Source: an uncultured Bacillota bacterium
GTDB taxonomy: Bacteria > Bacillota_I > Bacilli_A > RF39 > UBA660
Reading direction: 5' to 3'
DNA length: 51,109 nucleotides
NCBI GenBank assembly: GCA_900317975.1
Contig: ONIZ01000004.1
Span: 1 to 51,109, forward strand
This document shows positions 1 through 51,109 of this stretch, piece after piece. Each line of letters opens with the position of its first letter. Position 1 is the stretch's first letter. Position numbers and translations under genes: made by a program. The notes beneath the pieces were generated by a model. It did not search any database. It had not been told where the DNA came from and saw only the letters and a program-made list of their open reading frames with translations.

Positions 1-28
1 GTAGAAGTAGAAATATAAATTAAAATAA

Positions 29-37
29 TGTTATACT
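29..37 (+). promoter_or_regulatory. Extended -10 promoter of the response regulator gene
   Basis: TG-T-TATACT, with TATACT at 32-37. The last -10 base is 16 nt before the ATG at 53, so the predicted +1 falls on the GGTGA ribosome binding site. No -35 box is recognisable. Confidence 0.6.
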
Positions 38-52
38 ATTGGTGGTGATTAT

Positions 53-712
53 ATGCATACAATATGTTTAGTAGAAGATGAATTAGATTTATCTAAATTA
101 ATAAAAATGTATCTAGAAAAAGCAAACTACAACGTAGTAACCTTCGATAAAGGTGAAGATGCAATAAACTATATAGGCAATAAGGTAGATATTTGGATTC
201 TAGATATAATGTTAAAAGATGATGTAAATGGATATGACATAATAAAAGAAATTAGAAAGCAAGATGAATTAGTACCTGTTATATTCACATCAGCTAGAGA
301 TCAAGACCTTGATAAAATATTAGGCTTAGAACTTGGAAGTGATGATTATATAACTAAGCCATATTCACCTAAGGAATTAGTATTAAGAGTAAATAATATT
401 ATAAAAAGAGTATATGGATCAAATGAACAAAATATTATTAAATATGATAATTACGTAATTAACCTAGACAAAAGAAAAGTAACACAAGAAGATAAAGATA
501 TAAAATTAACAACTCTAGAATTTGATCTTTTAGTATATTTACTTAATAACAAAGGAAAACAATTATCAAGAGAAGAAATATTAGAAAAAGTATGGCAAGA
601 AAATTACTTTGGTTCAGATAGAGTAGTAGATGATCTAATAAGAAGATTAAGAAAAAAGATGCACATCAATGTACAATCAATATATGGATATGGATATAGA
701 CTAGATGAATAA
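53..712 (+). CDS. OmpR/PhoB-family response regulator
   Basis: A 219-aa two-domain response regulator. The N-terminal receiver domain (about 1-115) has the acidic pair E8/D9, phospho-acceptor D51 in ILDIMLKD, T79 and K102 (TKP). The C-terminal winged helix (about 125-217) is OmpR-like and ends in the usual YGYGYRL. It presumably takes phosphate from the histidine kinase encoded next, whose start overlaps this gene by 8 nt, so the two form one transcript and are translationally coupled. GGTGGTGA precedes the ATG. Targets are unknown. The prepilin-like gene and the YitT gene downstream have their own terminators and promoters, so they are not obviously in the same operon. Confidence 0.93.
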   Translation: MHTICLVEDELDLSKLIKMYLEKANYNVVTFDKGEDAINYIGNKVDIWILDIMLKDDVNGYDIIKEIRKQDELVPVIFTSARDQDLDKILGLELGSDDYITKPYSPKELVLRVNNIIKRVYGSNEQNIIKYDNYVINLDKRKVTQEDKDIKLTTLEFDLLVYLLNNKGKQLSREEILEKVWQENYFGSDRVVDDLIRRLRKKMHINVQSIYGYGYRLDE

Positions 713-1973
713 TTCATTTAAATTAAGTAAACAACTTATGTGGTTAATAACCTTATCATTTGTAATAGTTATAATCTCTTTAGGAGTAGCCCTTCCAAGA
801 GTAATAACTCCTGTAGCTGAAGCTAATTTATATAACTATTTAAGTGAACCATTAAAATTTATAAATAATAATGTAGATCAAACACTAATCAATACAGAAA
901 TTGCATATATTTCTATATCACAAAAAGAAATATCATCATCAGACAATCTAAATGATATTATCAATTATAAAAATTTAGATAAATTAATTAAAAATATGCC
1001 TGAAGAAAAAGGAAATTTTACATATAATAATCAAAAATACTATTATTATAAAATAATAAATAGAGAAAATACTAGAATAGCAATTACAAATGACAGTTAT
1101 ATTAAAAATATGAAAGCTAAAACTCTTACAGCTATTTTCCCAATAGCATTAATAACATATGCACTAGTCGCAATGCTTCTATCTATATGGTCATCAATAG
1201 TAGTTAATAAAATAGAAAAATTAAAGAAAAAAATAGATAACATAGATAATCCTGAATTCAATCATAATATACATTTCGAAGTAGATGATGAAATTGAAAG
1301 TTTAGCTCTTGCTTTAGAGGACATGAGATTATATTTAAAAAATCAAGAAGAATATCGTAATCAGATGTATCAAAATATATCTCATGATTTTAAAACTCCA
1401 TTGACAGTAATTAAATCATATACAGAAGCAGTAGAAGATGGAGTAGAAGATGAAAAAGAAGCAATTAAAGTAATAAAAGAACAAACAAATAAATTAGATA
1501 ATAAAGTAAAATCATTACTATATCTAAATAAATTAGATTATCTAAAAGATAATAAAGATATAAAACTAGAAAAAATAAATATAAATGAAATTATTAATGA
1601 AGAAGTAAATAAATTTAAATTTACTAATAAAGACATTAATTTTAAAACAGAAATAGACAAAAAATCAAAAATATATGGAACTACAGACAACTGGGAAACT
1701 ATATTAGATAATTTATTAAGTAATTCTATTAGATATGCAAAAAAAGAAATTAAAATAACACTAAAGAATAATAGAATAACAGTATATAATGATGGAGAAA
1801 ATATAGATAATGATCTATTAGAAGGAATATTTATTCCTTTTAGAAAAGGTGTAAAAGGACAATTTGGATTAGGATTATCAATAGTTAAGAAAACTCTAAA
1901 TATTATGAATTATGATATTTATATTAAAAACGAAAAAAAAGGAGTATCTTTCATAATATTTCATAAAAAATAA
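705..1973 (+). CDS. Membrane sensor histidine kinase
   Basis: A 422-aa sensor kinase, cognate to the preceding regulator by overlap. A first membrane helix lies near 13-33, an extracytoplasmic sensor of about 110 residues follows, and a second helix lies near 145-165. A HAMP-like linker comes next. The dimerisation/phospho-acceptor motif is SHDFKTPL with H227. The HATPase domain shows an N-box (NLLSNS), an acidic turn (NDGEN) and a G-box (GQFGLGLS). The domain set and length are ordinary for the family. The ligand cannot be told from sequence. The gene ends in a strong terminator at 1968-1998. Confidence 0.93.
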   Translation: MNNSFKLSKQLMWLITLSFVIVIISLGVALPRVITPVAEANLYNYLSEPLKFINNNVDQTLINTEIAYISISQKEISSSDNLNDIINYKNLDKLIKNMPEEKGNFTYNNQKYYYYKIINRENTRIAITNDSYIKNMKAKTLTAIFPIALITYALVAMLLSIWSSIVVNKIEKLKKKIDNIDNPEFNHNIHFEVDDEIESLALALEDMRLYLKNQEEYRNQMYQNISHDFKTPLTVIKSYTEAVEDGVEDEKEAIKVIKEQTNKLDNKVKSLLYLNKLDYLKDNKDIKLEKININEIINEEVNKFKFTNKDINFKTEIDKKSKIYGTTDNWETILDNLLSNSIRYAKKEIKITLKNNRITVYNDGENIDNDLLEGIFIPFRKGVKGQFGLGLSIVKKTLNIMNYDIYIKNEKKGVSFIIFHKK

Positions 1974-1998
1974 CTAGTAACTCTAGTTATTTTTTTTT
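1968..1998 (+). terminator. Intrinsic terminator after the two-component pair
   Basis: A 10-bp perfect stem (AAATAACTAG/CTAGTTATTT) with a 5-nt loop and a T-run. It overlaps the kinase stop codon. A nearly identical hairpin recurs at 3833-3861, on the far side of the pilin-like gene. Confidence 0.85.
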
Positions 1999-2003
1999 AT
2001 TAA

Positions 2004-2012
2004 TGTTAGAAT
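2004..2012 (+). promoter_or_regulatory. Extended -10 promoter of the prepilin-like gene
   Basis: TG-T-TAGAAT, ending 17 nt before the ATG at 2029. The predicted +1 is the first base of AGGTGAG. Confidence 0.55.
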
Positions 2013-2028
2013 AATAATAGGTGAGATT

Positions 2029-3814
2029 ATGAAGAATAGAAACGGATTTACATTAATTGAATTATTAGTTGCTATTACTATAAGTGGAATTATTATGATT
2101 ATGACTTTACCTGCTATTCATAATTTACAAAGAGAAAATCAAGAGAAAAAATTTGATGATTATGAAAGAGCAGTTTTAGAAGCAGCTAAAGCATATGAAG
2201 ATCAATATGAAGAAGATCTTTTTGGAAGAAGTGATACAGGCTGTGCTTCAATTAACTATGTAGACTTAGTAAATAAAAAACTACTAACGACAACTAAAAT
2301 TGCTGGATACGAATGTAACAATGATAAAAATGGAATAATCATTAGAAAAGTAAAAGGAACTTCATACTATGAAGTATATCTAACATGTAATAAAACATTA
2401 AGAGTAATCATTGTAACACAGGAGAAGACAATGACCCACCAATTCTATCAATAAAATGTGATGGAGATAATTATGACCATGCTACAATCGGTGATGATGG
2501 AAATAGATATTATACAACGGCGCTATTGCCAGAACTAACAGTTCAAGCATCTGATAGCATTACAGGATTAGAAAAAAATCAATATGTAACATATGAATGG
2601 AAAACATATAATGACAAAGTAAATAATACTCCAAATAAAATAGAAAAAAATAAAACAACATTTAATACAAAAGATGGAGCAAGCTCAACTGCTGAGAAAA
2701 AAGTAAGAATAGTTGAAGAATTCAAAAAAGAAGGAAGTACAGCAGGAAACAAATTAAGTTTAGAAGAAGATTCTGCAACTGAAAATTGCCAATATTTCTA
2801 TGATAATGCAATACCAGATATAGAAATTAATGTAATAGGAGAATCAACAGGAAACAATTATAATCCAACAGCAAATGATTGGATAAAAGAACCAGTAACA
2901 ATTATAGTTACAGCAAATGACAAAACAAACAATAATATATATGCTGGAATCAATAAAGATTCTCTAACAGTAAATGGTTCACATATAAATTTTTCTAAAG
3001 AAGAGAATGAAAACTGCACATATGAATTAACAAATCAAACGAATAGAGAAATTAATGAAAATTACAAAATATGTGATAAACTAGGAAACTGTAATAGTGC
3101 AAATCTAACAATAAAAATAGATACACAAGCACCTACATGTTCAATTAAAGGTGATGGCCAATGGCGAGTAGAAGGTGCTAGAGTTACAATGACCTGTGAT
3201 GATCCTAAGGCAAATGGTATATCAAGTGGTGTACAAAGTTGTAATGGCAGTTCAGGTACAACATTTACTAGTAACATAAAAAACAACGTTACATGGACAG
3301 TAGTTGACAATGCCGGAAACACAAATACATGCTCATATAATGTACAAAACAAAAGACAATATTATCAAGTAAGATGTAACGAAGGAAAAAGATGTGAAGC
3401 GGCAGGTTGTGAAGAAGCAAATACATGCACACATAAAAGATGTGGATATTCAGAATCATCTGAAGTATATTGCTATAATACTAACAGTACAGGTGGTGGA
3501 TATGGTGTAAACACTTGTCAAGAATGCGACTCAAATTACACAGGTACTTCTGAATCATTTTGTTATTTTGATGGCGATGGGGATGTAATAAAAGTATATC
3601 GAGATTATTACACTTGTAAAAGAGAAGACCCATGTGGATGTAAAAGATGGAATAAAAATATAGAAAAATGTGGTTGTCAAAAATGGAACTCTACTGGTAC
3701 TTGGAAAGATGATTCATGTAATTCAAATAGTTGTAAGGTAACAAATACCAGATTAGTATATAAATAATGAATAGTAGTAAAAACACCACATGTTATGAAT
3801 ATGATGCAACATAA
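2029..3814 (+). pseudogene. Prepilin-like Ig/Cys-rich surface protein gene, frameshifted
   Basis: The first frame (2029-2454, 141 aa) opens with a type IV prepilin signal, MKNRNGFTLIELL (G6/F7 cleavage site, E11 as mature Glu5), and a long hydrophobic helix. It then leaves frame near 2400. The -1 frame carries on without a start codon through about 2394-3767, with no stop and with sensible protein on both sides of the junction. Adding one A near 2405-2407 joins the two into a product of about 580 aa. The downstream part has an Ig-like domain (DTQAPTC, then DNAGN) and a dense Cys-rich tail. A second -1 shift near 3765 would add about 15 residues to 3814. No pilin export or assembly genes are in the window. 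A sequencing indel, a true pseudogene or programmed shifting cannot be separated here. Confidence 0.7.
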
Positions 3815-3832
3815 AATAATTATAGAAATTAA

Positions 3833-3861
3833 AAATAACTAGTAAATCTAGTTATTTTTTT
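3833..3861 (+). terminator. Intrinsic terminator after the prepilin-like gene
   Basis: A 10-bp stem (AAATAACTAG/CTAGTTATTT) with a TAAAT loop and seven T. It is almost the same sequence as the hairpin at 1968-1998. Confidence 0.85.
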
Positions 3862-3862
3862 G

Positions 3863-3868
3863 TATAAT
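3863..3868 (+). promoter_or_regulatory. TATAAT -10 box of the YitT-family gene
   Basis: Consensus TATAAT directly after the terminator T-run, ending 17 nt before the ATG at 3885. Predicted +1 is the A of AGGTGA. Confidence 0.6.
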
Positions 3869-3884
3869 TATACTAGGTGATGCT

Positions 3885-4754
3885 ATGAAAAAAGATACAG
3901 TAATATCATACATTATTATAACAATAGGAGCTTTAATAGCAGCATTTGCTATAGATACATTATTAATTCCTAATACAATTTTAGATGGTGGAGTTACTGG
4001 AATATCAATGGTTATAAGTAAATTATCTGGTATTTCTTTAAGTATATTAGTATTAATTATAAATATTCCATTTGTATTAATAGGATATAAACATCTAGGA
4101 AAATACTTTTTAGCAAGAACAATCTACGGAATGATATTTTTCTCACTATTCATTAAATTATTAGAAATAATAGAGCCTATCACTAATGAGATGCTTCTAG
4201 CAACAGTTTTTGGAGGAGCACTTCTAGGAATTGGAGTAGGACTAGTCATAAGATTTGGTGGATGTGTTGATGGTACCGAATCAGTTGCATTAGTATTAAC
4301 AAAGAAATTAAACTTATCAGTAGGACAAATAATATTAATATTTAATTTAATAGTATATACAGTCGCAGCATTTCTATTTGGTATAGATAGAGCACTTTAT
4401 TCAATATTAACTTACTTTATTACATTTAAAATGATTGATTTAGTATCAACTGGACTAGAACAAACCAAATCTGCAATAATAATAACTGATAAAGGAAAAG
4501 AACTAGCTAGAGAAATATATAACAAATTAGGAAGAACAACAACTATGATGGAAGGAAAAGGACTATTATCTGGAGATAAAGAAATATTATATTGTGTTCT
4601 AACTAGAATAGAAATATATGAATTAAAAAAGATAGTTTCTGAAATGGATGAATCAGCATTTATATCTATAGGAGAAGTAACTGATATAATAGGAAATCAT
4701 ATAAAGTCATATTCTAAAAAATTAAAGACTATAGTAGATGAAGAAATAATATAA
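3885..4754 (+). CDS. YitT-family membrane protein (DUF2179)
   Basis: A 289-aa protein with five to six hydrophobic segments in the first two thirds (about 8-28, 48-68, 80-100, 105-125, 145-165) and a soluble C-terminal domain of about 85 residues. The N-terminal stretch IDTLLIPNTILDGGVTGIS and the central RFGGCVDGTE are typical of the YitT/YpjC family. The C-terminal part matches the DUF2179 ligand-binding-like fold. Cellular function in this family is not established. It stands alone between terminator and promoter sequences. Confidence 0.88.
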   Translation: MKKDTVISYIIITIGALIAAFAIDTLLIPNTILDGGVTGISMVISKLSGISLSILVLIINIPFVLIGYKHLGKYFLARTIYGMIFFSLFIKLLEIIEPITNEMLLATVFGGALLGIGVGLVIRFGGCVDGTESVALVLTKKLNLSVGQIILIFNLIVYTVAAFLFGIDRALYSILTYFITFKMIDLVSTGLEQTKSAIIITDKGKELAREIYNKLGRTTTMMEGKGLLSGDKEILYCVLTRIEIYELKKIVSEMDESAFISIGEVTDIIGNHIKSYSKKLKTIVDEEII

Positions 4755-4766
4755 AATAAATTTATA

Positions 4767-4795
4767 TTGAAAATTGATTTAACATCTAGTAAAAT
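4767..4795 (+). promoter_or_regulatory. Sigma-A-type promoter of the YcxB-like gene
   Basis: TTGAAA, 17-nt spacer, TAAAAT. The start codon is 27 nt downstream of the -10. Confidence 0.6.
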
Positions 4796-4821
4796 GAAAA
4801 TAAGAATAGAAGGAGTAATTT

Positions 4822-5340
4822 ATGAAAATAAGAAGTAATATAAAAAAGAACTTTTTCAAATGTGGTAATGAATCATTAGGAGTAATGATAAATAAGAATT
4901 ATATTTTAAAAACACATAAAAATCCTAATTATAATTATAGTGAACATGTATTATTAATAACTATAATAATTCTATTGTTTGCGGGAATCTTTTCATTATT
5001 AGGAAGAAAGCCATTATTAATAATTGCTTTAGCATTAACTATAATAGCATTCTTTTATCTGATATTTAATGTTATTTTTGTAATTAAAATGTACTGCATA
5101 AGAAAAAATACTAAATTTAAAAATGAAATTGAAATAGATGGTGGAGGAATCCATGATAAGTCTTATTTTGGAATTGAAATGACTTTTGATTGGAGTAAAA
5201 TCAAAGCAATTGTAGTTAGAAAACATACAGTAGTAGTAATAACTTCAACTCCAATATATTTCTTCTTTGATATAACAAAAAAAGATGATTTAGTAGATGC
5301 TATAACTAAATATAAAAAAACTATTCCAGTAATAGAATAA
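4822..5340 (+). CDS. YcxB-like membrane protein
   Basis: A 172-aa protein with two adjacent membrane helices (about 43-62 and 66-92). The soluble C-terminal domain has the pattern of YcxB-like proteins: EIDGGGIHDKSYFG, then a central Trp-Ser/Lys-Ile block (DWSKIKAIVV), then an aromatic beta strand (TSTPIYFFFD). Function unknown in the family. AGAAGGAG lies 8 nt before the ATG. It has its own promoter and is followed by a hairpin. Confidence 0.6.
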   Translation: MKIRSNIKKNFFKCGNESLGVMINKNYILKTHKNPNYNYSEHVLLITIIILLFAGIFSLLGRKPLLIIALALTIIAFFYLIFNVIFVIKMYCIRKNTKFKNEIEIDGGGIHDKSYFGIEMTFDWSKIKAIVVRKHTVVVITSTPIYFFFDITKKDDLVDAITKYKKTIPVIE

Positions 5341-5368
5341 GAAGTAGAAATACTTCTTATTATTGTTT
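5336..5368 (+). terminator. Hairpin at the end of the YcxB-like gene
   Basis: An 11-bp perfect stem (AATAAGAAGTA/TACTTCTTATT) with a GAAA loop. The following tract is only moderately T-rich (ATTGTTT), so termination may be partial. Confidence 0.6.
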
Positions 5369-5394
5369 ACAAAAAAAAAAACATAAGATATAAT
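5366..5394 (+). promoter_or_regulatory. Strong sigma-A-type promoter
   Basis: TTTACA at 5366-5371, a 17-nt spacer containing a run of 10 A, and TATAAT at 5389-5394. Predicted +1 is near 5401. It drives the 155-aa protein gene. Confidence 0.75.
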
Positions 5395-5417
5395 TTAAAC
5401 AAATAGGAGGATTTTTT

Positions 5418-5885
5418 ATGGCAAAAAATATTTATAGTGATTATGTTAATATGGTAGAATCTGGTGATCAATCATTAGTAGATAGTACTTCATTAATAGA
5501 AATGACACCAGAAGAAGTTATGTTAGAAAACGATAAAAGACCATACAATTACAGTACACAATATGAACAATTGCAATCATTAAGAATAAAAGCAGACCAA
5601 GCACTTGGCGTATCAGAAGCAGAAACATTAGTTAAAATTGCTGAGTTAGAAAAAAATGGATGGAAGTATCATGATGAAATTTTAAGTGAAATACAACAGT
5701 TAATGACAATGGACAAGAGTACAACAGGAGAATTAATACCAAATAATAATTATTCAGAATTAGAGCAACAATTAACTCCTGAAGTAGCTAACCAAATTGT
5801 TGAAAAAGTAAATAATATGGAAAGAAACCACGGAGGAAAGCTAAGCAAAGCAAGTCTAGATCAATCTAGCGCTAAAAGTTTCTGA
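5418..5885 (+). CDS. Hypothetical soluble 155-aa protein
   Basis: Not recognised. It is hydrophilic, helical and rich in Glu, Gln and Asn, with no membrane segment or signal peptide. The N-terminus MAKNIYSDYVNMVESGDQS has repeated polar helices; the last 30 residues are basic and Ser/Lys-rich. A strong AGGAGG site precedes the ATG, and a near-consensus promoter and a good terminator bracket it, so it is a monocistronic and probably well-expressed gene. It ends with tandem stops TGA-TAA. A structural or phage-capsid-like role cannot be excluded. Confidence 0.7.
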   Translation: MAKNIYSDYVNMVESGDQSLVDSTSLIEMTPEEVMLENDKRPYNYSTQYEQLQSLRIKADQALGVSEAETLVKIAELEKNGWKYHDEILSEIQQLMTMDKSTTGELIPNNNYSELEQQLTPEVANQIVEKVNNMERNHGGKLSKASLDQSSAKSF

Positions 5886-5900
5886 TAATTAAAACATCAT

Positions 5901-5938
5901 AGACTATTAGCAAAATTATATTGCTAATGGTCTTTTTT
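5901..5938 (+). terminator. Intrinsic terminator
   Basis: A 13-bp stem with one T-G wobble (AGACTATTAGCAA/TTGCTAATGGTCT), a 7-nt loop and six T. Confidence 0.88.
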
Positions 5939-5942
5939 ATCC

Positions 5943-5971
5943 TTTAATTTTAGTACTAATTATGATATATT
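5943..5971 (+). promoter_or_regulatory. Putative promoter of tRNA-Gln
   Basis: TTTAAT, 17-nt spacer, extended -10 TG-A-TATATT at 5963-5971. The mature tRNA begins 12 nt after the -10. Confidence 0.5.
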
Positions 5972-5982
5972 ATTAATGACGT

Positions 5983-6057
5983 TGCCCCATGGCCAAGCGG
6001 TAAGGCAGTTGGCTCTGACCCAACGATGCGTTAGTTCGAATCTAACTGGGGCAGCCA
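5983..6057 (+). tRNA. tRNA-Gln (anticodon CTG)
   Basis: A complete 75-nt cloverleaf with encoded CCA. The acceptor stem is TGCCCCA/TGGGGCA. The D-arm contains AAGCGGTAA. The anticodon stem is GTTGG/CCAAC around the loop CTCTGAC, giving anticodon CTG at 6015-6017. The T-arm is GTTAG-TTCGAAT-CTAAC. It reads CAG. It sits 32 nt before gltX and may be cotranscribed with it. In most Bacillota GltX mischarges tRNA-Gln and GatCAB then amidates it, which fits this pairing. GatCAB is not in the window. Confidence 0.95.
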
Positions 6058-6089
6058 TAATAAAGAAATAAAAATATAGAGGTGTATTT

Positions 6090-7751
6090 ATGACAAAGGA
6101 AGAAAGAATAGAATTAGCTAATCTATTATTTCCTAATATAAAACATGACCGAGATTATTATGAAAAGAAGTATCCAAAAAGAGATTTGCCGAAAGATGCA
6201 ATGGTTACTCGTTATGGACCTTCTCCAACAGGAAGTGTACATTTAGGAAACTTATTAAGCGCATTTGCTGATATGGTATATGCTAAACAAAGTAATGGAG
6301 TATTCTATCTACGTATAGAAGATACTGACCAAAAACGTATGGTTGAAGGTGGTATTGAAAATATTACTGGAGTTTTAAAGGATTTTGAAATCACTCCTAC
6401 AGAAGGATACGGATACGGGGGAGAATATGGTCCATATATACAAAGTGAAAGAAATGAAATTTATCAAACATATATAAAAGATATGATTATAAATGATTAT
6501 GCTTATCCTTGTTTTATGACAGAAGAAGAAATTCAAGCAATAAGAGAAGAACAAGAACTAAATAAAACAAAAATAGGTATATATGGAATATATGCAGCAG
6601 ATAGAGACTTATCTTTAGAAGAAATAAAAAAACATCTAGATAATAATGACGAATATGTAATAAGATTAAAAAGTCCAGGAAATCCTAAAAATATAGTAGA
6701 AATAACTGATTGTATTAAAGGAAAAATGAAATTTCCAGAACATGATACAGATTCAATAATTCTTAAAAAAGATGGATCACCTGTATATCATTTTGCTCAT
6801 GCAATAGATGATCACTTAATGCATACAACTCATGTTATTAGAGGAGATGAATGGGTAAGTAGTGTACCTCTTCATATACAATTATTTCAGTTATTAGGTT
6901 TTGAACCAGTTAATTATTGTCATATAGCTCCAATAACTATTAAAGATAAAGAAACAGGAAATATTAGAAAAATATCTAAAAGAAAAGATCCATTCTTCGG
7001 AGTAAAATACTATGAAGAAAATGGTATTCCAATAGATGCTCTACATCTTTATCTAGCAACAATTACAAATACTAATTTTGAAGAGTGGTACTTAAATAAT
7101 CCAGAAAAATCAATTGATGATTTTGAATTCTCATTTGAAAAACAAGCAGTAGGTGGAACATCATTTGATGAAAATAAATTAGTTAATTTATGTAAAACAT
7201 ACTTCTCACGTAAAAACGGTAAAGAAGTATATGCAGAAACTCTAGAATGGGCTAAAAAACATGATGAAGAATATGCTCAACTAATGGAAGATAATAAAGC
7301 TGATTTAGAAAAATTCTTTAATATCGAAAAAGAAGGACCAAGACCTAGAAAAGATATTGCTAAATATAGTGATGTAAAAGAAGAGTTCTCATATGCATTA
7401 GATGAATTATTTGAAAAAGAAAACTATTCTAAATTAGATTCAGATAAAGAGTATGATGTAGAATTAATAGAAAAATATGTAGAAAATCTAAATTTAGATC
7501 AAACTAATGAAGAATGGTTTGAAGGAATAAAGAAATTTGCTATAGAAAATGGTTATGCATCAAATAATAAAGAATATAAAGAAAATCCAGATAAGTTCAA
7601 AGGAAATGTAGGAGACGTTTGCGAAATATTAAGAGTTATTATCACAGGAAGAAGAAATTCTCCAGATTTATATTCAATCATGCAAATACTAGGAAAAGAA
7701 AGAATTAATAAGAGAATTGAATTATTCAAAAAATTTAAGAATATAAAATAG
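6090..7751 (+). CDS. gltX: Glutamyl-tRNA synthetase
   Basis: A class I aminoacyl-tRNA synthetase that charges tRNA-Glu, and probably tRNA-Gln since the adjacent gene is tRNA-Gln. At 553 aa it is longer than the usual 470-490. The N-terminal Rossmann fold has RYGPSPTGSVHLGN (HIGH motif at 50-53) and RIEDTDQKR; the KMSKS counterpart is KISKRKDP near 295. The extra length is in an acidic, helical C-terminal half. GAGGTG precedes the ATG. There is no promoter between the tRNA and this gene, so joint transcription is likely. Confidence 0.95.
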   Translation: MTKEERIELANLLFPNIKHDRDYYEKKYPKRDLPKDAMVTRYGPSPTGSVHLGNLLSAFADMVYAKQSNGVFYLRIEDTDQKRMVEGGIENITGVLKDFEITPTEGYGYGGEYGPYIQSERNEIYQTYIKDMIINDYAYPCFMTEEEIQAIREEQELNKTKIGIYGIYAADRDLSLEEIKKHLDNNDEYVIRLKSPGNPKNIVEITDCIKGKMKFPEHDTDSIILKKDGSPVYHFAHAIDDHLMHTTHVIRGDEWVSSVPLHIQLFQLLGFEPVNYCHIAPITIKDKETGNIRKISKRKDPFFGVKYYEENGIPIDALHLYLATITNTNFEEWYLNNPEKSIDDFEFSFEKQAVGGTSFDENKLVNLCKTYFSRKNGKEVYAETLEWAKKHDEEYAQLMEDNKADLEKFFNIEKEGPRPRKDIAKYSDVKEEFSYALDELFEKENYSKLDSDKEYDVELIEKYVENLNLDQTNEEWFEGIKKFAIENGYASNNKEYKENPDKFKGNVGDVCEILRVIITGRRNSPDLYSIMQILGKERINKRIELFKKFKNIK

Positions 7752-7761
7752 AAAGGTCTCT

Positions 7762-8265
7762 ATGAAACATAAAAAATTATTAATTATACTAGTTGTAATT
7801 ATCGCAACAACATTGGCATACCTACTAATCAGTGGATATACAAAAATTAATAAATATAAACTAAATGTAGATAATGATTATTCTAATTTAGTAGCAGTAA
7901 TAGATGAAAAAGAAATAATAATAAATAAAATAATAGAAGAATTAAAAGTAGTAGATCAAAATAATAATTATATTAATGAATTAAAAAAAGATATTACTAG
8001 TTTAGGAGAGTCCTATAAAGTAGATAATAAAAATAAATATAATAAAGAATTAGATAAAAATATATCTAATCTAGGAAAAGATATTACTGATAATGAAACA
8101 ATAACTAGTTTAATAAAAGACTATAAAAAGAAGAATACTAAATTAGATAAAAAAATAATTAATTATAATAATTCAGTAACTAAATATAATAATTATATTT
8201 CTAAATTTCCAAATAATATAGTTTCATTTATATTTAGATTTAAAAAAGAAAATACTTATAATTAG
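7762..8265 (+). CDS. LemA-like small membrane-anchored protein
   Basis: A 167-aa protein with one N-terminal membrane helix (about 5-24), then a long Lys/Asn-rich helical coiled-coil region. Its C-terminus NNSVTKYNNYISKFPNNIV, with a following FRFKK, closely follows the end of LemA proteins (YN-x-YI-x-FPNN-x-FxF). The central part has drifted. LemA proteins have one membrane helix and a helical bundle; their function is not settled. It starts 10 nt after gltX and ends in a terminator stem that overlaps its last codons. Confidence 0.6.
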   Translation: MKHKKLLIILVVIIATTLAYLLISGYTKINKYKLNVDNDYSNLVAVIDEKEIIINKIIEELKVVDQNNNYINELKKDITSLGESYKVDNKNKYNKELDKNISNLGKDITDNETITSLIKDYKKKNTKLDKKIINYNNSVTKYNNYISKFPNNIVSFIFRFKKENTYN

Positions 8266-8292
8266 AAAATATTAAGTATTTTCTTTTTTTTA
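8247..8292 (+). terminator. Intrinsic terminator of the gltX-lemA-like unit
   Basis: A 12-bp perfect stem (AGAAAATACTTA at 8247-8258 with TAAGTATTTTCT at 8273-8284) followed by a run of T. The upstream arm lies inside the coding sequence. Confidence 0.8.
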
Positions 8293-8302
8293 ATTAATAA
8301 TT

Positions 8303-8311
8303 TGTTATAAT
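8303..8311 (+). promoter_or_regulatory. Extended -10 promoter of mutS
   Basis: TG-T-TATAAT ending at 8311, 20 nt before the ATG. GGTGAT is the ribosome binding site. Confidence 0.6.
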
Positions 8312-8330
8312 AAAAAGAGTTGGTGATATT

Positions 8331-10880
8331 ATGAAACGTAGTGAAGTAGATAAATCAAAACTTAGTCCAGTAATGTTGCAATACATGGAAATTAAAGAAA
8401 AATATGATGACTGTATCATATTCTTTAGACTTGGAGATTTTTACGAGATGTTTTTCGATGACGCTATAGAAATATCTAGAGTATTAGAACTAACTCTAAC
8501 CGGAAAACAAGCTGGTTTAGAAGAAAGAGTTCCTATGTGTGGAATACCTCATCATGCATATGCTGCATACGTTAATGATTTAGTAGATAAAGGATATAAA
8601 GTCGCAATAGTAGAGCAACTAGAAGATCCTAAAGAAACAAAAGGAATGGTTAAAAGAGATGTAGTCCAAATTATTACTAAAGGTACTAGATTAGATGAAA
8701 ATATGGATGCTAAAAGTAATAATTATATGGGAAGTATCTATGAAAACTCTAATTCATTTGTACTCAGTTACGTAGATATCTCAACCGGAGAAATAAATAC
8801 CACTATAATAGAAAAAGATAATGAAAAAATAGAACAAAAAATATCAAAATTAAATATAAAAGAATTAATAGTAAATGAAGAAACAGATAGAATACTAATA
8901 GATAATCTAAGAAGAAAATATAATATCTTAGTAACTATAATAGATGAATTATTAGAAGATGAAAACTATGCATATATTTATAATAATTTAGATGATGAAA
9001 GATTAATATTATCTATAAAACAATTATTATTCTATGTAGTAGAAACTAAAAAAGGTGATATGCATCATCTAAAAGAAGCAAAATTAATTAAATCAACTGA
9101 CTACTTAGAATTTGATGTTAATACTAAAAACAATCTAGAATTAGTAGAAACACTAAGAGAAAGAACTAGACAATATAGTTTATTTTGGTTATTAGATAAA
9201 TGTAAAACTGCTATGGGATCTAGATATTTAAAAGCAAATATAGAAGAACCTTTAAGAAATAAGAAAGAATTAAATAGAAGATATGATTTTGTATCAAAAT
9301 TGTCTACACAATTTATTCTAAGAGACGATCTAATAAAAGCTTTAGAAAGTGTATATGACTTAGAAAGATTATGTGGAAGAATAAACTATGGTAATTTAAA
9401 TGTAAAAGATATAATTCAATTAAAAAAATCATTAGGAGTACTTCCTGAAATAAAAAGAATATTAGAAGAATTAAAATATGATAAAACAATAAAAACATTT
9501 GAAGAGTTATATGAATTATTAGAAAAATCTATTAAAGAAGATGCACCTTTAACACTACATGAAGGTAATCTAATTAAAAAAGGATATAATAAAGACTTAG
9601 ATGAATTAAAAGATATATCAACCGGATCAAAAGATTTCATAATAAATATGGAACAAGTTGAAAGAGAAAGAACTGGAATAAAGAACTTAAAAGTAGGATA
9701 TAACAAAGTCTTTGGATATTACATAGAAGTATCAAAAGGCTCAATAAAAGAAGTAAAAGAAGAGTTTGGATATGAAAGAAAACAAACTCTAGCTAATGCA
9801 GAAAGATATATAACTCCAGAACTTAAAGAAAAAGAAAATATAATATTAGGCGCAGAAGAAAAAATAGTTAATTTAGAATATAAATTATTTATGGATATAA
9901 GAGAAGTAGTAAAAAGATATATTAGAGATTTACAAGAAACAGCAAACATTATTAGCGAAATAGATATGTTAGAAGCATTCTCAATAGTATCAGATAAATA
10001 TAAATTTGTTAGACCAAATATAATTGATGAAAATAATGTAGAATTAATAGAATGTCGTCATCCAGTAATAGAACAAGTATTAAAAGATAGATATGTATCA
10101 AATAATATAATAATGGATGAAAATACAAATATCTTACTAATTACAGGACCAAACATGGCAGGAAAATCAACATATATGAGACAATTTGCTATAACAGTAA
10201 TAATGGCTCAAATAGGTTGTTTCGTGCCATGTAAGAGTGCAACTCTTCCATTATTCGATAAAATTTTTACAAGAATTGGCGCAAGCGATAACTTAGTAGG
10301 AGGCGAATCTACTTTCATGGTAGAAATGAAAGAAGCAAATAAAGCACTAAGAGAAGCAACTCCAAATAGTTTAATATTATTTGATGAAATAGGTAGAGGA
10401 ACTGCAACATATGACGGAATGGCTCTAGCTCAAGCAATATTAGAATACATTCATGACAAGATTAAAGCTAAAACCATGTTTTCAACTCACTATCATGAAT
10501 TAACTTCACTAGATAGAGACTTACATCATCTTGAAAATGTTCACGTTTCAGCAATTGAAGAAAACGGAGTATTAACATTCTTACATAAAGTTAAAAAAGG
10601 CCCAATTGATAAAAGTTATGGTATACATGTTGCTAATCTAGCTCATCTTCCTAATTCATTAATAGAAAGAGCAGATGAAATACTAAACGTATACGAAAAT
10701 AAGAACAATAAAAAAGAAATATATACTCAAACTTCACTATTTGAATTAACAGAAGAAGAAATACCAAAAGAATCAATACTAGAACAAAAACTAAAAGAGA
10801 TAAATCCAGTAGAGATGACCCCAATGGAAGCAATAAATTATTTATACGAACTAAAAAAGGAAATGAACGATTTAAAATAA
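8331..10880 (+). CDS. mutS: DNA mismatch repair ATPase MutS
   Basis: 849 aa, full length for MutS1. The N-terminal mismatch-recognition domain has the FFRLGDFYEMFF motif (Phe-x-Glu contacts the mispair). Connector, lever and clamp domains follow. The C-terminal ABC-type ATPase has Walker A GPNMAGKST near 606-614, Walker B LILFDEIGRGT and the STHYHEL switch. MutS dimers bind mispairs and recruit MutL; mutL is not in the window. It starts right after a terminator with its own extended -10 promoter. nusB follows with a separate -10 box beginning 11 nt after the mutS stop. Confidence 0.97.
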   Translation: MKRSEVDKSKLSPVMLQYMEIKEKYDDCIIFFRLGDFYEMFFDDAIEISRVLELTLTGKQAGLEERVPMCGIPHHAYAAYVNDLVDKGYKVAIVEQLEDPKETKGMVKRDVVQIITKGTRLDENMDAKSNNYMGSIYENSNSFVLSYVDISTGEINTTIIEKDNEKIEQKISKLNIKELIVNEETDRILIDNLRRKYNILVTIIDELLEDENYAYIYNNLDDERLILSIKQLLFYVVETKKGDMHHLKEAKLIKSTDYLEFDVNTKNNLELVETLRERTRQYSLFWLLDKCKTAMGSRYLKANIEEPLRNKKELNRRYDFVSKLSTQFILRDDLIKALESVYDLERLCGRINYGNLNVKDIIQLKKSLGVLPEIKRILEELKYDKTIKTFEELYELLEKSIKEDAPLTLHEGNLIKKGYNKDLDELKDISTGSKDFIINMEQVERERTGIKNLKVGYNKVFGYYIEVSKGSIKEVKEEFGYERKQTLANAERYITPELKEKENIILGAEEKIVNLEYKLFMDIREVVKRYIRDLQETANIISEIDMLEAFSIVSDKYKFVRPNIIDENNVELIECRHPVIEQVLKDRYVSNNIIMDENTNILLITGPNMAGKSTYMRQFAITVIMAQIGCFVPCKSATLPLFDKIFTRIGASDNLVGGESTFMVEMKEANKALREATPNSLILFDEIGRGTATYDGMALAQAILEYIHDKIKAKTMFSTHYHELTSLDRDLHHLENVHVSAIEENGVLTFLHKVKKGPIDKSYGIHVANLAHLPNSLIERADEILNVYENKNNKKEIYTQTSLFELTEEEIPKESILEQKLKEINPVEMTPMEAINYLYELKKEMNDLK

Positions 10881-10890
10881 CATTAAAATA

Positions 10891-10899
10891 TGATAAAAT
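10891..10899 (+). promoter_or_regulatory. Extended -10 promoter of nusB
   Basis: TG-A-TAAAAT ending 17 nt before the ATG at 10916. Predicted +1 falls in AGGTGA. Confidence 0.55.
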
Positions 10900-10915
10900 T
10901 AGATAGGTGAAAAAA

Positions 10916-11326
10916 ATGACTAGAAATGAAAAAAGAGAAATAATTATAAAAATTATATATGAAACTATCATGCTTGAAAAAGCAAATACTAATTATAATT
11001 TAGATGATTTAATTAATGAACAAACAGAAGAAAAAGATGAATTCATTTATGATACTTTAAAAGGAATTCTAGAAAATAAAGATAATATAGTTAAAGTTTC
11101 TAATAAATATCTAAAAGATAAATGGGAATTTTCAAGATTAGCAGTTCCAGATCAAGCAATTATTATATTAGGAGTATATGAATTATTATATACAGATACT
11201 CCTAATAAAGTTGCAATAGACGAAGCAATAGAATTAGCTAAAAAATATTCAAATGATGATATTCCAAAAGTTATAAATGGTATTTTAGATAGTGTTTTAC
11301 ATAATGAGGAAAAAATAAATGAATGA
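10916..11326 (+). CDS. nusB: Transcription antitermination factor NusB
   Basis: A 136-aa all-helical RNA-binding protein that joins NusE/S10 on boxA RNA for rRNA antitermination. The C-terminal block is family-typical: FSRLAVPDQAIIILGVYELL, then PNKVAIDEAIELAKKY and a closing FINGILDS-like motif (VINGILDSVL). I take the ATG at 10916, not the GTG nine bases earlier, because that GTG is part of the AGGTGA ribosome binding site. It overlaps xseA by 8 nt, so the two are translationally coupled. Confidence 0.92.
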   Translation: MTRNEKREIIIKIIYETIMLEKANTNYNLDDLINEQTEEKDEFIYDTLKGILENKDNIVKVSNKYLKDKWEFSRLAVPDQAIIILGVYELLYTDTPNKVAIDEAIELAKKYSNDDIPKVINGILDSVLHNEEKINE

Positions 11327-12572
11327 TAAATATATTAGTGTTAATCAATTAACTAGATATATTAAATACAAAATAGATAATGATATTAATCTAAATGAAG
11401 TATTCTTGCGAGGAGAAATATCTAATTTTAAAGCACATTCACGAGGACATTTCTATTTTACTTTAAAAGATGAAAAGAGTAGAATATCTGCTATTATGTT
11501 CTCTTCATCTACAAAAAATATTAAATTTGTACCACAAGATGGTATGAAAGTATTAGTTACTGGTAAAATCTCAGTTTTTGAAACTACAGGAAATTACCAA
11601 ATATATGTAAATGAAATGTTAGAAGATGGAGTGGGTAATTTATACATTGCTTATGAACAATTAAAAAAGAAACTAGATGAAGAAGGTTTATTTAAGACTG
11701 ATCACAAAAAGCCTATTCCAAAAATTCCAAATAGAGTAGGAGTAGTAACAGCTCCAACAGGCGCAGCAATTAAAGATATAATATCTACTATAAAAAGAAG
11801 ATGGCCACTATGTGAAATATTATTGTTTCCAGCACTAGTACAAGGTGAATTAGCCCATGAGACTATAGTAGAACAAATAAAAAATGCCGATAATTACAAT
11901 TTAGATACATTAATTGTTGGAAGAGGTGGAGGATCAATAGAAGACTTATGGCCATTCAATGAAGAAGATGTGGCCCGAGCAATCTATAATTGTAATACAC
12001 CAATCATCTCAGCAGTAGGACATGAAGTAGACTTTACTATAGCAGATTTTGTAGCAGACTTACGTGCACCAACTCCAACAGGCGCAGCAGAAATGGCTGT
12101 ACCACAAAAAAATGAAGTAATTTCATTAATAAATCAAATAAATATAAGATTAAATAAAGCTCTAATAAATAAAATAAATATAAATAAGAAACACCTAGAA
12201 GAAATAAAAAAGCATTATATATTTACAAACCCAATTTCTATATATCAAGCAAAAGAAATGAATTATGATTCAATATTAGAAAGATTAAAATATTCATTAA
12301 CTAATTTAATACATGTAAAAGAAAAAAATTATCAAAGAGTAACATCATCAATAATATTACAAAATCCAGAAATACTATTTGATAAAAAGAAAAATAAATA
12401 TATAAATATATTATCTAAATTAGAGACTCTATCTCCTCTAAAAACATTACAAAGAGGATATTCAATAACAAAAAAAGATAATAAAGTAATTACAAGTATA
12501 AAGAATATAAAAAAAGGGGATAATATCAAAATTGAATTTAATGATGGAAATATTAATGCTAAAGTAATATAA
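11319..12572 (+). CDS. xseA: Exodeoxyribonuclease VII large subunit
   Basis: A 417-aa catalytic subunit of the ssDNA exonuclease ExoVII. An N-terminal OB-fold (about 1-100: VFLRGEISNFKAHSRGHFYF) is followed by the catalytic domain with GVVTAPTGAAIKDI, VGRGGGSIEDLWPFN and SAVGHEVDFTIADFVAD. A Lys/Asn-rich coiled-coil and a C-terminal RGYSI-type motif follow. The start is an ATG inside the last codons of nusB. The small subunit xseB lies 321 nt downstream, separated by what looks like gene debris, whereas xseA and xseB are usually adjacent. Confidence 0.96.
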   Translation: MNDKYISVNQLTRYIKYKIDNDINLNEVFLRGEISNFKAHSRGHFYFTLKDEKSRISAIMFSSSTKNIKFVPQDGMKVLVTGKISVFETTGNYQIYVNEMLEDGVGNLYIAYEQLKKKLDEEGLFKTDHKKPIPKIPNRVGVVTAPTGAAIKDIISTIKRRWPLCEILLFPALVQGELAHETIVEQIKNADNYNLDTLIVGRGGGSIEDLWPFNEEDVARAIYNCNTPIISAVGHEVDFTIADFVADLRAPTPTGAAEMAVPQKNEVISLINQINIRLNKALINKININKKHLEEIKKHYIFTNPISIYQAKEMNYDSILERLKYSLTNLIHVKEKNYQRVTSSIILQNPEILFDKKKNKYINILSKLETLSPLKTLQRGYSITKKDNKVITSIKNIKKGDNIKIEFNDGNINAKVI

Positions 12573-12574
12573 AA

Positions 12575-12877
12575 TTAGAAAAAATAATATATGAAAATCC
12601 AAATGATTCAATCAGTAATTGAAGAGGTCTAGCATATAATGGACAAAATTCAGAAAAAGAAAAATGTTTAAAAAGCATAAAAACAAAAGAAGAAAAAACT
12701 ATAAAAGCAGAAGATTATATGAAAACTAATAAAAGTACTCATACAATTATTTCATACATATTATTACTAACTACAATAATAACAATAATATATGGAATAA
12801 TAAAAAAAATAAATAAGTTATATTATTCTAGGAATTATTACGATACTAATAAATATATTTTTATTAGTATAAAATAA
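12575..12877 (+). pseudogene. Remnant of a small membrane protein gene between xseA and xseB
   Basis: One frame reads sensibly for about 100 codons but has no start and contains an in-frame TGA at 12620. Before the stop it reads like KLEKIIYENPNDSISN; after it comes a charged Lys-rich segment, and from about 12740 a single hydrophobic helix (ISYILLLTTIITIIYGII) with a basic tail. An ATG at 12719 would leave a 52-aa peptide but has no ribosome binding site. TGA is used as a stop elsewhere in this window, so reading it as Trp is unlikely. A degraded gene is the best reading; random AT-rich noise is possible. Confidence 0.4.
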
Positions 12878-12893
12878 AAAATAGGAGGTTAAA

Positions 12894-13121
12894 ATGGCAA
12901 AGGAAAAAGAATCTACATTTGAAGAAGATTTAACAAATTTAGAAGAAATTGTAAAAAAGCTAGAAACGGGAGAAGTTCCTCTAGATGATGCAATTAAAGA
13001 ATTTACTAAAGCAATGGAATTATCTAAAAAATGTGATACAAAATTAAAATCAGCTGAAGAAGCTATTACTAAATTAGTAAATAAGGAAGGCAATCTAGAA
13101 AACTTTGAAGTAGAAGAATAA
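12894..13121 (+). CDS. xseB: Exodeoxyribonuclease VII small subunit
   Basis: 75 aa, normal for XseB. It carries the family pattern TFEEDLTNLEEIVKKLETGE followed by VPLDDAIKEFTKAMELSKKC: two helices that pack on the XseA coiled coil. AGGAGG lies 6 nt before the ATG. It is closed by a terminator. Confidence 0.94.
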   Translation: MAKEKESTFEEDLTNLEEIVKKLETGEVPLDDAIKEFTKAMELSKKCDTKLKSAEEAITKLVNKEGNLENFEVEE

Positions 13122-13143
13122 ACGTCATAAGACGTTTTTTTTA
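13121..13143 (+). terminator. Intrinsic terminator of xseB
   Basis: AACGTC-ATAA-GACGTT followed by T-run. Confidence 0.8.
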
Positions 13144-13145
13144 AT

Positions 13146-13171
13146 ATAAAAAGAAGAGTAATTACTCTTCT
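13146..13171 (-). terminator. Intrinsic terminator of the DUF1292 gene
   Basis: Stem AGAAGAGTA/TACTCTTCT, with TTTTTAT following on the minus strand. Overlaps the last codons of the gene. Confidence 0.75.
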
Positions 13172-13371
13172 ATAGTTTCAAGCACTTTATAAACTTCATC
13201 TTCATTATCTAAAGGAATTAAATAATTATCATCGCTAGGATCTACTTTTCTAAGTAAAACATCATCTTCATCTTCTAAATTAACTAATAACAAATAGTTA
13301 ATATTATCAATAGTAAAATCATTCGCAATAGTATATTTCTTATTATCTATATCATAATAATTAACGTTCAT
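13162..13371 (-). CDS. DUF1292-like small acidic protein
   Basis: A 69-aa acidic protein with the DUF1292 (YrzB-like) layout: a beta-rich core with DNINYLLLVNLEDEDDVLLRK, then a conserved-looking IPLDNEDEVYKVLE C-terminus. Function of the family is unknown. It starts directly after the stop codon of the upstream gene, whose last codons (Lys-Gly-Gly-Lys) encode the AGGAGG ribosome binding site, so the two are coupled. Confidence 0.75.
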   Translation of the reverse strand: MNVNYYDIDNKKYTIANDFTIDNINYLLLVNLEDEDDVLLRKVDPSDDNYLIPLDNEDEVYKVLETIEE

Positions 13372-14163
13372 CTATTTTCCTCCTTTAGATCTAGTAGGAC
13401 CATACATATTATGATCACTCATCATCTGATCTAATTCAGATTTACTTTTTGATTGCTCAGCATTATATTCTTCTGATCTCTTTTCAAAAGCATGTTCAAT
13501 ACTAAATCTATTTTCCATAGTTTCACGGAATTTATCAATAGCTTTTTTATAATCATCGTCATTAAACATATCAGATCCTTCTTCATAATAACCATTCTTA
13601 TATAAGTAATTTCTGAAACTTCTTGATTGATCGTTACCATCTTCATCTTTAATTATTAAACAATAATCATGATTAGGATCAGTTAATGAACAATCTAATA
13701 ATTCACTAGTATATGCAGGACCAATTTCACAATAAGCATAGTATACATTTTTATCGAAATCACCATCACCAAAGTTTAATAATCCTTTATAAATTTGACC
13801 ATAATCATACCAATAGTATTTACCAGGTTCTGTTTCACTTCTATAAACATTATTTATTAAATATTGATTTCTAAACTCTCTAGCATTTTGAGTAATTTCA
13901 TTACTAACTTGATAGTTTTCAACTGCATTAGGAATACCTTCATGAATAACATCATTAGCAACATATCCACCAGTAAAACCAATAACACCAGTAGCAAGAG
14001 CAATAATCATCCATCGTTTCAATTTTAAATTAGCTTCTTGAATTAGTTTATTATATCTTTCTCTAGGTACATATTGACTTTTTTGTACTCTATGACTTCT
14101 ACTACCATGAGTAGACTTACGAATAAACTCATCATAATCTCTAGTACTATAATTATCTTTCAT
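13372..14163 (-). CDS. Hypothetical single-pass membrane protein
   Basis: A 263-aa protein, not recognised. A basic cytoplasmic head of about 50 residues (STHGSRSHRVQKSQYVPRER) precedes one membrane helix (about 50-70: MIIALATGVIGFTGGYVA), giving a predicted external domain of about 190 residues. That domain has paired Cys (YAYCEIGP, then LDCSLTD and HDYCLI) that could be disulfides. The start is the ATG at 14163, 7 nt after GGAGAT; a TTG two codons earlier is too close to that site. It forms a two-gene unit with the DUF1292 gene. Confidence 0.7.
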   Translation of the reverse strand: MKDNYSTRDYDEFIRKSTHGSRSHRVQKSQYVPRERYNKLIQEANLKLKRWMIIALATGVIGFTGGYVANDVIHEGIPNAVENYQVSNEITQNAREFRNQYLINNVYRSETEPGKYYWYDYGQIYKGLLNFGDGDFDKNVYYAYCEIGPAYTSELLDCSLTDPNHDYCLIIKDEDGNDQSRSFRNYLYKNGYYEEGSDMFNDDDYKKAIDKFRETMENRFSIEHAFEKRSEEYNAEQSKSKSELDQMMSDHNMYGPTRSKGGK

Positions 14164-14259
14164 ATACAATCTCCATATCTTAATATAAATATATAATTAT
14201 ATACAAAAAAAGTCAAAGCATATGTAAAACAATTTTACATAGAAAAAAATAAAATAATA

Positions 14260-14268
14260 TGCTAAAAT
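14260..14268 (+). promoter_or_regulatory. Extended -10 promoter
   Basis: TG-C-TAAAAT, 24 nt before the chosen ATG at 14292. Confidence 0.45.
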
Positions 14269-14291
14269 TAATTAAGAATAGAGGGATGAAT

Positions 14292-14606
14292 ATGTATATA
14301 GATTTAGTTGTATTAATATTATTAATTATAGGAATAGTAATGTATTCAAGGCACTTTTCATCATTTGTATTTATAGTAGCTATTATAGATATATTATTAA
14401 GAATACTATATTTTATTAGAACTCATGTAGGATTACCTGATTTCAATAAGTTTGTAAGTAGATATTTTCCAGAATCAATGTTTGGATTGATAGATAAGTA
14501 TACTAGAGGAGATATTAATATAATTCTTAAATGGATATTTGTCGTATTAATGATATTCTTCTTATACTACATAATAAGAATATGGTTAAAGAAAAAGAAA
14601 TTTTAA
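14292..14606 (+). CDS. Small multi-pass membrane protein
   Basis: A 104-aa protein with three hydrophobic stretches (about 3-18, 21-43 and 77-98), ending in a Lys-rich tail (WLKKKKF). No family recognised. The start at 14292 is chosen because AGAGGG lies 6 nt upstream; the ATGs at 14259 and 14286 have no or overlapping ribosome binding sites and the first lies inside the -10 region. It shares a bidirectional terminator with the convergent IMPACT-family gene. Confidence 0.65.
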   Translation: MYIDLVVLILLIIGIVMYSRHFSSFVFIVAIIDILLRILYFIRTHVGLPDFNKFVSRYFPESMFGLIDKYTRGDINIILKWIFVVLMIFFLYYIIRIWLKKKKF

Positions 14607-14640
14607 AAAAATACTTATATTTCTAAATAAGTATTTTTTA
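14605..14640. terminator. Bidirectional terminator
   Basis: A 12-bp perfect stem (AAAAAATACTTA/TAAGTATTTTTT) between convergent genes, T-rich on both strands. Confidence 0.8.
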
Positions 14641-15193
14641 TTTTTTCTAAATTATATTTATTAAATTTATCTATATCACCATTAGAAATAATTAAATTAT
14701 ATTGAACCGTTTCTCCAAATTTTTTCTCAATAACTTTACATTTAGTAGAATTAACTAAATTATCTATAGTAGATATTTCATCATATTTAAAACTAATATC
14801 ACACTCATATCCTTCTAATAATAAACTTTTTCTACTATCGTCAATCAAATTAGAAGCACATTTAGAATAAGCTCTAACAAGTCCTCCAGCACCTAATTTA
14901 ACACCTCCAAAATATCTAACTACAATGATTGCTGTATTAAATAGATTTTCTTTATCAATAACATTAAATATAGGCATACCACTAGTACCACCAGGTTCAC
15001 CATCGTCGCTAGATTTAAATTCATTAATAAATCTATAAGCATAAACATAATGAGTTGCCTTAGGATATTTATCTTTAATAAAATTCATCATATTATTAAA
15101 ATCTAAAATATTATTAACTTTAAAAATAGTACCTATAAATTTAGATTTATTTACTTCTAAAATATATTCATATATATCATTAATTATATACAT
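14615..15193 (-). CDS. IMPACT/YigZ-family protein
   Basis: A 192-aa homologue of the YigZ/YvyE (UPF0029, IMPACT) family. The N-terminal domain shows the family signature: KSKFIG, then ATHYVYAYRF, SSDDGEPGGTSGMPIF, TAIIVVRYFGGVKLGAGGLVRAYS. The C-terminal ferredoxin-like domain is shorter and more divergent. Family members interact with translation components, but the role in bacteria is not settled. Its -10 box sits 16 nt before the ATG, divergent from the AI-2E family permease promoter 25 bp away. Confidence 0.92.
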   Translation of the reverse strand: MYIINDIYEYILEVNKSKFIGTIFKVNNILDFNNMMNFIKDKYPKATHYVYAYRFINEFKSSDDGEPGGTSGMPIFNVIDKENLFNTAIIVVRYFGGVKLGAGGLVRAYSKCASNLIDDSRKSLLLEGYECDISFKYDEISTIDNLVNSTKCKVIEKKFGETVQYNLIISNGDIDKFNKYNLEKIKNTYLEI

Positions 15194-15208
15194 AATATCA
15201 CCAATTAA

Positions 15209-15214
15209 ATTATA
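15209..15214 (-). promoter_or_regulatory. TATAAT -10 box of the IMPACT-family gene
   Basis: Minus-strand TATAAT ending 16 nt before the ATG at 15193. Predicted +1 at 15202 is the first G of GGTGA. Confidence 0.6.
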
Positions 15215-15238
15215 CTAAAAAAAACAATAAAAATATAG

Positions 15239-15244
15239 TATAAT
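15239..15244 (+). promoter_or_regulatory. TATAAT -10 box of the AI-2E family gene
   Basis: TATAAT ending 17 nt before the ATG at 15261. Predicted +1 at 15251 is the A of AGGTGA. Confidence 0.6.
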
Positions 15245-15260
15245 ACTAGTAGGTGATAAT

Positions 15261-16484
15261 ATGGAGAAAAAAGTAGAAAAAGAGAATTTAGATAATAAAA
15301 ATCTAAATAAAGTAATTAAAAGATCAAAAGATGTATTAAATGTTTTATATTTAATAGGAATAATAGTCTTATTAATACTATTAAGTAGATTATTCATTGA
15401 ATACAAAATATTTAAAATACTAGGGGAAATATTATCAGTAATTTCACCATTATTTATAGGTTTTGTAATAGCTTGGTTAATAGATCCTTTTATAAAGAAA
15501 ATTACTAAAATATCAAAAGACAAAATACCTAGATTTGCATCAACTATAATTGCATATTTAATTGTAATAGGAATTATAGTAGGAATGATAGTTATTATTT
15601 CACCTCAATTAGCTAGTCAAATTAAAGATTTTGCTGGAAAAGTTCCATATATATTAAATGATATAAAAGAATGGATTAATAGTTTATTTAAAACACTAAG
15701 TGTAAATGGACTAAATACAAAAGAAGTTTCAACTGAATTAACTAAAAAAGTTATTAAAATAACTCAATCATCTACTAGTGAAATAGCTAATTTCATGTTA
15801 CAAGCAGGAACTGGAACAATAAATGTACTAGCTAAAATCATTTTAGGTATCATGGTAGCATTCTACTTATCATTAACATTTGATAAGCTAAATGACAAAA
15901 TAGAAAAAAAATTACCTGAATCATGGAGAGATAATTATAAAGAATTAATTAAAAGAATAAACACTTCATTAAGAGATTATGTAGGTGGAGTATTAATTAT
16001 AATGGTTCTAGTATTTATAACACAATTAATTGGATTCTCAATAATAGGTTTAGAAGCTCCAATAATATTTGCAATATTCTGTGCATTAACAGATATAATT
16101 CCATATTTTGGACCTTATATAGGAGCAATTCCTGCAGTAATAGTAGGATTTGCCGAATCACCTTTAGTAGGAGTTATGACAATATTAGTAATATTTATAT
16201 GTCAACAATTAGAAAACAATATCTACCAACCAATTATTATGGGTAAAACAATGAAATTACATCCAATTACAATAATGTTAGGATTATTACTATTTGGACA
16301 TTTCTTAGGCATATTAGGTATGATAATCGCAACTCCAGTAATCGCAACAATTAAAGTAATATATGATTTCATACAAGAACAAAAAGAAGAGAATAAAGAC
16401 TCTGATGATGTAGATGATAAAACAAAAGAAAACTTTATAGAAAAGATTACAAATATAGTAGATGGAAATATTGAAACAGATTAA
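15261..16484 (+). CDS. AI-2E family transporter (TerC/PerM-like permease)
   Basis: A 407-aa protein with about eight membrane helices in the family order: two pairs near 25-75 and 85-120, a soluble helical segment (about 120-200), then a C-terminal bundle with the family hallmark DIIPYFGPYIGAIPAVIVG and the following NNIYQPIIMG and HPITIMLGLLLFG. The tail is charged. Members of the family export varied small substrates or act in Na+/H+ exchange; the substrate here is unknown. The T-box transcription unit begins just after its stop codon. Confidence 0.92.
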   Translation: MEKKVEKENLDNKNLNKVIKRSKDVLNVLYLIGIIVLLILLSRLFIEYKIFKILGEILSVISPLFIGFVIAWLIDPFIKKITKISKDKIPRFASTIIAYLIVIGIIVGMIVIISPQLASQIKDFAGKVPYILNDIKEWINSLFKTLSVNGLNTKEVSTELTKKVIKITQSSTSEIANFMLQAGTGTINVLAKIILGIMVAFYLSLTFDKLNDKIEKKLPESWRDNYKELIKRINTSLRDYVGGVLIIMVLVFITQLIGFSIIGLEAPIIFAIFCALTDIIPYFGPYIGAIPAVIVGFAESPLVGVMTILVIFICQQLENNIYQPIIMGKTMKLHPITIMLGLLLFGHFLGILGMIIATPVIATIKVIYDFIQEQKEENKDSDDVDDKTKENFIEKITNIVDGNIETD

Positions 16485-16493
16485 TAAAAATGC

Positions 16494-16522
16494 TTGTTAA
16501 ATAGACTTAAATTTGATAAAAT
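16494..16522 (+). promoter_or_regulatory. Promoter of the T-box leader
   Basis: TTGTTA at 16494-16499, 17-nt spacer, extended -10 TG-A-TAAAAT ending at 16522. Predicted +1 is near 16529. Confidence 0.75.
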
Positions 16523-16528
16523 AAATGA

Positions 16529-16720
16529 GAAATGAAATATTAGATAATGATTAAAGATTAGTATTAATATGATGTTTTATAGAAAGACTTTGTTGATGGA
16601 AATAAGTTAAACTAGTATTAAGAAGCTCCTTTATGAATCTAATCGGTAAAACCGTTATAAGAAATTAAGACCAAGAGTAGGATGGTAAAGTGTCTAATCA
16701 CTCCTATAATTGGTCTTTTA
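16529..16720 (+). ncRNA. T-box riboswitch leader, probably alanine-specific
   Basis: Elements in T-box order. Stem I base ATTAGAT/ATCTAAT (16538-16544 with 16637-16643). Loop-E partners AGTA (16560-16563) and GAA (16622-16624), with the TTAATA/TATTAA helix between them. Apical TTGATGGAAA near 16592. Stem II CGGT-AAA-ACCG followed by TTATAAGA. Antiterminator: TAGGA/TCCTA (16678-16682, 16702-16706), bulge TGGTAAA, upper stem GTG/CAC. The codon right after GAA is GCT (Ala), which fits alaS as third gene of the operon; a one-base offset would read CTC (Leu). Bulge TGGT would pair with a tRNA ending ACCA. Stem III appears missing, and the terminator stem AAGACCAA/TTGGTCTT encloses the antiterminator instead of competing with it. 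Confidence 0.85.
16667..16720 (+). terminator. Terminator-like stem of the T-box leader
   Basis: AAGACCAA (16667-16674) pairs with TTGGTCTT (16710-16717), followed by TTATTTG. Its loop holds the complete antiterminator. CTCCT at 16701-16705 is also complementary to AGGAG of the ribosome binding site at 16729-16733. Confidence 0.65.
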
Positions 16721-16740
16721 TTTGTTTAAGGAGGGGTAAA

Positions 16741-17286
16741 ATGAAAATATATGTAATTACAGGACACGCAAAGTCTGGAAAAACTACTTTTGGAAATATT
16801 CTAAGAGATAAGCTAAAAGAATATGGATATAAACCATGTGTTATGCAAATAACTTCGCCATTATATCATTATGCAGAAGATTATTTTGAATGGGATTCTA
16901 GACAGGATGAAAAGCCTAGAGAATTCTTACAAAAATTTGGAATAGAAATAATAAAAGAAAAATTGCATAAAGATAAATTCTTAATAAATAGGTTAGAAGA
17001 AGATATAGAAATTCTTTCTAATTTCTTCAACTGCTTTATAATTACAGATGCAAGATTCAAAAAAGAATTAACTGAATTAAAAGAAAAATATAAAGATGTA
17101 GTAACAATAAAACTAGAAAGAACAAATTATGATGATGAATTAAGTGAAGAAGAAAGATCTCATGTTACAGAAATCGAAGTAGATAAGATTAATAATGTTA
17201 AATATCTAGTTCAAAATAATAGTTTTAAAGATTTAAAAGAGTATGCTGAAATGATTATTTCTAAGGAGGAAGATGATATTATATGA
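16741..17286 (+). CDS. P-loop deoxynucleoside monophosphate kinase-like protein
   Basis: A 181-aa P-loop NTPase. Walker A is GHAKSGKT (8-15). It resembles dNMP-kinase/adenylate-kinase-like proteins, with a mixed alpha/beta core, a DAR motif (ITDARFKKEL) in place of Walker B, and LERTNYDDELSEEERSH, a lid-like Arg segment. Probable role is phosphorylation of a (deoxy)nucleotide or related small molecule; the exact substrate is not clear. The start is the ATG at 16741, 4 nt after AAGGAGGGG; an upstream in-frame start would lie in the T-box stem. Its stop overlaps the start of cmk (ATGA). First gene of the T-box operon. Confidence 0.75.
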   Translation: MKIYVITGHAKSGKTTFGNILRDKLKEYGYKPCVMQITSPLYHYAEDYFEWDSRQDEKPREFLQKFGIEIIKEKLHKDKFLINRLEEDIEILSNFFNCFIITDARFKKELTELKEKYKDVVTIKLERTNYDDELSEEERSHVTEIEVDKINNVKYLVQNNSFKDLKEYAEMIISKEEDDII

Positions 17287-17930
17287 TAGTCGCAATAGAT
17301 GGACCTGCAGGAGCAGGAAAAGGAACAATAACTTCATTAGTTGCTGAAGAATTAAATTTGGTAACTATTGATACAGGAGCAACTTATCGTTGTGTAGCAC
17401 TACAATGTTTAAATGAAAATGTAACACTAGATGAACCTGAAAAAATAATTGAAATAGCTAAAAAAGTAAAAATAGATATGGATGAAAACAAAAATGTATT
17501 CTTAAACGGAAAAGATGTTACTAAAGAAATTAGATCAACTGAAGTAACTAGTATAGTATCACCCGTATCTTCAATTCCTGAAGTAAGAGATGAAATGGTA
17601 AAACTACAAAGAGAACTTGCTAAAGGAAAGAATGTAATAATGGAAGGAAGAGATATTACTACAGTAGTATTTCCAGAAGCAGATTTTAAATTCTATTTAG
17701 ATGCAGAAGTGGAAGAACGAGCCAGAAGAAGAGTAAAACAAAATGAAGAACAAGGTATCGAATCAAATTATGATGAAATATTAGAAAGTATTAAAAAACG
17801 TGATTATAATGACATGCATAAAGAAAAAGGTGCCTTAATAAGAACAGAAGATCAAATATATATAGACTCAACAAATATGTCTATAGAAGAAGTAAAGGAA
17901 ACAATAATAAAGCACATAAAAGGAGAATAA
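17283..17930 (+). CDS. cmk: Cytidylate kinase
   Basis: 215 aa. It phosphorylates CMP and dCMP. P-loop DGPAGAGKGT (about 5-14), then TGATYR, GRDITTVVFP (NMP site) and a lid with EERARRR and KKRDYNDMHKEKGAL, all as in Cmk. The start overlaps the preceding stop. alaS begins 2 nt after its stop codon, so the three genes are one transcript under the T-box. Confidence 0.95.
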   Translation: MIVAIDGPAGAGKGTITSLVAEELNLVTIDTGATYRCVALQCLNENVTLDEPEKIIEIAKKVKIDMDENKNVFLNGKDVTKEIRSTEVTSIVSPVSSIPEVRDEMVKLQRELAKGKNVIMEGRDITTVVFPEADFKFYLDAEVEERARRRVKQNEEQGIESNYDEILESIKKRDYNDMHKEKGALIRTEDQIYIDSTNMSIEEVKETIIKHIKGE

Positions 17931-17932
17931 AC

Positions 17933-20623
17933 ATGAAAAAATTAACACATAATGATATAAGAAACTTATGGTTTAAATATTTTGAAGAAAATGGTCATAA
18001 AGTATATGAATCAGCTCCATTAGTACCAATTAACGATGATTCAATACTATGGATAAATGCCGGAGTAACTCCATTAAAGAAATATTTTGATGGAACAGAA
18101 ATTCCTGATTCAAGAAGAATAGTAAATATCCAAAAATGTATAAGAACTAATGATATTGAAAATGTAGGAATTACTAAACGTCATCAAACTTTCTTTGAAA
18201 TGATGGGAAACTTCTCAGTAGGAGATTACTTTAAGAAAGAAGCAATTCATTTTGCATATGAATTATTAACATCACCTGAATATTTTGATATTGATAAAGA
18301 ATTACTATATGTAACAGTATATTCAGATGATGAAGAAGCTAAAAAATATTGGATAAATGAAGGATTAGCTGAAGATCATATAGTTCCTTTAGAAGGAAAC
18401 TTTTGGGAAATAGGAGAAGGTCCTTGTGGACCAGATTCTGAAATATTCTTTGATAGAGGAGAAGAATATGAAACAGAACAAAATGATGCTCTTAAAAGAT
18501 TTAAAAATGATGAAGAACAAGAACGTTACGTAGAAATATGGAATAATGTATTCTCTCAATTCAATTCAGAAGAAGGAAAAGAAAGAAGTGAATACAAAGA
18601 ATTACCATCTAAAAATATAGATACAGGAGCTGGATTAGAAAGATGGTGTTGTATATTCCAAGGAGTAGATTCCAACTTTGAAACAGACTTATTTAAACCA
18701 ATTATTGATCATATAGAAGAAATATCAAAAGTTAAATATACAGGTCAAAAAGAATTTAAAATAATAGCTGACCATATTAGAGCAATCACTTTTGCAATAT
18801 CAGATGGCGCAACATTTGATAACGTAGGAAGAGGATATGTATTAAGAAGATTACTAAGAAGAAGTGTACGTTTTGGTAAAAATCTAGGAATAGAAGGACC
18901 ATTTATGTACAAATTAGTAGATTCAGTTATAAAAGTTATGCAAGAAGCTTATCCAGATATAGTAGAAAAAGTATTAGAAGTTAAAAAAGAAATAATTGAT
19001 GAAGAAGAATTATTCTTAAAGACACTTTCACAAGGAGAAAAAAGACTACAACAATTAATAGATAATTGTAAAGATAACTATATTTCAGGAGAAGAAACAT
19101 TTAAATTATATGATACATATGGATTCCCATATGAATTAACTGAAGAATATTTACAAGAAGCAGGAATTAAAACATCTAAAGAAGAATTTGATAAATATAT
19201 GAATATTCAAAAAGAAATGGCTAAAGCATCTACTAAGAATATTTCAGCTATGGCATCACAACATAAAGTATTATTAGACTTCAAAAAAGAATCTACTTTT
19301 GTATATAACTTATATAGATTAAAAACTAAAGTTATAGGATTAATAAAAGATGAAAAAGAAGTAGATGAATTATCAAAAGAAGGTCTAGTAGTTTTAGAAA
19401 GAACATGTTTCTATGCAGAACAAGGTGGACAAGTAGCAGATACAGGAATGTTAATAGGAGATAACTTTAAAGCAAGAGTATTAAATGTAATTAAAGGACC
19501 TAACGGTCAAAATATTCATAAAATTAAAATACTTGATGGAACAATCAAATTAGATGATAAATGTGAAGTAGTAATTGATAAAGAAAAGAGAAAAGATACA
19601 GAAGTAAATCACTCAATGGTTCATATATTACAATATGCACTTCAACAAGTAGTATCAAATACTATTAAACAAGCAGGATCATATGTAGATGATAAAAGAT
19701 TAAGATTTGATTTTACTTATAATGGTAAAATGACAGATGAAAAAATCTTAGAAACTGAAGAATTTGCTAATGAATATATTAGTAAAAACTTAATAGTTTC
19801 AACAGAGATTCTACCAATAGAAAAAGCTAAACAACTAGGCGCAATGGCTCTATTCGGAGAAAAATATGGAGATCTAGTTAGAGTAGTAAAAATAGGTAAA
19901 TCAATAGAATTCTGTGGAGGTACTCATACATCTAATACTAAAAATATTAAGGCTTTTGCAATAACTAATGTAGAATCAAAAGGATCAAATGTATATAGAA
20001 TAGAAGGAACAACAAATGATAATATTGAACCAACTCTATTTAATATATTAAAACCTTTTAATGATGAAATAGTAAAATTAGAATTAAAATCTAAAGAAAT
20101 TCTATCTCAAGCTAGAAAAGAAGGATTAAAACTAGATTTTAAACTAAATATAGATAAAGTTAAACCAACATCATATAAAGATATAATATTTATTAAAAAT
20201 GAATTAAAATATGTACAAGAAGAAATTAAAAAACTAGAAAAAGAGTATTATTCATTAAAAGAAAAAGATGTATTAGAAAACTTAGATATCTATAAAGAAC
20301 ATGAAAAAGAGATAAATGGAATCAATACTATTATTATGAAAACAAATAATAAAGATAAAAAGATTCTAAAAAGTATAGCTGATTCATTAGTAAATAATAA
20401 ATCTAATATATTTGTATTCTTTGCTAATGTAAAAGATGACTCAGTTAACTTAATCGCAAGAAGTGAATCAAATATCTCTGCAGGAGATGTAATTAAATAT
20501 GTTTCAACTCTAGCAGGAGGAAATGGAGGAGGAAAACCAACCTTCGCAGAAGGTGGTATAAAAGATAGTTCTAAAACAGATGATATTCTAGAGGAAGTAG
20601 AGAATTATATAAATGGCAAATAA
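17933..20623 (+). CDS. alaS: Alanyl-tRNA synthetase
   Basis: 896 aa, full length. The class II catalytic core opens with LWFKYFEENGHKVYESAPLVP. An editing domain carries the zinc-ligand pair HSMVH and the FCGGTHTSN motif. The C-terminal (C-Ala) dimerisation domain ends with a Gly-rich GGNGGGKPTFAEGG loop. It charges tRNA-Ala and is the likely reason for the T-box leader at the head of the operon: uncharged tRNA-Ala would raise expression. Third gene of the unit, preceded by AAAAGGAG. Its last 11 bases overlap holA. Confidence 0.97.
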   Translation: MKKLTHNDIRNLWFKYFEENGHKVYESAPLVPINDDSILWINAGVTPLKKYFDGTEIPDSRRIVNIQKCIRTNDIENVGITKRHQTFFEMMGNFSVGDYFKKEAIHFAYELLTSPEYFDIDKELLYVTVYSDDEEAKKYWINEGLAEDHIVPLEGNFWEIGEGPCGPDSEIFFDRGEEYETEQNDALKRFKNDEEQERYVEIWNNVFSQFNSEEGKERSEYKELPSKNIDTGAGLERWCCIFQGVDSNFETDLFKPIIDHIEEISKVKYTGQKEFKIIADHIRAITFAISDGATFDNVGRGYVLRRLLRRSVRFGKNLGIEGPFMYKLVDSVIKVMQEAYPDIVEKVLEVKKEIIDEEELFLKTLSQGEKRLQQLIDNCKDNYISGEETFKLYDTYGFPYELTEEYLQEAGIKTSKEEFDKYMNIQKEMAKASTKNISAMASQHKVLLDFKKESTFVYNLYRLKTKVIGLIKDEKEVDELSKEGLVVLERTCFYAEQGGQVADTGMLIGDNFKARVLNVIKGPNGQNIHKIKILDGTIKLDDKCEVVIDKEKRKDTEVNHSMVHILQYALQQVVSNTIKQAGSYVDDKRLRFDFTYNGKMTDEKILETEEFANEYISKNLIVSTEILPIEKAKQLGAMALFGEKYGDLVRVVKIGKSIEFCGGTHTSNTKNIKAFAITNVESKGSNVYRIEGTTNDNIEPTLFNILKPFNDEIVKLELKSKEILSQARKEGLKLDFKLNIDKVKPTSYKDIIFIKNELKYVQEEIKKLEKEYYSLKEKDVLENLDIYKEHEKEINGINTIIMKTNNKDKKILKSIADSLVNNKSNIFVFFANVKDDSVNLIARSESNISAGDVIKYVSTLAGGNGGGKPTFAEGGIKDSSKTDDILEEVENYINGK

Positions 20624-21569
20624 TTATTTCATAGAAAATGAAGATAACTTCTTAATAGAAGAAAAAATAAAAGAAATAATAAAAAAAGAAAAGTTTAATG
20701 ATGTAACACCTACTACTTATGATTTAGAACTAACTTCTCTTGAAAATGCATTAGAAGATCTAGATACATATTCATTTCTAACTAATAAAAAAGTAATTAT
20801 TATTAGAGGACTAGATAAAATAGTAAAAAAGAATCTAGATTATGATATAGATTCATCACTTGATCACTTATATAAATATTTAAAAAATCCTGTAGATGAT
20901 AATCTATTAATAATTAGAGTAAACAAATCAGATAGTAAGCAAAATATGTATAAGAAACTAAAAAGTCTATGTACTGTAGAAGAAATTAAAACAGATATAA
21001 AAAAATTAGTACAAGATAAATTAAAAGATTATAAATTAGAAAAAAGATTTATAGATTATTTAATAGAATACTGTAATAATGATATAACTAAAATATCAAA
21101 TGAAGTAGAGAAATTAAAAAATTATCGACTAGAAGAAAAAGAACTTACTATAAAAGATATAGATGATTTGGTAATTAAAGAATATGGAGATTCTAAAAAT
21201 CTATTCTTTAGTTTTCTAGAAAATGTAGGAAAAAAAGATATTGAAAATTCTTTAAAATCATATAGAGAATTAAAAAACTATGACATGAATGATTTAGGAT
21301 TATTAACATCAATATCTAATCAAGTAAGATTAATGTATACAGTTAAAGTCTATGAAGAAAAGAAATATTCTAATGATGAAATTGCTAAAAGACTAAATGC
21401 TAAACCATATAGAATAATGAAAATTAGAGAATTAACTAGACTTTATACATTAGAAGAAATAAGAGGATTAATGATTAAATTAGAAGAAATTGATCTAAAA
21501 ACTAAATCTACTGATGAATCTACTAATTCATTAATAGAAAACTTTATAATTAATTTAAAAAAAGATTAA
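20613..21569 (+). CDS. holA: DNA polymerase III delta subunit
   Basis: A 318-aa clamp-loader wrench subunit. It has the HolA three-domain pattern: an N-terminal AAA+-like domain without Walker A (YFIENEDNFLIEEKIKEI, then FLTNKKVIIIRGLDKI), a lid, and a helical collar (LGLLTSISNQVRLMYTVKVYEE, then LNAKPYRIMKIRE). The start overlaps the end of alaS by 11 nt with a GAGG site inside alaS, so translation is coupled. Last gene of the T-box operon; a replication factor is therefore transcribed under aminoacyl-tRNA control. Confidence 0.92.
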   Translation: MANNYFIENEDNFLIEEKIKEIIKKEKFNDVTPTTYDLELTSLENALEDLDTYSFLTNKKVIIIRGLDKIVKKNLDYDIDSSLDHLYKYLKNPVDDNLLIIRVNKSDSKQNMYKKLKSLCTVEEIKTDIKKLVQDKLKDYKLEKRFIDYLIEYCNNDITKISNEVEKLKNYRLEEKELTIKDIDDLVIKEYGDSKNLFFSFLENVGKKDIENSLKSYRELKNYDMNDLGLLTSISNQVRLMYTVKVYEEKKYSNDEIAKRLNAKPYRIMKIRELTRLYTLEEIRGLMIKLEEIDLKTKSTDESTNSLIENFIINLKKD

Positions 21570-21590
21570 GAGTTATTCTTAATCTTTTCT
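21557..21590. terminator. Bidirectional terminator between holA and rarA
   Basis: A 10-bp perfect stem AAAGATTAAG/CTTAATCTTT with a 7-nt loop; A- and T-runs on both sides. It overlaps both stop codons. Confidence 0.85.
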
Positions 21591-22783
21591 ATTTTGTCAT
21601 ATATTTCTTTAATATTCTTTTCATATCCAAAACTAGATGGATGATAATACTTCTTATTCTTAATTTTATCTGGAAGATATTGTTGTATTACATAATTTCC
21701 AGGATAATCAAACGGATATTTATAATCAGTAGAATTAGTTTTAATATGATCTGGTAGTTTTCCTACATCACCCGACTCGATATCATGAATAGCTTCATTT
21801 ATTGCATCATATGTAGTACAACTCTTAGGTGATAGAGCCATTTCAACTACAATTTCACCAAATGGGATAACTGCCTCAGGTAAACCAACTCTAATAGCTG
21901 CATTAATTGCTGCATCTAAATGAACTCCAATACTAGGGTTCGCAAGACCTATATCTTCATAAGCAATAACACTAAGTCTTCTACCAATAGTTTCTAAGTC
22001 TCCCTCAACTAATAATCTTGCTAAATAGTGTAGGGAAGCATCTACATCACTTCCACGAATACTTTTTTGTAATCCACTCATAACATCATAATGACCATCA
22101 CCATTTTTATCACTAAAGAAAACCGGCTTATTTGATATATTTTTAACCATATCTTTAGTAATCTTTTTATTAGGATAAGTATAATATACTACTTCTAATA
22201 AGTTATATGCACTTCTTAAATCATTTCCAGATAATGTAGCAATAGCCTCAATTCCATCTTTATCAATCTTTATTCCATCTAAATATTTACTTTTACAAGC
22301 CTTTTTAATACCTGTGATAATATCATCATGTTCTAAAGGTTTTAGTTCAAATATCTGACATCTACTTCTTATAGCAGGATTAATAGAGTGATAAGGATTC
22401 TCAGTAGTAAGACCAATTAAAATAATATTGCCAGACTCAATTTGAGGAAGTAAAATATCTTGTTTATCTTTATTTAATCTATGAATTTCATCCATAACAA
22501 GAATAATTCCATCATACATTTTACCTTCTTCAATAACAACTTCTATATCTTTCTTATTATTAATAGTCGCATTAAGTATTCTATAATGTTCATCTAAATC
22601 ATTAATAATACCCATCGCAATAGATGTTTTACCAATACCAGGAGGTCCATATAAAATAAATGAAAAAATATGTTTATTCTTTACAAGATTAGTTAAAACC
22701 TTGTCTTCTCCAATCAAATGTCTTTGTCCTATAACATCATTTAAAGAAGTAGGTTGTAACTTAATTGCTAAAGGTTTATCCAT
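21566..22783 (-). CDS. rarA: Replication-associated recombination protein A (RarA/MgsA)
   Basis: A 405-aa AAA+ ATPase of the RarA/WRNIP1 family that acts at stalled forks. MDKPLAIKLQPTSLNDVIGQ opens the protein, followed by Walker A GPPGIGKTS, Walker B LVMDEIHR, sensor 1 GLTTENP and the tetramerisation region with EDIGLANP. The C-terminus ends in YPFDYPGNYVIQQYLPD and YYHPSSFGYE, typical of the family. The ATG at 22783 is chosen; a GTG four codons earlier is part of the GTGGTGAT ribosome binding site. Confidence 0.95.
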   Translation of the reverse strand: MDKPLAIKLQPTSLNDVIGQRHLIGEDKVLTNLVKNKHIFSFILYGPPGIGKTSIAMGIINDLDEHYRILNATINNKKDIEVVIEEGKMYDGIILVMDEIHRLNKDKQDILLPQIESGNIILIGLTTENPYHSINPAIRSRCQIFELKPLEHDDIITGIKKACKSKYLDGIKIDKDGIEAIATLSGNDLRSAYNLLEVVYYTYPNKKITKDMVKNISNKPVFFSDKNGDGHYDVMSGLQKSIRGSDVDASLHYLARLLVEGDLETIGRRLSVIAYEDIGLANPSIGVHLDAAINAAIRVGLPEAVIPFGEIVVEMALSPKSCTTYDAINEAIHDIESGDVGKLPDHIKTNSTDYKYPFDYPGNYVIQQYLPDKIKNKKYYHPSSFGYEKNIKEIYDKIEKIKNNS

Positions 22784-22799
22784 ATATATCACCACATTT

Positions 22800-22808
22800 A
22801 ATATATCA
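22800..22808 (-). promoter_or_regulatory. Extended -10 promoter of rarA
   Basis: Minus strand TG-A-TATATT ending 17 nt before the ATG at 22783. Predicted +1 at 22793 is the first G of GGTGA. Confidence 0.55.
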
Positions 22809-22833
22809 TATTTGATAAATCTTTAAAATATTA

Positions 22834-22839
22834 TATAAT
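22834..22839 (+). promoter_or_regulatory. TATAAT -10 box of xerD
   Basis: TATAAT, 20 nt before the ATG at 22859. GAGTGA is the ribosome binding site. Confidence 0.5.
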
Positions 22840-22858
22840 ATATAAAGAGAGTGATTAT

Positions 22859-23752
22859 ATGAATATAGATGACGCAATTGAAGATTTCATTGGATATTGT
22901 ATGTTTGAAAAAGGATTATCTGAAAAAACAAAAGAATCATATAAAAATGATCTAAAAATATATAAAGAATTCCTTAATAATAGAAATATATCTAATGTTA
23001 GTAATATAACTGATAAAGAAATAAAAGACTTTCTAAAAGAAAAAAGTGATGAAAAAACATCTACTATAGCACATAATTTAACAGTTATTAAAAATTTTCA
23101 TAAATATTTATTTAGTTCAAATATAACTAAAAAAGATGTATCTGAATTTATAGATAGACCTAAAATGAGAAAATCAATTCCAAAGATACTGTCAATAGAA
23201 GATGTAGATAACCTATTAGATATAAAACTAGAAACCGCTCTAGATTATCGTAATAAAGCTATGTTAGAAATACTATATGCTACAGGTTTAAGAATATCAG
23301 AATTAATAAATTTAGAACTAAATGATATAGATACTTTAGAAGGCACTATAATAGTATTTGGTAAAGGTTCTAAAGAAAGAATAGTTCCATTAGGAGACTA
23401 TGCCATAAAATATTTAAAACTATATTTAGAAAGAAGAAATGAATTAGTTAAAGATCCTACAATTACTAAATTATTTCTAAATAATCACGGAAAACCAATC
23501 TCAAGACAAGGCTTTTTCAAGATATTAAAAAAAATATTAAAAGAAAAAGGATTAAATGAAGATGCTTCTCCTCATACACTAAGACATTCGTTCGCAACAC
23601 ATTTAATAAATAGGGGAGCAGACTTAAGAAGTGTTCAAGAAATGTTAGGTCACTCTGACATATCAACAACAAAGATATATACCGAAGTAAGTGATGAAGT
23701 AGTAAGAGAAGAATATAATGAATTTCATCCAAGAAGTAAGGAGGATTTATGA
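22859..23752 (+). CDS. xerD: Tyrosine recombinase XerD
   Basis: 297 aa, normal for XerC/D. The N-terminal SAM-like core-binding domain spans about 1-95 and the catalytic domain about 105-290. Catalytic residues are R145 (ATGLRISEL), K172 (GKGSKER), H239 and R242 (HTLRHSFATH), H265 (GHSDIST) and nucleophile Y274 (TTKIYTEV). It resolves chromosome dimers at dif with XerC. Gene order xerD-deoB is common in Bacillota, which supports XerD over a mobile-element integrase. The stop overlaps the deoB start (ATGA). Confidence 0.92.
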   Translation: MNIDDAIEDFIGYCMFEKGLSEKTKESYKNDLKIYKEFLNNRNISNVSNITDKEIKDFLKEKSDEKTSTIAHNLTVIKNFHKYLFSSNITKKDVSEFIDRPKMRKSIPKILSIEDVDNLLDIKLETALDYRNKAMLEILYATGLRISELINLELNDIDTLEGTIIVFGKGSKERIVPLGDYAIKYLKLYLERRNELVKDPTITKLFLNNHGKPISRQGFFKILKKILKEKGLNEDASPHTLRHSFATHLINRGADLRSVQEMLGHSDISTTKIYTEVSDEVVREEYNEFHPRSKEDL

Positions 23753-24912
23753 AATATAAAAGAATATTCCTATTGATTTTAGATTCACTAGGAGTAGGGG
23801 AATCAAAAGATGCTTATAAATATGAAAGTATAGGCTCATCTACTCTAGGTCATATTAATGAAAAGTACCCATTATTTATACCAAATCTACAAAGAATAGG
23901 ATTTCTAAATACATTAAATATGACAGATGATGATAAAGTAGAAGCTTATTATACAATAGCACATCCAACAAATGTTGGAGTAGACTCACTATCAGGCCAT
24001 TATGAAATAGTAGGAGCAACCTTAGATGAACCATATCAAAGATTTCCTACAGGCTTTGATGAAGAATTATTACAAAATATATCAAACATAACAGGAAGAA
24101 GAATAATAGGAAATATTTGCTGTACAAATGATGATATAATCAATGATTTAGGAGATACAGAAAGAAACTACGGATCGTTAATAGTATATACTTCAGGAGA
24201 TTCAAACCTACAAGTCGCAGCTCATGAAGATGCTATACCTATAAAGACATTATATGATTATTGTGAAAGAATCAAAGAATTAACAATCAAAGATAATATA
24301 AGAATTTCAAGAATTATTGCAAGACCATTTACAGGAGAAAATAAATATACATTTATCACATCAGCTAGAAAAGAATTTGTAAATAATCCTAAAAAAGAAA
24401 CAGTATTAAATTTATTAGAAAAAGAAAAACTAAATATTATTGGAATAGGGAAGGTAAATGATATATTCAAAAACAATGGTATAACTAAGTCAATTAAAGC
24501 AATAAACAACTCTGAAGCTATCAATAAACTAGTAGATATAATGAATAAAGATTTTACTGGATTATGTATAACAAATCTATCTGATTTTGATGAAATATAT
24601 GGCCATAATAGGGATATAGAAGGTTATGCTAAAGCGATAGAGGAGTTAGATGTAAATATACCTATAATCCTTAATAAATTAAATATAGATGATATGTTAA
24701 TAATAACAGCAGACCATGGATGTGATCCAACATTTGCAGGAAATGGTCATACCAGAGAAAATGTTCCAGTAATCATTTATTCAAGAAATTTTAAGGAACC
24801 AAAAAGACTAAAAGAACTATCAACAATGGCAGATATAGGAAATACTATAGCAGATAATTTTAAAATAACAGAATTAAAAAATGGTACCTCTTTCTTAAAT
24901 GAATTGAAGTAG
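23749..24912 (+). CDS. deoB: Phosphopentomutase
   Basis: 387 aa, full length. It interconverts (deoxy)ribose 1- and 5-phosphate in nucleoside salvage. It belongs to the alkaline phosphatase superfamily. Metal and nucleophile motifs: LDSLGVGE near the N-terminus, GVDSLSGHYEIVG and ITADHGCDPTFAGNGHTREN near the C-terminus. AGGAGG lies inside the end of xerD. No purine nucleoside phosphorylase gene follows; instead a long gene-free stretch begins. Confidence 0.96.
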   Translation: MKYKRIFLLILDSLGVGESKDAYKYESIGSSTLGHINEKYPLFIPNLQRIGFLNTLNMTDDDKVEAYYTIAHPTNVGVDSLSGHYEIVGATLDEPYQRFPTGFDEELLQNISNITGRRIIGNICCTNDDIINDLGDTERNYGSLIVYTSGDSNLQVAAHEDAIPIKTLYDYCERIKELTIKDNIRISRIIARPFTGENKYTFITSARKEFVNNPKKETVLNLLEKEKLNIIGIGKVNDIFKNNGITKSIKAINNSEAINKLVDIMNKDFTGLCITNLSDFDEIYGHNRDIEGYAKAIEELDVNIPIILNKLNIDDMLIITADHGCDPTFAGNGHTRENVPVIIYSRNFKEPKRLKELSTMADIGNTIADNFKITELKNGTSFLNELK

Positions 24913-24945
24913 GTAAGACCCTATCATAATATTATATTAATAAGT

Positions 24946-25063
24946 AGATTATACGCGTATATATCATTATTATATATAAATAAGGTATATATATCCTTAT
25001 ATTATATAATATAAAGATTACGCGCGTATATAACCTTATTATATATATTAATAAGGATAATAA
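24946..25063. repeat. Two imperfect tandem copies of a palindrome-bearing unit
   Basis: Copy 1 starts AGATTATACGCGTATATA (24946), copy 2 AGATTACGCGCGTATATAAC (25015); spacing 69 bp. Each continues with TTATTATATATA and ATAAGG. The cores TATACGCGTATA and TACGCGCGTA are perfect palindromes. AAGGTATATATATCCTT between them is a further hairpin. Confidence 0.6.
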
Positions 25064-25253
25064 ATAAATTTTTAAATTTAAAAATGAATTTGTATTTGCA
25101 TACATAAATTTAAAAATTAAAATAGCATGTTATACAAACTAAATAACACTTAAATTACTTCATCGAAAAAGAAGAAAGAGAATTATAATAAAACAAATAA
25201 AAAGATATAGAAGTTAACATAATATCAATTATAGGAAGTTAATCCGAGTTAAG

Positions 25254-25280
25254 ATGAACCTGATATCCAGGTTCTTTTAT
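25254..25280 (+). terminator. Intrinsic terminator with no gene upstream
   Basis: GAACCTG-ATATC-CAGGTTC followed by TTTTATA. The nearest upstream gene (deoB) ends 340 nt earlier. Confidence 0.6.
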
Positions 25281-25479
25281 ACTACTCTACTCTTCTATAT
25301 ATAAATAAAATAATTATATTTATATCTATAAGAATAGTAACCATCCTCTATTAATAGAAGATAATAACAAGTATATAAATAAACATACTATAAATAGACT
25401 ATACCCTACACTACTAGGTAGGATATCTATTTAATCAAGTGTTTAATAAACATTAGAATTTAGGCTATTTTTGATACTA

Positions 25480-25506
25480 AAAAAGAAAGGTAATTATACC
25501 TTTCTA
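25480..25506 (-). terminator. Intrinsic terminator of the HTH gene
   Basis: Minus strand AGAAAGGTA/TACCTTTCT stem followed by TTTTTT. Confidence 0.8.
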
Positions 25507-26261
25507 GATTGAATTTCTGCTATCTTTTCTAATACTTCATTAGCATTATCATCATTTATTTCAGTAAAACCTAATTCTTTTAAAGCTTGCACCTTAGCAA
25601 CATTTAATTCTTGAGTACGAGATAACTTCTCTTCATTCTTCTTTTCAATATCTTGAACAAACTTATTATGAGAAGATTCTAATTTAGATTTAGAAGCTCC
25701 ACCACCATTATATAAAGTCATTGCACTAAATAAAATACTTTCAAATATAAATTGTTTGTCTTCATTAAAAGCAAATTCCATAGGATCAGTAAATCCTAAT
25801 GATTTAGAGAAATAAGCTAAAATATATCTTAATTCATCATTATTCTCCATACTATTTAAGAAATTATAAAGATAAACATAAGTATTATAAGAAGTCTTAG
25901 TCTTATCATTAGAAAGTCTTTCTTTCATTAGATTGACTATATCAGAAATAATTTCTTGTTCTTTCTTATTAAAAGATTTTAAATCGCTAGAATAATCTCT
26001 ATTAGAAAGATTCTTAACACCTTCATTTAATCTATTTTCAACTTCAATAATATATTTGCCAGAAATATCTTTATCCTTTAATTCACTAATATCTTCAACA
26101 TCTAATAAACTTAATAATTTAGCACTTTTCTCTTTAGGCCATTTATTTAAATCTCCTAATGCTAAATAATTATATAACATTTGTCTAGATACACCTAAAT
26201 ATTTAGATAATCTAACTTTACTTATCCCTAATTCAGAAAGCACATCGTTTAATTCCTTCAT
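25494..26261 (-). CDS. HTH-domain regulator with long helical C-terminus
   Basis: A 255-aa protein. The N-terminal helix-turn-helix (about 5-50) reads LSELGISKVRLSKYLGVSRQMLYNYLALG, an XRE/TetR-like recognition unit. The remainder is predicted helical, Lys/Glu/Asn-rich, with no enzyme motif and no membrane helix. AGGAGG precedes the ATG. Its promoter (TTGATT, 17 nt, TATAAT) lies back to back with the consensus promoter of a 29-aa membrane peptide gene; the two -35 boxes are 7 bp apart. Control of both genes by this protein is plausible but inferred. Confidence 0.75.
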   Translation of the reverse strand: MKELNDVLSELGISKVRLSKYLGVSRQMLYNYLALGDLNKWPKEKSAKLLSLLDVEDISELKDKDISGKYIIEVENRLNEGVKNLSNRDYSSDLKSFNKKEQEIISDIVNLMKERLSNDKTKTSYNTYVYLYNFLNSMENNDELRYILAYFSKSLGFTDPMEFAFNEDKQFIFESILFSAMTLYNGGGASKSKLESSHNKFVQDIEKKNEEKLSRTQELNVAKVQALKELGFTEINDDNANEVLEKIAEIQSRKV

Positions 26262-26281
26262 ATTACTACCCTCCTATAATC

Positions 26282-26310
26282 ATTATAAATAATGAATGTA
26301 AAATAATCAA
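26282..26310 (-). promoter_or_regulatory. Promoter of the HTH gene
   Basis: Minus strand TTGATT (26305-26310), 17-nt spacer, TATAAT (26282-26287). Confidence 0.7.
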
Positions 26311-26317
26311 GTGTAAA

Positions 26318-26346
26318 TTGACATAAATAACAAAAATATATATAAT
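26318..26346 (+). promoter_or_regulatory. Perfect consensus sigma-A promoter
   Basis: TTGACA (26318-26323), exactly 17 nt, TATAAT (26341-26346). It is the only full-consensus promoter I see in the window. Predicted +1 is near 26353. Confidence 0.85.
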
Positions 26347-26367
26347 GATAATTAGAGGTGACTATGT

Positions 26368-26457
26368 ATGAATAAAACTGCTATGAGAATAGTTTGTACA
26401 GTAGCTGCACTTGCAATGCTTGTAGGATTCTTTTGGATTATTGTTTATATGATTTAA
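26368..26457 (+). CDS. 29-residue membrane peptide
   Basis: A short frame coding for MNKTAMRIVCTVAALAMLVG plus nine more mostly hydrophobic residues. A basic N-terminus and one membrane helix, one Cys, one Trp. AGAGGTGA lies 6 nt before the ATG; a full-consensus promoter stands upstream and a perfect terminator follows within 5 nt, so this is a complete minimal transcription unit. It is divergent from an HTH gene. It could be a small membrane modulator or a toxic peptide; no family is claimed. Confidence 0.7.
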   Translation: MNKTAMRIVCTVAALAMLVGFFWIIVYMI

Positions 26458-26460
26458 AAA

Positions 26461-26487
26461 AAAAGACTATTAATTAGTCTTTTTTTT
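26461..26487. terminator. Bidirectional terminator
   Basis: AAAGACTA/TAGTCTTT stem with A-run before and eight T after. It lies between the 29-aa gene and the convergent 104-aa gene. Confidence 0.85.
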
Positions 26488-26784
26488 ATTTATATATCCC
26501 TCAATTTCAGGAATTATTTCCTTACAATCTCCATCAGGAATATCATACTTATTAACTATATCATTAATTCTATTAAAATCTTTAGCAAGATATAGCATAA
26601 GAATACCTGCTATTCGATTAGCACTATATTGATTTAACTTATGAAGATCTTCATTACTTATATTATATTTTCTTTCTATATCTAATATAGGTCCATATTT
26701 ATATAAATAATTAGTTAAAGCTCTACTAATATAATATACTTTTTTATTATAATCTTTTAATCTAACTTTAGTCCAAACCTTCAT
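26470..26784 (-). CDS. Hypothetical 104-aa helical protein
   Basis: Not recognised. A small basic, helical protein, with YYISRALTNYLYKYGP and ISNEDLHKLNQYSANRIAGI as its most ordered stretches; no membrane segment or Cys motif. GAGG lies upstream of the ATG. It is separated from the MBL-fold gene by that gene's terminator. Confidence 0.6.
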   Translation of the reverse strand: MKVWTKVRLKDYNKKVYYISRALTNYLYKYGPILDIERKYNISNEDLHKLNQYSANRIAGILMLYLAKDFNRINDIVNKYDIPDGDCKEIIPEIEGYINKKKTN

Positions 26785-26817
26785 AAAATCAACCTCTATA
26801 GTTGGTTATTATAACAA

Positions 26818-26857
26818 ACAAAAAGAACTAATTCAAGTAAGGATTATTAGTTCTTTC
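26818..26857 (-). terminator. Intrinsic terminator of the MBL-fold gene
   Basis: An 11-bp perfect stem AAAGAACTAAT/ATTAGTTCTTT with TTTTTG following on the minus strand. Overlaps the stop codon. Confidence 0.75.
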
Positions 26858-27355
26858 ATATTCTAAAGTTGTTGTATCATAATGACCAGTATATAAAGTG
26901 ATATCATCATCAAAATTAAGTATCTTTTCTATTGATTTTTTCATATCATCCATACTACCTGTAGGAAGATCACATCTACCAATACTTTCTTTAAATATAA
27001 AATCTCCTACAAACATACATTTATCTTCAATAAAATGAAATGTAATAGAGTCACTTGAGTGACCAGGAGTCTTATAAACTCTAAAATTAAAATCTCCTAT
27101 ACTATAATCTTTATTATCCTCAACATTACTATTTTTAAAAATTTTAATACCTTTTTTAGTAAGAAAATTTCTTAAAGCACCTATATGATCAAAATGAGAA
27201 TGAGTAATTAATACTCCTAATAGTTTAGCATCCCCTATTTCTTTCTTTATTTTAGGAAAATCATCTCCAGGATCAACAACTAAACAAGTATTATTATTTT
27301 TAATAATATAACAATTTTCATCTAACAAACCAGTAACAACTCTTATAATTTCCAT
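26828..27355 (-). CDS. Metallo-beta-lactamase-fold hydrolase (glyoxalase II-like)
   Basis: A 175-aa zinc hydrolase of the GloB-like MBL group. Metal motif THSHFDH gives H52, H54, D56 and H57; further ligands are in TPGHSSDS, VGDFIF and YTGHYD. The short length and the absence of the C-terminal glutathione domain point to a YcbL/YqgX-like thioester hydrolase. The ATG at 27355 is chosen: it lies 1 nt after the upstream stop with AAGGG in front; a longer frame would run back into that gene. Confidence 0.88.
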   Translation of the reverse strand: MEIIRVVTGLLDENCYIIKNNNTCLVVDPGDDFPKIKKEIGDAKLLGVLITHSHFDHIGALRNFLTKKGIKIFKNSNVEDNKDYSIGDFNFRVYKTPGHSSDSITFHFIEDKCMFVGDFIFKESIGRCDLPTGSMDDMKKSIEKILNFDDDITLYTGHYDTTTLEYERTNNPYLN

Positions 27356-27356
27356 A

Positions 27357-28166
27357 TTATCCCTTATACTCTCTACTTTCATATATATAATTAAAATTCT
27401 CATCTAATCTAAATGTATAAACATAATTACCATCTTTTAAAGCTTCAGGATTATCCTGCCCATTATTAGTAAAATATCTAACATCTTCTTCTAAATAAAT
27501 CTTATCACCAGTACTAGTAGCTTTTGTTAATTTTTTATCAGCAGAAACAGTTAACATCGTTTCTCTAGTACATTTACCTTTTACATATTCACCACGACTT
27601 GCGATATATTCATATCCACCTAAACAAGTTCCTCCAATAGTAATATTTTGATGATCAATTCCATTTCTAACTCCAAACATAATATTAAGCATATTTGTTA
27701 AGGAAGAATCTTTAAAAGCATCAGGCTTAAAACTATCATCTTCAAAGCAAGCAAAATTAACCATACTATTATCAAACAAATTACAATTAGATTCATAAAA
27801 TGAATTATGGCTTAAATTTCTATAAGCTAAATATCTTTTTAAATTATTATCAAAATTAGGATTACCAAAATCTTCAGTAGCAGTAGTTCTAACCATTGTA
27901 TATAATTGAGTAACTAAAGGAGAATCAAGTTCTAATTCAATAGTATCCCCACTATTAATAGGACTATAATGGTTCTCATAATAATCACGTCTAGAAGCAT
28001 CAGTTTTATACCAATAAAAACAAGCACCAGCAAGTAATAAAATTACAATTAATAATAAAGGAGTCGCTTTATTACTAACCTTTTGATATACAATACTAGG
28101 TTCTTTCTTTTCATTAGGATCATCAAACTTAACTTTTGCTATATCTTTTTTAATTTGATTATTCAT
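27357..28166 (-). CDS. Hypothetical membrane-anchored extracellular protein
   Basis: A 269-aa protein, not recognised. A 35-residue charged head precedes one membrane helix (about 35-53: ATPLLLIVILLLAGACFYWY); about 215 residues are then predicted outside. The external part has four Cys (SNCNLF, NFACFED, GGTCLGG, KGKCTRE), spaced for two disulfides. The ATG at 28166 is 9 nt after AGGAG. The MBL-fold gene follows 1 nt after the stop. Membrane topology and a similar layout recall the unknown protein at 13372-14163. Confidence 0.65.
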   Translation of the reverse strand: MNNQIKKDIAKVKFDDPNEKKEPSIVYQKVSNKATPLLLIVILLLAGACFYWYKTDASRRDYYENHYSPINSGDTIELELDSPLVTQLYTMVRTTATEDFGNPNFDNNLKRYLAYRNLSHNSFYESNCNLFDNSMVNFACFEDDSFKPDAFKDSSLTNMLNIMFGVRNGIDHQNITIGGTCLGGYEYIASRGEYVKGKCTRETMLTVSADKKLTKATSTGDKIYLEEDVRYFTNNGQDNPEALKDGNYVYTFRLDENFNYIYESREYKG

Positions 28167-28247
28167 ACTAACCAACTCCTACTATATAAATTTTAATATA
28201 TAATAAATAAATTTACAAGAAAAAGACTACGAAAATTATATCAAGTA

Positions 28248-28256
28248 TGTTAATAT
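28248..28256 (+). promoter_or_regulatory. Extended -10 promoter
   Basis: TG-T-TAATAT, ending 17 nt before the ATG at 28273. Predicted +1 is the first G of GGTGA. Confidence 0.5.
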
Positions 28257-28272
28257 AAATATGGTGATAATA

Positions 28273-28704
28273 ATGAATAATAAAATTAAAATTATATTGA
28301 TAATCGTAGTTATTTCACTCATAATAGGACTAATAATAGTACTTATACCAAATAAATATATAATGGTTATAGAGCCACAATATATGCCAAATAAAGTATC
28401 AAATAAAGTTAAATTATCAAACAATAATTATCTAATAACAAAATTTGATAAAGATGGAGATGAAATAACATATAAAAAAGGAAAATTAAAAGAAGAAATA
28501 ACAGAAGACTTATTAAATAGATTAGAAGAAGAAAACAACTTATCAGTAGCATCAGATAATAGAAATTATGCATATAAAGTAACATATAAAAAGAATAAAG
28601 TTTATTTTCTATATGAAGATTCAAAATTTATAAAAGAAATAGAAAAAATAATAGATAGTGATAAAATTTGGTATATAAATGATAATACAATAGAAACTGA
28701 ATAA
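28273..28704 (+). CDS. Hypothetical small membrane-anchored protein
   Basis: A 143-aa protein with one N-terminal membrane helix (about 3-25: IIVVISLIIGLIIVLI) and a soluble, Lys/Glu-rich, beta-containing domain outside or inside. No family recognised. I choose the ATG at 28273 over the one at 28261, because the latter would lie within the GGTGAT ribosome binding site and because the shared -10-to-ATG spacing of 17 is then kept. Confidence 0.6.
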   Translation: MNNKIKIILIIVVISLIIGLIIVLIPNKYIMVIEPQYMPNKVSNKVKLSNNNYLITKFDKDGDEITYKKGKLKEEITEDLLNRLEEENNLSVASDNRNYAYKVTYKKNKVYFLYEDSKFIKEIEKIIDSDKIWYINDNTIETE

Positions 28705-28726
28705 TAATTAAAAAATAAAAAAAATA

Positions 28727-28757
28727 AAACAAGGTTTAAAAAACCTTGTATTTTTTA
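28727..28757. terminator. Bidirectional terminator
   Basis: ACAAGGTTT/AAACCTTGT stem with a 3-nt loop. ATTTTTTATTT follows on the plus strand, T-rich on the minus strand too. It serves the 143-aa gene and tRNA-Glu. Confidence 0.8.
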
Positions 28758-28759
28758 TT

Positions 28760-28836
28760 TGGTAACCTGTATGGGTTTCGAACCCATGAATACTACCTTG
28801 AGAGGGTAGCGTGTTAAACCACTTCACCAACAGGTC
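28760..28836 (-). tRNA. tRNA-Glu (anticodon CTC)
   Basis: A 77-nt cloverleaf with encoded CCA. Acceptor GACCTGT/ACAGGTT, anticodon stem CTACC/GGTAG around CTCTCAA, anticodon CTC (28800-28802 on the complement), T-arm ATGGG-TTCGAAA-CCCAT. The overall layout, including TTGGTGAAGTGGTT, matches bacterial tRNA-Glu. It reads GAG. Confidence 0.93.
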
Positions 28837-28849
28837 ATATAACAAAATA

Positions 28850-28878
28850 ATTATAACAAATAGCTAAATAATGTGCAA
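28850..28878 (-). promoter_or_regulatory. Promoter of tRNA-Glu
   Basis: Minus strand TTGCAC (28873-28878), 17-nt spacer ending in TGT, TATAAT (28850-28855). Confidence 0.7.
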
Positions 28879-28881
28879 GAA

Positions 28882-28907
28882 AAAAGAACTAATTATATAG
28901 TTCTTTT
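28882..28907 (-). terminator. Intrinsic terminator of murC
   Basis: AAAAGAACTA/TAGTTCTTTT perfect 10-bp stem with a 6-nt loop, T-rich tail on the minus strand. Confidence 0.75.
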
Positions 28908-28924
28908 AATCACCTACTCCATTT

Positions 28925-30229
28925 CTATTTAAGAATATTTTCAAAACCTTCAATTAAATGAGAATTATCAGCACATCCCATAAATATAACAACATTTCCA
29001 ATCTCTTTACTCAAATTAGAAATAGTATCTTCTTCAATCATTTCTCCACCAGGAATTTCATCAAGTATCATATTAGACCCTACTCCAGGATAATCTTCAG
29101 CCTTTTCTCTATTAGCAAGTATCTCAGTCATATAAACCTTATCAGCTACTTCTAAAGCATCAATAAACTCTTTAGTAAAGTCTTTAGTCCTAGAATAAGT
29201 ATTAGGCCTAAATACAGCAACAATCTTTCTATCAGGATACTTTTGACGAACAGCCTCTAAAGTAGCTTTAATTTCAGTTGGATGATGAGCATAATCATCA
29301 ATAACTACAGTATCACCAATATTAGTAGTTTCAAATCGTCTTTTAGCATTCTTAAAAGTATTAAGAGCTTTTTTAATAATATCTAAGTCAATTCCAATAT
29401 AATGACAAATTCCAATAGCAGCAGCACTATTCATAACCATATGTTTTCCAAACAAAGGTACTTGAAATTTCCCTAAATCTTCTCCTTTAAAAACAATTCT
29501 AAATCTAGATCCTTCACTATCAAGTATTGAGTCTTTAATAACTATATCATTATCATCATTAAAGCCATAGAATAAAACATCAGTCTTATAATTTATTTTT
29601 TTAACTTGATCATTATCTCCATTAGCAATAACTAATTCTTTAGTTTGATTAGCAAATTGCTCAAAACAATTTCTTATATCATCAATATCATCATATATTT
29701 CCATATGTTCTTCTTCTATATTTGTAATAATAGAATATCTAGGATGATAGTATAAGAAATGTCTATTAAATTCATCACTTTCAACAACATAATATTCATT
29801 ATCTTTAGTAGCCATTCCATCTCCAGCTCCAATAAAATAGTTACAACCAACACTATCTTCTAAAATATGTCTAATAATTGAACTTGTAGTTGTTTTTCCA
29901 TGAGTACCAGAAACACCAATAGTAGAAAACATTGCAACTACATCGCCCATTATTTCAGCATAAGGTTTAATAGTAAGACCTAATTCTTTAACTCGAACCA
30001 TTTCTGGATGATCAGCACTAAAAGCAACACTATAAGTAACAATAGTATCTTTATCTATTTCATGATCATGTCCGTAATAAATCTTTATACCACGAGAATC
30101 TAATCCATCTTGAGTAAATTTATACCCTTGTGCATCATCATATCCACTTACTTCATTTCCTAAATCAAATAATATTTGAGCAAGAGTACTCATTCCAGTT
30201 CCTTTTATTCCAATACAATAATATTTCAT
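28925..30229 (-). CDS. murC: UDP-N-acetylmuramate--L-alanine ligase
   Basis: A 434-aa Mur ligase that adds L-Ala to UDP-MurNAc, the first peptide step of peptidoglycan. The N-terminal Rossmann domain has GIKGTGMSTLA; the central ATP domain has GVSGTHGKTTT and EEEHMEIYDD; the C-terminal domain has DDYAHHPTEI, a MurC hallmark, and FRPNTYSRTK. The ATG at 30229 is chosen; a GTG three codons earlier lies within AAGGAGTG, the ribosome binding site. It follows queH closely and shares its transcript. Its presence indicates a walled organism. Confidence 0.95.
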   Translation of the reverse strand: MKYYCIGIKGTGMSTLAQILFDLGNEVSGYDDAQGYKFTQDGLDSRGIKIYYGHDHEIDKDTIVTYSVAFSADHPEMVRVKELGLTIKPYAEIMGDVVAMFSTIGVSGTHGKTTTSSIIRHILEDSVGCNYFIGAGDGMATKDNEYYVVESDEFNRHFLYYHPRYSIITNIEEEHMEIYDDIDDIRNCFEQFANQTKELVIANGDNDQVKKINYKTDVLFYGFNDDNDIVIKDSILDSEGSRFRIVFKGEDLGKFQVPLFGKHMVMNSAAAIGICHYIGIDLDIIKKALNTFKNAKRRFETTNIGDTVVIDDYAHHPTEIKATLEAVRQKYPDRKIVAVFRPNTYSRTKDFTKEFIDALEVADKVYMTEILANREKAEDYPGVGSNMILDEIPGGEMIEEDTISNLSKEIGNVVIFMGCADNSHLIEGFENILK

Positions 30230-30234
30230 TCGAA

Positions 30235-30840
30235 TCACTCCTTCATTTTATCTCTTAAAGAATAAACACAACCACAATAATCTTGTCTATATAAATCATA
30301 TTCTCTTGATAATTCTATACTTCTTTTATAGCCATTTCTCTTTTTAAAATCACTATATAAGTAAATAGAATTATATCTATTATTTAAATCCTCACCTATC
30401 TCATTAATCCAATTAGAATTTTTATGAGGAGATAAAGTTAAAGTAGTACAAAAATAATCAAAACCTAATTCATCAGCTATACGAGCACTTTCTTCAAGCC
30501 TCATAGCATAACACTTGTAACAGCGTTTTCCTCGTTCTGGTTCATCTTCTAACCCCTTTGCCATTTCGAAAAATTTTTGAGGTTCATAATTACCAGGTAT
30601 TAAACTAATAGGATATTTATATTTAACCAATGAAATATATTTTTTCAATTCTTCAATTCTTTTTAAATATTCTTTCTCTTCAGTAATATTTGGATTGTAA
30701 TAAAAAATGGTTATTTCAAAAAAATTACTTAATCTTTCCAAAACAGCAGATGAACAAGGAGCACAACAAGCATGTAATAGTAATTTAGTACCTTCTTTTA
30801 TGTTATTCATTTGTTTCTGCATTTCAAAATCATAGTTCAT
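30235..30840 (-). CDS. queH: Epoxyqueuosine reductase QueH
   Basis: A 201-aa protein of the QueH (former DUF208) family, which makes queuosine from epoxyqueuosine in tRNA. The paired Cys motifs for the Fe-S cluster and second metal site are present: LLLHACCAPC near the N-terminus, KRCYKCYAMR in the middle and YCGCVYS at the end. CTTLTLSPHKN is also typical. The ATG at 30840 is taken; the ribosome binding site is weak. No other queuosine genes are visible, so the pathway is completed elsewhere or by salvage. Confidence 0.92.
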   Translation of the reverse strand: MNYDFEMQKQMNNIKEGTKLLLHACCAPCSSAVLERLSNFFEITIFYYNPNITEEKEYLKRIEELKKYISLVKYKYPISLIPGNYEPQKFFEMAKGLEDEPERGKRCYKCYAMRLEESARIADELGFDYFCTTLTLSPHKNSNWINEIGEDLNNRYNSIYLYSDFKKRNGYKRSIELSREYDLYRQDYCGCVYSLRDKMKE

Positions 30841-30876
30841 CAAACCACATCCATCTTTATTATATCATATATATAA

Positions 30877-30905
30877 TAAAAAAAGATTACTAATCGTAAT
30901 CTTCT
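30877..30905 (-). terminator. Intrinsic terminator of the XRE membrane regulator gene
   Basis: AAGATTAC/GTAATCTT stem with seven T on the minus strand. Confidence 0.75.
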
Positions 30906-32563
30906 TCAAATTCATCATTATAAACTTCATAATCATAATATTCATCAGGTGAAGTACAGTCATATTGTATAAATTCACCCCAAGTATCTTTTCTTACTGT
31001 ACGAGAACATTTATAATCTTTAGGAGCATTTTCTTTATAAATTAATTCATCTTTTCTAGCATCATATTCAACAAATCTACCATTAATAATTTCAACTTTA
31101 TATCTATGACGAATTACTTTAATTGTATTACCATTATTCACTTTTTCTAATAAATATACTTTTTCTAGATTAGAAATTAACTTATTTATATTTTTAGAAT
31201 TAGCTCTAATAGTCAAACCATTAATACTACTATCTAAGTGATCTAAATCAATTTTATTATTTTTTAAATCTTCTATAAACAACTTATAATTTTCTTTATA
31301 ATCAGTATTAAAATCACCATGAATCTTATATATATTCATTTTATTTTCTTCAACTAATTTAGTATCTATTTGTTTAATATCATGATTATATAAAGCTTCT
31401 ATTTCAATTGAATCATCAGCTAAAGTATCATCAATTACATAATTATATTCATATAAATCTCTACTTAAAATTGTTAAATCATCTTGTACAGGAATAGTTA
31501 TTTTTTCACCAGTAAGATTTTTACTTTCATTTTTCTCAATAATATCAAAATTTTTAATAGATAGACAACATATGCCAATACCTACACCAAAAATAATTAA
31601 AGAACTAATAAAAGTAATAATAAATGCTTTTACATTTACTTTTCTAGACATAATAAAGTAAATACATAATAGTAAGAATAATACCGCAATACTTACTCCA
31701 GATCCTAAAGCTAAAGTACTACCAACAAAAATTATATTAGTTGGAATAAATGCTAAAGAAATAACAAAACCAATTACTAAACCAATAAGTACAAATATAG
31801 AACTAAAAGCGATCCAAAAAACAATAAATTTAAGAAAGAATAATACTATTTTAGATAAAATGCTTAAAAAAGCAAACGGTCTATTCTTCTCATTTTGAAT
31901 ATTTTTTTCTTCTCTTTCTGCATTCATATTTTTATTGTTATTTTTATCATCTTTATCATTATTATTTTTATACTTATTTTTAGAATCAGTATTTCCAATA
32001 TTATTATCAGAATCTTCATAATAGTTTAAATATCTAATTTTAAAAGTATGAACTAACGTAATTACAGCAATCACAAACCATAATATATTAAATATACCAC
32101 TTAAAACATTTTCTATAATAGAAGTAGTTCTAGTTCCAAAGAAACTAAATAAATTAGCAATTATATTACTACTAATACCACATACTGCTAAACCTACTAG
32201 CCATAATAAGAAAGCAATAATAAACATTTCAATAACACATTTTAACCCAGTTGTGAATTTCATATGAGAAAACATATTAATAGATTTAGTAATAAATTCT
32301 AATAATGAATCCCATACCTCATTAATATTATTTTTGTTCTTTCTAAGAGATCCTTCAACATCAGTAACTTTATCATTAATAAGATCATCCATAGAACAGT
32401 CAAATAAGTTACATATTTGAACTATTTTATCTGTTTCAGGATAAGTATTATTACTCTCCCATTTTGAAACACTTTGTCTAGATACCCCCAACTTATCAGC
32501 TAATTCTTCTTGGCTTAAGCCATTCTTTTTTCTAAGAATTATTAATTTGTCTCCAAATTTCAT
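30890..32563 (-). CDS. XRE-family regulator with membrane domain
   Basis: A 557-aa protein. The N-terminal XRE helix-turn-helix spans about 7-62 (LSQEELADKLGVSRQSVSKWE). A first pair of membrane helices lies near 108-128 and 150-172. After a low-complexity Asn/Lys/Asp linker (about 190-215) come three further helices (about 230-330). A soluble domain of about 220 residues follows, predicted outside, with a Cys pair in CSRTVRK and YDCTSPDE. So DNA binding is tied to the membrane, as in one-component membrane-bound sensors. The promoter carries several AGTTGCA-like repeats, consistent with autoregulation. The signal is unknown. Confidence 0.8.
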   Translation of the reverse strand: MKFGDKLIILRKKNGLSQEELADKLGVSRQSVSKWESNNTYPETDKIVQICNLFDCSMDDLINDKVTDVEGSLRKNKNNINEVWDSLLEFITKSINMFSHMKFTTGLKCVIEMFIIAFLLWLVGLAVCGISSNIIANLFSFFGTRTTSIIENVLSGIFNILWFVIAVITLVHTFKIRYLNYYEDSDNNIGNTDSKNKYKNNNDKDDKNNNKNMNAEREEKNIQNEKNRPFAFLSILSKIVLFFLKFIVFWIAFSSIFVLIGLVIGFVISLAFIPTNIIFVGSTLALGSGVSIAVLFLLLCIYFIMSRKVNVKAFIITFISSLIIFGVGIGICCLSIKNFDIIEKNESKNLTGEKITIPVQDDLTILSRDLYEYNYVIDDTLADDSIEIEALYNHDIKQIDTKLVEENKMNIYKIHGDFNTDYKENYKLFIEDLKNNKIDLDHLDSSINGLTIRANSKNINKLISNLEKVYLLEKVNNGNTIKVIRHRYKVEIINGRFVEYDARKDELIYKENAPKDYKCSRTVRKDTWGEFIQYDCTSPDEYYDYEVYNDEFEEDYD

Positions 32564-32580
32564 TCCATTTTCCTCCTTTT

Positions 32581-32658
32581 GTAACTAAAATTTTACATTA
32601 ATTTGTAGTTGCAATCTATACACTTTAGTTGGAAATTTTGCAAACTTTCAGTTGCATA
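32581..32658. promoter_or_regulatory. Repeated AGTTGCA-like operator sites
   Basis: AGTTGCA at 32608-32614 and 32650-32656, AGTTGGA at 32627-32633, and inverted forms TGCAAACT (32639-32646) and GTAACT (32581-32586). They surround the minus-strand promoter of the XRE gene. Binding by that protein is inferred. Confidence 0.45.
32615..32643 (-). promoter_or_regulatory. Promoter of the XRE membrane regulator gene
   Basis: Minus strand TTGCAA (32638-32643), 17-nt spacer, TATAGA (32615-32620), overlapping the operator-like repeats. Confidence 0.5.
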
Positions 32659-32695
32659 TATAAAAAATTATACATTAAAATAGTAATTTACGCAT

Positions 32696-32722
32696 TACAA
32701 AAAGGAAGATTACTCTTCCTTT
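32696..32722 (-). terminator. Intrinsic terminator of the acyl-CoA synthetase-like gene
   Basis: AAAGGAAGA/TCTTCCTTT stem with a TTTTTG tail on the minus strand. Overlaps the stop codon. Confidence 0.8.
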
Positions 32723-34473
32723 AATTTTTGTTCGGCTTCTAATTTTTTATAATCTATTTTATTCATTAAAGTCTTTGGTAAAGAAGTTCTAAATTCATAT
32801 TCTTTAGGTTGAGAATAAACTGATAATTTTTGTTTGCATATTTGTTTTATCTCATGTCGAACTCTAATTTCACTCTTCTCACAATCTTCTCTTAATACGA
32901 TAAAGACTTTTGGAACATGCATTTTATATTTATGAGGAATACCTATAACAGTACATGCTTTAACATCAGGATGACTTGCTACTACTTCTTCTATTTGTGA
33001 AGGATAAACATTAAATCCAGAAACAACAATCATTCTCTTTAATCTTTGAGTATAATAAACACATCCATTAGGAGAAATATATCCTATATCTCCAGTATGT
33101 AACCATACACGACCATTTTTATCTCTTTTTAATACTTTATTAGTTTCTTTTTCATTATGTAGATAACCCATCATTAATGTAGGACCATTAACACAAATTT
33201 CCCCTTCTACTCCTAAAGGTAATTCTTTACCAGTTTCTATATCACAAATTTTATAAGTATTTCCAACCATAGGAATACCAATAGAACCTAATTCATTAGT
33301 TCCTGGGAAAGTATAACAAGTAGCCGCAACAGACTCTGTCATACCATACCCCTTCATAACATTAATATGGCATCCATGTTGATGAAGAAAATCATTAAAT
33401 TTAACTTCCATCGCAACAGGAAGAGAATCTCCTCCACTTATCAAATATTTAAATTGGCTCAAATCAATATTTTTAAATTTAGGACTACTCATCATGGCTT
33501 CCCACATAGTAGGAACTCCTAACATTACATTAGGTTTATCATGTTTCATAATACTAACAAACCTACCCATTTCAAATTCAGGCATTAATATTGTCTCAAC
33601 TCTTAAACACAATGGAGTATGTACACATACACATAAACCAAACCCATGAAATATAGGTAATATAGTTAAAATCTTATCTCCAGGTCTAACATCATATACA
33701 TTAACACAATCTTGCATCATTTCAGCATTAAATTGATAATTAGAAATCATTATTCCTTTAGGAGAACCAGTAGTTCCACCACTATGAAGAATTAATGCTA
33801 AATCATTACATTTCATACCAGATTTAATAGGTTCTTTATAATCTAAACCAAACCTTAAAAATTCTTTCCATTTATAATAATTTTCATCATGTTTAGAAGG
33901 TCTTTTTGTTTTTAAATCACGAGTTATTGTATAACCTAAAGTTAACGCAGCAGGCATACTCTCTTTAGGACTAATAAGAACAGTGTTTTGAACACTACTA
34001 GCTTCAATCACTTCACTCATCTTATCATAATCAAAATCCACTAAAAACAATAATTTAGATTCACTTTCACTTAAATAGAATTTTAGTTGATCTGGACTAC
34101 TAAGAGGATGAATCATATCTGCTACAGCACCAATTTTATTACATGCATAAAACACGTAAATAGCCTCAGGCATGTTAGGCATACAAATACTAACTATGTC
34201 TCCCTCAACTACACCAAACTTCTTCAATGCTCTAGCAGTCAAATTAACATATTTAAAGAAATCAGTATAATTAATTTTTGTACCAAAATAATTTAAAGCA
34301 ATAAAATCCATATCACTCTTTTTAACACTATCAACTAAATATTCATAAATATTTTTTCGAGTGAATTGAATTGTTCTATCTTCTTTGGAATAATAACCTA
34401 ACCAAGGTTCATTATCTTCCTTTCTAAACATATTAGCAAAGAAATGTCTTATATTAGTAAAAATATTATTCAT
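32710..34473 (-). CDS. AMP-forming acyl-CoA synthetase-like enzyme
   Basis: A 587-aa class I adenylate-forming enzyme. AMP-binding P-loop LHSGGTTGSPKG, adenine motif MKGYGMTES, and the C-terminal hinge TGDIGYISPNGCVYYTQRLK followed by KRMIVVSGFNVYP. The family catalytic Lys is near the C-terminus (TLMNKIDYK). It probably activates a fatty or other carboxylic acid; acyl-CoA versus acyl-carrier product cannot be told. It is monocistronic. An Sfp-type transferase gene lies 5 kb away, but no carrier protein gene is seen nearby. Confidence 0.88.
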   Translation of the reverse strand: MNNIFTNIRHFFANMFRKEDNEPWLGYYSKEDRTIQFTRKNIYEYLVDSVKKSDMDFIALNYFGTKINYTDFFKYVNLTARALKKFGVVEGDIVSICMPNMPEAIYVFYACNKIGAVADMIHPLSSPDQLKFYLSESESKLLFLVDFDYDKMSEVIEASSVQNTVLISPKESMPAALTLGYTITRDLKTKRPSKHDENYYKWKEFLRFGLDYKEPIKSGMKCNDLALILHSGGTTGSPKGIMISNYQFNAEMMQDCVNVYDVRPGDKILTILPIFHGFGLCVCVHTPLCLRVETILMPEFEMGRFVSIMKHDKPNVMLGVPTMWEAMMSSPKFKNIDLSQFKYLISGGDSLPVAMEVKFNDFLHQHGCHINVMKGYGMTESVAATCYTFPGTNELGSIGIPMVGNTYKICDIETGKELPLGVEGEICVNGPTLMMGYLHNEKETNKVLKRDKNGRVWLHTGDIGYISPNGCVYYTQRLKRMIVVSGFNVYPSQIEEVVASHPDVKACTVIGIPHKYKMHVPKVFIVLREDCEKSEIRVRHEIKQICKQKLSVYSQPKEYEFRTSLPKTLMNKIDYKKLEAEQKLKEE

Positions 34474-34488
34474 AATATCACCATATAA

Positions 34489-34497
34489 AATATAACA
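34489..34497 (-). promoter_or_regulatory. Extended -10 promoter of the acyl-CoA synthetase-like gene
   Basis: Minus strand TG-T-TATATT, ending 16 nt before the ATG at 34473. Predicted +1 at 34482 is the first G of GGTGA. Confidence 0.55.
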
Positions 34498-34517
34498 TAA
34501 TTTTATTAAAAATAAAA

Positions 34518-34543
34518 ATAAAAAAGCAGATTATTCTGCTTTT
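34518..34543 (-). terminator. Intrinsic terminator
   Basis: AAAAGCAGA/TCTGCTTTT stem with a T-rich minus-strand tail. Overlaps the last codons of the 163-aa gene. Confidence 0.8.
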
Positions 34544-35022
34544 AATGCGTCTTTTGGAACTCCACCTTTAAATACAATTACTCTACCTTGTCTTGAAACT
34601 CCAAAATCTTCATAAGATTTAGAATCAGTAAATCCTAAAGATTCTAAATAATCTTGAGATAAAAATCTTTTTGCTTCTAATCCATAACTATTATAGATAG
34701 CATTATCTACAGATTCATCAATAGTTTCAATATTATAGAGTTTATATAAATCCTCATGATTACTTACGTCCATTCCCTCATCAATTAAAACTTGAGTCAT
34801 TTTATTTTCAGCTAATACTCTTCTAGAAACTAAATCAAATAAACATGAATAGAATAACCCATCATCATTTCTTTTTATATAATCAAGAAATCCATCACGA
34901 TCAATTAACAATTCATAACAATCTCTAATATATGAAATAGGTTCATCATAATTATCTGCTATATCTCCCAAAATATCATCAAGATCTTCTTCTAAGTTAT
35001 AAATGTCATATGTTTTATTCAT
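34531..35022 (-). CDS. Hypothetical acidic 163-aa protein
   Basis: Not recognised. A soluble, acidic, helical protein (NLEEDLDDILGDIADNYDE) with a C-terminal region that looks more ordered (LGFTDSKSYEDFGVSRQGRV). No Cys or enzyme motif. AAGGGGGAG precedes the ATG. It comes after trxB-like and trxA on the same strand with a 58-nt gap, so readthrough from the thioredoxin pair is possible. Confidence 0.65.
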   Translation of the reverse strand: MNKTYDIYNLEEDLDDILGDIADNYDEPISYIRDCYELLIDRDGFLDYIKRNDDGLFYSCLFDLVSRRVLAENKMTQVLIDEGMDVSNHEDLYKLYNIETIDESVDNAIYNSYGLEAKRFLSQDYLESLGFTDSKSYEDFGVSRQGRVIVFKGGVPKDALKAE

Positions 35023-35080
35023 AAAATACTCCCCCTTAAAACAATCTTATTATACCATAAAACAAGAAAAAAATCAAAAA

Positions 35081-35377
35081 TTATTTAATTAATTCAAGTA
35101 AATAATCTTTTTCACACATACCAATATGCTTTTTATACTCTTCACCATCTTTAAAAACAATGAATGTAGGAATACTCATAATTCCATATTTTTGTGCAAT
35201 TTCAGGTGAATCATCAACATTGATTTTTACCACCTTAACATCAGTTTCTTTAGAAAGTTCATCAACAATTGGAGACATCATCTTACAAGGACCACACCAA
35301 TCAGCATAAAAATCAACGAAAACAAAACCCTTACTATCTTCTACTTCACTTTTAAAATTATTATTATCTACTATCAT
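35081..35377 (-). CDS. trxA: Thioredoxin
   Basis: 98 aa, slightly short for thioredoxin. Active site WCGPCK with C28 and C31. The cis-Pro loop is SIPTFIVFKDGEE. It reduces protein disulfides in the cytoplasm and should receive electrons from the reductase-like protein encoded 3 nt upstream. GGAG precedes the ATG. Confidence 0.93.
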   Translation of the reverse strand: MIVDNNNFKSEVEDSKGFVFVDFYADWCGPCKMMSPIVDELSKETDVKVVKINVDDSPEIAQKYGIMSIPTFIVFKDGEEYKKHIGMCEKDYLLELIK

Positions 35378-35380
35378 ATT

Positions 35381-36259
35381 TTACTCCTTTTCTTTTAATA
35401 ATTTATTTATATATGTAGCGCAACAAGCCCCATCACTAACACTTTTACTAATTTGTAATAATCCACCAATAGAATCCCCTATCGCAAAGCAACCCTTAAC
35501 ATTAGTTTCATAATTAGAATCAACTTTAATAAAATTATTATTAAGTATTATACCTAATTTAATAGCTAAATTACTAGTACTAGCAATACCATTCGCAATA
35601 AATAATCCATCAGTTGGAATATTATCTCCATTTTCTAAAACTATTCCTTCTAAATGATCATCGCCAGTAACTTCAACTATCTTCTCATTAAAAACTCTTA
35701 TATTAGGATGTTCTTTAACATAATCTAAAACCTCCTTAGATGTTTCTTCTCCATTAGTAAAAATATTGATATTATCACTTAGATTAATTAGATCACTACA
35801 TTCACTTATCACATAATTAGAATTTCCCACTAAAGAAATTGCTTTATTTCTAAAGAAGAACCCATCACATATAGCACAATAACTAATACCTTTTCCTTCA
35901 AAATTAGCCAAATTTTTGATATTAGGTTTATTATTACTTGAACCAGTCGCAATAATAACATATTTAGAATTATACTCATTATTAGTTGTTTTAACTACAA
36001 ATTTATCTTCATATTTAACACCTAAAACTTCTTCAAATAAAACTTCTATTCCTAAATTTCTAGCTTGTTCTATCCCATTATTATATAATTCTTTACCACT
36101 AATTCCATCAGGAAAGCCATAATAATTTTCAATTTTATGAGCAAGACATAATCTAGAATTATCATTTCCAATAACTAAAATATTATTATTAGCACGTTTT
36201 AAATACAAAGATGCACTTATTCCAGCAGGACCACTTCCTACAATAATAACATCATACAT
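35381..36259 (-). CDS. Thioredoxin reductase-like flavoprotein, atypical pyridine-nucleotide site
   Basis: A 292-aa protein, shorter than typical TrxB (about 310). The FAD motif GSGPAGISASLYL (8-20) and the redox pair CAICDG (C128, C131) are clear, as is the C-terminal GCFAIGDS FAD motif. In the domain that normally binds NADPH, the GGGxSAxEEA motif is replaced by VGNSNYVISE (144-153), and the HRRxxxR phosphate-binding motif is absent (the site reads NIFTNGEE). Similar losses are known in ferredoxin-dependent thioredoxin reductases of clostridia. Immediate linkage to trxA supports a thioredoxin reductase function; the donor is inferred. Confidence 0.85.
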   Translation of the reverse strand: MYDVIIVGSGPAGISASLYLKRANNNILVIGNDNSRLCLAHKIENYYGFPDGISGKELYNNGIEQARNLGIEVLFEEVLGVKYEDKFVVKTTNNEYNSKYVIIATGSSNNKPNIKNLANFEGKGISYCAICDGFFFRNKAISLVGNSNYVISECSDLINLSDNINIFTNGEETSKEVLDYVKEHPNIRVFNEKIVEVTGDDHLEGIVLENGDNIPTDGLFIANGIASTSNLAIKLGIILNNNFIKVDSNYETNVKGCFAIGDSIGGLLQISKSVSDGACCATYINKLLKEKE

Positions 36260-36274
36260 ATAATCACCAAATAA

Positions 36275-36283
36275 ATTATAACA
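36275..36283 (-). promoter_or_regulatory. Extended -10 promoter of the thioredoxin unit
   Basis: Minus strand TG-T-TATAAT ending 16 nt before the ATG at 36259. Predicted +1 at 36268 is the first G of GGTGA. Confidence 0.6.
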
Positions 36284-36311
36284 TAAAATTGTAAAGAATT
36301 AAGTAAATTTA

Positions 36312-36340
36312 TTGTAATTAAGTGAAATATAAAATATAAT
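36312..36340 (+). promoter_or_regulatory. Promoter of the lysozyme-like/pseudo-C39 unit
   Basis: TTGTAA (36312-36317), 17-nt spacer, TATAAT (36335-36340). Confidence 0.7.
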
Positions 36341-36368
36341 TTATTTATAGTAAAGGGAGGTATTAAAA

Positions 36369-37193
36369 TTGGCTGAATCTAAGATATGTATAGATTATGA
36401 GAGAATAAAAAAATCAGCAAATAATCTATCACTAATTGAAATTCCACTTAATGAAATAACTTCAGTACAAAGTGAAATAAAAACAATAGAATCAGAACAC
36501 GATGGCATAGACCTAAATAGTTCTGCTTTACAAGAATCTATTGAAAATATTACTAATGTTATAACAAAATCAGGAAATTTAAGTGCTAACCTATTAAGTG
36601 TAGTCAATGCTTTTACCGAGGCTGAAGGTGATATTAAAGAAGCTATTCTAAAAATAGATCCTAACCTAGCAGATGAACTTGCAAATATTAAAAAGGATGA
36701 TATTTCTACTAATAGTGAAGAATTTAAGAAGAGCTTAATATCTTATAAAAGTGATGGAACAGCTGCAGGTGATACTCAAGCATCAATTTATACGATATTA
36801 AGTGAAAAAGGCTATTCAAAAGCTGCTATATGTGCAATACTAGCAAATATGTCTCAAGAATCCGGATTTAGAACAGATGCTATAGGAGATAATGGAACAA
36901 GTTATGGATTATGTCAATGGCACGCTGGTAGATGGGATAGTTTAAATAGTTATTGTAATGAACATGGTTATGACCCATCAAGCATAGAAGGACAAGTAGC
37001 ATATATGGATTATGAATTGCAAAATAATTATCCGGGTGTATATGATAAATTAATGAGTGTAGATGACACAATAGAAGGTGCAAGAGAGGCATCTAAATAT
37101 TGGACAATTCATTATGAAATACCAGCAAATAAAGAACAAAGAGCATCAGAAAGAGCCGCAACAATAGAAACATACTGGGAAAGAGCGTCATAG
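36369..37193 (+). CDS. WXG/LXG-like helical protein with phage-tail-lysozyme-like domain
   Basis: A 274-aa protein starting at TTG, supported by AAAGGGAGG 8 nt before it. Residues 1-115 are a helical, Ser/Ile-rich domain that looks like the N-terminal domain of type VII-secreted (WXG100/LXG-like) proteins; there is no Sec signal. A linker follows to about 138. The C-terminal domain (about 140-272) has the phage-tail-lysozyme layout: AAICAILANMSQESGFRTDA with a candidate catalytic Glu near 163, then SYGLCQWHAGRWDSL and GQVAYMDYEL. It should cleave peptidoglycan. It is cotranscribed with the next gene, 11 nt downstream. No type VII secretion genes are in the window. Confidence 0.8.
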   Translation: MAESKICIDYERIKKSANNLSLIEIPLNEITSVQSEIKTIESEHDGIDLNSSALQESIENITNVITKSGNLSANLLSVVNAFTEAEGDIKEAILKIDPNLADELANIKKDDISTNSEEFKKSLISYKSDGTAAGDTQASIYTILSEKGYSKAAICAILANMSQESGFRTDAIGDNGTSYGLCQWHAGRWDSLNSYCNEHGYDPSSIEGQVAYMDYELQNNYPGVYDKLMSVDDTIEGAREASKYWTIHYEIPANKEQRASERAATIETYWERAS

Positions 37194-37204
37194 GAGGTGA
37201 AAAT

Positions 37205-39169
37205 ATGGCATGTTTAGGAGAAATAACTTGTGATAGTGATATTGGAGCAGCTCCATTCATTGTCGCAGATAAAGGAACAATAACTTCAGCACAAGAAGAA
37301 ATAACAGCAGTAGCAGGAAAAGTTAGTGAAGCTATAACATCAATAGAAGCAGAAATAAGTAGTGGTGGATTAGATGAATATTCATTATATATTAATGGAG
37401 CATCACCTGCATACGATGAAGCAAGTAAAATAGTAACTGATTTAAACACAATAAAAGAAGACCTTGAAAAAATAGGTCAATCATATGAGCAAAACTTATT
37501 GGAGCATTATTCAAAAGAGTTGGATAAATATATTGAGAAGGTAAAAGAAAAAATTGAAGAATTAAAAAAAGATTTAGAAGCAAAAGAATCATCATTAGCT
37601 TCAAAAGAAGCTGCATATGCAAATACAAGAAACGACCCAGATAGACCATCTTATAAAGCTGATATTGATGCATTAAAAACACAAATAGAAGATTTAAAAA
37701 AAGAAATAGAAAAGTATGAAAAGAAATTAGAAGAAGCAGAACAAGCTAAATCAACAACAAATGCACAAATTGAGAAAATAGAAGCAGCAAAAATAGCAGA
37801 AGAAGAAGCTAAGCAAAAACCATCAACAACAGGAGATAATTCTTCAGATTCTGGAACATCAGGAAATTCTGGAAATTCTGGAAATTCTGGAAGCTATGGG
37901 CCATCTTATGCTGGAACAGGATCTAGCGGAGGAAGCAGCGATAGCCGAAGTGGAGATAAAAAAGAAGAAGAGAAAAAAGAAGAAGGAAAAATCGAAAACA
38001 GCAAAATAAAAGTAGATTATGACTTAGATAAAGAAAAAACAGAAATAATAGGTTCAGAAGAATTTATTAAAGTTGATAAAAAAGAACAAGAAGATATAGA
38101 TAAATATTTACAAGACTTAATAAAAGATGGAAAAGTTCCAAAAGACTTTACTGGATACTTCTATGATAAAGCAAATAATAGAATATTATACTTAACAAAT
38201 GGAAAACTAGAAAAAGTAAATAAACCTGCTTTAATAGATGGAAAATTCTTCTACTTCAAAGATGGAGTTGCTCACATTCTAACTAATAACTATACATCAG
38301 ATAATATGAATATCCCATACTACAATTTAGAAAAAGGATTAATGGTAGATGGAAAAACATATACTAAAGAAGAACTAGCTAAATTATTAAAAGAAACACC
38401 TTCCCTAGCAACATCAGCAGCAGGTGTATCATACCTAATAGGAAGAAATGTTAATCCTACAGAATTAACTAATATTCAAGGTTGGGATTATAAAGCTAAC
38501 GAAGGTTTAAATGGACTAAAACTAGCAGAACAATATAAAGTAAATGCATTTACAACTAACAATACTGAATATGTTACAGGTGCTATAAAAAATGGTTATC
38601 CAGTAAGTATTGCTAAAGAAGATGGATATGTAACAGTTGTAGGTGTTGATGATAAAGGTAACTATAAAGTATTAGATCCAAAGAATGAAAATTCTTTAAC
38701 AACTACAATTACAAAAGATGAATTATTTAAAAACGTTAAAAAAGATAGTGAATCAAGATTTACTATATATGGAGCAAAATCACCTGAAGAATATGATAAA
38801 ACAAAAACAAATGTAACAGATATAAGACAAAAAACAGTAGATCAAACAGGCGACAAAAATAACAATAATCAAAACCAATCAAATAATGAACAAAATAACA
38901 ATATAAACAACGAAAACACAGCAAATAACAATAGTAATGCAAATAATACAAATAACGGTCAAGATGCATCAAATAATACAAATAATCAAAACAATAATAC
39001 AAACAATGAAAATACTGCAAATCAAAATAATAATGATAATGCACAAAATAATCAAAATGCAGATAATGATGCAGCTAAAAATCAAAATAATCAAAATGCA
39101 GATAATGCAGCTAATGATGCAGCTAAAAATCAAAATATTCAAAATAATGCAAATACTCAAAACGTATAA
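37205..39169 (+). CDS. Large secreted-looking protein with degenerate C39-peptidase-like domain and Asn-rich tail
   Basis: 654 aa. Residues 1-100 form a helical WXG/LXG-like domain similar in style to the upstream protein; a Lys/Glu coiled coil spans about 100-205, and a Ser/Gly linker with repeated SGN triplets lies near 215-250. The domain at about 385-505 follows C39-like papain-fold peptidases in order, but the Cys motif (usually CGP-x-S) reads SLATSAAGVSYL near 400 and the His motif (GH-x-V-x-V) reads DGYVTVVGVDD near 476; the Asp motif survives (VLDPKN). It is likely a pseudo-peptidase. The last 110 residues are Asn/Gln-rich with tandem repeats. It lacks a signal peptide and a membrane anchor. 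Confidence 0.75.
   Translation: MACLGEITCDSDIGAAPFIVADKGTITSAQEEITAVAGKVSEAITSIEAEISSGGLDEYSLYINGASPAYDEASKIVTDLNTIKEDLEKIGQSYEQNLLEHYSKELDKYIEKVKEKIEELKKDLEAKESSLASKEAAYANTRNDPDRPSYKADIDALKTQIEDLKKEIEKYEKKLEEAEQAKSTTNAQIEKIEAAKIAEEEAKQKPSTTGDNSSDSGTSGNSGNSGNSGSYGPSYAGTGSSGGSSDSRSGDKKEEEKKEEGKIENSKIKVDYDLDKEKTEIIGSEEFIKVDKKEQEDIDKYLQDLIKDGKVPKDFTGYFYDKANNRILYLTNGKLEKVNKPALIDGKFFYFKDGVAHILTNNYTSDNMNIPYYNLEKGLMVDGKTYTKEELAKLLKETPSLATSAAGVSYLIGRNVNPTELTNIQGWDYKANEGLNGLKLAEQYKVNAFTTNNTEYVTGAIKNGYPVSIAKEDGYVTVVGVDDKGNYKVLDPKNENSLTTTITKDELFKNVKKDSESRFTIYGAKSPEEYDKTKTNVTDIRQKTVDQTGDKNNNNQNQSNNEQNNNINNENTANNNSNANNTNNGQDASNNTNNQNNNTNNENTANQNNNDNAQNNQNADNDAAKNQNNQNADNAANDAAKNQNIQNNANTQNV
39045..39135 (+). 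repeat. In-frame tandem repeat in the Asn-rich tail
   Basis: Two near-identical units reading NQNADN followed by AAKNQN. They lie in a longer stretch of Asn-Asn-Thr-type triplets prone to length change. Confidence 0.6.
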
Positions 39170-39185
39170 CAAATCAAATCAAAAT

Positions 39186-39212
39186 AAAAAGGATATTAAA
39201 TATCCTTTTTTA
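39186..39212. terminator. Bidirectional terminator
   Basis: AAAAAGGATA/TATCCTTTTT perfect 10-bp stem with a 5-nt loop, between convergent genes. Confidence 0.85.
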
Positions 39213-39446
39213 TTATGATTTTTTATTATCTCTTTTAAAAACGCGAATATGTGGATGACTACTATGATCTTTACAACGACGTAAATCTGTAGTAAAAGAC
39301 TTTTTACAATTATCACAATAATAACTATAAACACTATCACGAGTCTTAACTAAAAGTCTATCACAAATAGGACAATCAGGAATATTATTTAAGTTACCAT
39401 CAATTAATCCCTCTGAATACATTAAAGCAAACATATTAAGATCCAT
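39213..39446 (-). CDS. Small zinc-ribbon protein
   Basis: A 77-aa protein with two CxxC knuckles (CPICDRL and CDNCKKSF) spaced 17 residues apart, as in a zinc ribbon; a basic tail (RRCKDHSSHPHIRVFKRD) with extra Cys and His follows. The N-terminal 20 residues are helical. Nucleic acid or protein binding is likely, but no partner is apparent. AGAGGTGAT precedes the ATG. Confidence 0.7.
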   Translation of the reverse strand: MDLNMFALMYSEGLIDGNLNNIPDCPICDRLLVKTRDSVYSYYCDNCKKSFTTDLRRCKDHSSHPHIRVFKRDNKKS

Positions 39447-39509
39447 TATATCACCTCTAATTAAACGAACATATATTATATTACATACAAATATAATAAT
39501 TGTAAAGAA

Positions 39510-40037
39510 TTAAAACTTTAAATTATTAAACTTAATATTATCATAACTACAAAATATAGAGCAAATAAATTCATCTTCATTAATTAATATATTTTTACAA
39601 TTACAATCATATTTTAAATTAGAAAATCCTATTTGGAGTCCTAACCCCTTTAGTTTACTATAGGATTCTTTTTTTATCCATTGAATCAGTTTATCGTTAT
39701 TACCTTCAACTCCATTTAAATACTTTTTAGAAATATCATCACTAATATTTCTAGTTTTTTCTTCTATATCAATACCCACTTCATAATTAGAAATAACACA
39801 TGCAATATAATTTTTTGAATGAGAATAATTAAAAAATATATTAGATTTTTTAAAATAAGGTTTACCATTATCATCAATAATTATTTCATCTATATCAACA
39901 TTAAAATGATTAAGCATATCATTTAATACTACCCTAGCCTGATCAGTTTCGATTCTATTTGAAGTATTATATACATGAATATCAGATTTATTAACTATTG
40001 AATAATAAAGATTATCTCCAAAATTATAATTAAACAT
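39510..40037 (-). CDS. Sfp-type 4'-phosphopantetheinyl transferase
   Basis: A 175-aa protein that transfers phosphopantetheine from CoA to a carrier protein. Family motifs: GKPYF, NYSHSKNYIACVISNYEVGIDIEE (Mg2+-binding Asp and Glu) and WIKKESYSKLKGLGL. It is shorter than Sfp (about 224) and nearer the size of compact fungal or mycoplasma-like forms. The carrier protein is not in the window. The start overlaps the end of the 82-aa gene upstream by 8 nt. Confidence 0.88.
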   Translation of the reverse strand: MFNYNFGDNLYYSIVNKSDIHVYNTSNRIETDQARVVLNDMLNHFNVDIDEIIIDDNGKPYFKKSNIFFNYSHSKNYIACVISNYEVGIDIEEKTRNISDDISKKYLNGVEGNNDKLIQWIKKESYSKLKGLGLQIGFSNLKYDCNCKNILINEDEFICSIFCSYDNIKFNNLKF

Positions 40038-40278
40038 TTTCTAATTCCTTTAGAGAAAGAAAAGGTCTTCTTTCAATATCATATGTCCCACTCCAACTAT
40101 GTATTTCATAAAATAAATTTAAAATATAATCTTCATTACAACCAAAATGTTTAACTAAAACATAAACAGATATATTATCATATTCATCTCTAGATACTTC
40201 TCCTCCAAATAAATCTTTATCATTTAACTGATATTTAATATTATTAATATTTTTAATTAAATTAATTAATTTATTCAT
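40030..40278 (-). CDS. Hypothetical 82-aa protein
   Basis: Not recognised. A small acidic protein with aromatic residues clustered in FYEIHSWSGTYDIERRPF. The ATG at 40278 is chosen because GGAG lies 6 nt upstream; an earlier ATG at 40290 would put that GGAG within the coding sequence. Coupled by overlap to the phosphopantetheinyl transferase gene, and 15 nt from the deoxyribosyltransferase-like gene, so three genes probably form one unit. Confidence 0.6.
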   Translation of the reverse strand: MNKLINLIKNINNIKYQLNDKDLFGGEVSRDEYDNISVYVLVKHFGCNEDYILNLFYEIHSWSGTYDIERRPFLSLKELENV

Positions 40279-40293
40279 ATTAATCTCCATTAA

Positions 40294-40818
40294 CTATTTA
40301 TTATTAGTCATAATAGTTCTTTTATCTAAAGGTAATACTACATTATTAGTATTAACACCAATCTCATTTGCTTTATCAATTGCAGCTCTTAATAAATCAT
40401 CTAAATTATTATAAGGATCTTTATTAGTATCTTTTTTATATAACCAATCTAAATATCTAATCTTTCTAGCATCATCTGGTCTACCATATATTACTTTTCC
40501 AGTATGAAGCCAATATCCAAATTCAACATTTGTAGTAAAGGCAGGCATATCTGGTAGAATACGTGGAATCCAAAAAACTATAACTGAAGCATTAGATAAA
40601 GCTTCACGCTCCCATTCAACTTGATCTAAATAATCTCCTCTAGGCTTTAATGTGGAATATTCAGGATTATATACTACACCATCAAATCCATTTTCCTCTA
40701 AAAATTTACAAGCTTCAATTCTCCATGAAATAACACTTTCATCTCTAGGAGTAGGTCCAGCTAAAAATATAGATTTTTTACCTTTTAAAACTTCTTGATC
40801 AGAATAATTAGTAATCAT
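40294..40818 (-). CDS. Nucleoside 2-deoxyribosyltransferase-like protein
   Basis: A 174-aa protein with the layout of the NDT-like superfamily: KSIFLAGPTPRDESVISWR, then YNPEYSTL, DQVEWEREALSNASVIVFWI, a nucleophile-type Glu in NVEFGYWLHTGK and GRPDDARKIRYLD. NDT enzymes exchange bases on deoxyribosides or hydrolyse N-glycosidic bonds; this variant may work on nucleotides or on modified nucleosides. AGGTGA precedes the ATG. It heads the unit with the 82-aa gene and the phosphopantetheinyl transferase. Confidence 0.82.
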   Translation of the reverse strand: MITNYSDQEVLKGKKSIFLAGPTPRDESVISWRIEACKFLEENGFDGVVYNPEYSTLKPRGDYLDQVEWEREALSNASVIVFWIPRILPDMPAFTTNVEFGYWLHTGKVIYGRPDDARKIRYLDWLYKKDTNKDPYNNLDDLLRAAIDKANEIGVNTNNVVLPLDKRTIMTNNK

Positions 40819-40841
40819 AATTTCACCTCAATTAAATATTT

Positions 40842-42452
40842 CTAAATAGATAACTCATCAAATCTTTTTACAGATACTTTAATTAAATATAAATATAGAA
40901 TAATATCTAGAATAATATATAAACCAAAGAAAATAAGTAATAATGGTACAGGATTAATTAATTCAATTAGCTTACTAATCAATAAAACTGAACCAATTAA
41001 AAGTAGCATACCAATCATTACAGATAGAAATGAACTAGTACTTTGTTTAACTACTTCAGAACTATTTTCAAAATCTAATTTAGGATATTTTAAATTCATT
41101 ATTAATCCAATAAAATGAGATAATAAAGGTATAATTATAGAAAATGCTAATAATAAAATCATTTCAATTATACTTAATTTAAATCTTATAAATAAAATAA
41201 TATCTCCTATAATTAATGGAATTGTAGTAATAGAAAGTGCTGCATACACTTTAGACATTAAAATAGTTTTAGTATTAATAGGAAGAGATTTTAAAATATT
41301 AATATTTTTACCCTCTAGACTAATAACAGAATTAGTAATTGAAGTCATAAAAGCAGTAAAAGAAATTAAAATAAAAATAAATATTGATAAATAAGAATCT
41401 AAAACCTTTAAAGGCATAATACTCTTTAACAAATCAAACACATCATTATATTTAATACATAAACCAATAACTACAATGATAAATAAAACTATAGAAAAGC
41501 CTGCGTTAACAATAAATACAGGAGTCTTAAAGAATGTATTCAATTCTTTCCTAATTAATGATATAGTCTTAGGTCTAGATTTAATAACTAAATTATCAAT
41601 TCTAACACTCTTAGAAGTACTAACATTCTTAAGTCTTGAATTAATCTTAAAATAGAATTTACTTAAGATAAATAAAGTAATAATGAATAATACAATATTA
41701 ATCAAAATAAATATTAATAAATCAACAATATTAAAATCTGTTACAAGTTTTGCATAAACTCCAGCAGGATAATATAACTTAATAATAAAATCATTAATAC
41801 TAGTAGCATGTACTACAATCTTTTCAATAAAAGAATCAATATTCATAGATAAAAGAAATACACCTAATATAATTACAAACGAAACCAAAATCTGAGTAAA
41901 ATTTTTAAATTTAAATCTACTAGATATACTAGAAGTAATAACACCAATTATACAAGATAATATTACAGGTATAACAGGAAGCAACAATAACATAACAAAA
42001 CTAGTTAAAAAGAATGTCCACTCTAAACTATCAGCCCATCTAAGATAAGCGACAATTAAAGGAATAATGAATAATGCATTAAACATTAATTCAAACAAAT
42101 AAAACTTGAATATTCTTACAAATAAAACAGTACTTCTTTTAATAGGTAAAGATAATAATAATTGATCATCCTTACAATTAAATAATAATGAACCAGTCTT
42201 ATATACACCTTCAACAATAACCATTATTGAGGTACCAAAAACAACTAAAGGAATAACTAAAACCTGTAAATTCATAGGAGCAAGTTTTTCAAAAATCATA
42301 TTAGCATTTGACCATATAGCAAACATAAAAACAAAAGATAAAAACAAAGGAAGCATAAAACTATTTTTATTATTATCTTTCTTTTGTCTTATCTTAAAGA
42401 TATTCATATCACTAGTCATACATGCTTTTAATAAAGATAATATTTTATTCAT
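40842..42452 (-). CDS. ABC-2-type transporter permease
   Basis: A 536-aa membrane protein with about 12 hydrophobic helices in two halves (about 30-215 and 235-530), matching large ABC-2 permeases of Gram-positive export systems. A cytoplasmic segment lies near 265-300. KDDQLLLSLPIKRSTV and NILKSLPINTKTIL are the repeated coupling-helix motifs, one in each half, typical of this permease group. It starts 2 nt after the ATPase gene, so the two form one exporter. The substrate is unknown. Confidence 0.9.
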   Translation of the reverse strand: MNKILSLLKACMTSDMNIFKIRQKKDNNKNSFMLPLFLSFVFMFAIWSNANMIFEKLAPMNLQVLVIPLVVFGTSIMVIVEGVYKTGSLLFNCKDDQLLLSLPIKRSTVLFVRIFKFYLFELMFNALFIIPLIVAYLRWADSLEWTFFLTSFVMLLLLPVIPVILSCIIGVITSSISSRFKFKNFTQILVSFVIILGVFLLSMNIDSFIEKIVVHATSINDFIIKLYYPAGVYAKLVTDFNIVDLLIFILINIVLFIITLFILSKFYFKINSRLKNVSTSKSVRIDNLVIKSRPKTISLIRKELNTFFKTPVFIVNAGFSIVLFIIVVIGLCIKYNDVFDLLKSIMPLKVLDSYLSIFIFILISFTAFMTSITNSVISLEGKNINILKSLPINTKTILMSKVYAALSITTIPLIIGDIILFIRFKLSIIEMILLLAFSIIIPLLSHFIGLIMNLKYPKLDFENSSEVVKQSTSSFLSVMIGMLLLIGSVLLISKLIELINPVPLLLIFFGLYIILDIILYLYLIKVSVKRFDELSI

Positions 42453-42454
42453 AA

Positions 42455-43159
42455 TTATCCCTCTAGTTCCATAAATACTTTTTCAAGAGATTTATCACCT
42501 TTAATCTCTTTCATACTTCCAACTTTTACTAACTTACCATTCTTAATTATTGCTACTCTAGTACATAGTTTTTCAGCAACATCTAGTATATGTGTAGAAT
42601 AAAATACTATTTTACCCTCTTCTACCATTTCATTTAATACTTCTTTAATATCAAATACAGCTTTTGGATCAAGTCCAACAAATGGTTCATCCATAATTAA
42701 TATTTTTGGATTATGAGCAAGCGCAGATATTAAAACAACCTTTTGTTTCATACCATGAGAATAACTATCAATAGTATCACCAAGTTTATCTTCCATATCA
42801 AATAATTTAGCATATTTCTTTATATTTTTCTCTCTAGTTTCAGTATCAACATCATACATATCACAAATAAAGTTAATATAATCTATTGCTTTCATGTGTT
42901 CATATGTTTCAGGATTATCAGGCACAAAAGCCATTAACTTCTTACATTCAACAGGATTATCTTTAATAGACATTCCATCTATTAAAATATCACCATCATC
43001 AAAATCATGAATACCAACAATAGACTTAATCAAAGTAGTTTTACCAGCTCCATTATGTCCAATAAAAGCAAAAATATCACCATCATTAACATCAAAACTA
43101 ACATTGTCTACTGCTTTCTTATTACCATACTTTTTAGTTACATTTTTAATCTCAATCAT
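42455..43159 (-). CDS. ABC transporter ATP-binding protein
   Basis: A 234-aa ATPase. Walker A GHNGAGKTT (34-42), Q-loop in AFVPDNPE, signature YSHGMKQK, Walker B ILIMDEPFVGLDP and the H-loop STHIL. The signature SHGM rather than SGGQ is common in the ABC-2 drug/antibiotic export group. The ATG at 43159 is chosen, 7 nt after GAGGAG. It pairs with the permease downstream. Confidence 0.95.
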   Translation of the reverse strand: MIEIKNVTKKYGNKKAVDNVSFDVNDGDIFAFIGHNGAGKTTLIKSIVGIHDFDDGDILIDGMSIKDNPVECKKLMAFVPDNPETYEHMKAIDYINFICDMYDVDTETREKNIKKYAKLFDMEDKLGDTIDSYSHGMKQKVVLISALAHNPKILIMDEPFVGLDPKAVFDIKEVLNEMVEEGKIVFYSTHILDVAEKLCTRVAIIKNGKLVKVGSMKEIKGDKSLEKVFMELEG

Positions 43160-43179
43160 ATTAAATCTCCTCAATAATT

Positions 43180-43188
43180 ATTATAACA
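43180..43188 (-). promoter_or_regulatory. Extended -10 promoter of the ABC exporter
   Basis: Minus strand TG-T-TATAAT, 21 nt before the ATG. Confidence 0.55.
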
Positions 43189-43214
43189 AATTATCACCAT
43201 ATAAAGGCATTAAT

Positions 43215-43652
43215 TTATATCATCCTTCTAATATTAATAGCCTCATCTACATTTGTCTTATTATCATTATACTTTATAAAGACATCAAGAATTTTTACCA
43301 ACTCATCTTTCTCATTTTTAGAAAGTATATTAATTCTATCTTCTATACAAAATAATAATCTAGTAATTGAAATATCTTCTTCAGAAGTAAGCACTTCATC
43401 TACCATATCCATTCCAGATTCTAAAAGAGATTCTTCAAGTAAACCATACTTATCAGAAAAAGAATCAATAATTTCAATTTTTTTAATAACAAATTTAAAG
43501 AAAATAGTATGAGACATTTGAATACTTTCTTCATCTTTTCCATATTCATGAAAATTATAATCCCTACTATCATATCTTGCTATTCCTTCGTAAACATCTC
43601 CTAACCCATCTACAAGTCTAATACATTTATTATCATATTTAATTAAATTCAT
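43215..43652 (-). CDS. Hypothetical 145-aa protein, intact copy of a duplicated gene
   Basis: A soluble acidic protein. The N-terminal 50 residues are a beta-rich module (IRLVDGLGDVYEGIARYDSRD, then FHEYGKDEESIQM and a closing IKKIE strand) that resembles small Sm-like barrels of unknown proteins. A helical acidic half follows. The ATG at 43652 is chosen with GGAGAT in front; in-frame codons upstream include a hydrophobic stretch with no ribosome binding site. A truncated copy of the same N-terminal module lies at 45104-45283, on the other side of the 408-aa gene. Confidence 0.65.
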   Translation of the reverse strand: MNLIKYDNKCIRLVDGLGDVYEGIARYDSRDYNFHEYGKDEESIQMSHTIFFKFVIKKIEIIDSFSDKYGLLEESLLESGMDMVDEVLTSEEDISITRLLFCIEDRINILSKNEKDELVKILDVFIKYNDNKTNVDEAINIRRMI

Positions 43653-43783
43653 CTTAAAATCTCCATCATATATTACATAATTATTATATATCATTAAAAT
43701 AGAAATTAAAAATATAAAAAAAATATTCCTATTAAAGGAATATATAAAAATTCTTAACAAATATCAAAAAAAATTATTAAAAT

Positions 43784-43812
43784 AAAAAGTAACCTACTTA
43801 GGTTACTTTTTA
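43784..43812 (-). terminator. Intrinsic terminator of the 408-aa gene
   Basis: AAAAGTAACCT/AGGTTACTTTT perfect 11-bp stem, T-rich minus-strand tail. Confidence 0.8.
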
Positions 43813-45036
43813 TTTAGAACCATGACTTCTTGATTCTGTCATTGTATCAGCCTTCCTTAAATCTTTCCAATTACTCATAACTAAAAGATAGTCAGATTTA
43901 ACATCATCATCATAAACATACCCATTACTAGAATAAGGTCCACCACACATATCATTATCTTTCATTACAAAATTTCCTTTGACCCATTCCATTTGACCTT
44001 CGTTATCTACATCAGCAGACAATTTTTCTTGTATAAGTCCTAATTGTTCAGGAGTAGCACCTTTTACAGCAGCAACTATAGCACAGTCTACTCCATCAAT
44101 ATCTACATGAAAAACATCATTATCTTTATCATAATTAAATCTACTATTTCCACTTGTTAAACTAGAAGAAACCATAGCATTATCATCCCAACCATAATCA
44201 GGATCCCATCTTTGAATAATATCTTGATAATAAACAGAATCTCCTAAAACTCCTCTATAATATCTACTACCTAAATCAGTATATTCATAATCACGAGATT
44301 TATTTAATGTGCTTGTATAAGTATCAGTATAAACATTTTGAATAGTTGGAGAAATAATTAAAAAATCATCCCCTGCACCAATTCTATCCATAAACTCTTC
44401 GGAATTATCAATTATTGCTTGAAGAGATGCACTTCTTAATTTATGTTGATGATATCTTTCTTCTGCATCTCTCAACTCAGCTTCTGCAGCATCTATATTA
44501 TTATCAAATCTTTCTTTATTTCTAATACAGAACTCTGCCCACTCATTTTCTCTAAATTCTAATTTCCAGTCATTATCAAATTTATCCATAGAACGTTTAA
44601 TAATTTTATCAAACTTAGGATCATCCTTATTGAAAAACTCAATATATGAACTAGCACGTAATCCTCTATTAATATCCTCTCGAGAAAAAACTTCTTGTTC
44701 AAACATTTCTAATATACAATACATAATTTCTGTATTTCTATCGCAAGAAAATTCAAAAAATTCATATAACTTGCTTCCAACAATTCCATATTTATGACAT
44801 AATTCCAATCCTTTTTTAGGTTGATCCCATCTTGGTCCCAACTCTCTAGTAGCCATTATGCTTTTAACAGTTTCAGTAGCATTAGAATCTCCCCTAGCCA
44901 TTACTATATCTAATTCTACATCATCTAAATATTTAAACTTATCAGTTCCGCTAGTAATAAGTTCATCATATTTATTTGCAATTAATTCTAAACTTTCTTT
45001 TACCTGTTTTCTTAATAAATCTTTTTTTCTACTCAT
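43810..45036 (-). CDS. Hypothetical 408-aa protein
   Basis: Not recognised. Soluble, no signal peptide or membrane helix. Residues 1-205 are helical, Glu/Arg-rich (AAEAELRDAEERYHQHKLRS is a likely coiled coil). From about 220 the protein becomes beta-rich with many Tyr, Asp and Gly (YEYTDLGSRYYRGVLGDSVY, then RWDPDYGWDD), and it ends in a Ser/His/Gly/Lys tail. It uses Trp, Arg and Gly more than its neighbours, which hints at a different origin. GGAGTGAT precedes the ATG, and an extended -10 box lies 19 nt before it. It sits between two copies of another gene; that setting suggests a small accessory cassette. Confidence 0.7.
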   Translation of the reverse strand: MSRKKDLLRKQVKESLELIANKYDELITSGTDKFKYLDDVELDIVMARGDSNATETVKSIMATRELGPRWDQPKKGLELCHKYGIVGSKLYEFFEFSCDRNTEIMYCILEMFEQEVFSREDINRGLRASSYIEFFNKDDPKFDKIIKRSMDKFDNDWKLEFRENEWAEFCIRNKERFDNNIDAAEAELRDAEERYHQHKLRSASLQAIIDNSEEFMDRIGAGDDFLIISPTIQNVYTDTYTSTLNKSRDYEYTDLGSRYYRGVLGDSVYYQDIIQRWDPDYGWDDNAMVSSSLTSGNSRFNYDKDNDVFHVDIDGVDCAIVAAVKGATPEQLGLIQEKLSADVDNEGQMEWVKGNFVMKDNDMCGGPYSSNGYVYDDDVKSDYLLVMSNWKDLRKADTMTESRSHGSK

Positions 45037-45054
45037 ACTATCACTCCTAAAAAA

Positions 45055-45063
45055 AATATAGCA
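45055..45063 (-). promoter_or_regulatory. Extended -10 promoter of the 408-aa gene
   Basis: Minus strand TG-C-TATATT ending 19 nt before the ATG at 45036. Confidence 0.5.
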
Positions 45064-45103
45064 TAATTAATTTTCTAAAACAATAATTAAAGAAAATAAT
45101 AAG

Positions 45104-45283
45104 TCAACTGTGTACACAACTTTTTTTAATAAAAGACTTTAAAAAAATTGTATGGGACATTTGAATACTTTCTTCATCTTTTCCATATTCATGAAGATTA
45201 TAATCTCTACTATCATAATGAGCTACACCTTCATAGATATCTCCTAACCCATCTACAAGTCTAATAAATCTATTATCATACAT
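45104..45283 (-). pseudogene. Truncated copy of the 145-aa gene
   Basis: Reads YDNRFIRLVDGLGDIYEG and HEYGKDEESIQMSHTIF like the gene at 43215-43652, with high nucleotide similarity over about 150 bp. It then breaks off after IKK and ends nine codons later. No ribosome binding site is seen before the candidate ATG at 45283. It is most likely a duplication remnant. Confidence 0.75.
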
Positions 45284-45336
45284 AGTTAAGAAAATAAATT
45301 TATTCTTAATATATACCACCCAACTCTTCTTAATAA

Positions 45337-46041
45337 CTATTTAAATAAAATAGAAAATAACTCATCTAAATAATCAGCTTTAAATTTAGAATCACAAGAA
45401 AAAATATCTTTGTAATTATCATTATTATAGAATTTAAGTTCTTTAACTTCTCTATCATGCTCATTTTTATTAAACATATCTATTAATTGTTCTTTAGTAT
45501 AATTAGTTTTAATTTCATAAATTGTTCCAACTGGATAATGAGCTTTATTCAATTCACTCTTATAAGGATATTTTAAATATTTTAAAGTTACCTCAAAATT
45601 AGAATCATTAATTAAATCAAAACCCAACTCTTCCATAAATTCTCTGATCAAACATCTTTTATAATCAAATTTATTATCATTAATTTCCCTACTATCAGCC
45701 ATACCGCCAATCAAATTAAGTTTTTCTCCCCTATTATTTATTATAATACAAATATAATTGTCAATTGTTTTTATATAACCTGCAGAAAATAACGATCTAA
45801 CAATTATTTCATTTGTTTTTTTAGCATAAAATAATGCTGAAAATTTAGTCTTTGAAATATTTATTGAAGGTACAGAATCATCAATATCAGTTACACAATA
45901 AATATCACCATCAAAAAAATCATTAGGATCTTTATCAATAATAAACTCATCCCAAGATTTTTTTATTTTATCAATTATAGTACTATCAATTTCTAAATCA
46001 CCATTATAAGAAGTATCTAAACTATCAATTCTTTTAATCAT
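45337..46041 (-). CDS. Nudix-family protein
   Basis: A 234-aa protein. The central domain (about 75-200) has a Nudix helix REFMEELGF preceded by GGMADSREIND, so the usual G-x5-E-x7-REUxEExGU box carries an insertion of several residues between the first Glu and the Arg. Nudix enzymes hydrolyse nucleoside diphosphates linked to another group; the substrate here is not predictable. The N-terminal 70 residues have no recognised motif. AAAGGGA lies before the ATG, and the gene follows the transglutaminase-like gene by 17 nt, so the two are cotranscribed. Confidence 0.8.
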   Translation of the reverse strand: MIKRIDSLDTSYNGDLEIDSTIIDKIKKSWDEFIIDKDPNDFFDGDIYCVTDIDDSVPSINISKTKFSALFYAKKTNEIIVRSLFSAGYIKTIDNYICIIINNRGEKLNLIGGMADSREINDNKFDYKRCLIREFMEELGFDLINDSNFEVTLKYLKYPYKSELNKAHYPVGTIYEIKTNYTKEQLIDMFNKNEHDREVKELKFYNNDNYKDIFSCDSKFKADYLDELFSILFK

Positions 46042-46058
46042 AAGTATCCCTTTCTATA

Positions 46059-46766
46059 TTATTTATGATTATTTAATTTTTTATAAGGACTAAAAGAAGA
46101 ATAACATCTTCCATCAGGCATATCTACTTTTTCACCCTTAAAAAGGCTTTCAAGATTTTCATCGTTTATAGGCTTAATATAAGCCTTCCAATCTTTAACT
46201 TTTCCATTTTCATAAACTGTTTCTTCTGTACTTGCATCATATAAATAATAATTATCATTATAATTAATGACATTAAAAGCATGATTTATCCCATCTAATT
46301 GCCCAACAATATAATATGATTCAATTCCTAATAAAGAAAACAAATTTTGAGCAACTGCAGCCCTCTCAGCACAAACAGCAGCATTTTTACCCCTAAACAT
46401 ATCTATACTAAAAGGCTCAATATTTCCCATAAACAATTTTTCTCTTTCCTTTTCATCACCATCTAGACCAAAATACTTTCTAATAAAATAATAAACAAGG
46501 TTTGCAGCACGATCAAGATTATCAACTTTACCTCCAATTAATCCTCTAAAAAACAAATATGCATATTCATTAGTAGTAAAATTAACTGTTGAGTCAGCAT
46601 TTGTAATTAAAGTATTATTATCAATAAATCCTTTATGAGGAACACTATGTTCAAATCCAATAACATCTTCATGTTCAGTATCCCTTTCATTTTTTTGAAC
46701 CAATTGATCTACAAACTTAACAAGATCCTCTTTATTTTCTATTGCTAACATTTCATCAAAATCCAT
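46059..46766 (-). CDS. Transglutaminase-like/papain-fold protein
   Basis: A 235-aa protein. The catalytic triad of the transglutaminase-like superfamily is seen in order: C132 in AAVCAERAAVAQNLFSLLGI, H162 in INHAFNVI and D177 in YYLYDAST. Upstream helices include a conserved-looking NLVYYFIRKYFGLDG. No signal peptide or membrane segment, so it acts in the cytoplasm or leaves by a route not visible here. It may cleave or crosslink a peptide or isopeptide bond. The ATG at 46766 is chosen, 7 nt after GGAG. Cotranscribed with the Nudix gene. Confidence 0.78.
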   Translation of the reverse strand: MDFDEMLAIENKEDLVKFVDQLVQKNERDTEHEDVIGFEHSVPHKGFIDNNTLITNADSTVNFTTNEYAYLFFRGLIGGKVDNLDRAANLVYYFIRKYFGLDGDEKEREKLFMGNIEPFSIDMFRGKNAAVCAERAAVAQNLFSLLGIESYYIVGQLDGINHAFNVINYNDNYYLYDASTEETVYENGKVKDWKAYIKPINDENLESLFKGEKVDMPDGRCYSSFSPYKKLNNHK

Positions 46767-46804
46767 AAACACACTCCATTCTTTTAAATAAAATAATTAT
46801 GATT

Positions 46805-46815
46805 GACCAATGGTC
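46805..46815. promoter_or_regulatory. Inverted repeat upstream of the transglutaminase-like gene
   Basis: GACCA-A-TGGTC is a perfect 5-bp inverted repeat about 40 bp before the start codon, in promoter position. It could be an operator; no regulator is identified. Confidence 0.35.
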
Positions 46816-46900
46816 TTAATTAACAACATTAGTAGTATTTTTTTGCTACTCAATATTTATCTTATGCTTTTTTTAATCTCTAGTTACATTATATTATAAA

Positions 46901-46936
46901 AAAGGAGAATTTTTACATTTTCCTAATATCTTAATC
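46901..46936 (-). repeat. Direct repeat copy 1 (terminator-like)
   Basis: Contains AGGAGAATTTTT, ACATTTTCC and TAATATCTTAAT. It matches 47998-48033 over about 35 bp with few differences. On the minus strand it forms an imperfect hairpin with a T-run and probably ends the MmcQ/EVE gene. Confidence 0.65.
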
Positions 46937-46948
46937 TTCCAATCTATT

Positions 46949-47965
46949 TTATTTTATTTTTTCACTTACTTCTTTTCCTATTTTTCTTGGACCTCTTATT
47001 GCTTTTATTCCCAATTTATTTAAATATTCAAAAGTATAATCCTTGTTTTCTAAATTCTTTAATAATTTTATTTTCATAACATGACTCATAGAAACATTTT
47101 TATCTTTATATTCATATGGTATATTTACTTCTATTGCCTTGCATTTATACATTATTTTAGAATATGGATCTGCTACATATAAATAAACTATATCATTAAC
47201 ATGAATATCACTTGATTGTTTCCATATAATTTCATCACAACTATTAAAAGCATTTACAACATCATAATATTTGGGATTAGCTGGAACTATCCATTCTTCT
47301 GGTTCACTAATTAAATTATATGATTCCTCTATTAATGAAATTATTTCTTCATCCATTAAAGTATCATTTAATATTATTGATATCCAATCCGTTTTACTCA
47401 TATGATATGCTTCATAAAATCCACTTTGTTTTAATAGTTTTTGAATTTTATTTTCATCTAATTTAACATTAATAATTTCAACTTCACCAGTTCCATTATC
47501 TAATTTAGATAAATCTAAATTCATAATTATTGCATACCATTTATTATTATTCTCATTTCTATAAACTCCATATCCAGGAAATTTATCCCATAAGAATTCA
47601 GGTTCATTGTTATACTTTTCTTTAATATATTTATTAATTCTATTTGATTGATTTGAAATGAAGTAATTTGTTTCACAACAATTTTTTCTTATATCTTCTA
47701 AAACAAATCTATAAGATTCTCTAACTTTATTTACAAATTCTCCAGTCATTTCAGTCCTAATATTTGTATATTCTTCATCGACTTGTAGATCAATTACTTT
47801 ACCACTAATAATACCTTTATTATCGATTGTAATAATTGCTTTAAAATCATTATTTAAAAACTGTTTTTCAAAAACATAGTTATCCTTATTCTTTTTAAAT
47901 CCATATTTTTCTAATTCTTTAAAATTAACACTTGTTCTTTTAAAAACTTCATTCTCTATATTCAA
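46949..47965 (-). CDS. MmcQ/YjbR-EVE-like domain fusion protein
   Basis: A 338-aa protein. Residues about 1-95 are a poorly defined beta-rich part (MmcQ-like N-terminal extension). Residues about 100-205 match MmcQ/YjbR (DUF419): EPEFLWDKFPGYGVYRN, then KWYAIIMNLDLSKL and the closing KTDWISIILNDTLMDEEI. Residues about 220-325 look like an EVE/PUA-like fold: EEWIVPANPKYYDVVNAF, then IIWKQSSDIHVNDIVYLYVA and KIKLLKNL. EVE domains bind modified bases and are often linked to restriction or RNA modification. The start is TTG at 47965 because AGGTGA lies just before; a GTG three codons earlier is part of that site. No ATG fits. Flanked by direct repeats. Confidence 0.75.
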   Translation of the reverse strand: MNIENEVFKRTSVNFKELEKYGFKKNKDNYVFEKQFLNNDFKAIITIDNKGIISGKVIDLQVDEEYTNIRTEMTGEFVNKVRESYRFVLEDIRKNCCETNYFISNQSNRINKYIKEKYNNEPEFLWDKFPGYGVYRNENNNKWYAIIMNLDLSKLDNGTGEVEIINVKLDENKIQKLLKQSGFYEAYHMSKTDWISIILNDTLMDEEIISLIEESYNLISEPEEWIVPANPKYYDVVNAFNSCDEIIWKQSSDIHVNDIVYLYVADPYSKIMYKCKAIEVNIPYEYKDKNVSMSHVMKIKLLKNLENKDYTFEYLNKLGIKAIRGPRKIGKEVSEKIK

Positions 47966-47983
47966 AGTAATCACCTATAAGAA

Positions 47984-47992
47984 ATTATAACA
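47984..47992 (-). promoter_or_regulatory. Extended -10 promoter of the MmcQ/EVE gene
   Basis: Minus strand TG-T-TATAAT, 19 nt before the TTG start, directly next to direct repeat copy 2. Confidence 0.55.
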
Positions 47993-47994
47993 CG

Positions 47995-48033
47995 AAAAAA
48001 GAGAATTTTTTTACATTCTCCTAATATCTTAAT
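47995..48033 (-). terminator. Direct repeat copy 2: terminator of the NPxTG protein gene
   Basis: GAGAAT/ATTCTC stem with TTTTTT on the minus strand; it shares about 35 bp with 46901-46936. The surrounding TTAAGATATTAGG is common to both. Confidence 0.7.
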
Positions 48034-48045
48034 ATGATGATCACT

Positions 48046-49380
48046 TTAAAATAAGCTTTTCTTCTGTTTTATAATTAAATATATGCATGAACTAAATACT
48101 AATATAATTATTGATATAACAACATACAATCCCGTTCCTGTATTCGGATTTTCAATTTTATTAGAATTTTCAATTGTATTAGGAACCTCAATCAATTCTA
48201 TTTTTTCATTTGATGGCTTACTTATTATATAAGGTTGATTTTTTGTTCCGTTTCCACTTTCTATTATTGCTTTCTCATCAAGATAGTAGCACTCCGAATA
48301 ATCGCCTTTATACTTTGCGAGCATTGATTGCAATGCCCAGGAAGTATCTGATATAATTACATTCCATTCCTCTTTTGTTCTTTCCATAAAAATTATTGCT
48401 CTTGAATAAGTACCTTTCATCTTATAGATCCAGTTATTTGACAAGCAGCCTGCTCCATAAGTATGACTATCATCATTAAGACAATTATATCTGCTTTTTA
48501 CATCACTACCGATTGTAGCAAATATATAATCAGAGGCATTAAGAATGCCGACATTACCTTCCCAAAAGTCCATTTTTTCTTTATTATAAATACTAACTGC
48601 TGACATTTTAGTTTCGCTATTATTTACAGTTCCTACATACCAATTCGTATTTATAGCCAATTCCTGTAGTCCATAAGGTTGATTTACGTAATTATTAACA
48701 ACTTTTCTTTTTAATGATGAATTTTCCCATATTCCATTATTATTAGAATCAAATACATCATGGGTCATTTTAGAATTCATGATTTTAATATTATTTCCAA
48801 ATACACCTATTATTCGGTATAAGTTATCATTATCAATTCTGTCATAATACTGACAAGATACTTCCAAATTAGAATCGTCGGATTTATATATATTTTTAAT
48901 ACCATAATTACTACATGTTGATTCGTCCTTAAAAACTGTACCAAACTTAGTCAATAAACCATCTACTTCTATGTAATAATTACCATTATCTTTTGATTTG
49001 CATTGAGCACTTCCAACAAACCCAAAATAATTTAATCTTTCTCCAATACCAGTATTTATACATTCATCCAAAGTTGGGTAGTCAGTTCCACCTCTTAAAA
49101 GTGATACGTTAGATGTCATATTTCCTTTTACTTTTAAAATAAACCCTGCATCGTAAAACTTTAAATAATTATTCGGATTTAACCCAACGTATCTTAAATT
49201 ATTATTATTAGTTCCATCATAGGCTAAATCTGTATTATTGATTACTTCAATACTGTTAGCGTTACCACCATTATCCATAGCTATTTTTTTTATATAATCA
49301 GTAGCTTTCTCAGATTCTGCATTAACATAAAGTGGTATAAACATCAAGAATAATAAAATAGGTAATATAAATTTTTTCAT
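48046..49380 (-). CDS. Secreted surface protein with NPxTG-type sorting signal
   Basis: A 444-aa protein. Sec signal peptide at 1-21 (MKKFILPILLFLMFIPLYVNA). The mature region has six or more Cys and beta-rich folds typical of adhesin-like or pseudopilin-like external domains: YRIIGVFGNNIKIM, then NNWIYKMKGTYSRAIIFM. The C-terminus has ENPNTGTG, a hydrophobic helix of about 20 residues and KQKKSLF. That is the layout of a sortase signal with NPxTG in place of LPxTG. No sortase gene is in the window. GGAGGT precedes the ATG. Its codon and base use is slightly richer in G and C than its neighbours. Confidence 0.75.
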   Translation of the reverse strand: MKKFILPILLFLMFIPLYVNAESEKATDYIKKIAMDNGGNANSIEVINNTDLAYDGTNNNNLRYVGLNPNNYLKFYDAGFILKVKGNMTSNVSLLRGGTDYPTLDECINTGIGERLNYFGFVGSAQCKSKDNGNYYIEVDGLLTKFGTVFKDESTCSNYGIKNIYKSDDSNLEVSCQYYDRIDNDNLYRIIGVFGNNIKIMNSKMTHDVFDSNNNGIWENSSLKRKVVNNYVNQPYGLQELAINTNWYVGTVNNSETKMSAVSIYNKEKMDFWEGNVGILNASDYIFATIGSDVKSRYNCLNDDSHTYGAGCLSNNWIYKMKGTYSRAIIFMERTKEEWNVIISDTSWALQSMLAKYKGDYSECYYLDEKAIIESGNGTKNQPYIISKPSNEKIELIEVPNTIENSNKIENPNTGTGLYVVISIIILVFSSCIYLIIKQKKSLF

Positions 49381-49597
49381 ACTTTATACCTCCACTCTTT
49401 ATCTATTCTAACCTAATTATATGTATATATATATGAAAATCAACTTTTTTATAAATAAACATACTTTCAAAAATGTAAAGTAAATAAACGTAAGATTACT
49501 ATTAGCAAATATATTTTCTATGAGATATTTTTACATTGTTTTGATTTACCATTTGCTCTAGAACTTCCATTTAAAACAAGTATTTAACACCTCTATA

Positions 49598-50545
49598 TTA
49601 CAAATTTTCGTATCTTCTATTTTCATTAATATTATATATTTTTTTCATATCTTCATCAGATAATTCAAAATCAAATATACTTATATTTTCCTTTATATGA
49701 TCTGGATTTCTACTTCCTGGACTTGCTATATATCCAGCCTGTAATTGCCATCTTAATATTATTTGAGCAGATGTTTTATTATATTTTTCTGCTAATTCTT
49801 TAATTACTTCATTATTAAAATTTTCAGATGTATGCCCTCTTCCACCAAATGGATACCATGATTCTATTATAATTCCATATTGTTTAACATATTCTTGTAA
49901 TTCATTATTTTGATAATAAATATGATTTTCATTTTGGATAACAGCTGGAACTATTTCGGCATAGCTTAATACTTCATCTATAGCTTCCTTTGTATAATAA
50001 TTTGAAATACCTATTGCTTTTAGTTTACCTTCTTTATAATACTTTTCCATAGTTTGTTTATCATCAAATCCAGGTTGATGTATTAAAAGTAAATCTATAT
50101 AATTTAAGTCAAGGTTATTTAATGATTTTTCTATAGCCTTATTATGATCAGTAGATGCATATATTTTTGAAGTTACAAAAATATCTTCACGTTTTACAAT
50201 TCCTTCTTCAATTGCTTTTCTAACACCTTTTCCTACTCCAATTTCGTCGCCATAATACTGTGCTGTATCAATTAATCTATACCCATTTTTTATTGCAATA
50301 TAAACTGCTTCTTCTGCCTCTTCATTTGTAAAAGTCCAAGTACCTAATCCAATAATTGGCATTTTAATACCATTATTAAGAATTACATATCTGTTACTAA
50401 AATCAAAAGAAGTATCCTTGTTTTTTATATTTTCTTTTATTTCATTCATATCAATGTTTTTACCTTTCCACTTAGGAATAAATATTATTCCTAAGATAAT
50501 AATTATTAATACTAATAAAACAGATATAATTATTTTTTTATTCAT
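49598..50545 (-). CDS. Membrane-anchored aldo/keto reductase
   Basis: A 315-aa protein with an N-terminal membrane helix (about 4-23) and then a complete aldo/keto reductase barrel. Catalytic tetrad D93, Y98, K127 and H156 (DTAQYYGDE, TSKIY, HQPGF). GLGTWTF opens the barrel and the usual NADPH-site SPGSRNPDHIKEN closes it. A membrane anchor in front of this normally cytosolic family is unusual; whether the barrel faces in or out is not clear from charge alone. It overlaps the hydrolase gene upstream by one base (TAATG). Confidence 0.9.
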   Translation of the reverse strand: MNKKIIISVLLVLIIIILGIIFIPKWKGKNIDMNEIKENIKNKDTSFDFSNRYVILNNGIKMPIIGLGTWTFTNEEAEEAVYIAIKNGYRLIDTAQYYGDEIGVGKGVRKAIEEGIVKREDIFVTSKIYASTDHNKAIEKSLNNLDLNYIDLLLIHQPGFDDKQTMEKYYKEGKLKAIGISNYYTKEAIDEVLSYAEIVPAVIQNENHIYYQNNELQEYVKQYGIIIESWYPFGGRGHTSENFNNEVIKELAEKYNKTSAQIILRWQLQAGYIASPGSRNPDHIKENISIFDFELSDEDMKKIYNINENRRYENL

Positions 50546-51109
50546 TAAATATTCTTTCTAATAAAATTTTCAATTTTATCAAATGGTATAACCTCTAAAT
50601 TATCATATAAATCAGTATGGACTGCTCCAGGTATAATCATTAATTCTTTATTATTTGTATATTTTGAATCTTTAACCATGTCTTCATATGCTTCTTTACT
50701 AAAATAACAAGAATGTGCTTTATCTCCATGAATAATTAATACAGCATTTCTTATTTCTTTTGAGAAAGTGTTTTGTGGAGTATTGATAAATGATAATGCT
50801 GAAGTCATATTCCAACCACCATTAGAATTTAGACTTCTTTCATGATATGCTCTTCCTTTATAGTATTCACTATAATCTTTTACAAAGAATGGTGAATCCT
50901 CTGGAACCGGTAATTCTAAACAACCTCCACCTAATTTATAATCATTATTCTTATAATCGTCTATTCTTTGTTTATTTAGGTTTTCTTTTAATTCATATAA
51001 AGAATCTTCTGTATTAGAATTAAAATATCCATCATGATTTACTTTGCTCATATTGTACATTGTTGAACAAATAGTTGCCTTAATTCTTGTATCTATACTT
51101 GCAACATTT
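50545..51109 (-). CDS. Alpha/beta hydrolase, N-terminus beyond the window
   Basis: The frame runs open to the window edge, so at least 187 C-terminal residues are present; it should not be started at the internal ATG at 51060. Residues after the edge read VASIDTRIKATICST then MYNMSKV, as in the segment after the nucleophile of dienelactone-hydrolase-like enzymes. The acid and His of the triad are in IIHGDKAHSCYFS and PGAVHTDLYD. The nucleophile Ser should lie just outside. It is cotranscribed with the aldo/keto reductase gene. Confidence 0.85.
   Translation of the reverse strand, partial: NVASIDTRIKATICSTMYNMSKVNHDGYFNSNTEDSLYELKENLNKQRIDDYKNNDYKLGGGCLELPVPEDSPFFVKDYSEYYKGRAYHERSLNSNGGWNMTSALSFINTPQNTFSKEIRNAVLIIHGDKAHSCYFSKEAYEDMVKDSKYTNNKELMIIPGAVHTDLYDNLEVIPFDKIENFIRKNI

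Follow-up and report, generated by a model that had tools for sequence, protein, structure and literature searches.

The window, a stretch of 51,109 nucleotides from an uncultured Bacillota bacterium, carries a leader region (16529-16740) with an AI-2E-type transporter gene upstream (ending at 16484) and a kinase-cmk-alaS-holA row downstream; the row and all leader features described here lie on the forward strand. The first gene (16741-17286), for a small kinase similar to deoxynucleotide monophosphate kinase (PF21448, E 6.6e-6, slightly short of its cut-off), has the Shine-Dalgarno sequence AAGGAGGG at 16728-16735, with AGGAG at 16729-16733. It is followed by genes for cytidylate kinase (cmk, 17283-17930), alanyl-tRNA synthetase (alaS, 17933-20623; TIGR00344), and the delta subunit of DNA polymerase III (holA, 20613-21569).

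A search with the covariance model RF00230 (cmscan), suggested as a check when the leader was originally predicted to be a T-box, matches 16538-16708 to model positions 1-219 with 42.8 bits (E 2e-8 to 3e-8). Because this falls short of the gathering score of 93, Rfam's default settings report nothing; in the whole genome there are 13 RF00230 matches below E 1e-7. Stem I spans approximately 16538-16640, with the IIA/B element next and the antiterminator last. The AGUA strand at 16560-16563 aligns with the AGUA of the model and is presumably the loop E strand, and GCU (16625-16627), after GAA, is what we take to be the alanine specifier from its position within the T-box pattern and from the alaS operon; the specifier is GCU in most of the listed relatives and GCA in L025. 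The element at 16644-16657 (CGG..CCGUUA), predicted as stem II, is present, but the Rfam alignment relabels it as IIA/B with the F-box CCGUUA, the F-box being placed in IIA/B in the accessible part of a 2020 review (PMC7583486). A conserved AAUUAAG (16663-16669) aligns at the RRR of the RRRxG purine string. The antiterminator comprises the 5' strand of helix A1 (UAGGA, 16678-16682), the T-box bulge UGGUAAA (16683-16689), helix A2 (GUG/CAC with loop UCUAAU, 16690-16701), and the A1 3' strand (UCCUA, 16702-16706), which makes up most of CTCCT (16701-16705).

This leader is a real alanine T-box upstream of the kinase-cmk-alaS-holA row, given the RF00230 match below the cut-off, the complementarity of UGGU to the ACCA of tRNA-Ala, and the presence of alaS in the gene row. 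The bulge between A1 and A2 is 7 nt long, and its UGGU fits the ACCA end of the genome's tRNA-Ala(UGC) (L289); A1 and A2 are paired, A2 covaries among 91 aligned leaders, and the specifier GCU agrees with alaS in the regulated operon. The tRNA-Ala genes among the 19 tRNA loci scanned have the anticodon UGC; reading GCU would then take a wobble pair, unless there is a further tRNA-Ala. Instead of UGGUACC the bulge reads UGGUAAA, a form otherwise present only in the near twin L010 among the leaders listed (UGGUAAC in L026 and L033), and this copy could therefore be weakened. Outside the window, contig C82 of the same assembly (G000; MAG contamination 7.09%) carries a second set of tRNA genes, of an unusual kind, which may stem from foreign DNA in the bin.

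In the standard T-box account, terminator and antiterminator have strands in common. Here the AAG of AAUUAAG is the foot of a terminator 5' arm, AAGACCAA (16667-16674), whose 3' arm, UUGGUCUU (16710-16717), is overlapped by a U-rich tract, UUUUAUUU (16716-16723). The two arms, AAGACCAA and TTGGTCTT, enclose TAGGA-[UGGUAAA]-GUG-loop-CAC-UCCUA (16678-16706), with the U-run starting at 16716; the original prediction that the terminator surrounds the whole antiterminator and can coexist with it is exact in its coordinates, and the fold energies agree. The segment 16660-16725 folds at -20.1 kcal/mol, compared with -9.35 +/- 2.34 for shuffles (z -4.6, none of 200 as good). The nested hairpin with an intact antiterminator reaches -15.5 kcal/mol, compared with -4.6 kcal/mol for the antiterminator alone, and terminator and antiterminator are therefore not mutually exclusive. 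Ordinary T-boxes form the terminator 5' strand from the 3' strands of A1 and A2 (PMC7583486 and PMC10907184, in their accessible parts). This feature of the platform is absent in the window, where the nested helix excludes neither A1 nor A2, and a scan of the window for a competing terminator of the usual kind found none better than the nested one. The prediction had likewise seen no such terminator and apparently no Stem III, of which no hairpin was detected in the window (locus L009).

We compared the outer helix among relatives, the first gene being found in 146 of 193 genomes of the family and leaders being taken from 70 of these 146, to which was added a named set gathered without regard to geometry (described below). 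In a test of 91 leaders, the AAG ahead of A1 fixed the place of the 5' arm and the U-run that of the 3' arm, pairing itself playing no part in the choice of arms; L203 and L247 were left out, an early TTTT having shifted the anchor. The six fixed outer-helix positions are all paired in 66 of the 91 leaders listed. Counting distinct arm pairs, 101 of 168 cells are paired, compared with 68.4 +/- 6.0 when shuffled (reached by 0 of 20,000 shuffles), and with the AAGACC group removed and only CTCCT-bearing leaders retained the count is 59 of 96, compared with 40.3 +/- 4.9 (reached by 2 of 20,000). An earlier anchor set gave 168/212 vs. 127 +/- 5.7 (0/10,000), and long-linker leaders gave 41/112 vs. 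38 +/- 4. On a MAFFT alignment, unfitted to structure, the outer helix has 29 double-change cells vs. 6.9 +/- 2.2, and pairing is 82% in the true register vs. 31-56% when the register is slid. The arm pairs observed include AAGACC/GGUCUU, AAGAUCUA/UAGGUCUU, AAGCAGCC/GGCUGCUU, AAGACUUAAG/CUUAAGUCUU, and AAGCAACUUG/CGAGUUGCUU. Inside the helix, the four inner A1 pairs are invariant in the 91 sequences, and the three A2 pairs are standard in all 91 aligned leaders, with many double changes.

Taken alone, the pairing in the window reaches a p of only 0.045 against shuffles of its own upstream sequence. A strict dinucleotide-shuffle test calls only 19 of 38 leaders in the alanine set nested (38 of 72 loci were parsed), because several pairings of 6-7 bp in AT-rich DNA reach just p 0.05-0.19, a weakness of which the fixed-register tests are free. 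A control that swaps upstream sequences between leaders is uninformative for the alanine group, since the alanine arms share AAGACC, and was replaced by dinucleotide shuffles and upstream sequences from other families.

We further examined the geometry across T-boxes, calling a leader nested when the nested helix beats any other and its shuffle p is at most 0.05; parsing kept 235 antiterminators in all sets. Nested T-boxes make up 4 of the 11 parsed in this genome (from its 13 matches to RF00230 with E below 1e-7), 6 of 24 in a sample of the family drawn without regard to alanine (29 loci, L300-L328, best-scoring matches only), and 2 of 8 in the genome G039 (9 loci). In the named set, collected by an antiterminator pattern blind to geometry from at least 114 stretches, 34 of the 92 parsed are nested among the matches listed; G256/G257 give 7 of 11 (17 loci), these genomes having been picked after a nested match was seen and so not being a fair sample. 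Among other families of the class (51 parsed of 60 loci) only 1 of 51 is nested and 47 are canonical. The same geometry is built from unrelated arms within this genome, namely AAGACUAUAA/UUAUAGUCUU in L001, AAGAUUAUUACA/UGUAAUAAUCUU in L003, and CUUCUAGAAUA/UAUUCUAGAAG in L045, and T-boxes with independent arms comprise these three together with L310, L318, L328, L333, L340, and L155. The unusual terminator geometry offered in the original prediction is thus supported by a conserved and covarying outer helix that recurs with unrelated sequences in other T-boxes.

Among 80 matches listed, 71 distinct antiterminators were classed: 29 nested, 36 canonical, 5 of the bulge type (of which L167 and L203 are nested by eye), and 1 with none. 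Nine listed loci had no parsed antiterminator (L156, L159, L162, L169, L173, L174, L185, L215, and L235); by eye, L156, L185, L215, and L235 look nested, and L159, L162, and L174 look like chance matches. Single named matches that are canonical come from Clostridium (L216), Limosilactobacillus (L175), Spiroplasma (L199 and L213), Sharpea (L208), and Faecalibacillus (L228). Leaders of the same first gene differ in form: some are nested (e.g., L011 and L034), some have a terminator using A1 and the UGGUACC bulge (L015 and L063), and some are canonical. An ordinary competing terminator in relatives, which the original prediction had named as speaking against it, is thus found in some of them only (for example, L047, L061, and L078). 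The occurrence of all these forms before the same first gene suggests, at the level of sequence, that they are functionally interchangeable.

In the bulge-type T-boxes L008, L015, L044, L320, L324, and L342, the terminator 5' arm consists of the A1 strand plus the UGGUACC bulge, so that the tRNA site is directly hidden. The first five are of the same lineage as the window, and L015 stands before the same first gene. Like the terminator in the window, the terminators of these five do not use the A1 3' strand as their 5' arm; unlike it, they engage the tRNA-binding bulge, which rules out the antiterminator directly.

Outside this lineage, the antiterminator pattern occurs in 9 of 197 Saccharibacteria genomes. 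One of these leaders (L346) is without a U-run; the other eight, each with a U-run, may form a nested pairing; this exceeds the canonical pairing in strength in three and falls behind it in five, and they are therefore not counted as clear cases. T-box-like leaders in Saccharibacteria MAGs are found at L194:6064-6200 and L235:3640-3790 (both on the reverse strand) and in L347-L354; the two checked precede ileS, and AUC-containing strings in these leaders may be isoleucine specifiers. An RF00230 search of two Saccharibacteria genomes at E 1e-6 gave no match.

The G.U pair that closes A2 is the presumed amino-acid sensor. In the window a G-C pair takes its place, as in 46 of 49 nested leaders lacking Stem III, and canonical leaders with Stem III (n = 100) have 55 GU, 26 AU, and 19 GC. 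The sensor of the tRNA 3' end includes a purine string and Stem III (RRRxG-Stem III-AA) before A1, as set out in the accessible part of the 2020 review (PMC7583486). This discriminator is incomplete in the window, where AAGAC and AA align and Stem III is absent; most alanine leaders likewise have no Stem III, and the window's arm starts with AAG at the RRR of RRRxG. According to excerpts of PMC6197855, shortening Stem III changes tRNA binding only slightly. We called a Stem III in 24 of 73 nested leaders; in 21 of these 24, five or more nucleotides of its 3' strand belong to the terminator 5' arm, which usually takes in the loop and the AA flank too, and the exceptions (L040, L182, and L196) resemble false Stem III calls. 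Because the arm is made of the 3' strand of Stem III, Stem III and the terminator cannot form at the same time. Where a leader has a Stem III, its position obliges every arm immediately before A1 to overlap it, so the overlap alone is no proof of function. Of 28 leaders scored as non-nested and lacking Stem III, 20 have a TTAAG-like string 5-11 nt upstream of A1 (L203 and L247 among these 20 appear nested on inspection), and the string is therefore not there merely for terminator pairing.

We propose that the leader is an alanine T-box that controls transcription through a nested terminator competing with the Stem III/purine-string strand and not with A1/A2, a reading to which we assign a probability of roughly two in three (0.66). 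Comparison of leaders shows a predicted OFF hairpin in which the strand just upstream of A1 pairs with the strand before the U-run and so closes around an intact A1, bulge, and A2. The on/off decision probably rests on the element adjoining the antiterminator. By analogy with solved T-box discriminators, an uncharged tRNA bound at the bulge would bring the Stem III/purine-string strand to dock in the groove between tRNA, bulge, and A2; held there, the strand would be kept off the 3' arm and RNA polymerase would read through, and if no docking took place it would zip onto the 3' arm and transcription would stop. In the window, where Stem III is gone, the docked strand would be the AAUUAAG string with its short linker. 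The switch would thus set the terminator against the purine latch and leave A1/A2 out of the contest. For relatives that have Stem III, strand competition between it and the predicted terminator is shown at the level of base pairs; for leaders without Stem III, mutual exclusion of purine string and terminator is argued from known structures. Counting against the proposed reading are the UGGUAAA bulge, the G-C closure of A2, and the modest p of the window's own pairing.

The tight spacing between AAG and A1, most commonly 7 nt (39 of 138 leaders, automatic anchoring), and the absence of any shared base between antiterminator and outer helix also accord with gating by steric means or tether only, in which a tRNA bridging Stem I and the bulge would stretch the linker so that the outer helix could not zip, and the purine string would have no role. 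Sequence alone does not tell such gating from docking of the latch, but gating of this kind leaves the conservation of AAUUAAG in leaders without nested terminators unexplained, and we consider it unlikely. A further alternative places the switch inside the hairpin: in the window's lowest-energy fold, UGGU pairs with the AUCA beside the A1 3' strand (-19.0 kcal/mol vs. -15.5 with A1/A2 intact), a pairing that in the OFF state would hide the tRNA site until tRNA opened it, and the relatives L008, L015, L044, L320, and L324 do use the bulge as a terminator 5' arm. The A2 pairs, standard and with many double changes in all 91 aligned leaders, and the loss of the AUCA partner from L011, L014, L025, and others make this distinctly improbable. 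Pairing of UGGU with AUCA as a conserved switch was rejected, its AUCA partner not being conserved.

The low Rfam score, the AAA in place of ACC in the bulge, and the missing Stem III would also fit a leader in decay whose terminator is constitutive and which does not respond to tRNA. We hold this to be very unlikely, as the leader is kept in the close relative G002 (97% identity) and in G003 (75%), and many leaders without Stem III keep UGGUACC, A1, A2, and covarying arms. A translational switch in which CTCCT sequesters the AGGAG of the first gene, the other mechanism raised in the original prediction, is scarcely credible: the window's two motifs are complementary, and in the fold of 16529-16740 the ribosome site is indeed paired, albeit with another stretch near 16625-16632, but CTCCT is fixed by A1 as its 3' strand (the inner A1 pairs being invariant in 91 sequences), a U-run follows the nested hairpin, and of the 53 leaders with CTCCT at the A1 3' strand (among 65 nested ones) only 28 have AGGAG before the start codon, so that the pair (16701-16705 with 16729-16733) does not covary. 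Since 25 of these 53 leaders have no AGGAG, a conserved role of the T-box 3' region in hiding the ribosome site was rejected.

In relation to known systems, the nested leader has in common with transcriptional T-boxes of the Bacillus subtilis glyQS type (RF00230) a Stem I with specifier, IIA/B with the F-box, a UGGN bulge between A1 and A2, a synthetase operon, and an intrinsic terminator. Unlike that type, it keeps A1/A2 intact inside the terminator, is without Stem III, and closes A2 with G-C, not G.U. A precedent for switching at the level of a linker is the Mycobacterium tuberculosis ileS T-box, which is described in the accessible text of PMC10907184 as having a pre-formed antisequestrator and a linker dislodged by charged tRNA; its output is access to the ribosome site, whereas the window has a terminator with a U-run. 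We found no earlier description of a nested T-box terminator in the literature searched, whose scope leaves the main older surveys outside, and none is described in the accessible portions of PMC7583486, PMC7778990, PMC2494555, PMC2965389, PMC6197855, and PMC10907184.

The leader is a genuine T-box, and its expression platform differs from that of the textbook in a manner that is conserved; its mechanism is in part inferred. In our estimate the case is evenly balanced for a distinct T-box expression platform, in which a terminator around the antiterminator would compete with Stem III or the purine string and switching would run through the discriminator latch and not through A1/A2; this platform would be common in the uncultured Bacilli family, would be built from unrelated sequences in several T-boxes within a single genome, and might extend to Saccharibacteria before ileS.

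The role of Stem III and the purine string has been recognised only recently. A covarying terminator that spares the antiterminator would move the decision to these two elements, and nested leaders would offer natural sequences for testing the role of Stem III. Scans that require competition between A1/A2 and the terminator, or that apply the Rfam cut-off, will miss such switches, and the terminator geometry of one gene's leader can change between relatives.

Follow-up and report, generated by a model that had tools for sequence, protein, structure and literature searches.

The two-gene locus

The window, a stretch of 51,109 nucleotides from an uncultured gut or rumen member of the Bacillota, stems from a draft genome of 1.9 Mb in 103 contigs, 99.7% complete and with 7% contamination. 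According to the list of open reading frames it contains two adjacent genes on the forward strand. Gene A (36369-37193) has a TTG start and encodes 274 amino acids, which Pfam, AlphaFold and Foldseek assign to a WXG100-like N-domain and a phage-tail-type lysozyme. Gene B (37205-39169) has an ATG start and encodes 654 amino acids, for which AlphaFold and hhalign indicate a helical N-domain of another type, a coiled coil, a linker, a beta-rich segment, a C39_2-like domain devoid of its active site and an Asn-rich tail.

Gene B starts 11 bases past the stop of gene A, and its own GGAGG lies in this gap. A strong GGGAGG stands upstream of gene A, where the ribosome-binding site AAGGGAGG (36354-36361, forward strand) was read from the sequence ahead of the TTG start. 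The best-scoring promoter-like site, TTGTAA-17-TATAAT (36312-36340, forward strand), belongs to a type of match that overall is no more frequent than expected by chance; its -10 element and upstream bases recur, as judged by eye from three upstream regions, before each of the two A genes in the nearest relative, a sister species represented by the rumen MAG RUG13444 (G001, labelled uncultured Erysipelotrichaceae). Gene B is followed by the terminator-like element AGGATATTAAATATCC and a T run (39190-39211, forward strand), recognized by eye, with an A+T-rich stem on which the scanner made no call. Both flanking genes, a divergent trxB-like gene and a zinc-ribbon gene on the opposite strand, are encoded on the reverse strand. 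A and B form one operon, and as they share a strand, are separated by only 11 bases, have opposite-strand flanks and end in a hairpin, they look like a closed bicistronic unit without a third gene. No candidate for an immunity gene was found between or beside A and B, and no same-strand gene lies between B and the terminator-like site. An earlier note on this DNA had described two cotranscribed genes without Sec signals, and this description, including its coordinates, proved to be accurate, as a hydrophobic N-terminal signal is absent from both proteins.

Domain architecture of A and B

Residues 1-105 of A (36369-36683, forward strand) make up the A-type N-domain, delineated by AlphaFold, Foldseek/VIA and the family alignment as a helical hairpin with a conserved His44 at its turn. 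The AlphaFold model of A, with a pLDDT of 77, places this hairpin at residues 27-96, with helices 27-43 and 47-96. As evidenced by a Foldseek search, the closest match to the model is gp13, followed mostly by WXG100 chains (3gwk, 3gvm, EsxB, EsxA); these gave probabilities of 0.90-0.99 and a target TM of about 0.6, with weak E-values of 0.4-2, and it should be noted that helical hairpins match easily. In the same vein, VIA aligned EsxA (3zbh) over 87 residues with a Z-score of 8.3, a value of about 8 not being decisive alone for helices. PDB sequence profile searches with the N-domain profiles retrieved mostly coiled coils; 3gvm/3gwk and 3o9o covered A at about full length, with E-values of 0.2-0.6.

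A profile built only from A-type N-domains matched a WXG100-like protein of 98 amino acids from this genome, encoded in its C98 operon (E 6e-7, 26 bits, with 9.6 bits for the best shuffled ORF). The alignment is full-length, turn on turn, and places YGTAEEDI of this small protein on FxxAEGDI of the A family. The protein itself has W-S-G and Y-x-x-x-E and matches PF06013 with an E-value of 0.001. In A, the family and WXG100 alignments point to F82-x-x-x-E86 (36612-36626, forward strand) as a candidate export-arm motif: [FYW]xxx[DE] is found at this column in 16 of 18 A-type domains (one Trp counted), its overall density being 1.3% per position. The FxxxD of Lap1 and the YxxxE of PE proteins, located at the same position, are needed for export in other species (PMC9600955; PMC10765036). 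A has no W-x-G, its turn reading H-[DE]-[GDN], and no match to PF06013; we therefore regard its N-domain, on profile and model evidence, as a divergent WXG100-type hairpin that is WXG100-like, but not WXG100 proper.

The second domain of A (residues 136-265, 36774-37163, forward strand) matches Phage_lysozyme2 (PF18013) with an E-value of 2e-31 and 109 bits against a cut-off of 28, and the model superimposes with phi29 gp13 in Foldseek as well as in VIA (Z 12.3), bearing out the phage-tail-lysozyme-like domain proposed earlier. Glu164 of A is aligned with Glu45 of gp13, the catalytic residue of that enzyme. From its sequence, A is thus a phi29-gp13-type lysozyme with the catalytic glutamate retained, and is predicted to cut the wall. 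A lysozyme from another genus, 62% identical to that of A, is preceded by a different helical N-domain and flanked by a double WXG100 protein and a YwqH-like gene, and with such neighbors it again appears in a type VII substrate operon.

In B, the N-domain (residues 1-140, 37205-37624, forward strand) comprises two helices and the hinge GL-x4-SL-x3-G-x-SP, as seen in the family alignment and the AlphaFold model. The LxG motif is absent at this hinge, although Leu56 and Gly65 are invariant in the B-type alignment, and the LXG profile PF04740 matched neither A nor B, nor anything in this genome or 59 relatives. By sequence comparison the B N-domain is a separate, undescribed helical family. The earlier description of both proteins as WXG/LXG-like with similar N-domains consequently needs revision: the WXG part stands for A, on fold, profile and motif, the LXG part falls, and the two N-domains belong to different families.

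AlphaFold predicts the second long helix of a coiled coil in B (residues 147-204, 37643-37816, forward strand), and the sequence continues into an SGN- and Ser-Gly-rich linker (residues 206-265, 37820-37999, forward strand) with a pLDDT under 45 that indicates disorder. At the C-terminus, an Asn-rich tail (residues 546-654, 38840-39166, forward strand) has 52 Asn in 109 residues, so that coiled coil, SGN repeats and tail are all present as originally described. The NCBIfam matches of B were dismissed as generic SMC/Rad50 coiled-coil matches. A beta-rich segment at about residues 290-386 (38072-38362) is conserved like the rest of B and is perhaps a wall-binding module.

The C39_2-like domain of B (residues 391-525, 38375-38779, forward strand) contains not a single Cys or His. 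An hhalign comparison of B, aligned with its G001 ortholog, to C39_2 domains of relatives yielded a probability of 95%, an E-value of 2e-8 and a score of 50.8, versus a maximum of 17.8 in 60 column shuffles, and the alignment extends over almost all of the domain, with the N-G-x-P-V and D-P segments included. In the closest C39_2 alignment, Pro or Ser is found opposite the Cys and Gly opposite the His. The loss of the Cys-His active site is certain, and without these residues a Cys-His peptidase is impossible. Relative to the G001 ortholog, dN/dS is 0.33 in this domain and 0.65 in the linker, the former value indicating that the dead domain is kept under purifying selection rather than decaying.

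One might instead take this region for an unrelated alpha/beta domain that never was a peptidase. PF13529 itself matches only marginally, below its cut-off, with E-values of 0.034 and 0.38, the AlphaFold model is weak here (block pLDDT 33-82), and the Foldseek/VIA lists for B are filled by coiled-coil proteins, with the papain-like 3bb7 at rank 45 and not significant. Nevertheless, the profile-profile score far above the shuffles and the order of helices and strands, which even in the weak model fits C39, make such an origin quite improbable. A C39-like fold with both Cys and His replaced, as the earlier note had read it, is accordingly upheld by the profile comparison, the model being too weak in this part to serve as proof. 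The domain resembles Peptidase_C39_2 (PF13529) in fold class and differs from it in having neither Cys nor His and in its extracellular location in the model proposed below. HlyB-type ABC transporters carry C39-like domains without the Cys, a precedent for a dead C39 domain as a binding module, and by this analogy the domain in B probably binds the wall.

Recurrence of the pair and its type VII context

The two genes are conserved together, as expected of the pair proposed earlier: the locus has the same synteny in the sister species, with the trxB side on contig C7 and the zinc-ribbon side on C3. In a contig search the A query matched the sister MAG only, and the B query had no match. A-type and B-type genes are neighbors at no fewer than 10 loci from at least 5 genera (G000, G001, G066, G094, G157, G162), among them loci on contigs C38, C31, C10 and, twice, C98 of the genome under study (G000). 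Its totals are six A-type and six B-type genes, those of G001 seven and seven. Two small genes beside the A-type NlpC genes (C98 and C5), which were outside every training alignment, score as B-type with an E-value of 1e-9. Both species furthermore have an unpaired A-type glucosaminidase between queA and tgt and an unpaired B-type protein with a beta-lactamase fold just before EssC, and these orphans may pair in trans. The payloads of the A/B partners include lysozyme, glucosaminidase, NlpC/P60, a beta-lactamase fold and others. Outside the family of this genome, the A and B profiles gave weak, coiled-coil-looking matches only, and by these profiles the pair seems confined to that family.

In G001 a second A/B pair is present. 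For the two A copies, the DNA identity is about 82% in the N-domain but rises to 98-99% in a stretch that begins near codon 100 and reaches into the lysozyme, and again at the 3' end; their two B partners differ wholly in the C-terminal part. Homogenized lysozymes with diverged N-domains would be expected if the N-domains hold the pairing specificity. The second B (L024:159-1831, at the start of C1) has a different C-terminal half and, in the assembly, a frame change near residue 205, which may be natural slippage or an assembly error; a SleB-like hydrolase considered for this protein had no Pfam support. Note that contigs C3, C1 and C7 end within the lysozyme portion that is almost the same in the two A copies, a repeat that fragments the MAG.

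Several of the other loci merit description. The B-type protein whose fold resembles that of class A beta-lactamases (G000:C27, L020:8449-14494; PF13354, E 6e-41) is encoded directly upstream of EssC, has no Sec signal and is probably another wall-acting type VII cargo. On C10 (L082:2566-6013), a B-type gene whose product has a metallopeptidase-like match of the ATLF family (PF07737, E 4e-7) is followed by a lipoprotein-like gene and then an A-type gene, and in G162 (C12, L086:2808-4112) a B-type gene that encodes a phosphodiester glycosidase domain (NAGPA, PF09992, E 4e-13) adjoins an A-type gene. The pair on C31 (L021:1681-4775) consists of an A-type protein that has a transmembrane-like stretch at its C-terminus and a B-type partner bearing glucosaminidase and NlpC/P60 domains. 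The orphan A-type glucosaminidase is located at L019:4808-5737 (G000:C68) between queA-like and tgt-like genes, and at the same place in G001. There, two tandem proteins of 415 amino acids, each WXG100-like at the N-terminus and with a larger domain at the C-terminus (G001:C4, L028:7304-9914), are encoded between the B-type beta-lactamase-fold gene and EssC; G000 has a short homolog only, after EssC.

A search of the genome for EssC, suggested in the earlier note, was positive, with three loci over the TIGR03928 cut-off (890 bits versus 778 for the EssC behind the B-type gene), and YukD-like and WXG100-like genes are found beside EssC. The A/B pair itself does not adjoin EssC. EssB was not found in the genome with the Pfam profile PF10140, so that the machine is not a standard T7SSb. 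In G066, G094, C98 and C5, A/B genes follow WXG100-like genes with DUF4176 alongside, whose members have been renamed Ltc and act as chaperones for LXG toxins (PMC13355648). A full EssC over the cut-off was present in each of the six genomes that have A as well as B, versus 55 of the 145 in the sample, for which a chance of about 0.0025 was computed by hand, with relatedness ignored, as phylogeny is in all family-wide counts. From fold, motif, paired paralogs, WXG100/DUF4176/EssC neighbors and synteny we infer type VII-like export and a function as a pair, both of which had been suggested earlier and are now well supported.

Proposed mechanism, alternatives and relation to known systems

We consider it likely that A and B leave the cell together as a type VII substrate pair, a heterodimer formed through the N-domains that unites a wall hydrolase with a non-catalytic, wall-holding pseudo-peptidase and remodels the cell's own wall. 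In this mechanism the N-domain of A, a WXG100-type hairpin with its FxxxE export arm, would pack on that of B with its GL..SL...G.SP hinge to yield one heterodimer, and the EssC translocase would recognize a composite signal made of both motifs and export the folded pair without any Sec signal. Outside the cell, the lysozyme of A would cut glycan strands of peptidoglycan, while the dead C39 domain of B would anchor the complex to the wall or to stem peptides, or steer it, and the long coiled coil, linker and Asn-rich tail of B could serve as a stalk or surface extension. The remodelling may allow for the passage or anchoring of surface proteins or of the secretion system.

That the own wall is the target is more likely than a killing of neighbors, since there is no immunity gene, the flanking genes are ordinary and other members include housekeeping-like wall enzymes. 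A contact-dependent or secreted antibacterial weapon, in which the lysozyme acts on the walls of neighbors and B does the aiming, is an alternative that we judge unlikely. It draws on the fact that the described type VIIb LXG effectors are largely antibacterial (PMC10765036), and the varying payloads of the partners resemble polymorphic effectors; in the duplicated pair of G001, moreover, the C-terminus of B was swapped next to a lysozyme-side sequence that is 99% identical. However, neither the gap between A and B nor their flanks hold a gene that could confer immunity, and the glucosaminidase paralog of A between queA and tgt stands without a partner gene. Contact-dependent action, also raised in the earlier note, found no positive support in a locus whose flanks are ordinary genes on the opposite strand. 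Still far less probable is that the two, rather than being type VII cargo, are surface proteins or were left behind by a phage or a conjugative element, as a tail lysozyme with a tail or coiled-coil protein. The lysozyme family is indeed best known from phage tails (PF18013, phi29 gp13), but B has no match in 50,697 phage records or IMG/VR, there are no phage genes within the surrounding 10 kb, the synteny is retained in the sister species, and the N-domain families occur beside WXG100-like and EssC genes.

The co-exported pair may be part of a wider scheme, which we put forward tentatively and hold to be slightly less probable than its opposite: type VII secretion would be a general route for wall-active enzymes in this uncultured Bacilli family, using obligate A/B pairs, numbering six or seven in a genome of the genus, that form two-headed heterodimers, where both halves may bear a payload and the orphan A and B pair in trans. 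Its payload list comprises lysozyme, glucosaminidase, NlpC/P60, the beta-lactamase fold, pseudo-C39 and membrane-tailed surface proteins. Most of the type VIIb substrates known so far are toxins whose small guiding partners carry no payload. If true, a parallel to PE/PPE in the Bacillota with cargo from the peptidoglycan machinery would widen the purpose of type VII systems, imply a housekeeping wall role in gut bacteria that lack the classical EssB and make it possible to test cleanly how an export signal shared by two partners is read. With the family profiles of both N-domains, such pairs can be found in other genomes.

Among known systems, the LXG effectors with their Lap1/Lap2 partners (TelC/TelD with LapC/LapD, type VIIb) are alike in combining an effector N-domain with an adjacent small WXG100-like helical partner, in the Fxxx[DE] motif on this partner and in the presence of DUF4176 in related operons (PMC9600955). 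The Laps known so far, Lap1/DUF3130 included, stand alone, have about 100 amino acids and carry no payload, whereas the Lap-like domain of A runs on into a lysozyme and B carries a second payload. Unlike LXG/Lap, the A/B pair also has no PF04740 match, a predicted wall-lytic payload and no immunity gene. In mycobacterial PE/PPE proteins of type VIIa, such as the PE-lipase LipY, helical partners are encoded by adjacent genes and exported as a heterodimer, with the export motif on one partner and an optional C-terminal enzyme on either. A/B resembles them in that both halves may carry cargo and differs in phylum, in the absence of PE/PPE sequence similarity and in its cargo of lysozyme and pseudo-C39. 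Such a capacity of both partners would be unusual for this phylum.

EssH of the S. aureus type VIIb system is likewise a wall hydrolase serving type VII secretion, but it has a CHAP domain and is recruited to the membrane complex, whereas A has a WXG100-like export domain and is itself a predicted substrate (PMC13059805). With phi29 gp13 and PF18013, A shares the catalytic domain and the aligned Glu; in A this domain is joined to a WXG100-like one, and the gene belongs to a cellular genome. The type VII subtypes c-j also have EssC, YukD-like and WXG100 components without EssB and candidate substrates beside small WXG100-like genes, and their description nowhere mentions peptidoglycan, lysozyme, hydrolase or NlpC (PMC11217815). 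In a literature search that covered few subscription papers, lysozymes or other wall hydrolases were not reported as paired type VII cargo. The A/B complex would thus act like an LXG/Lap or PE/PPE complex, yet with payloads on both partners and with different sequence families it falls outside both definitions.
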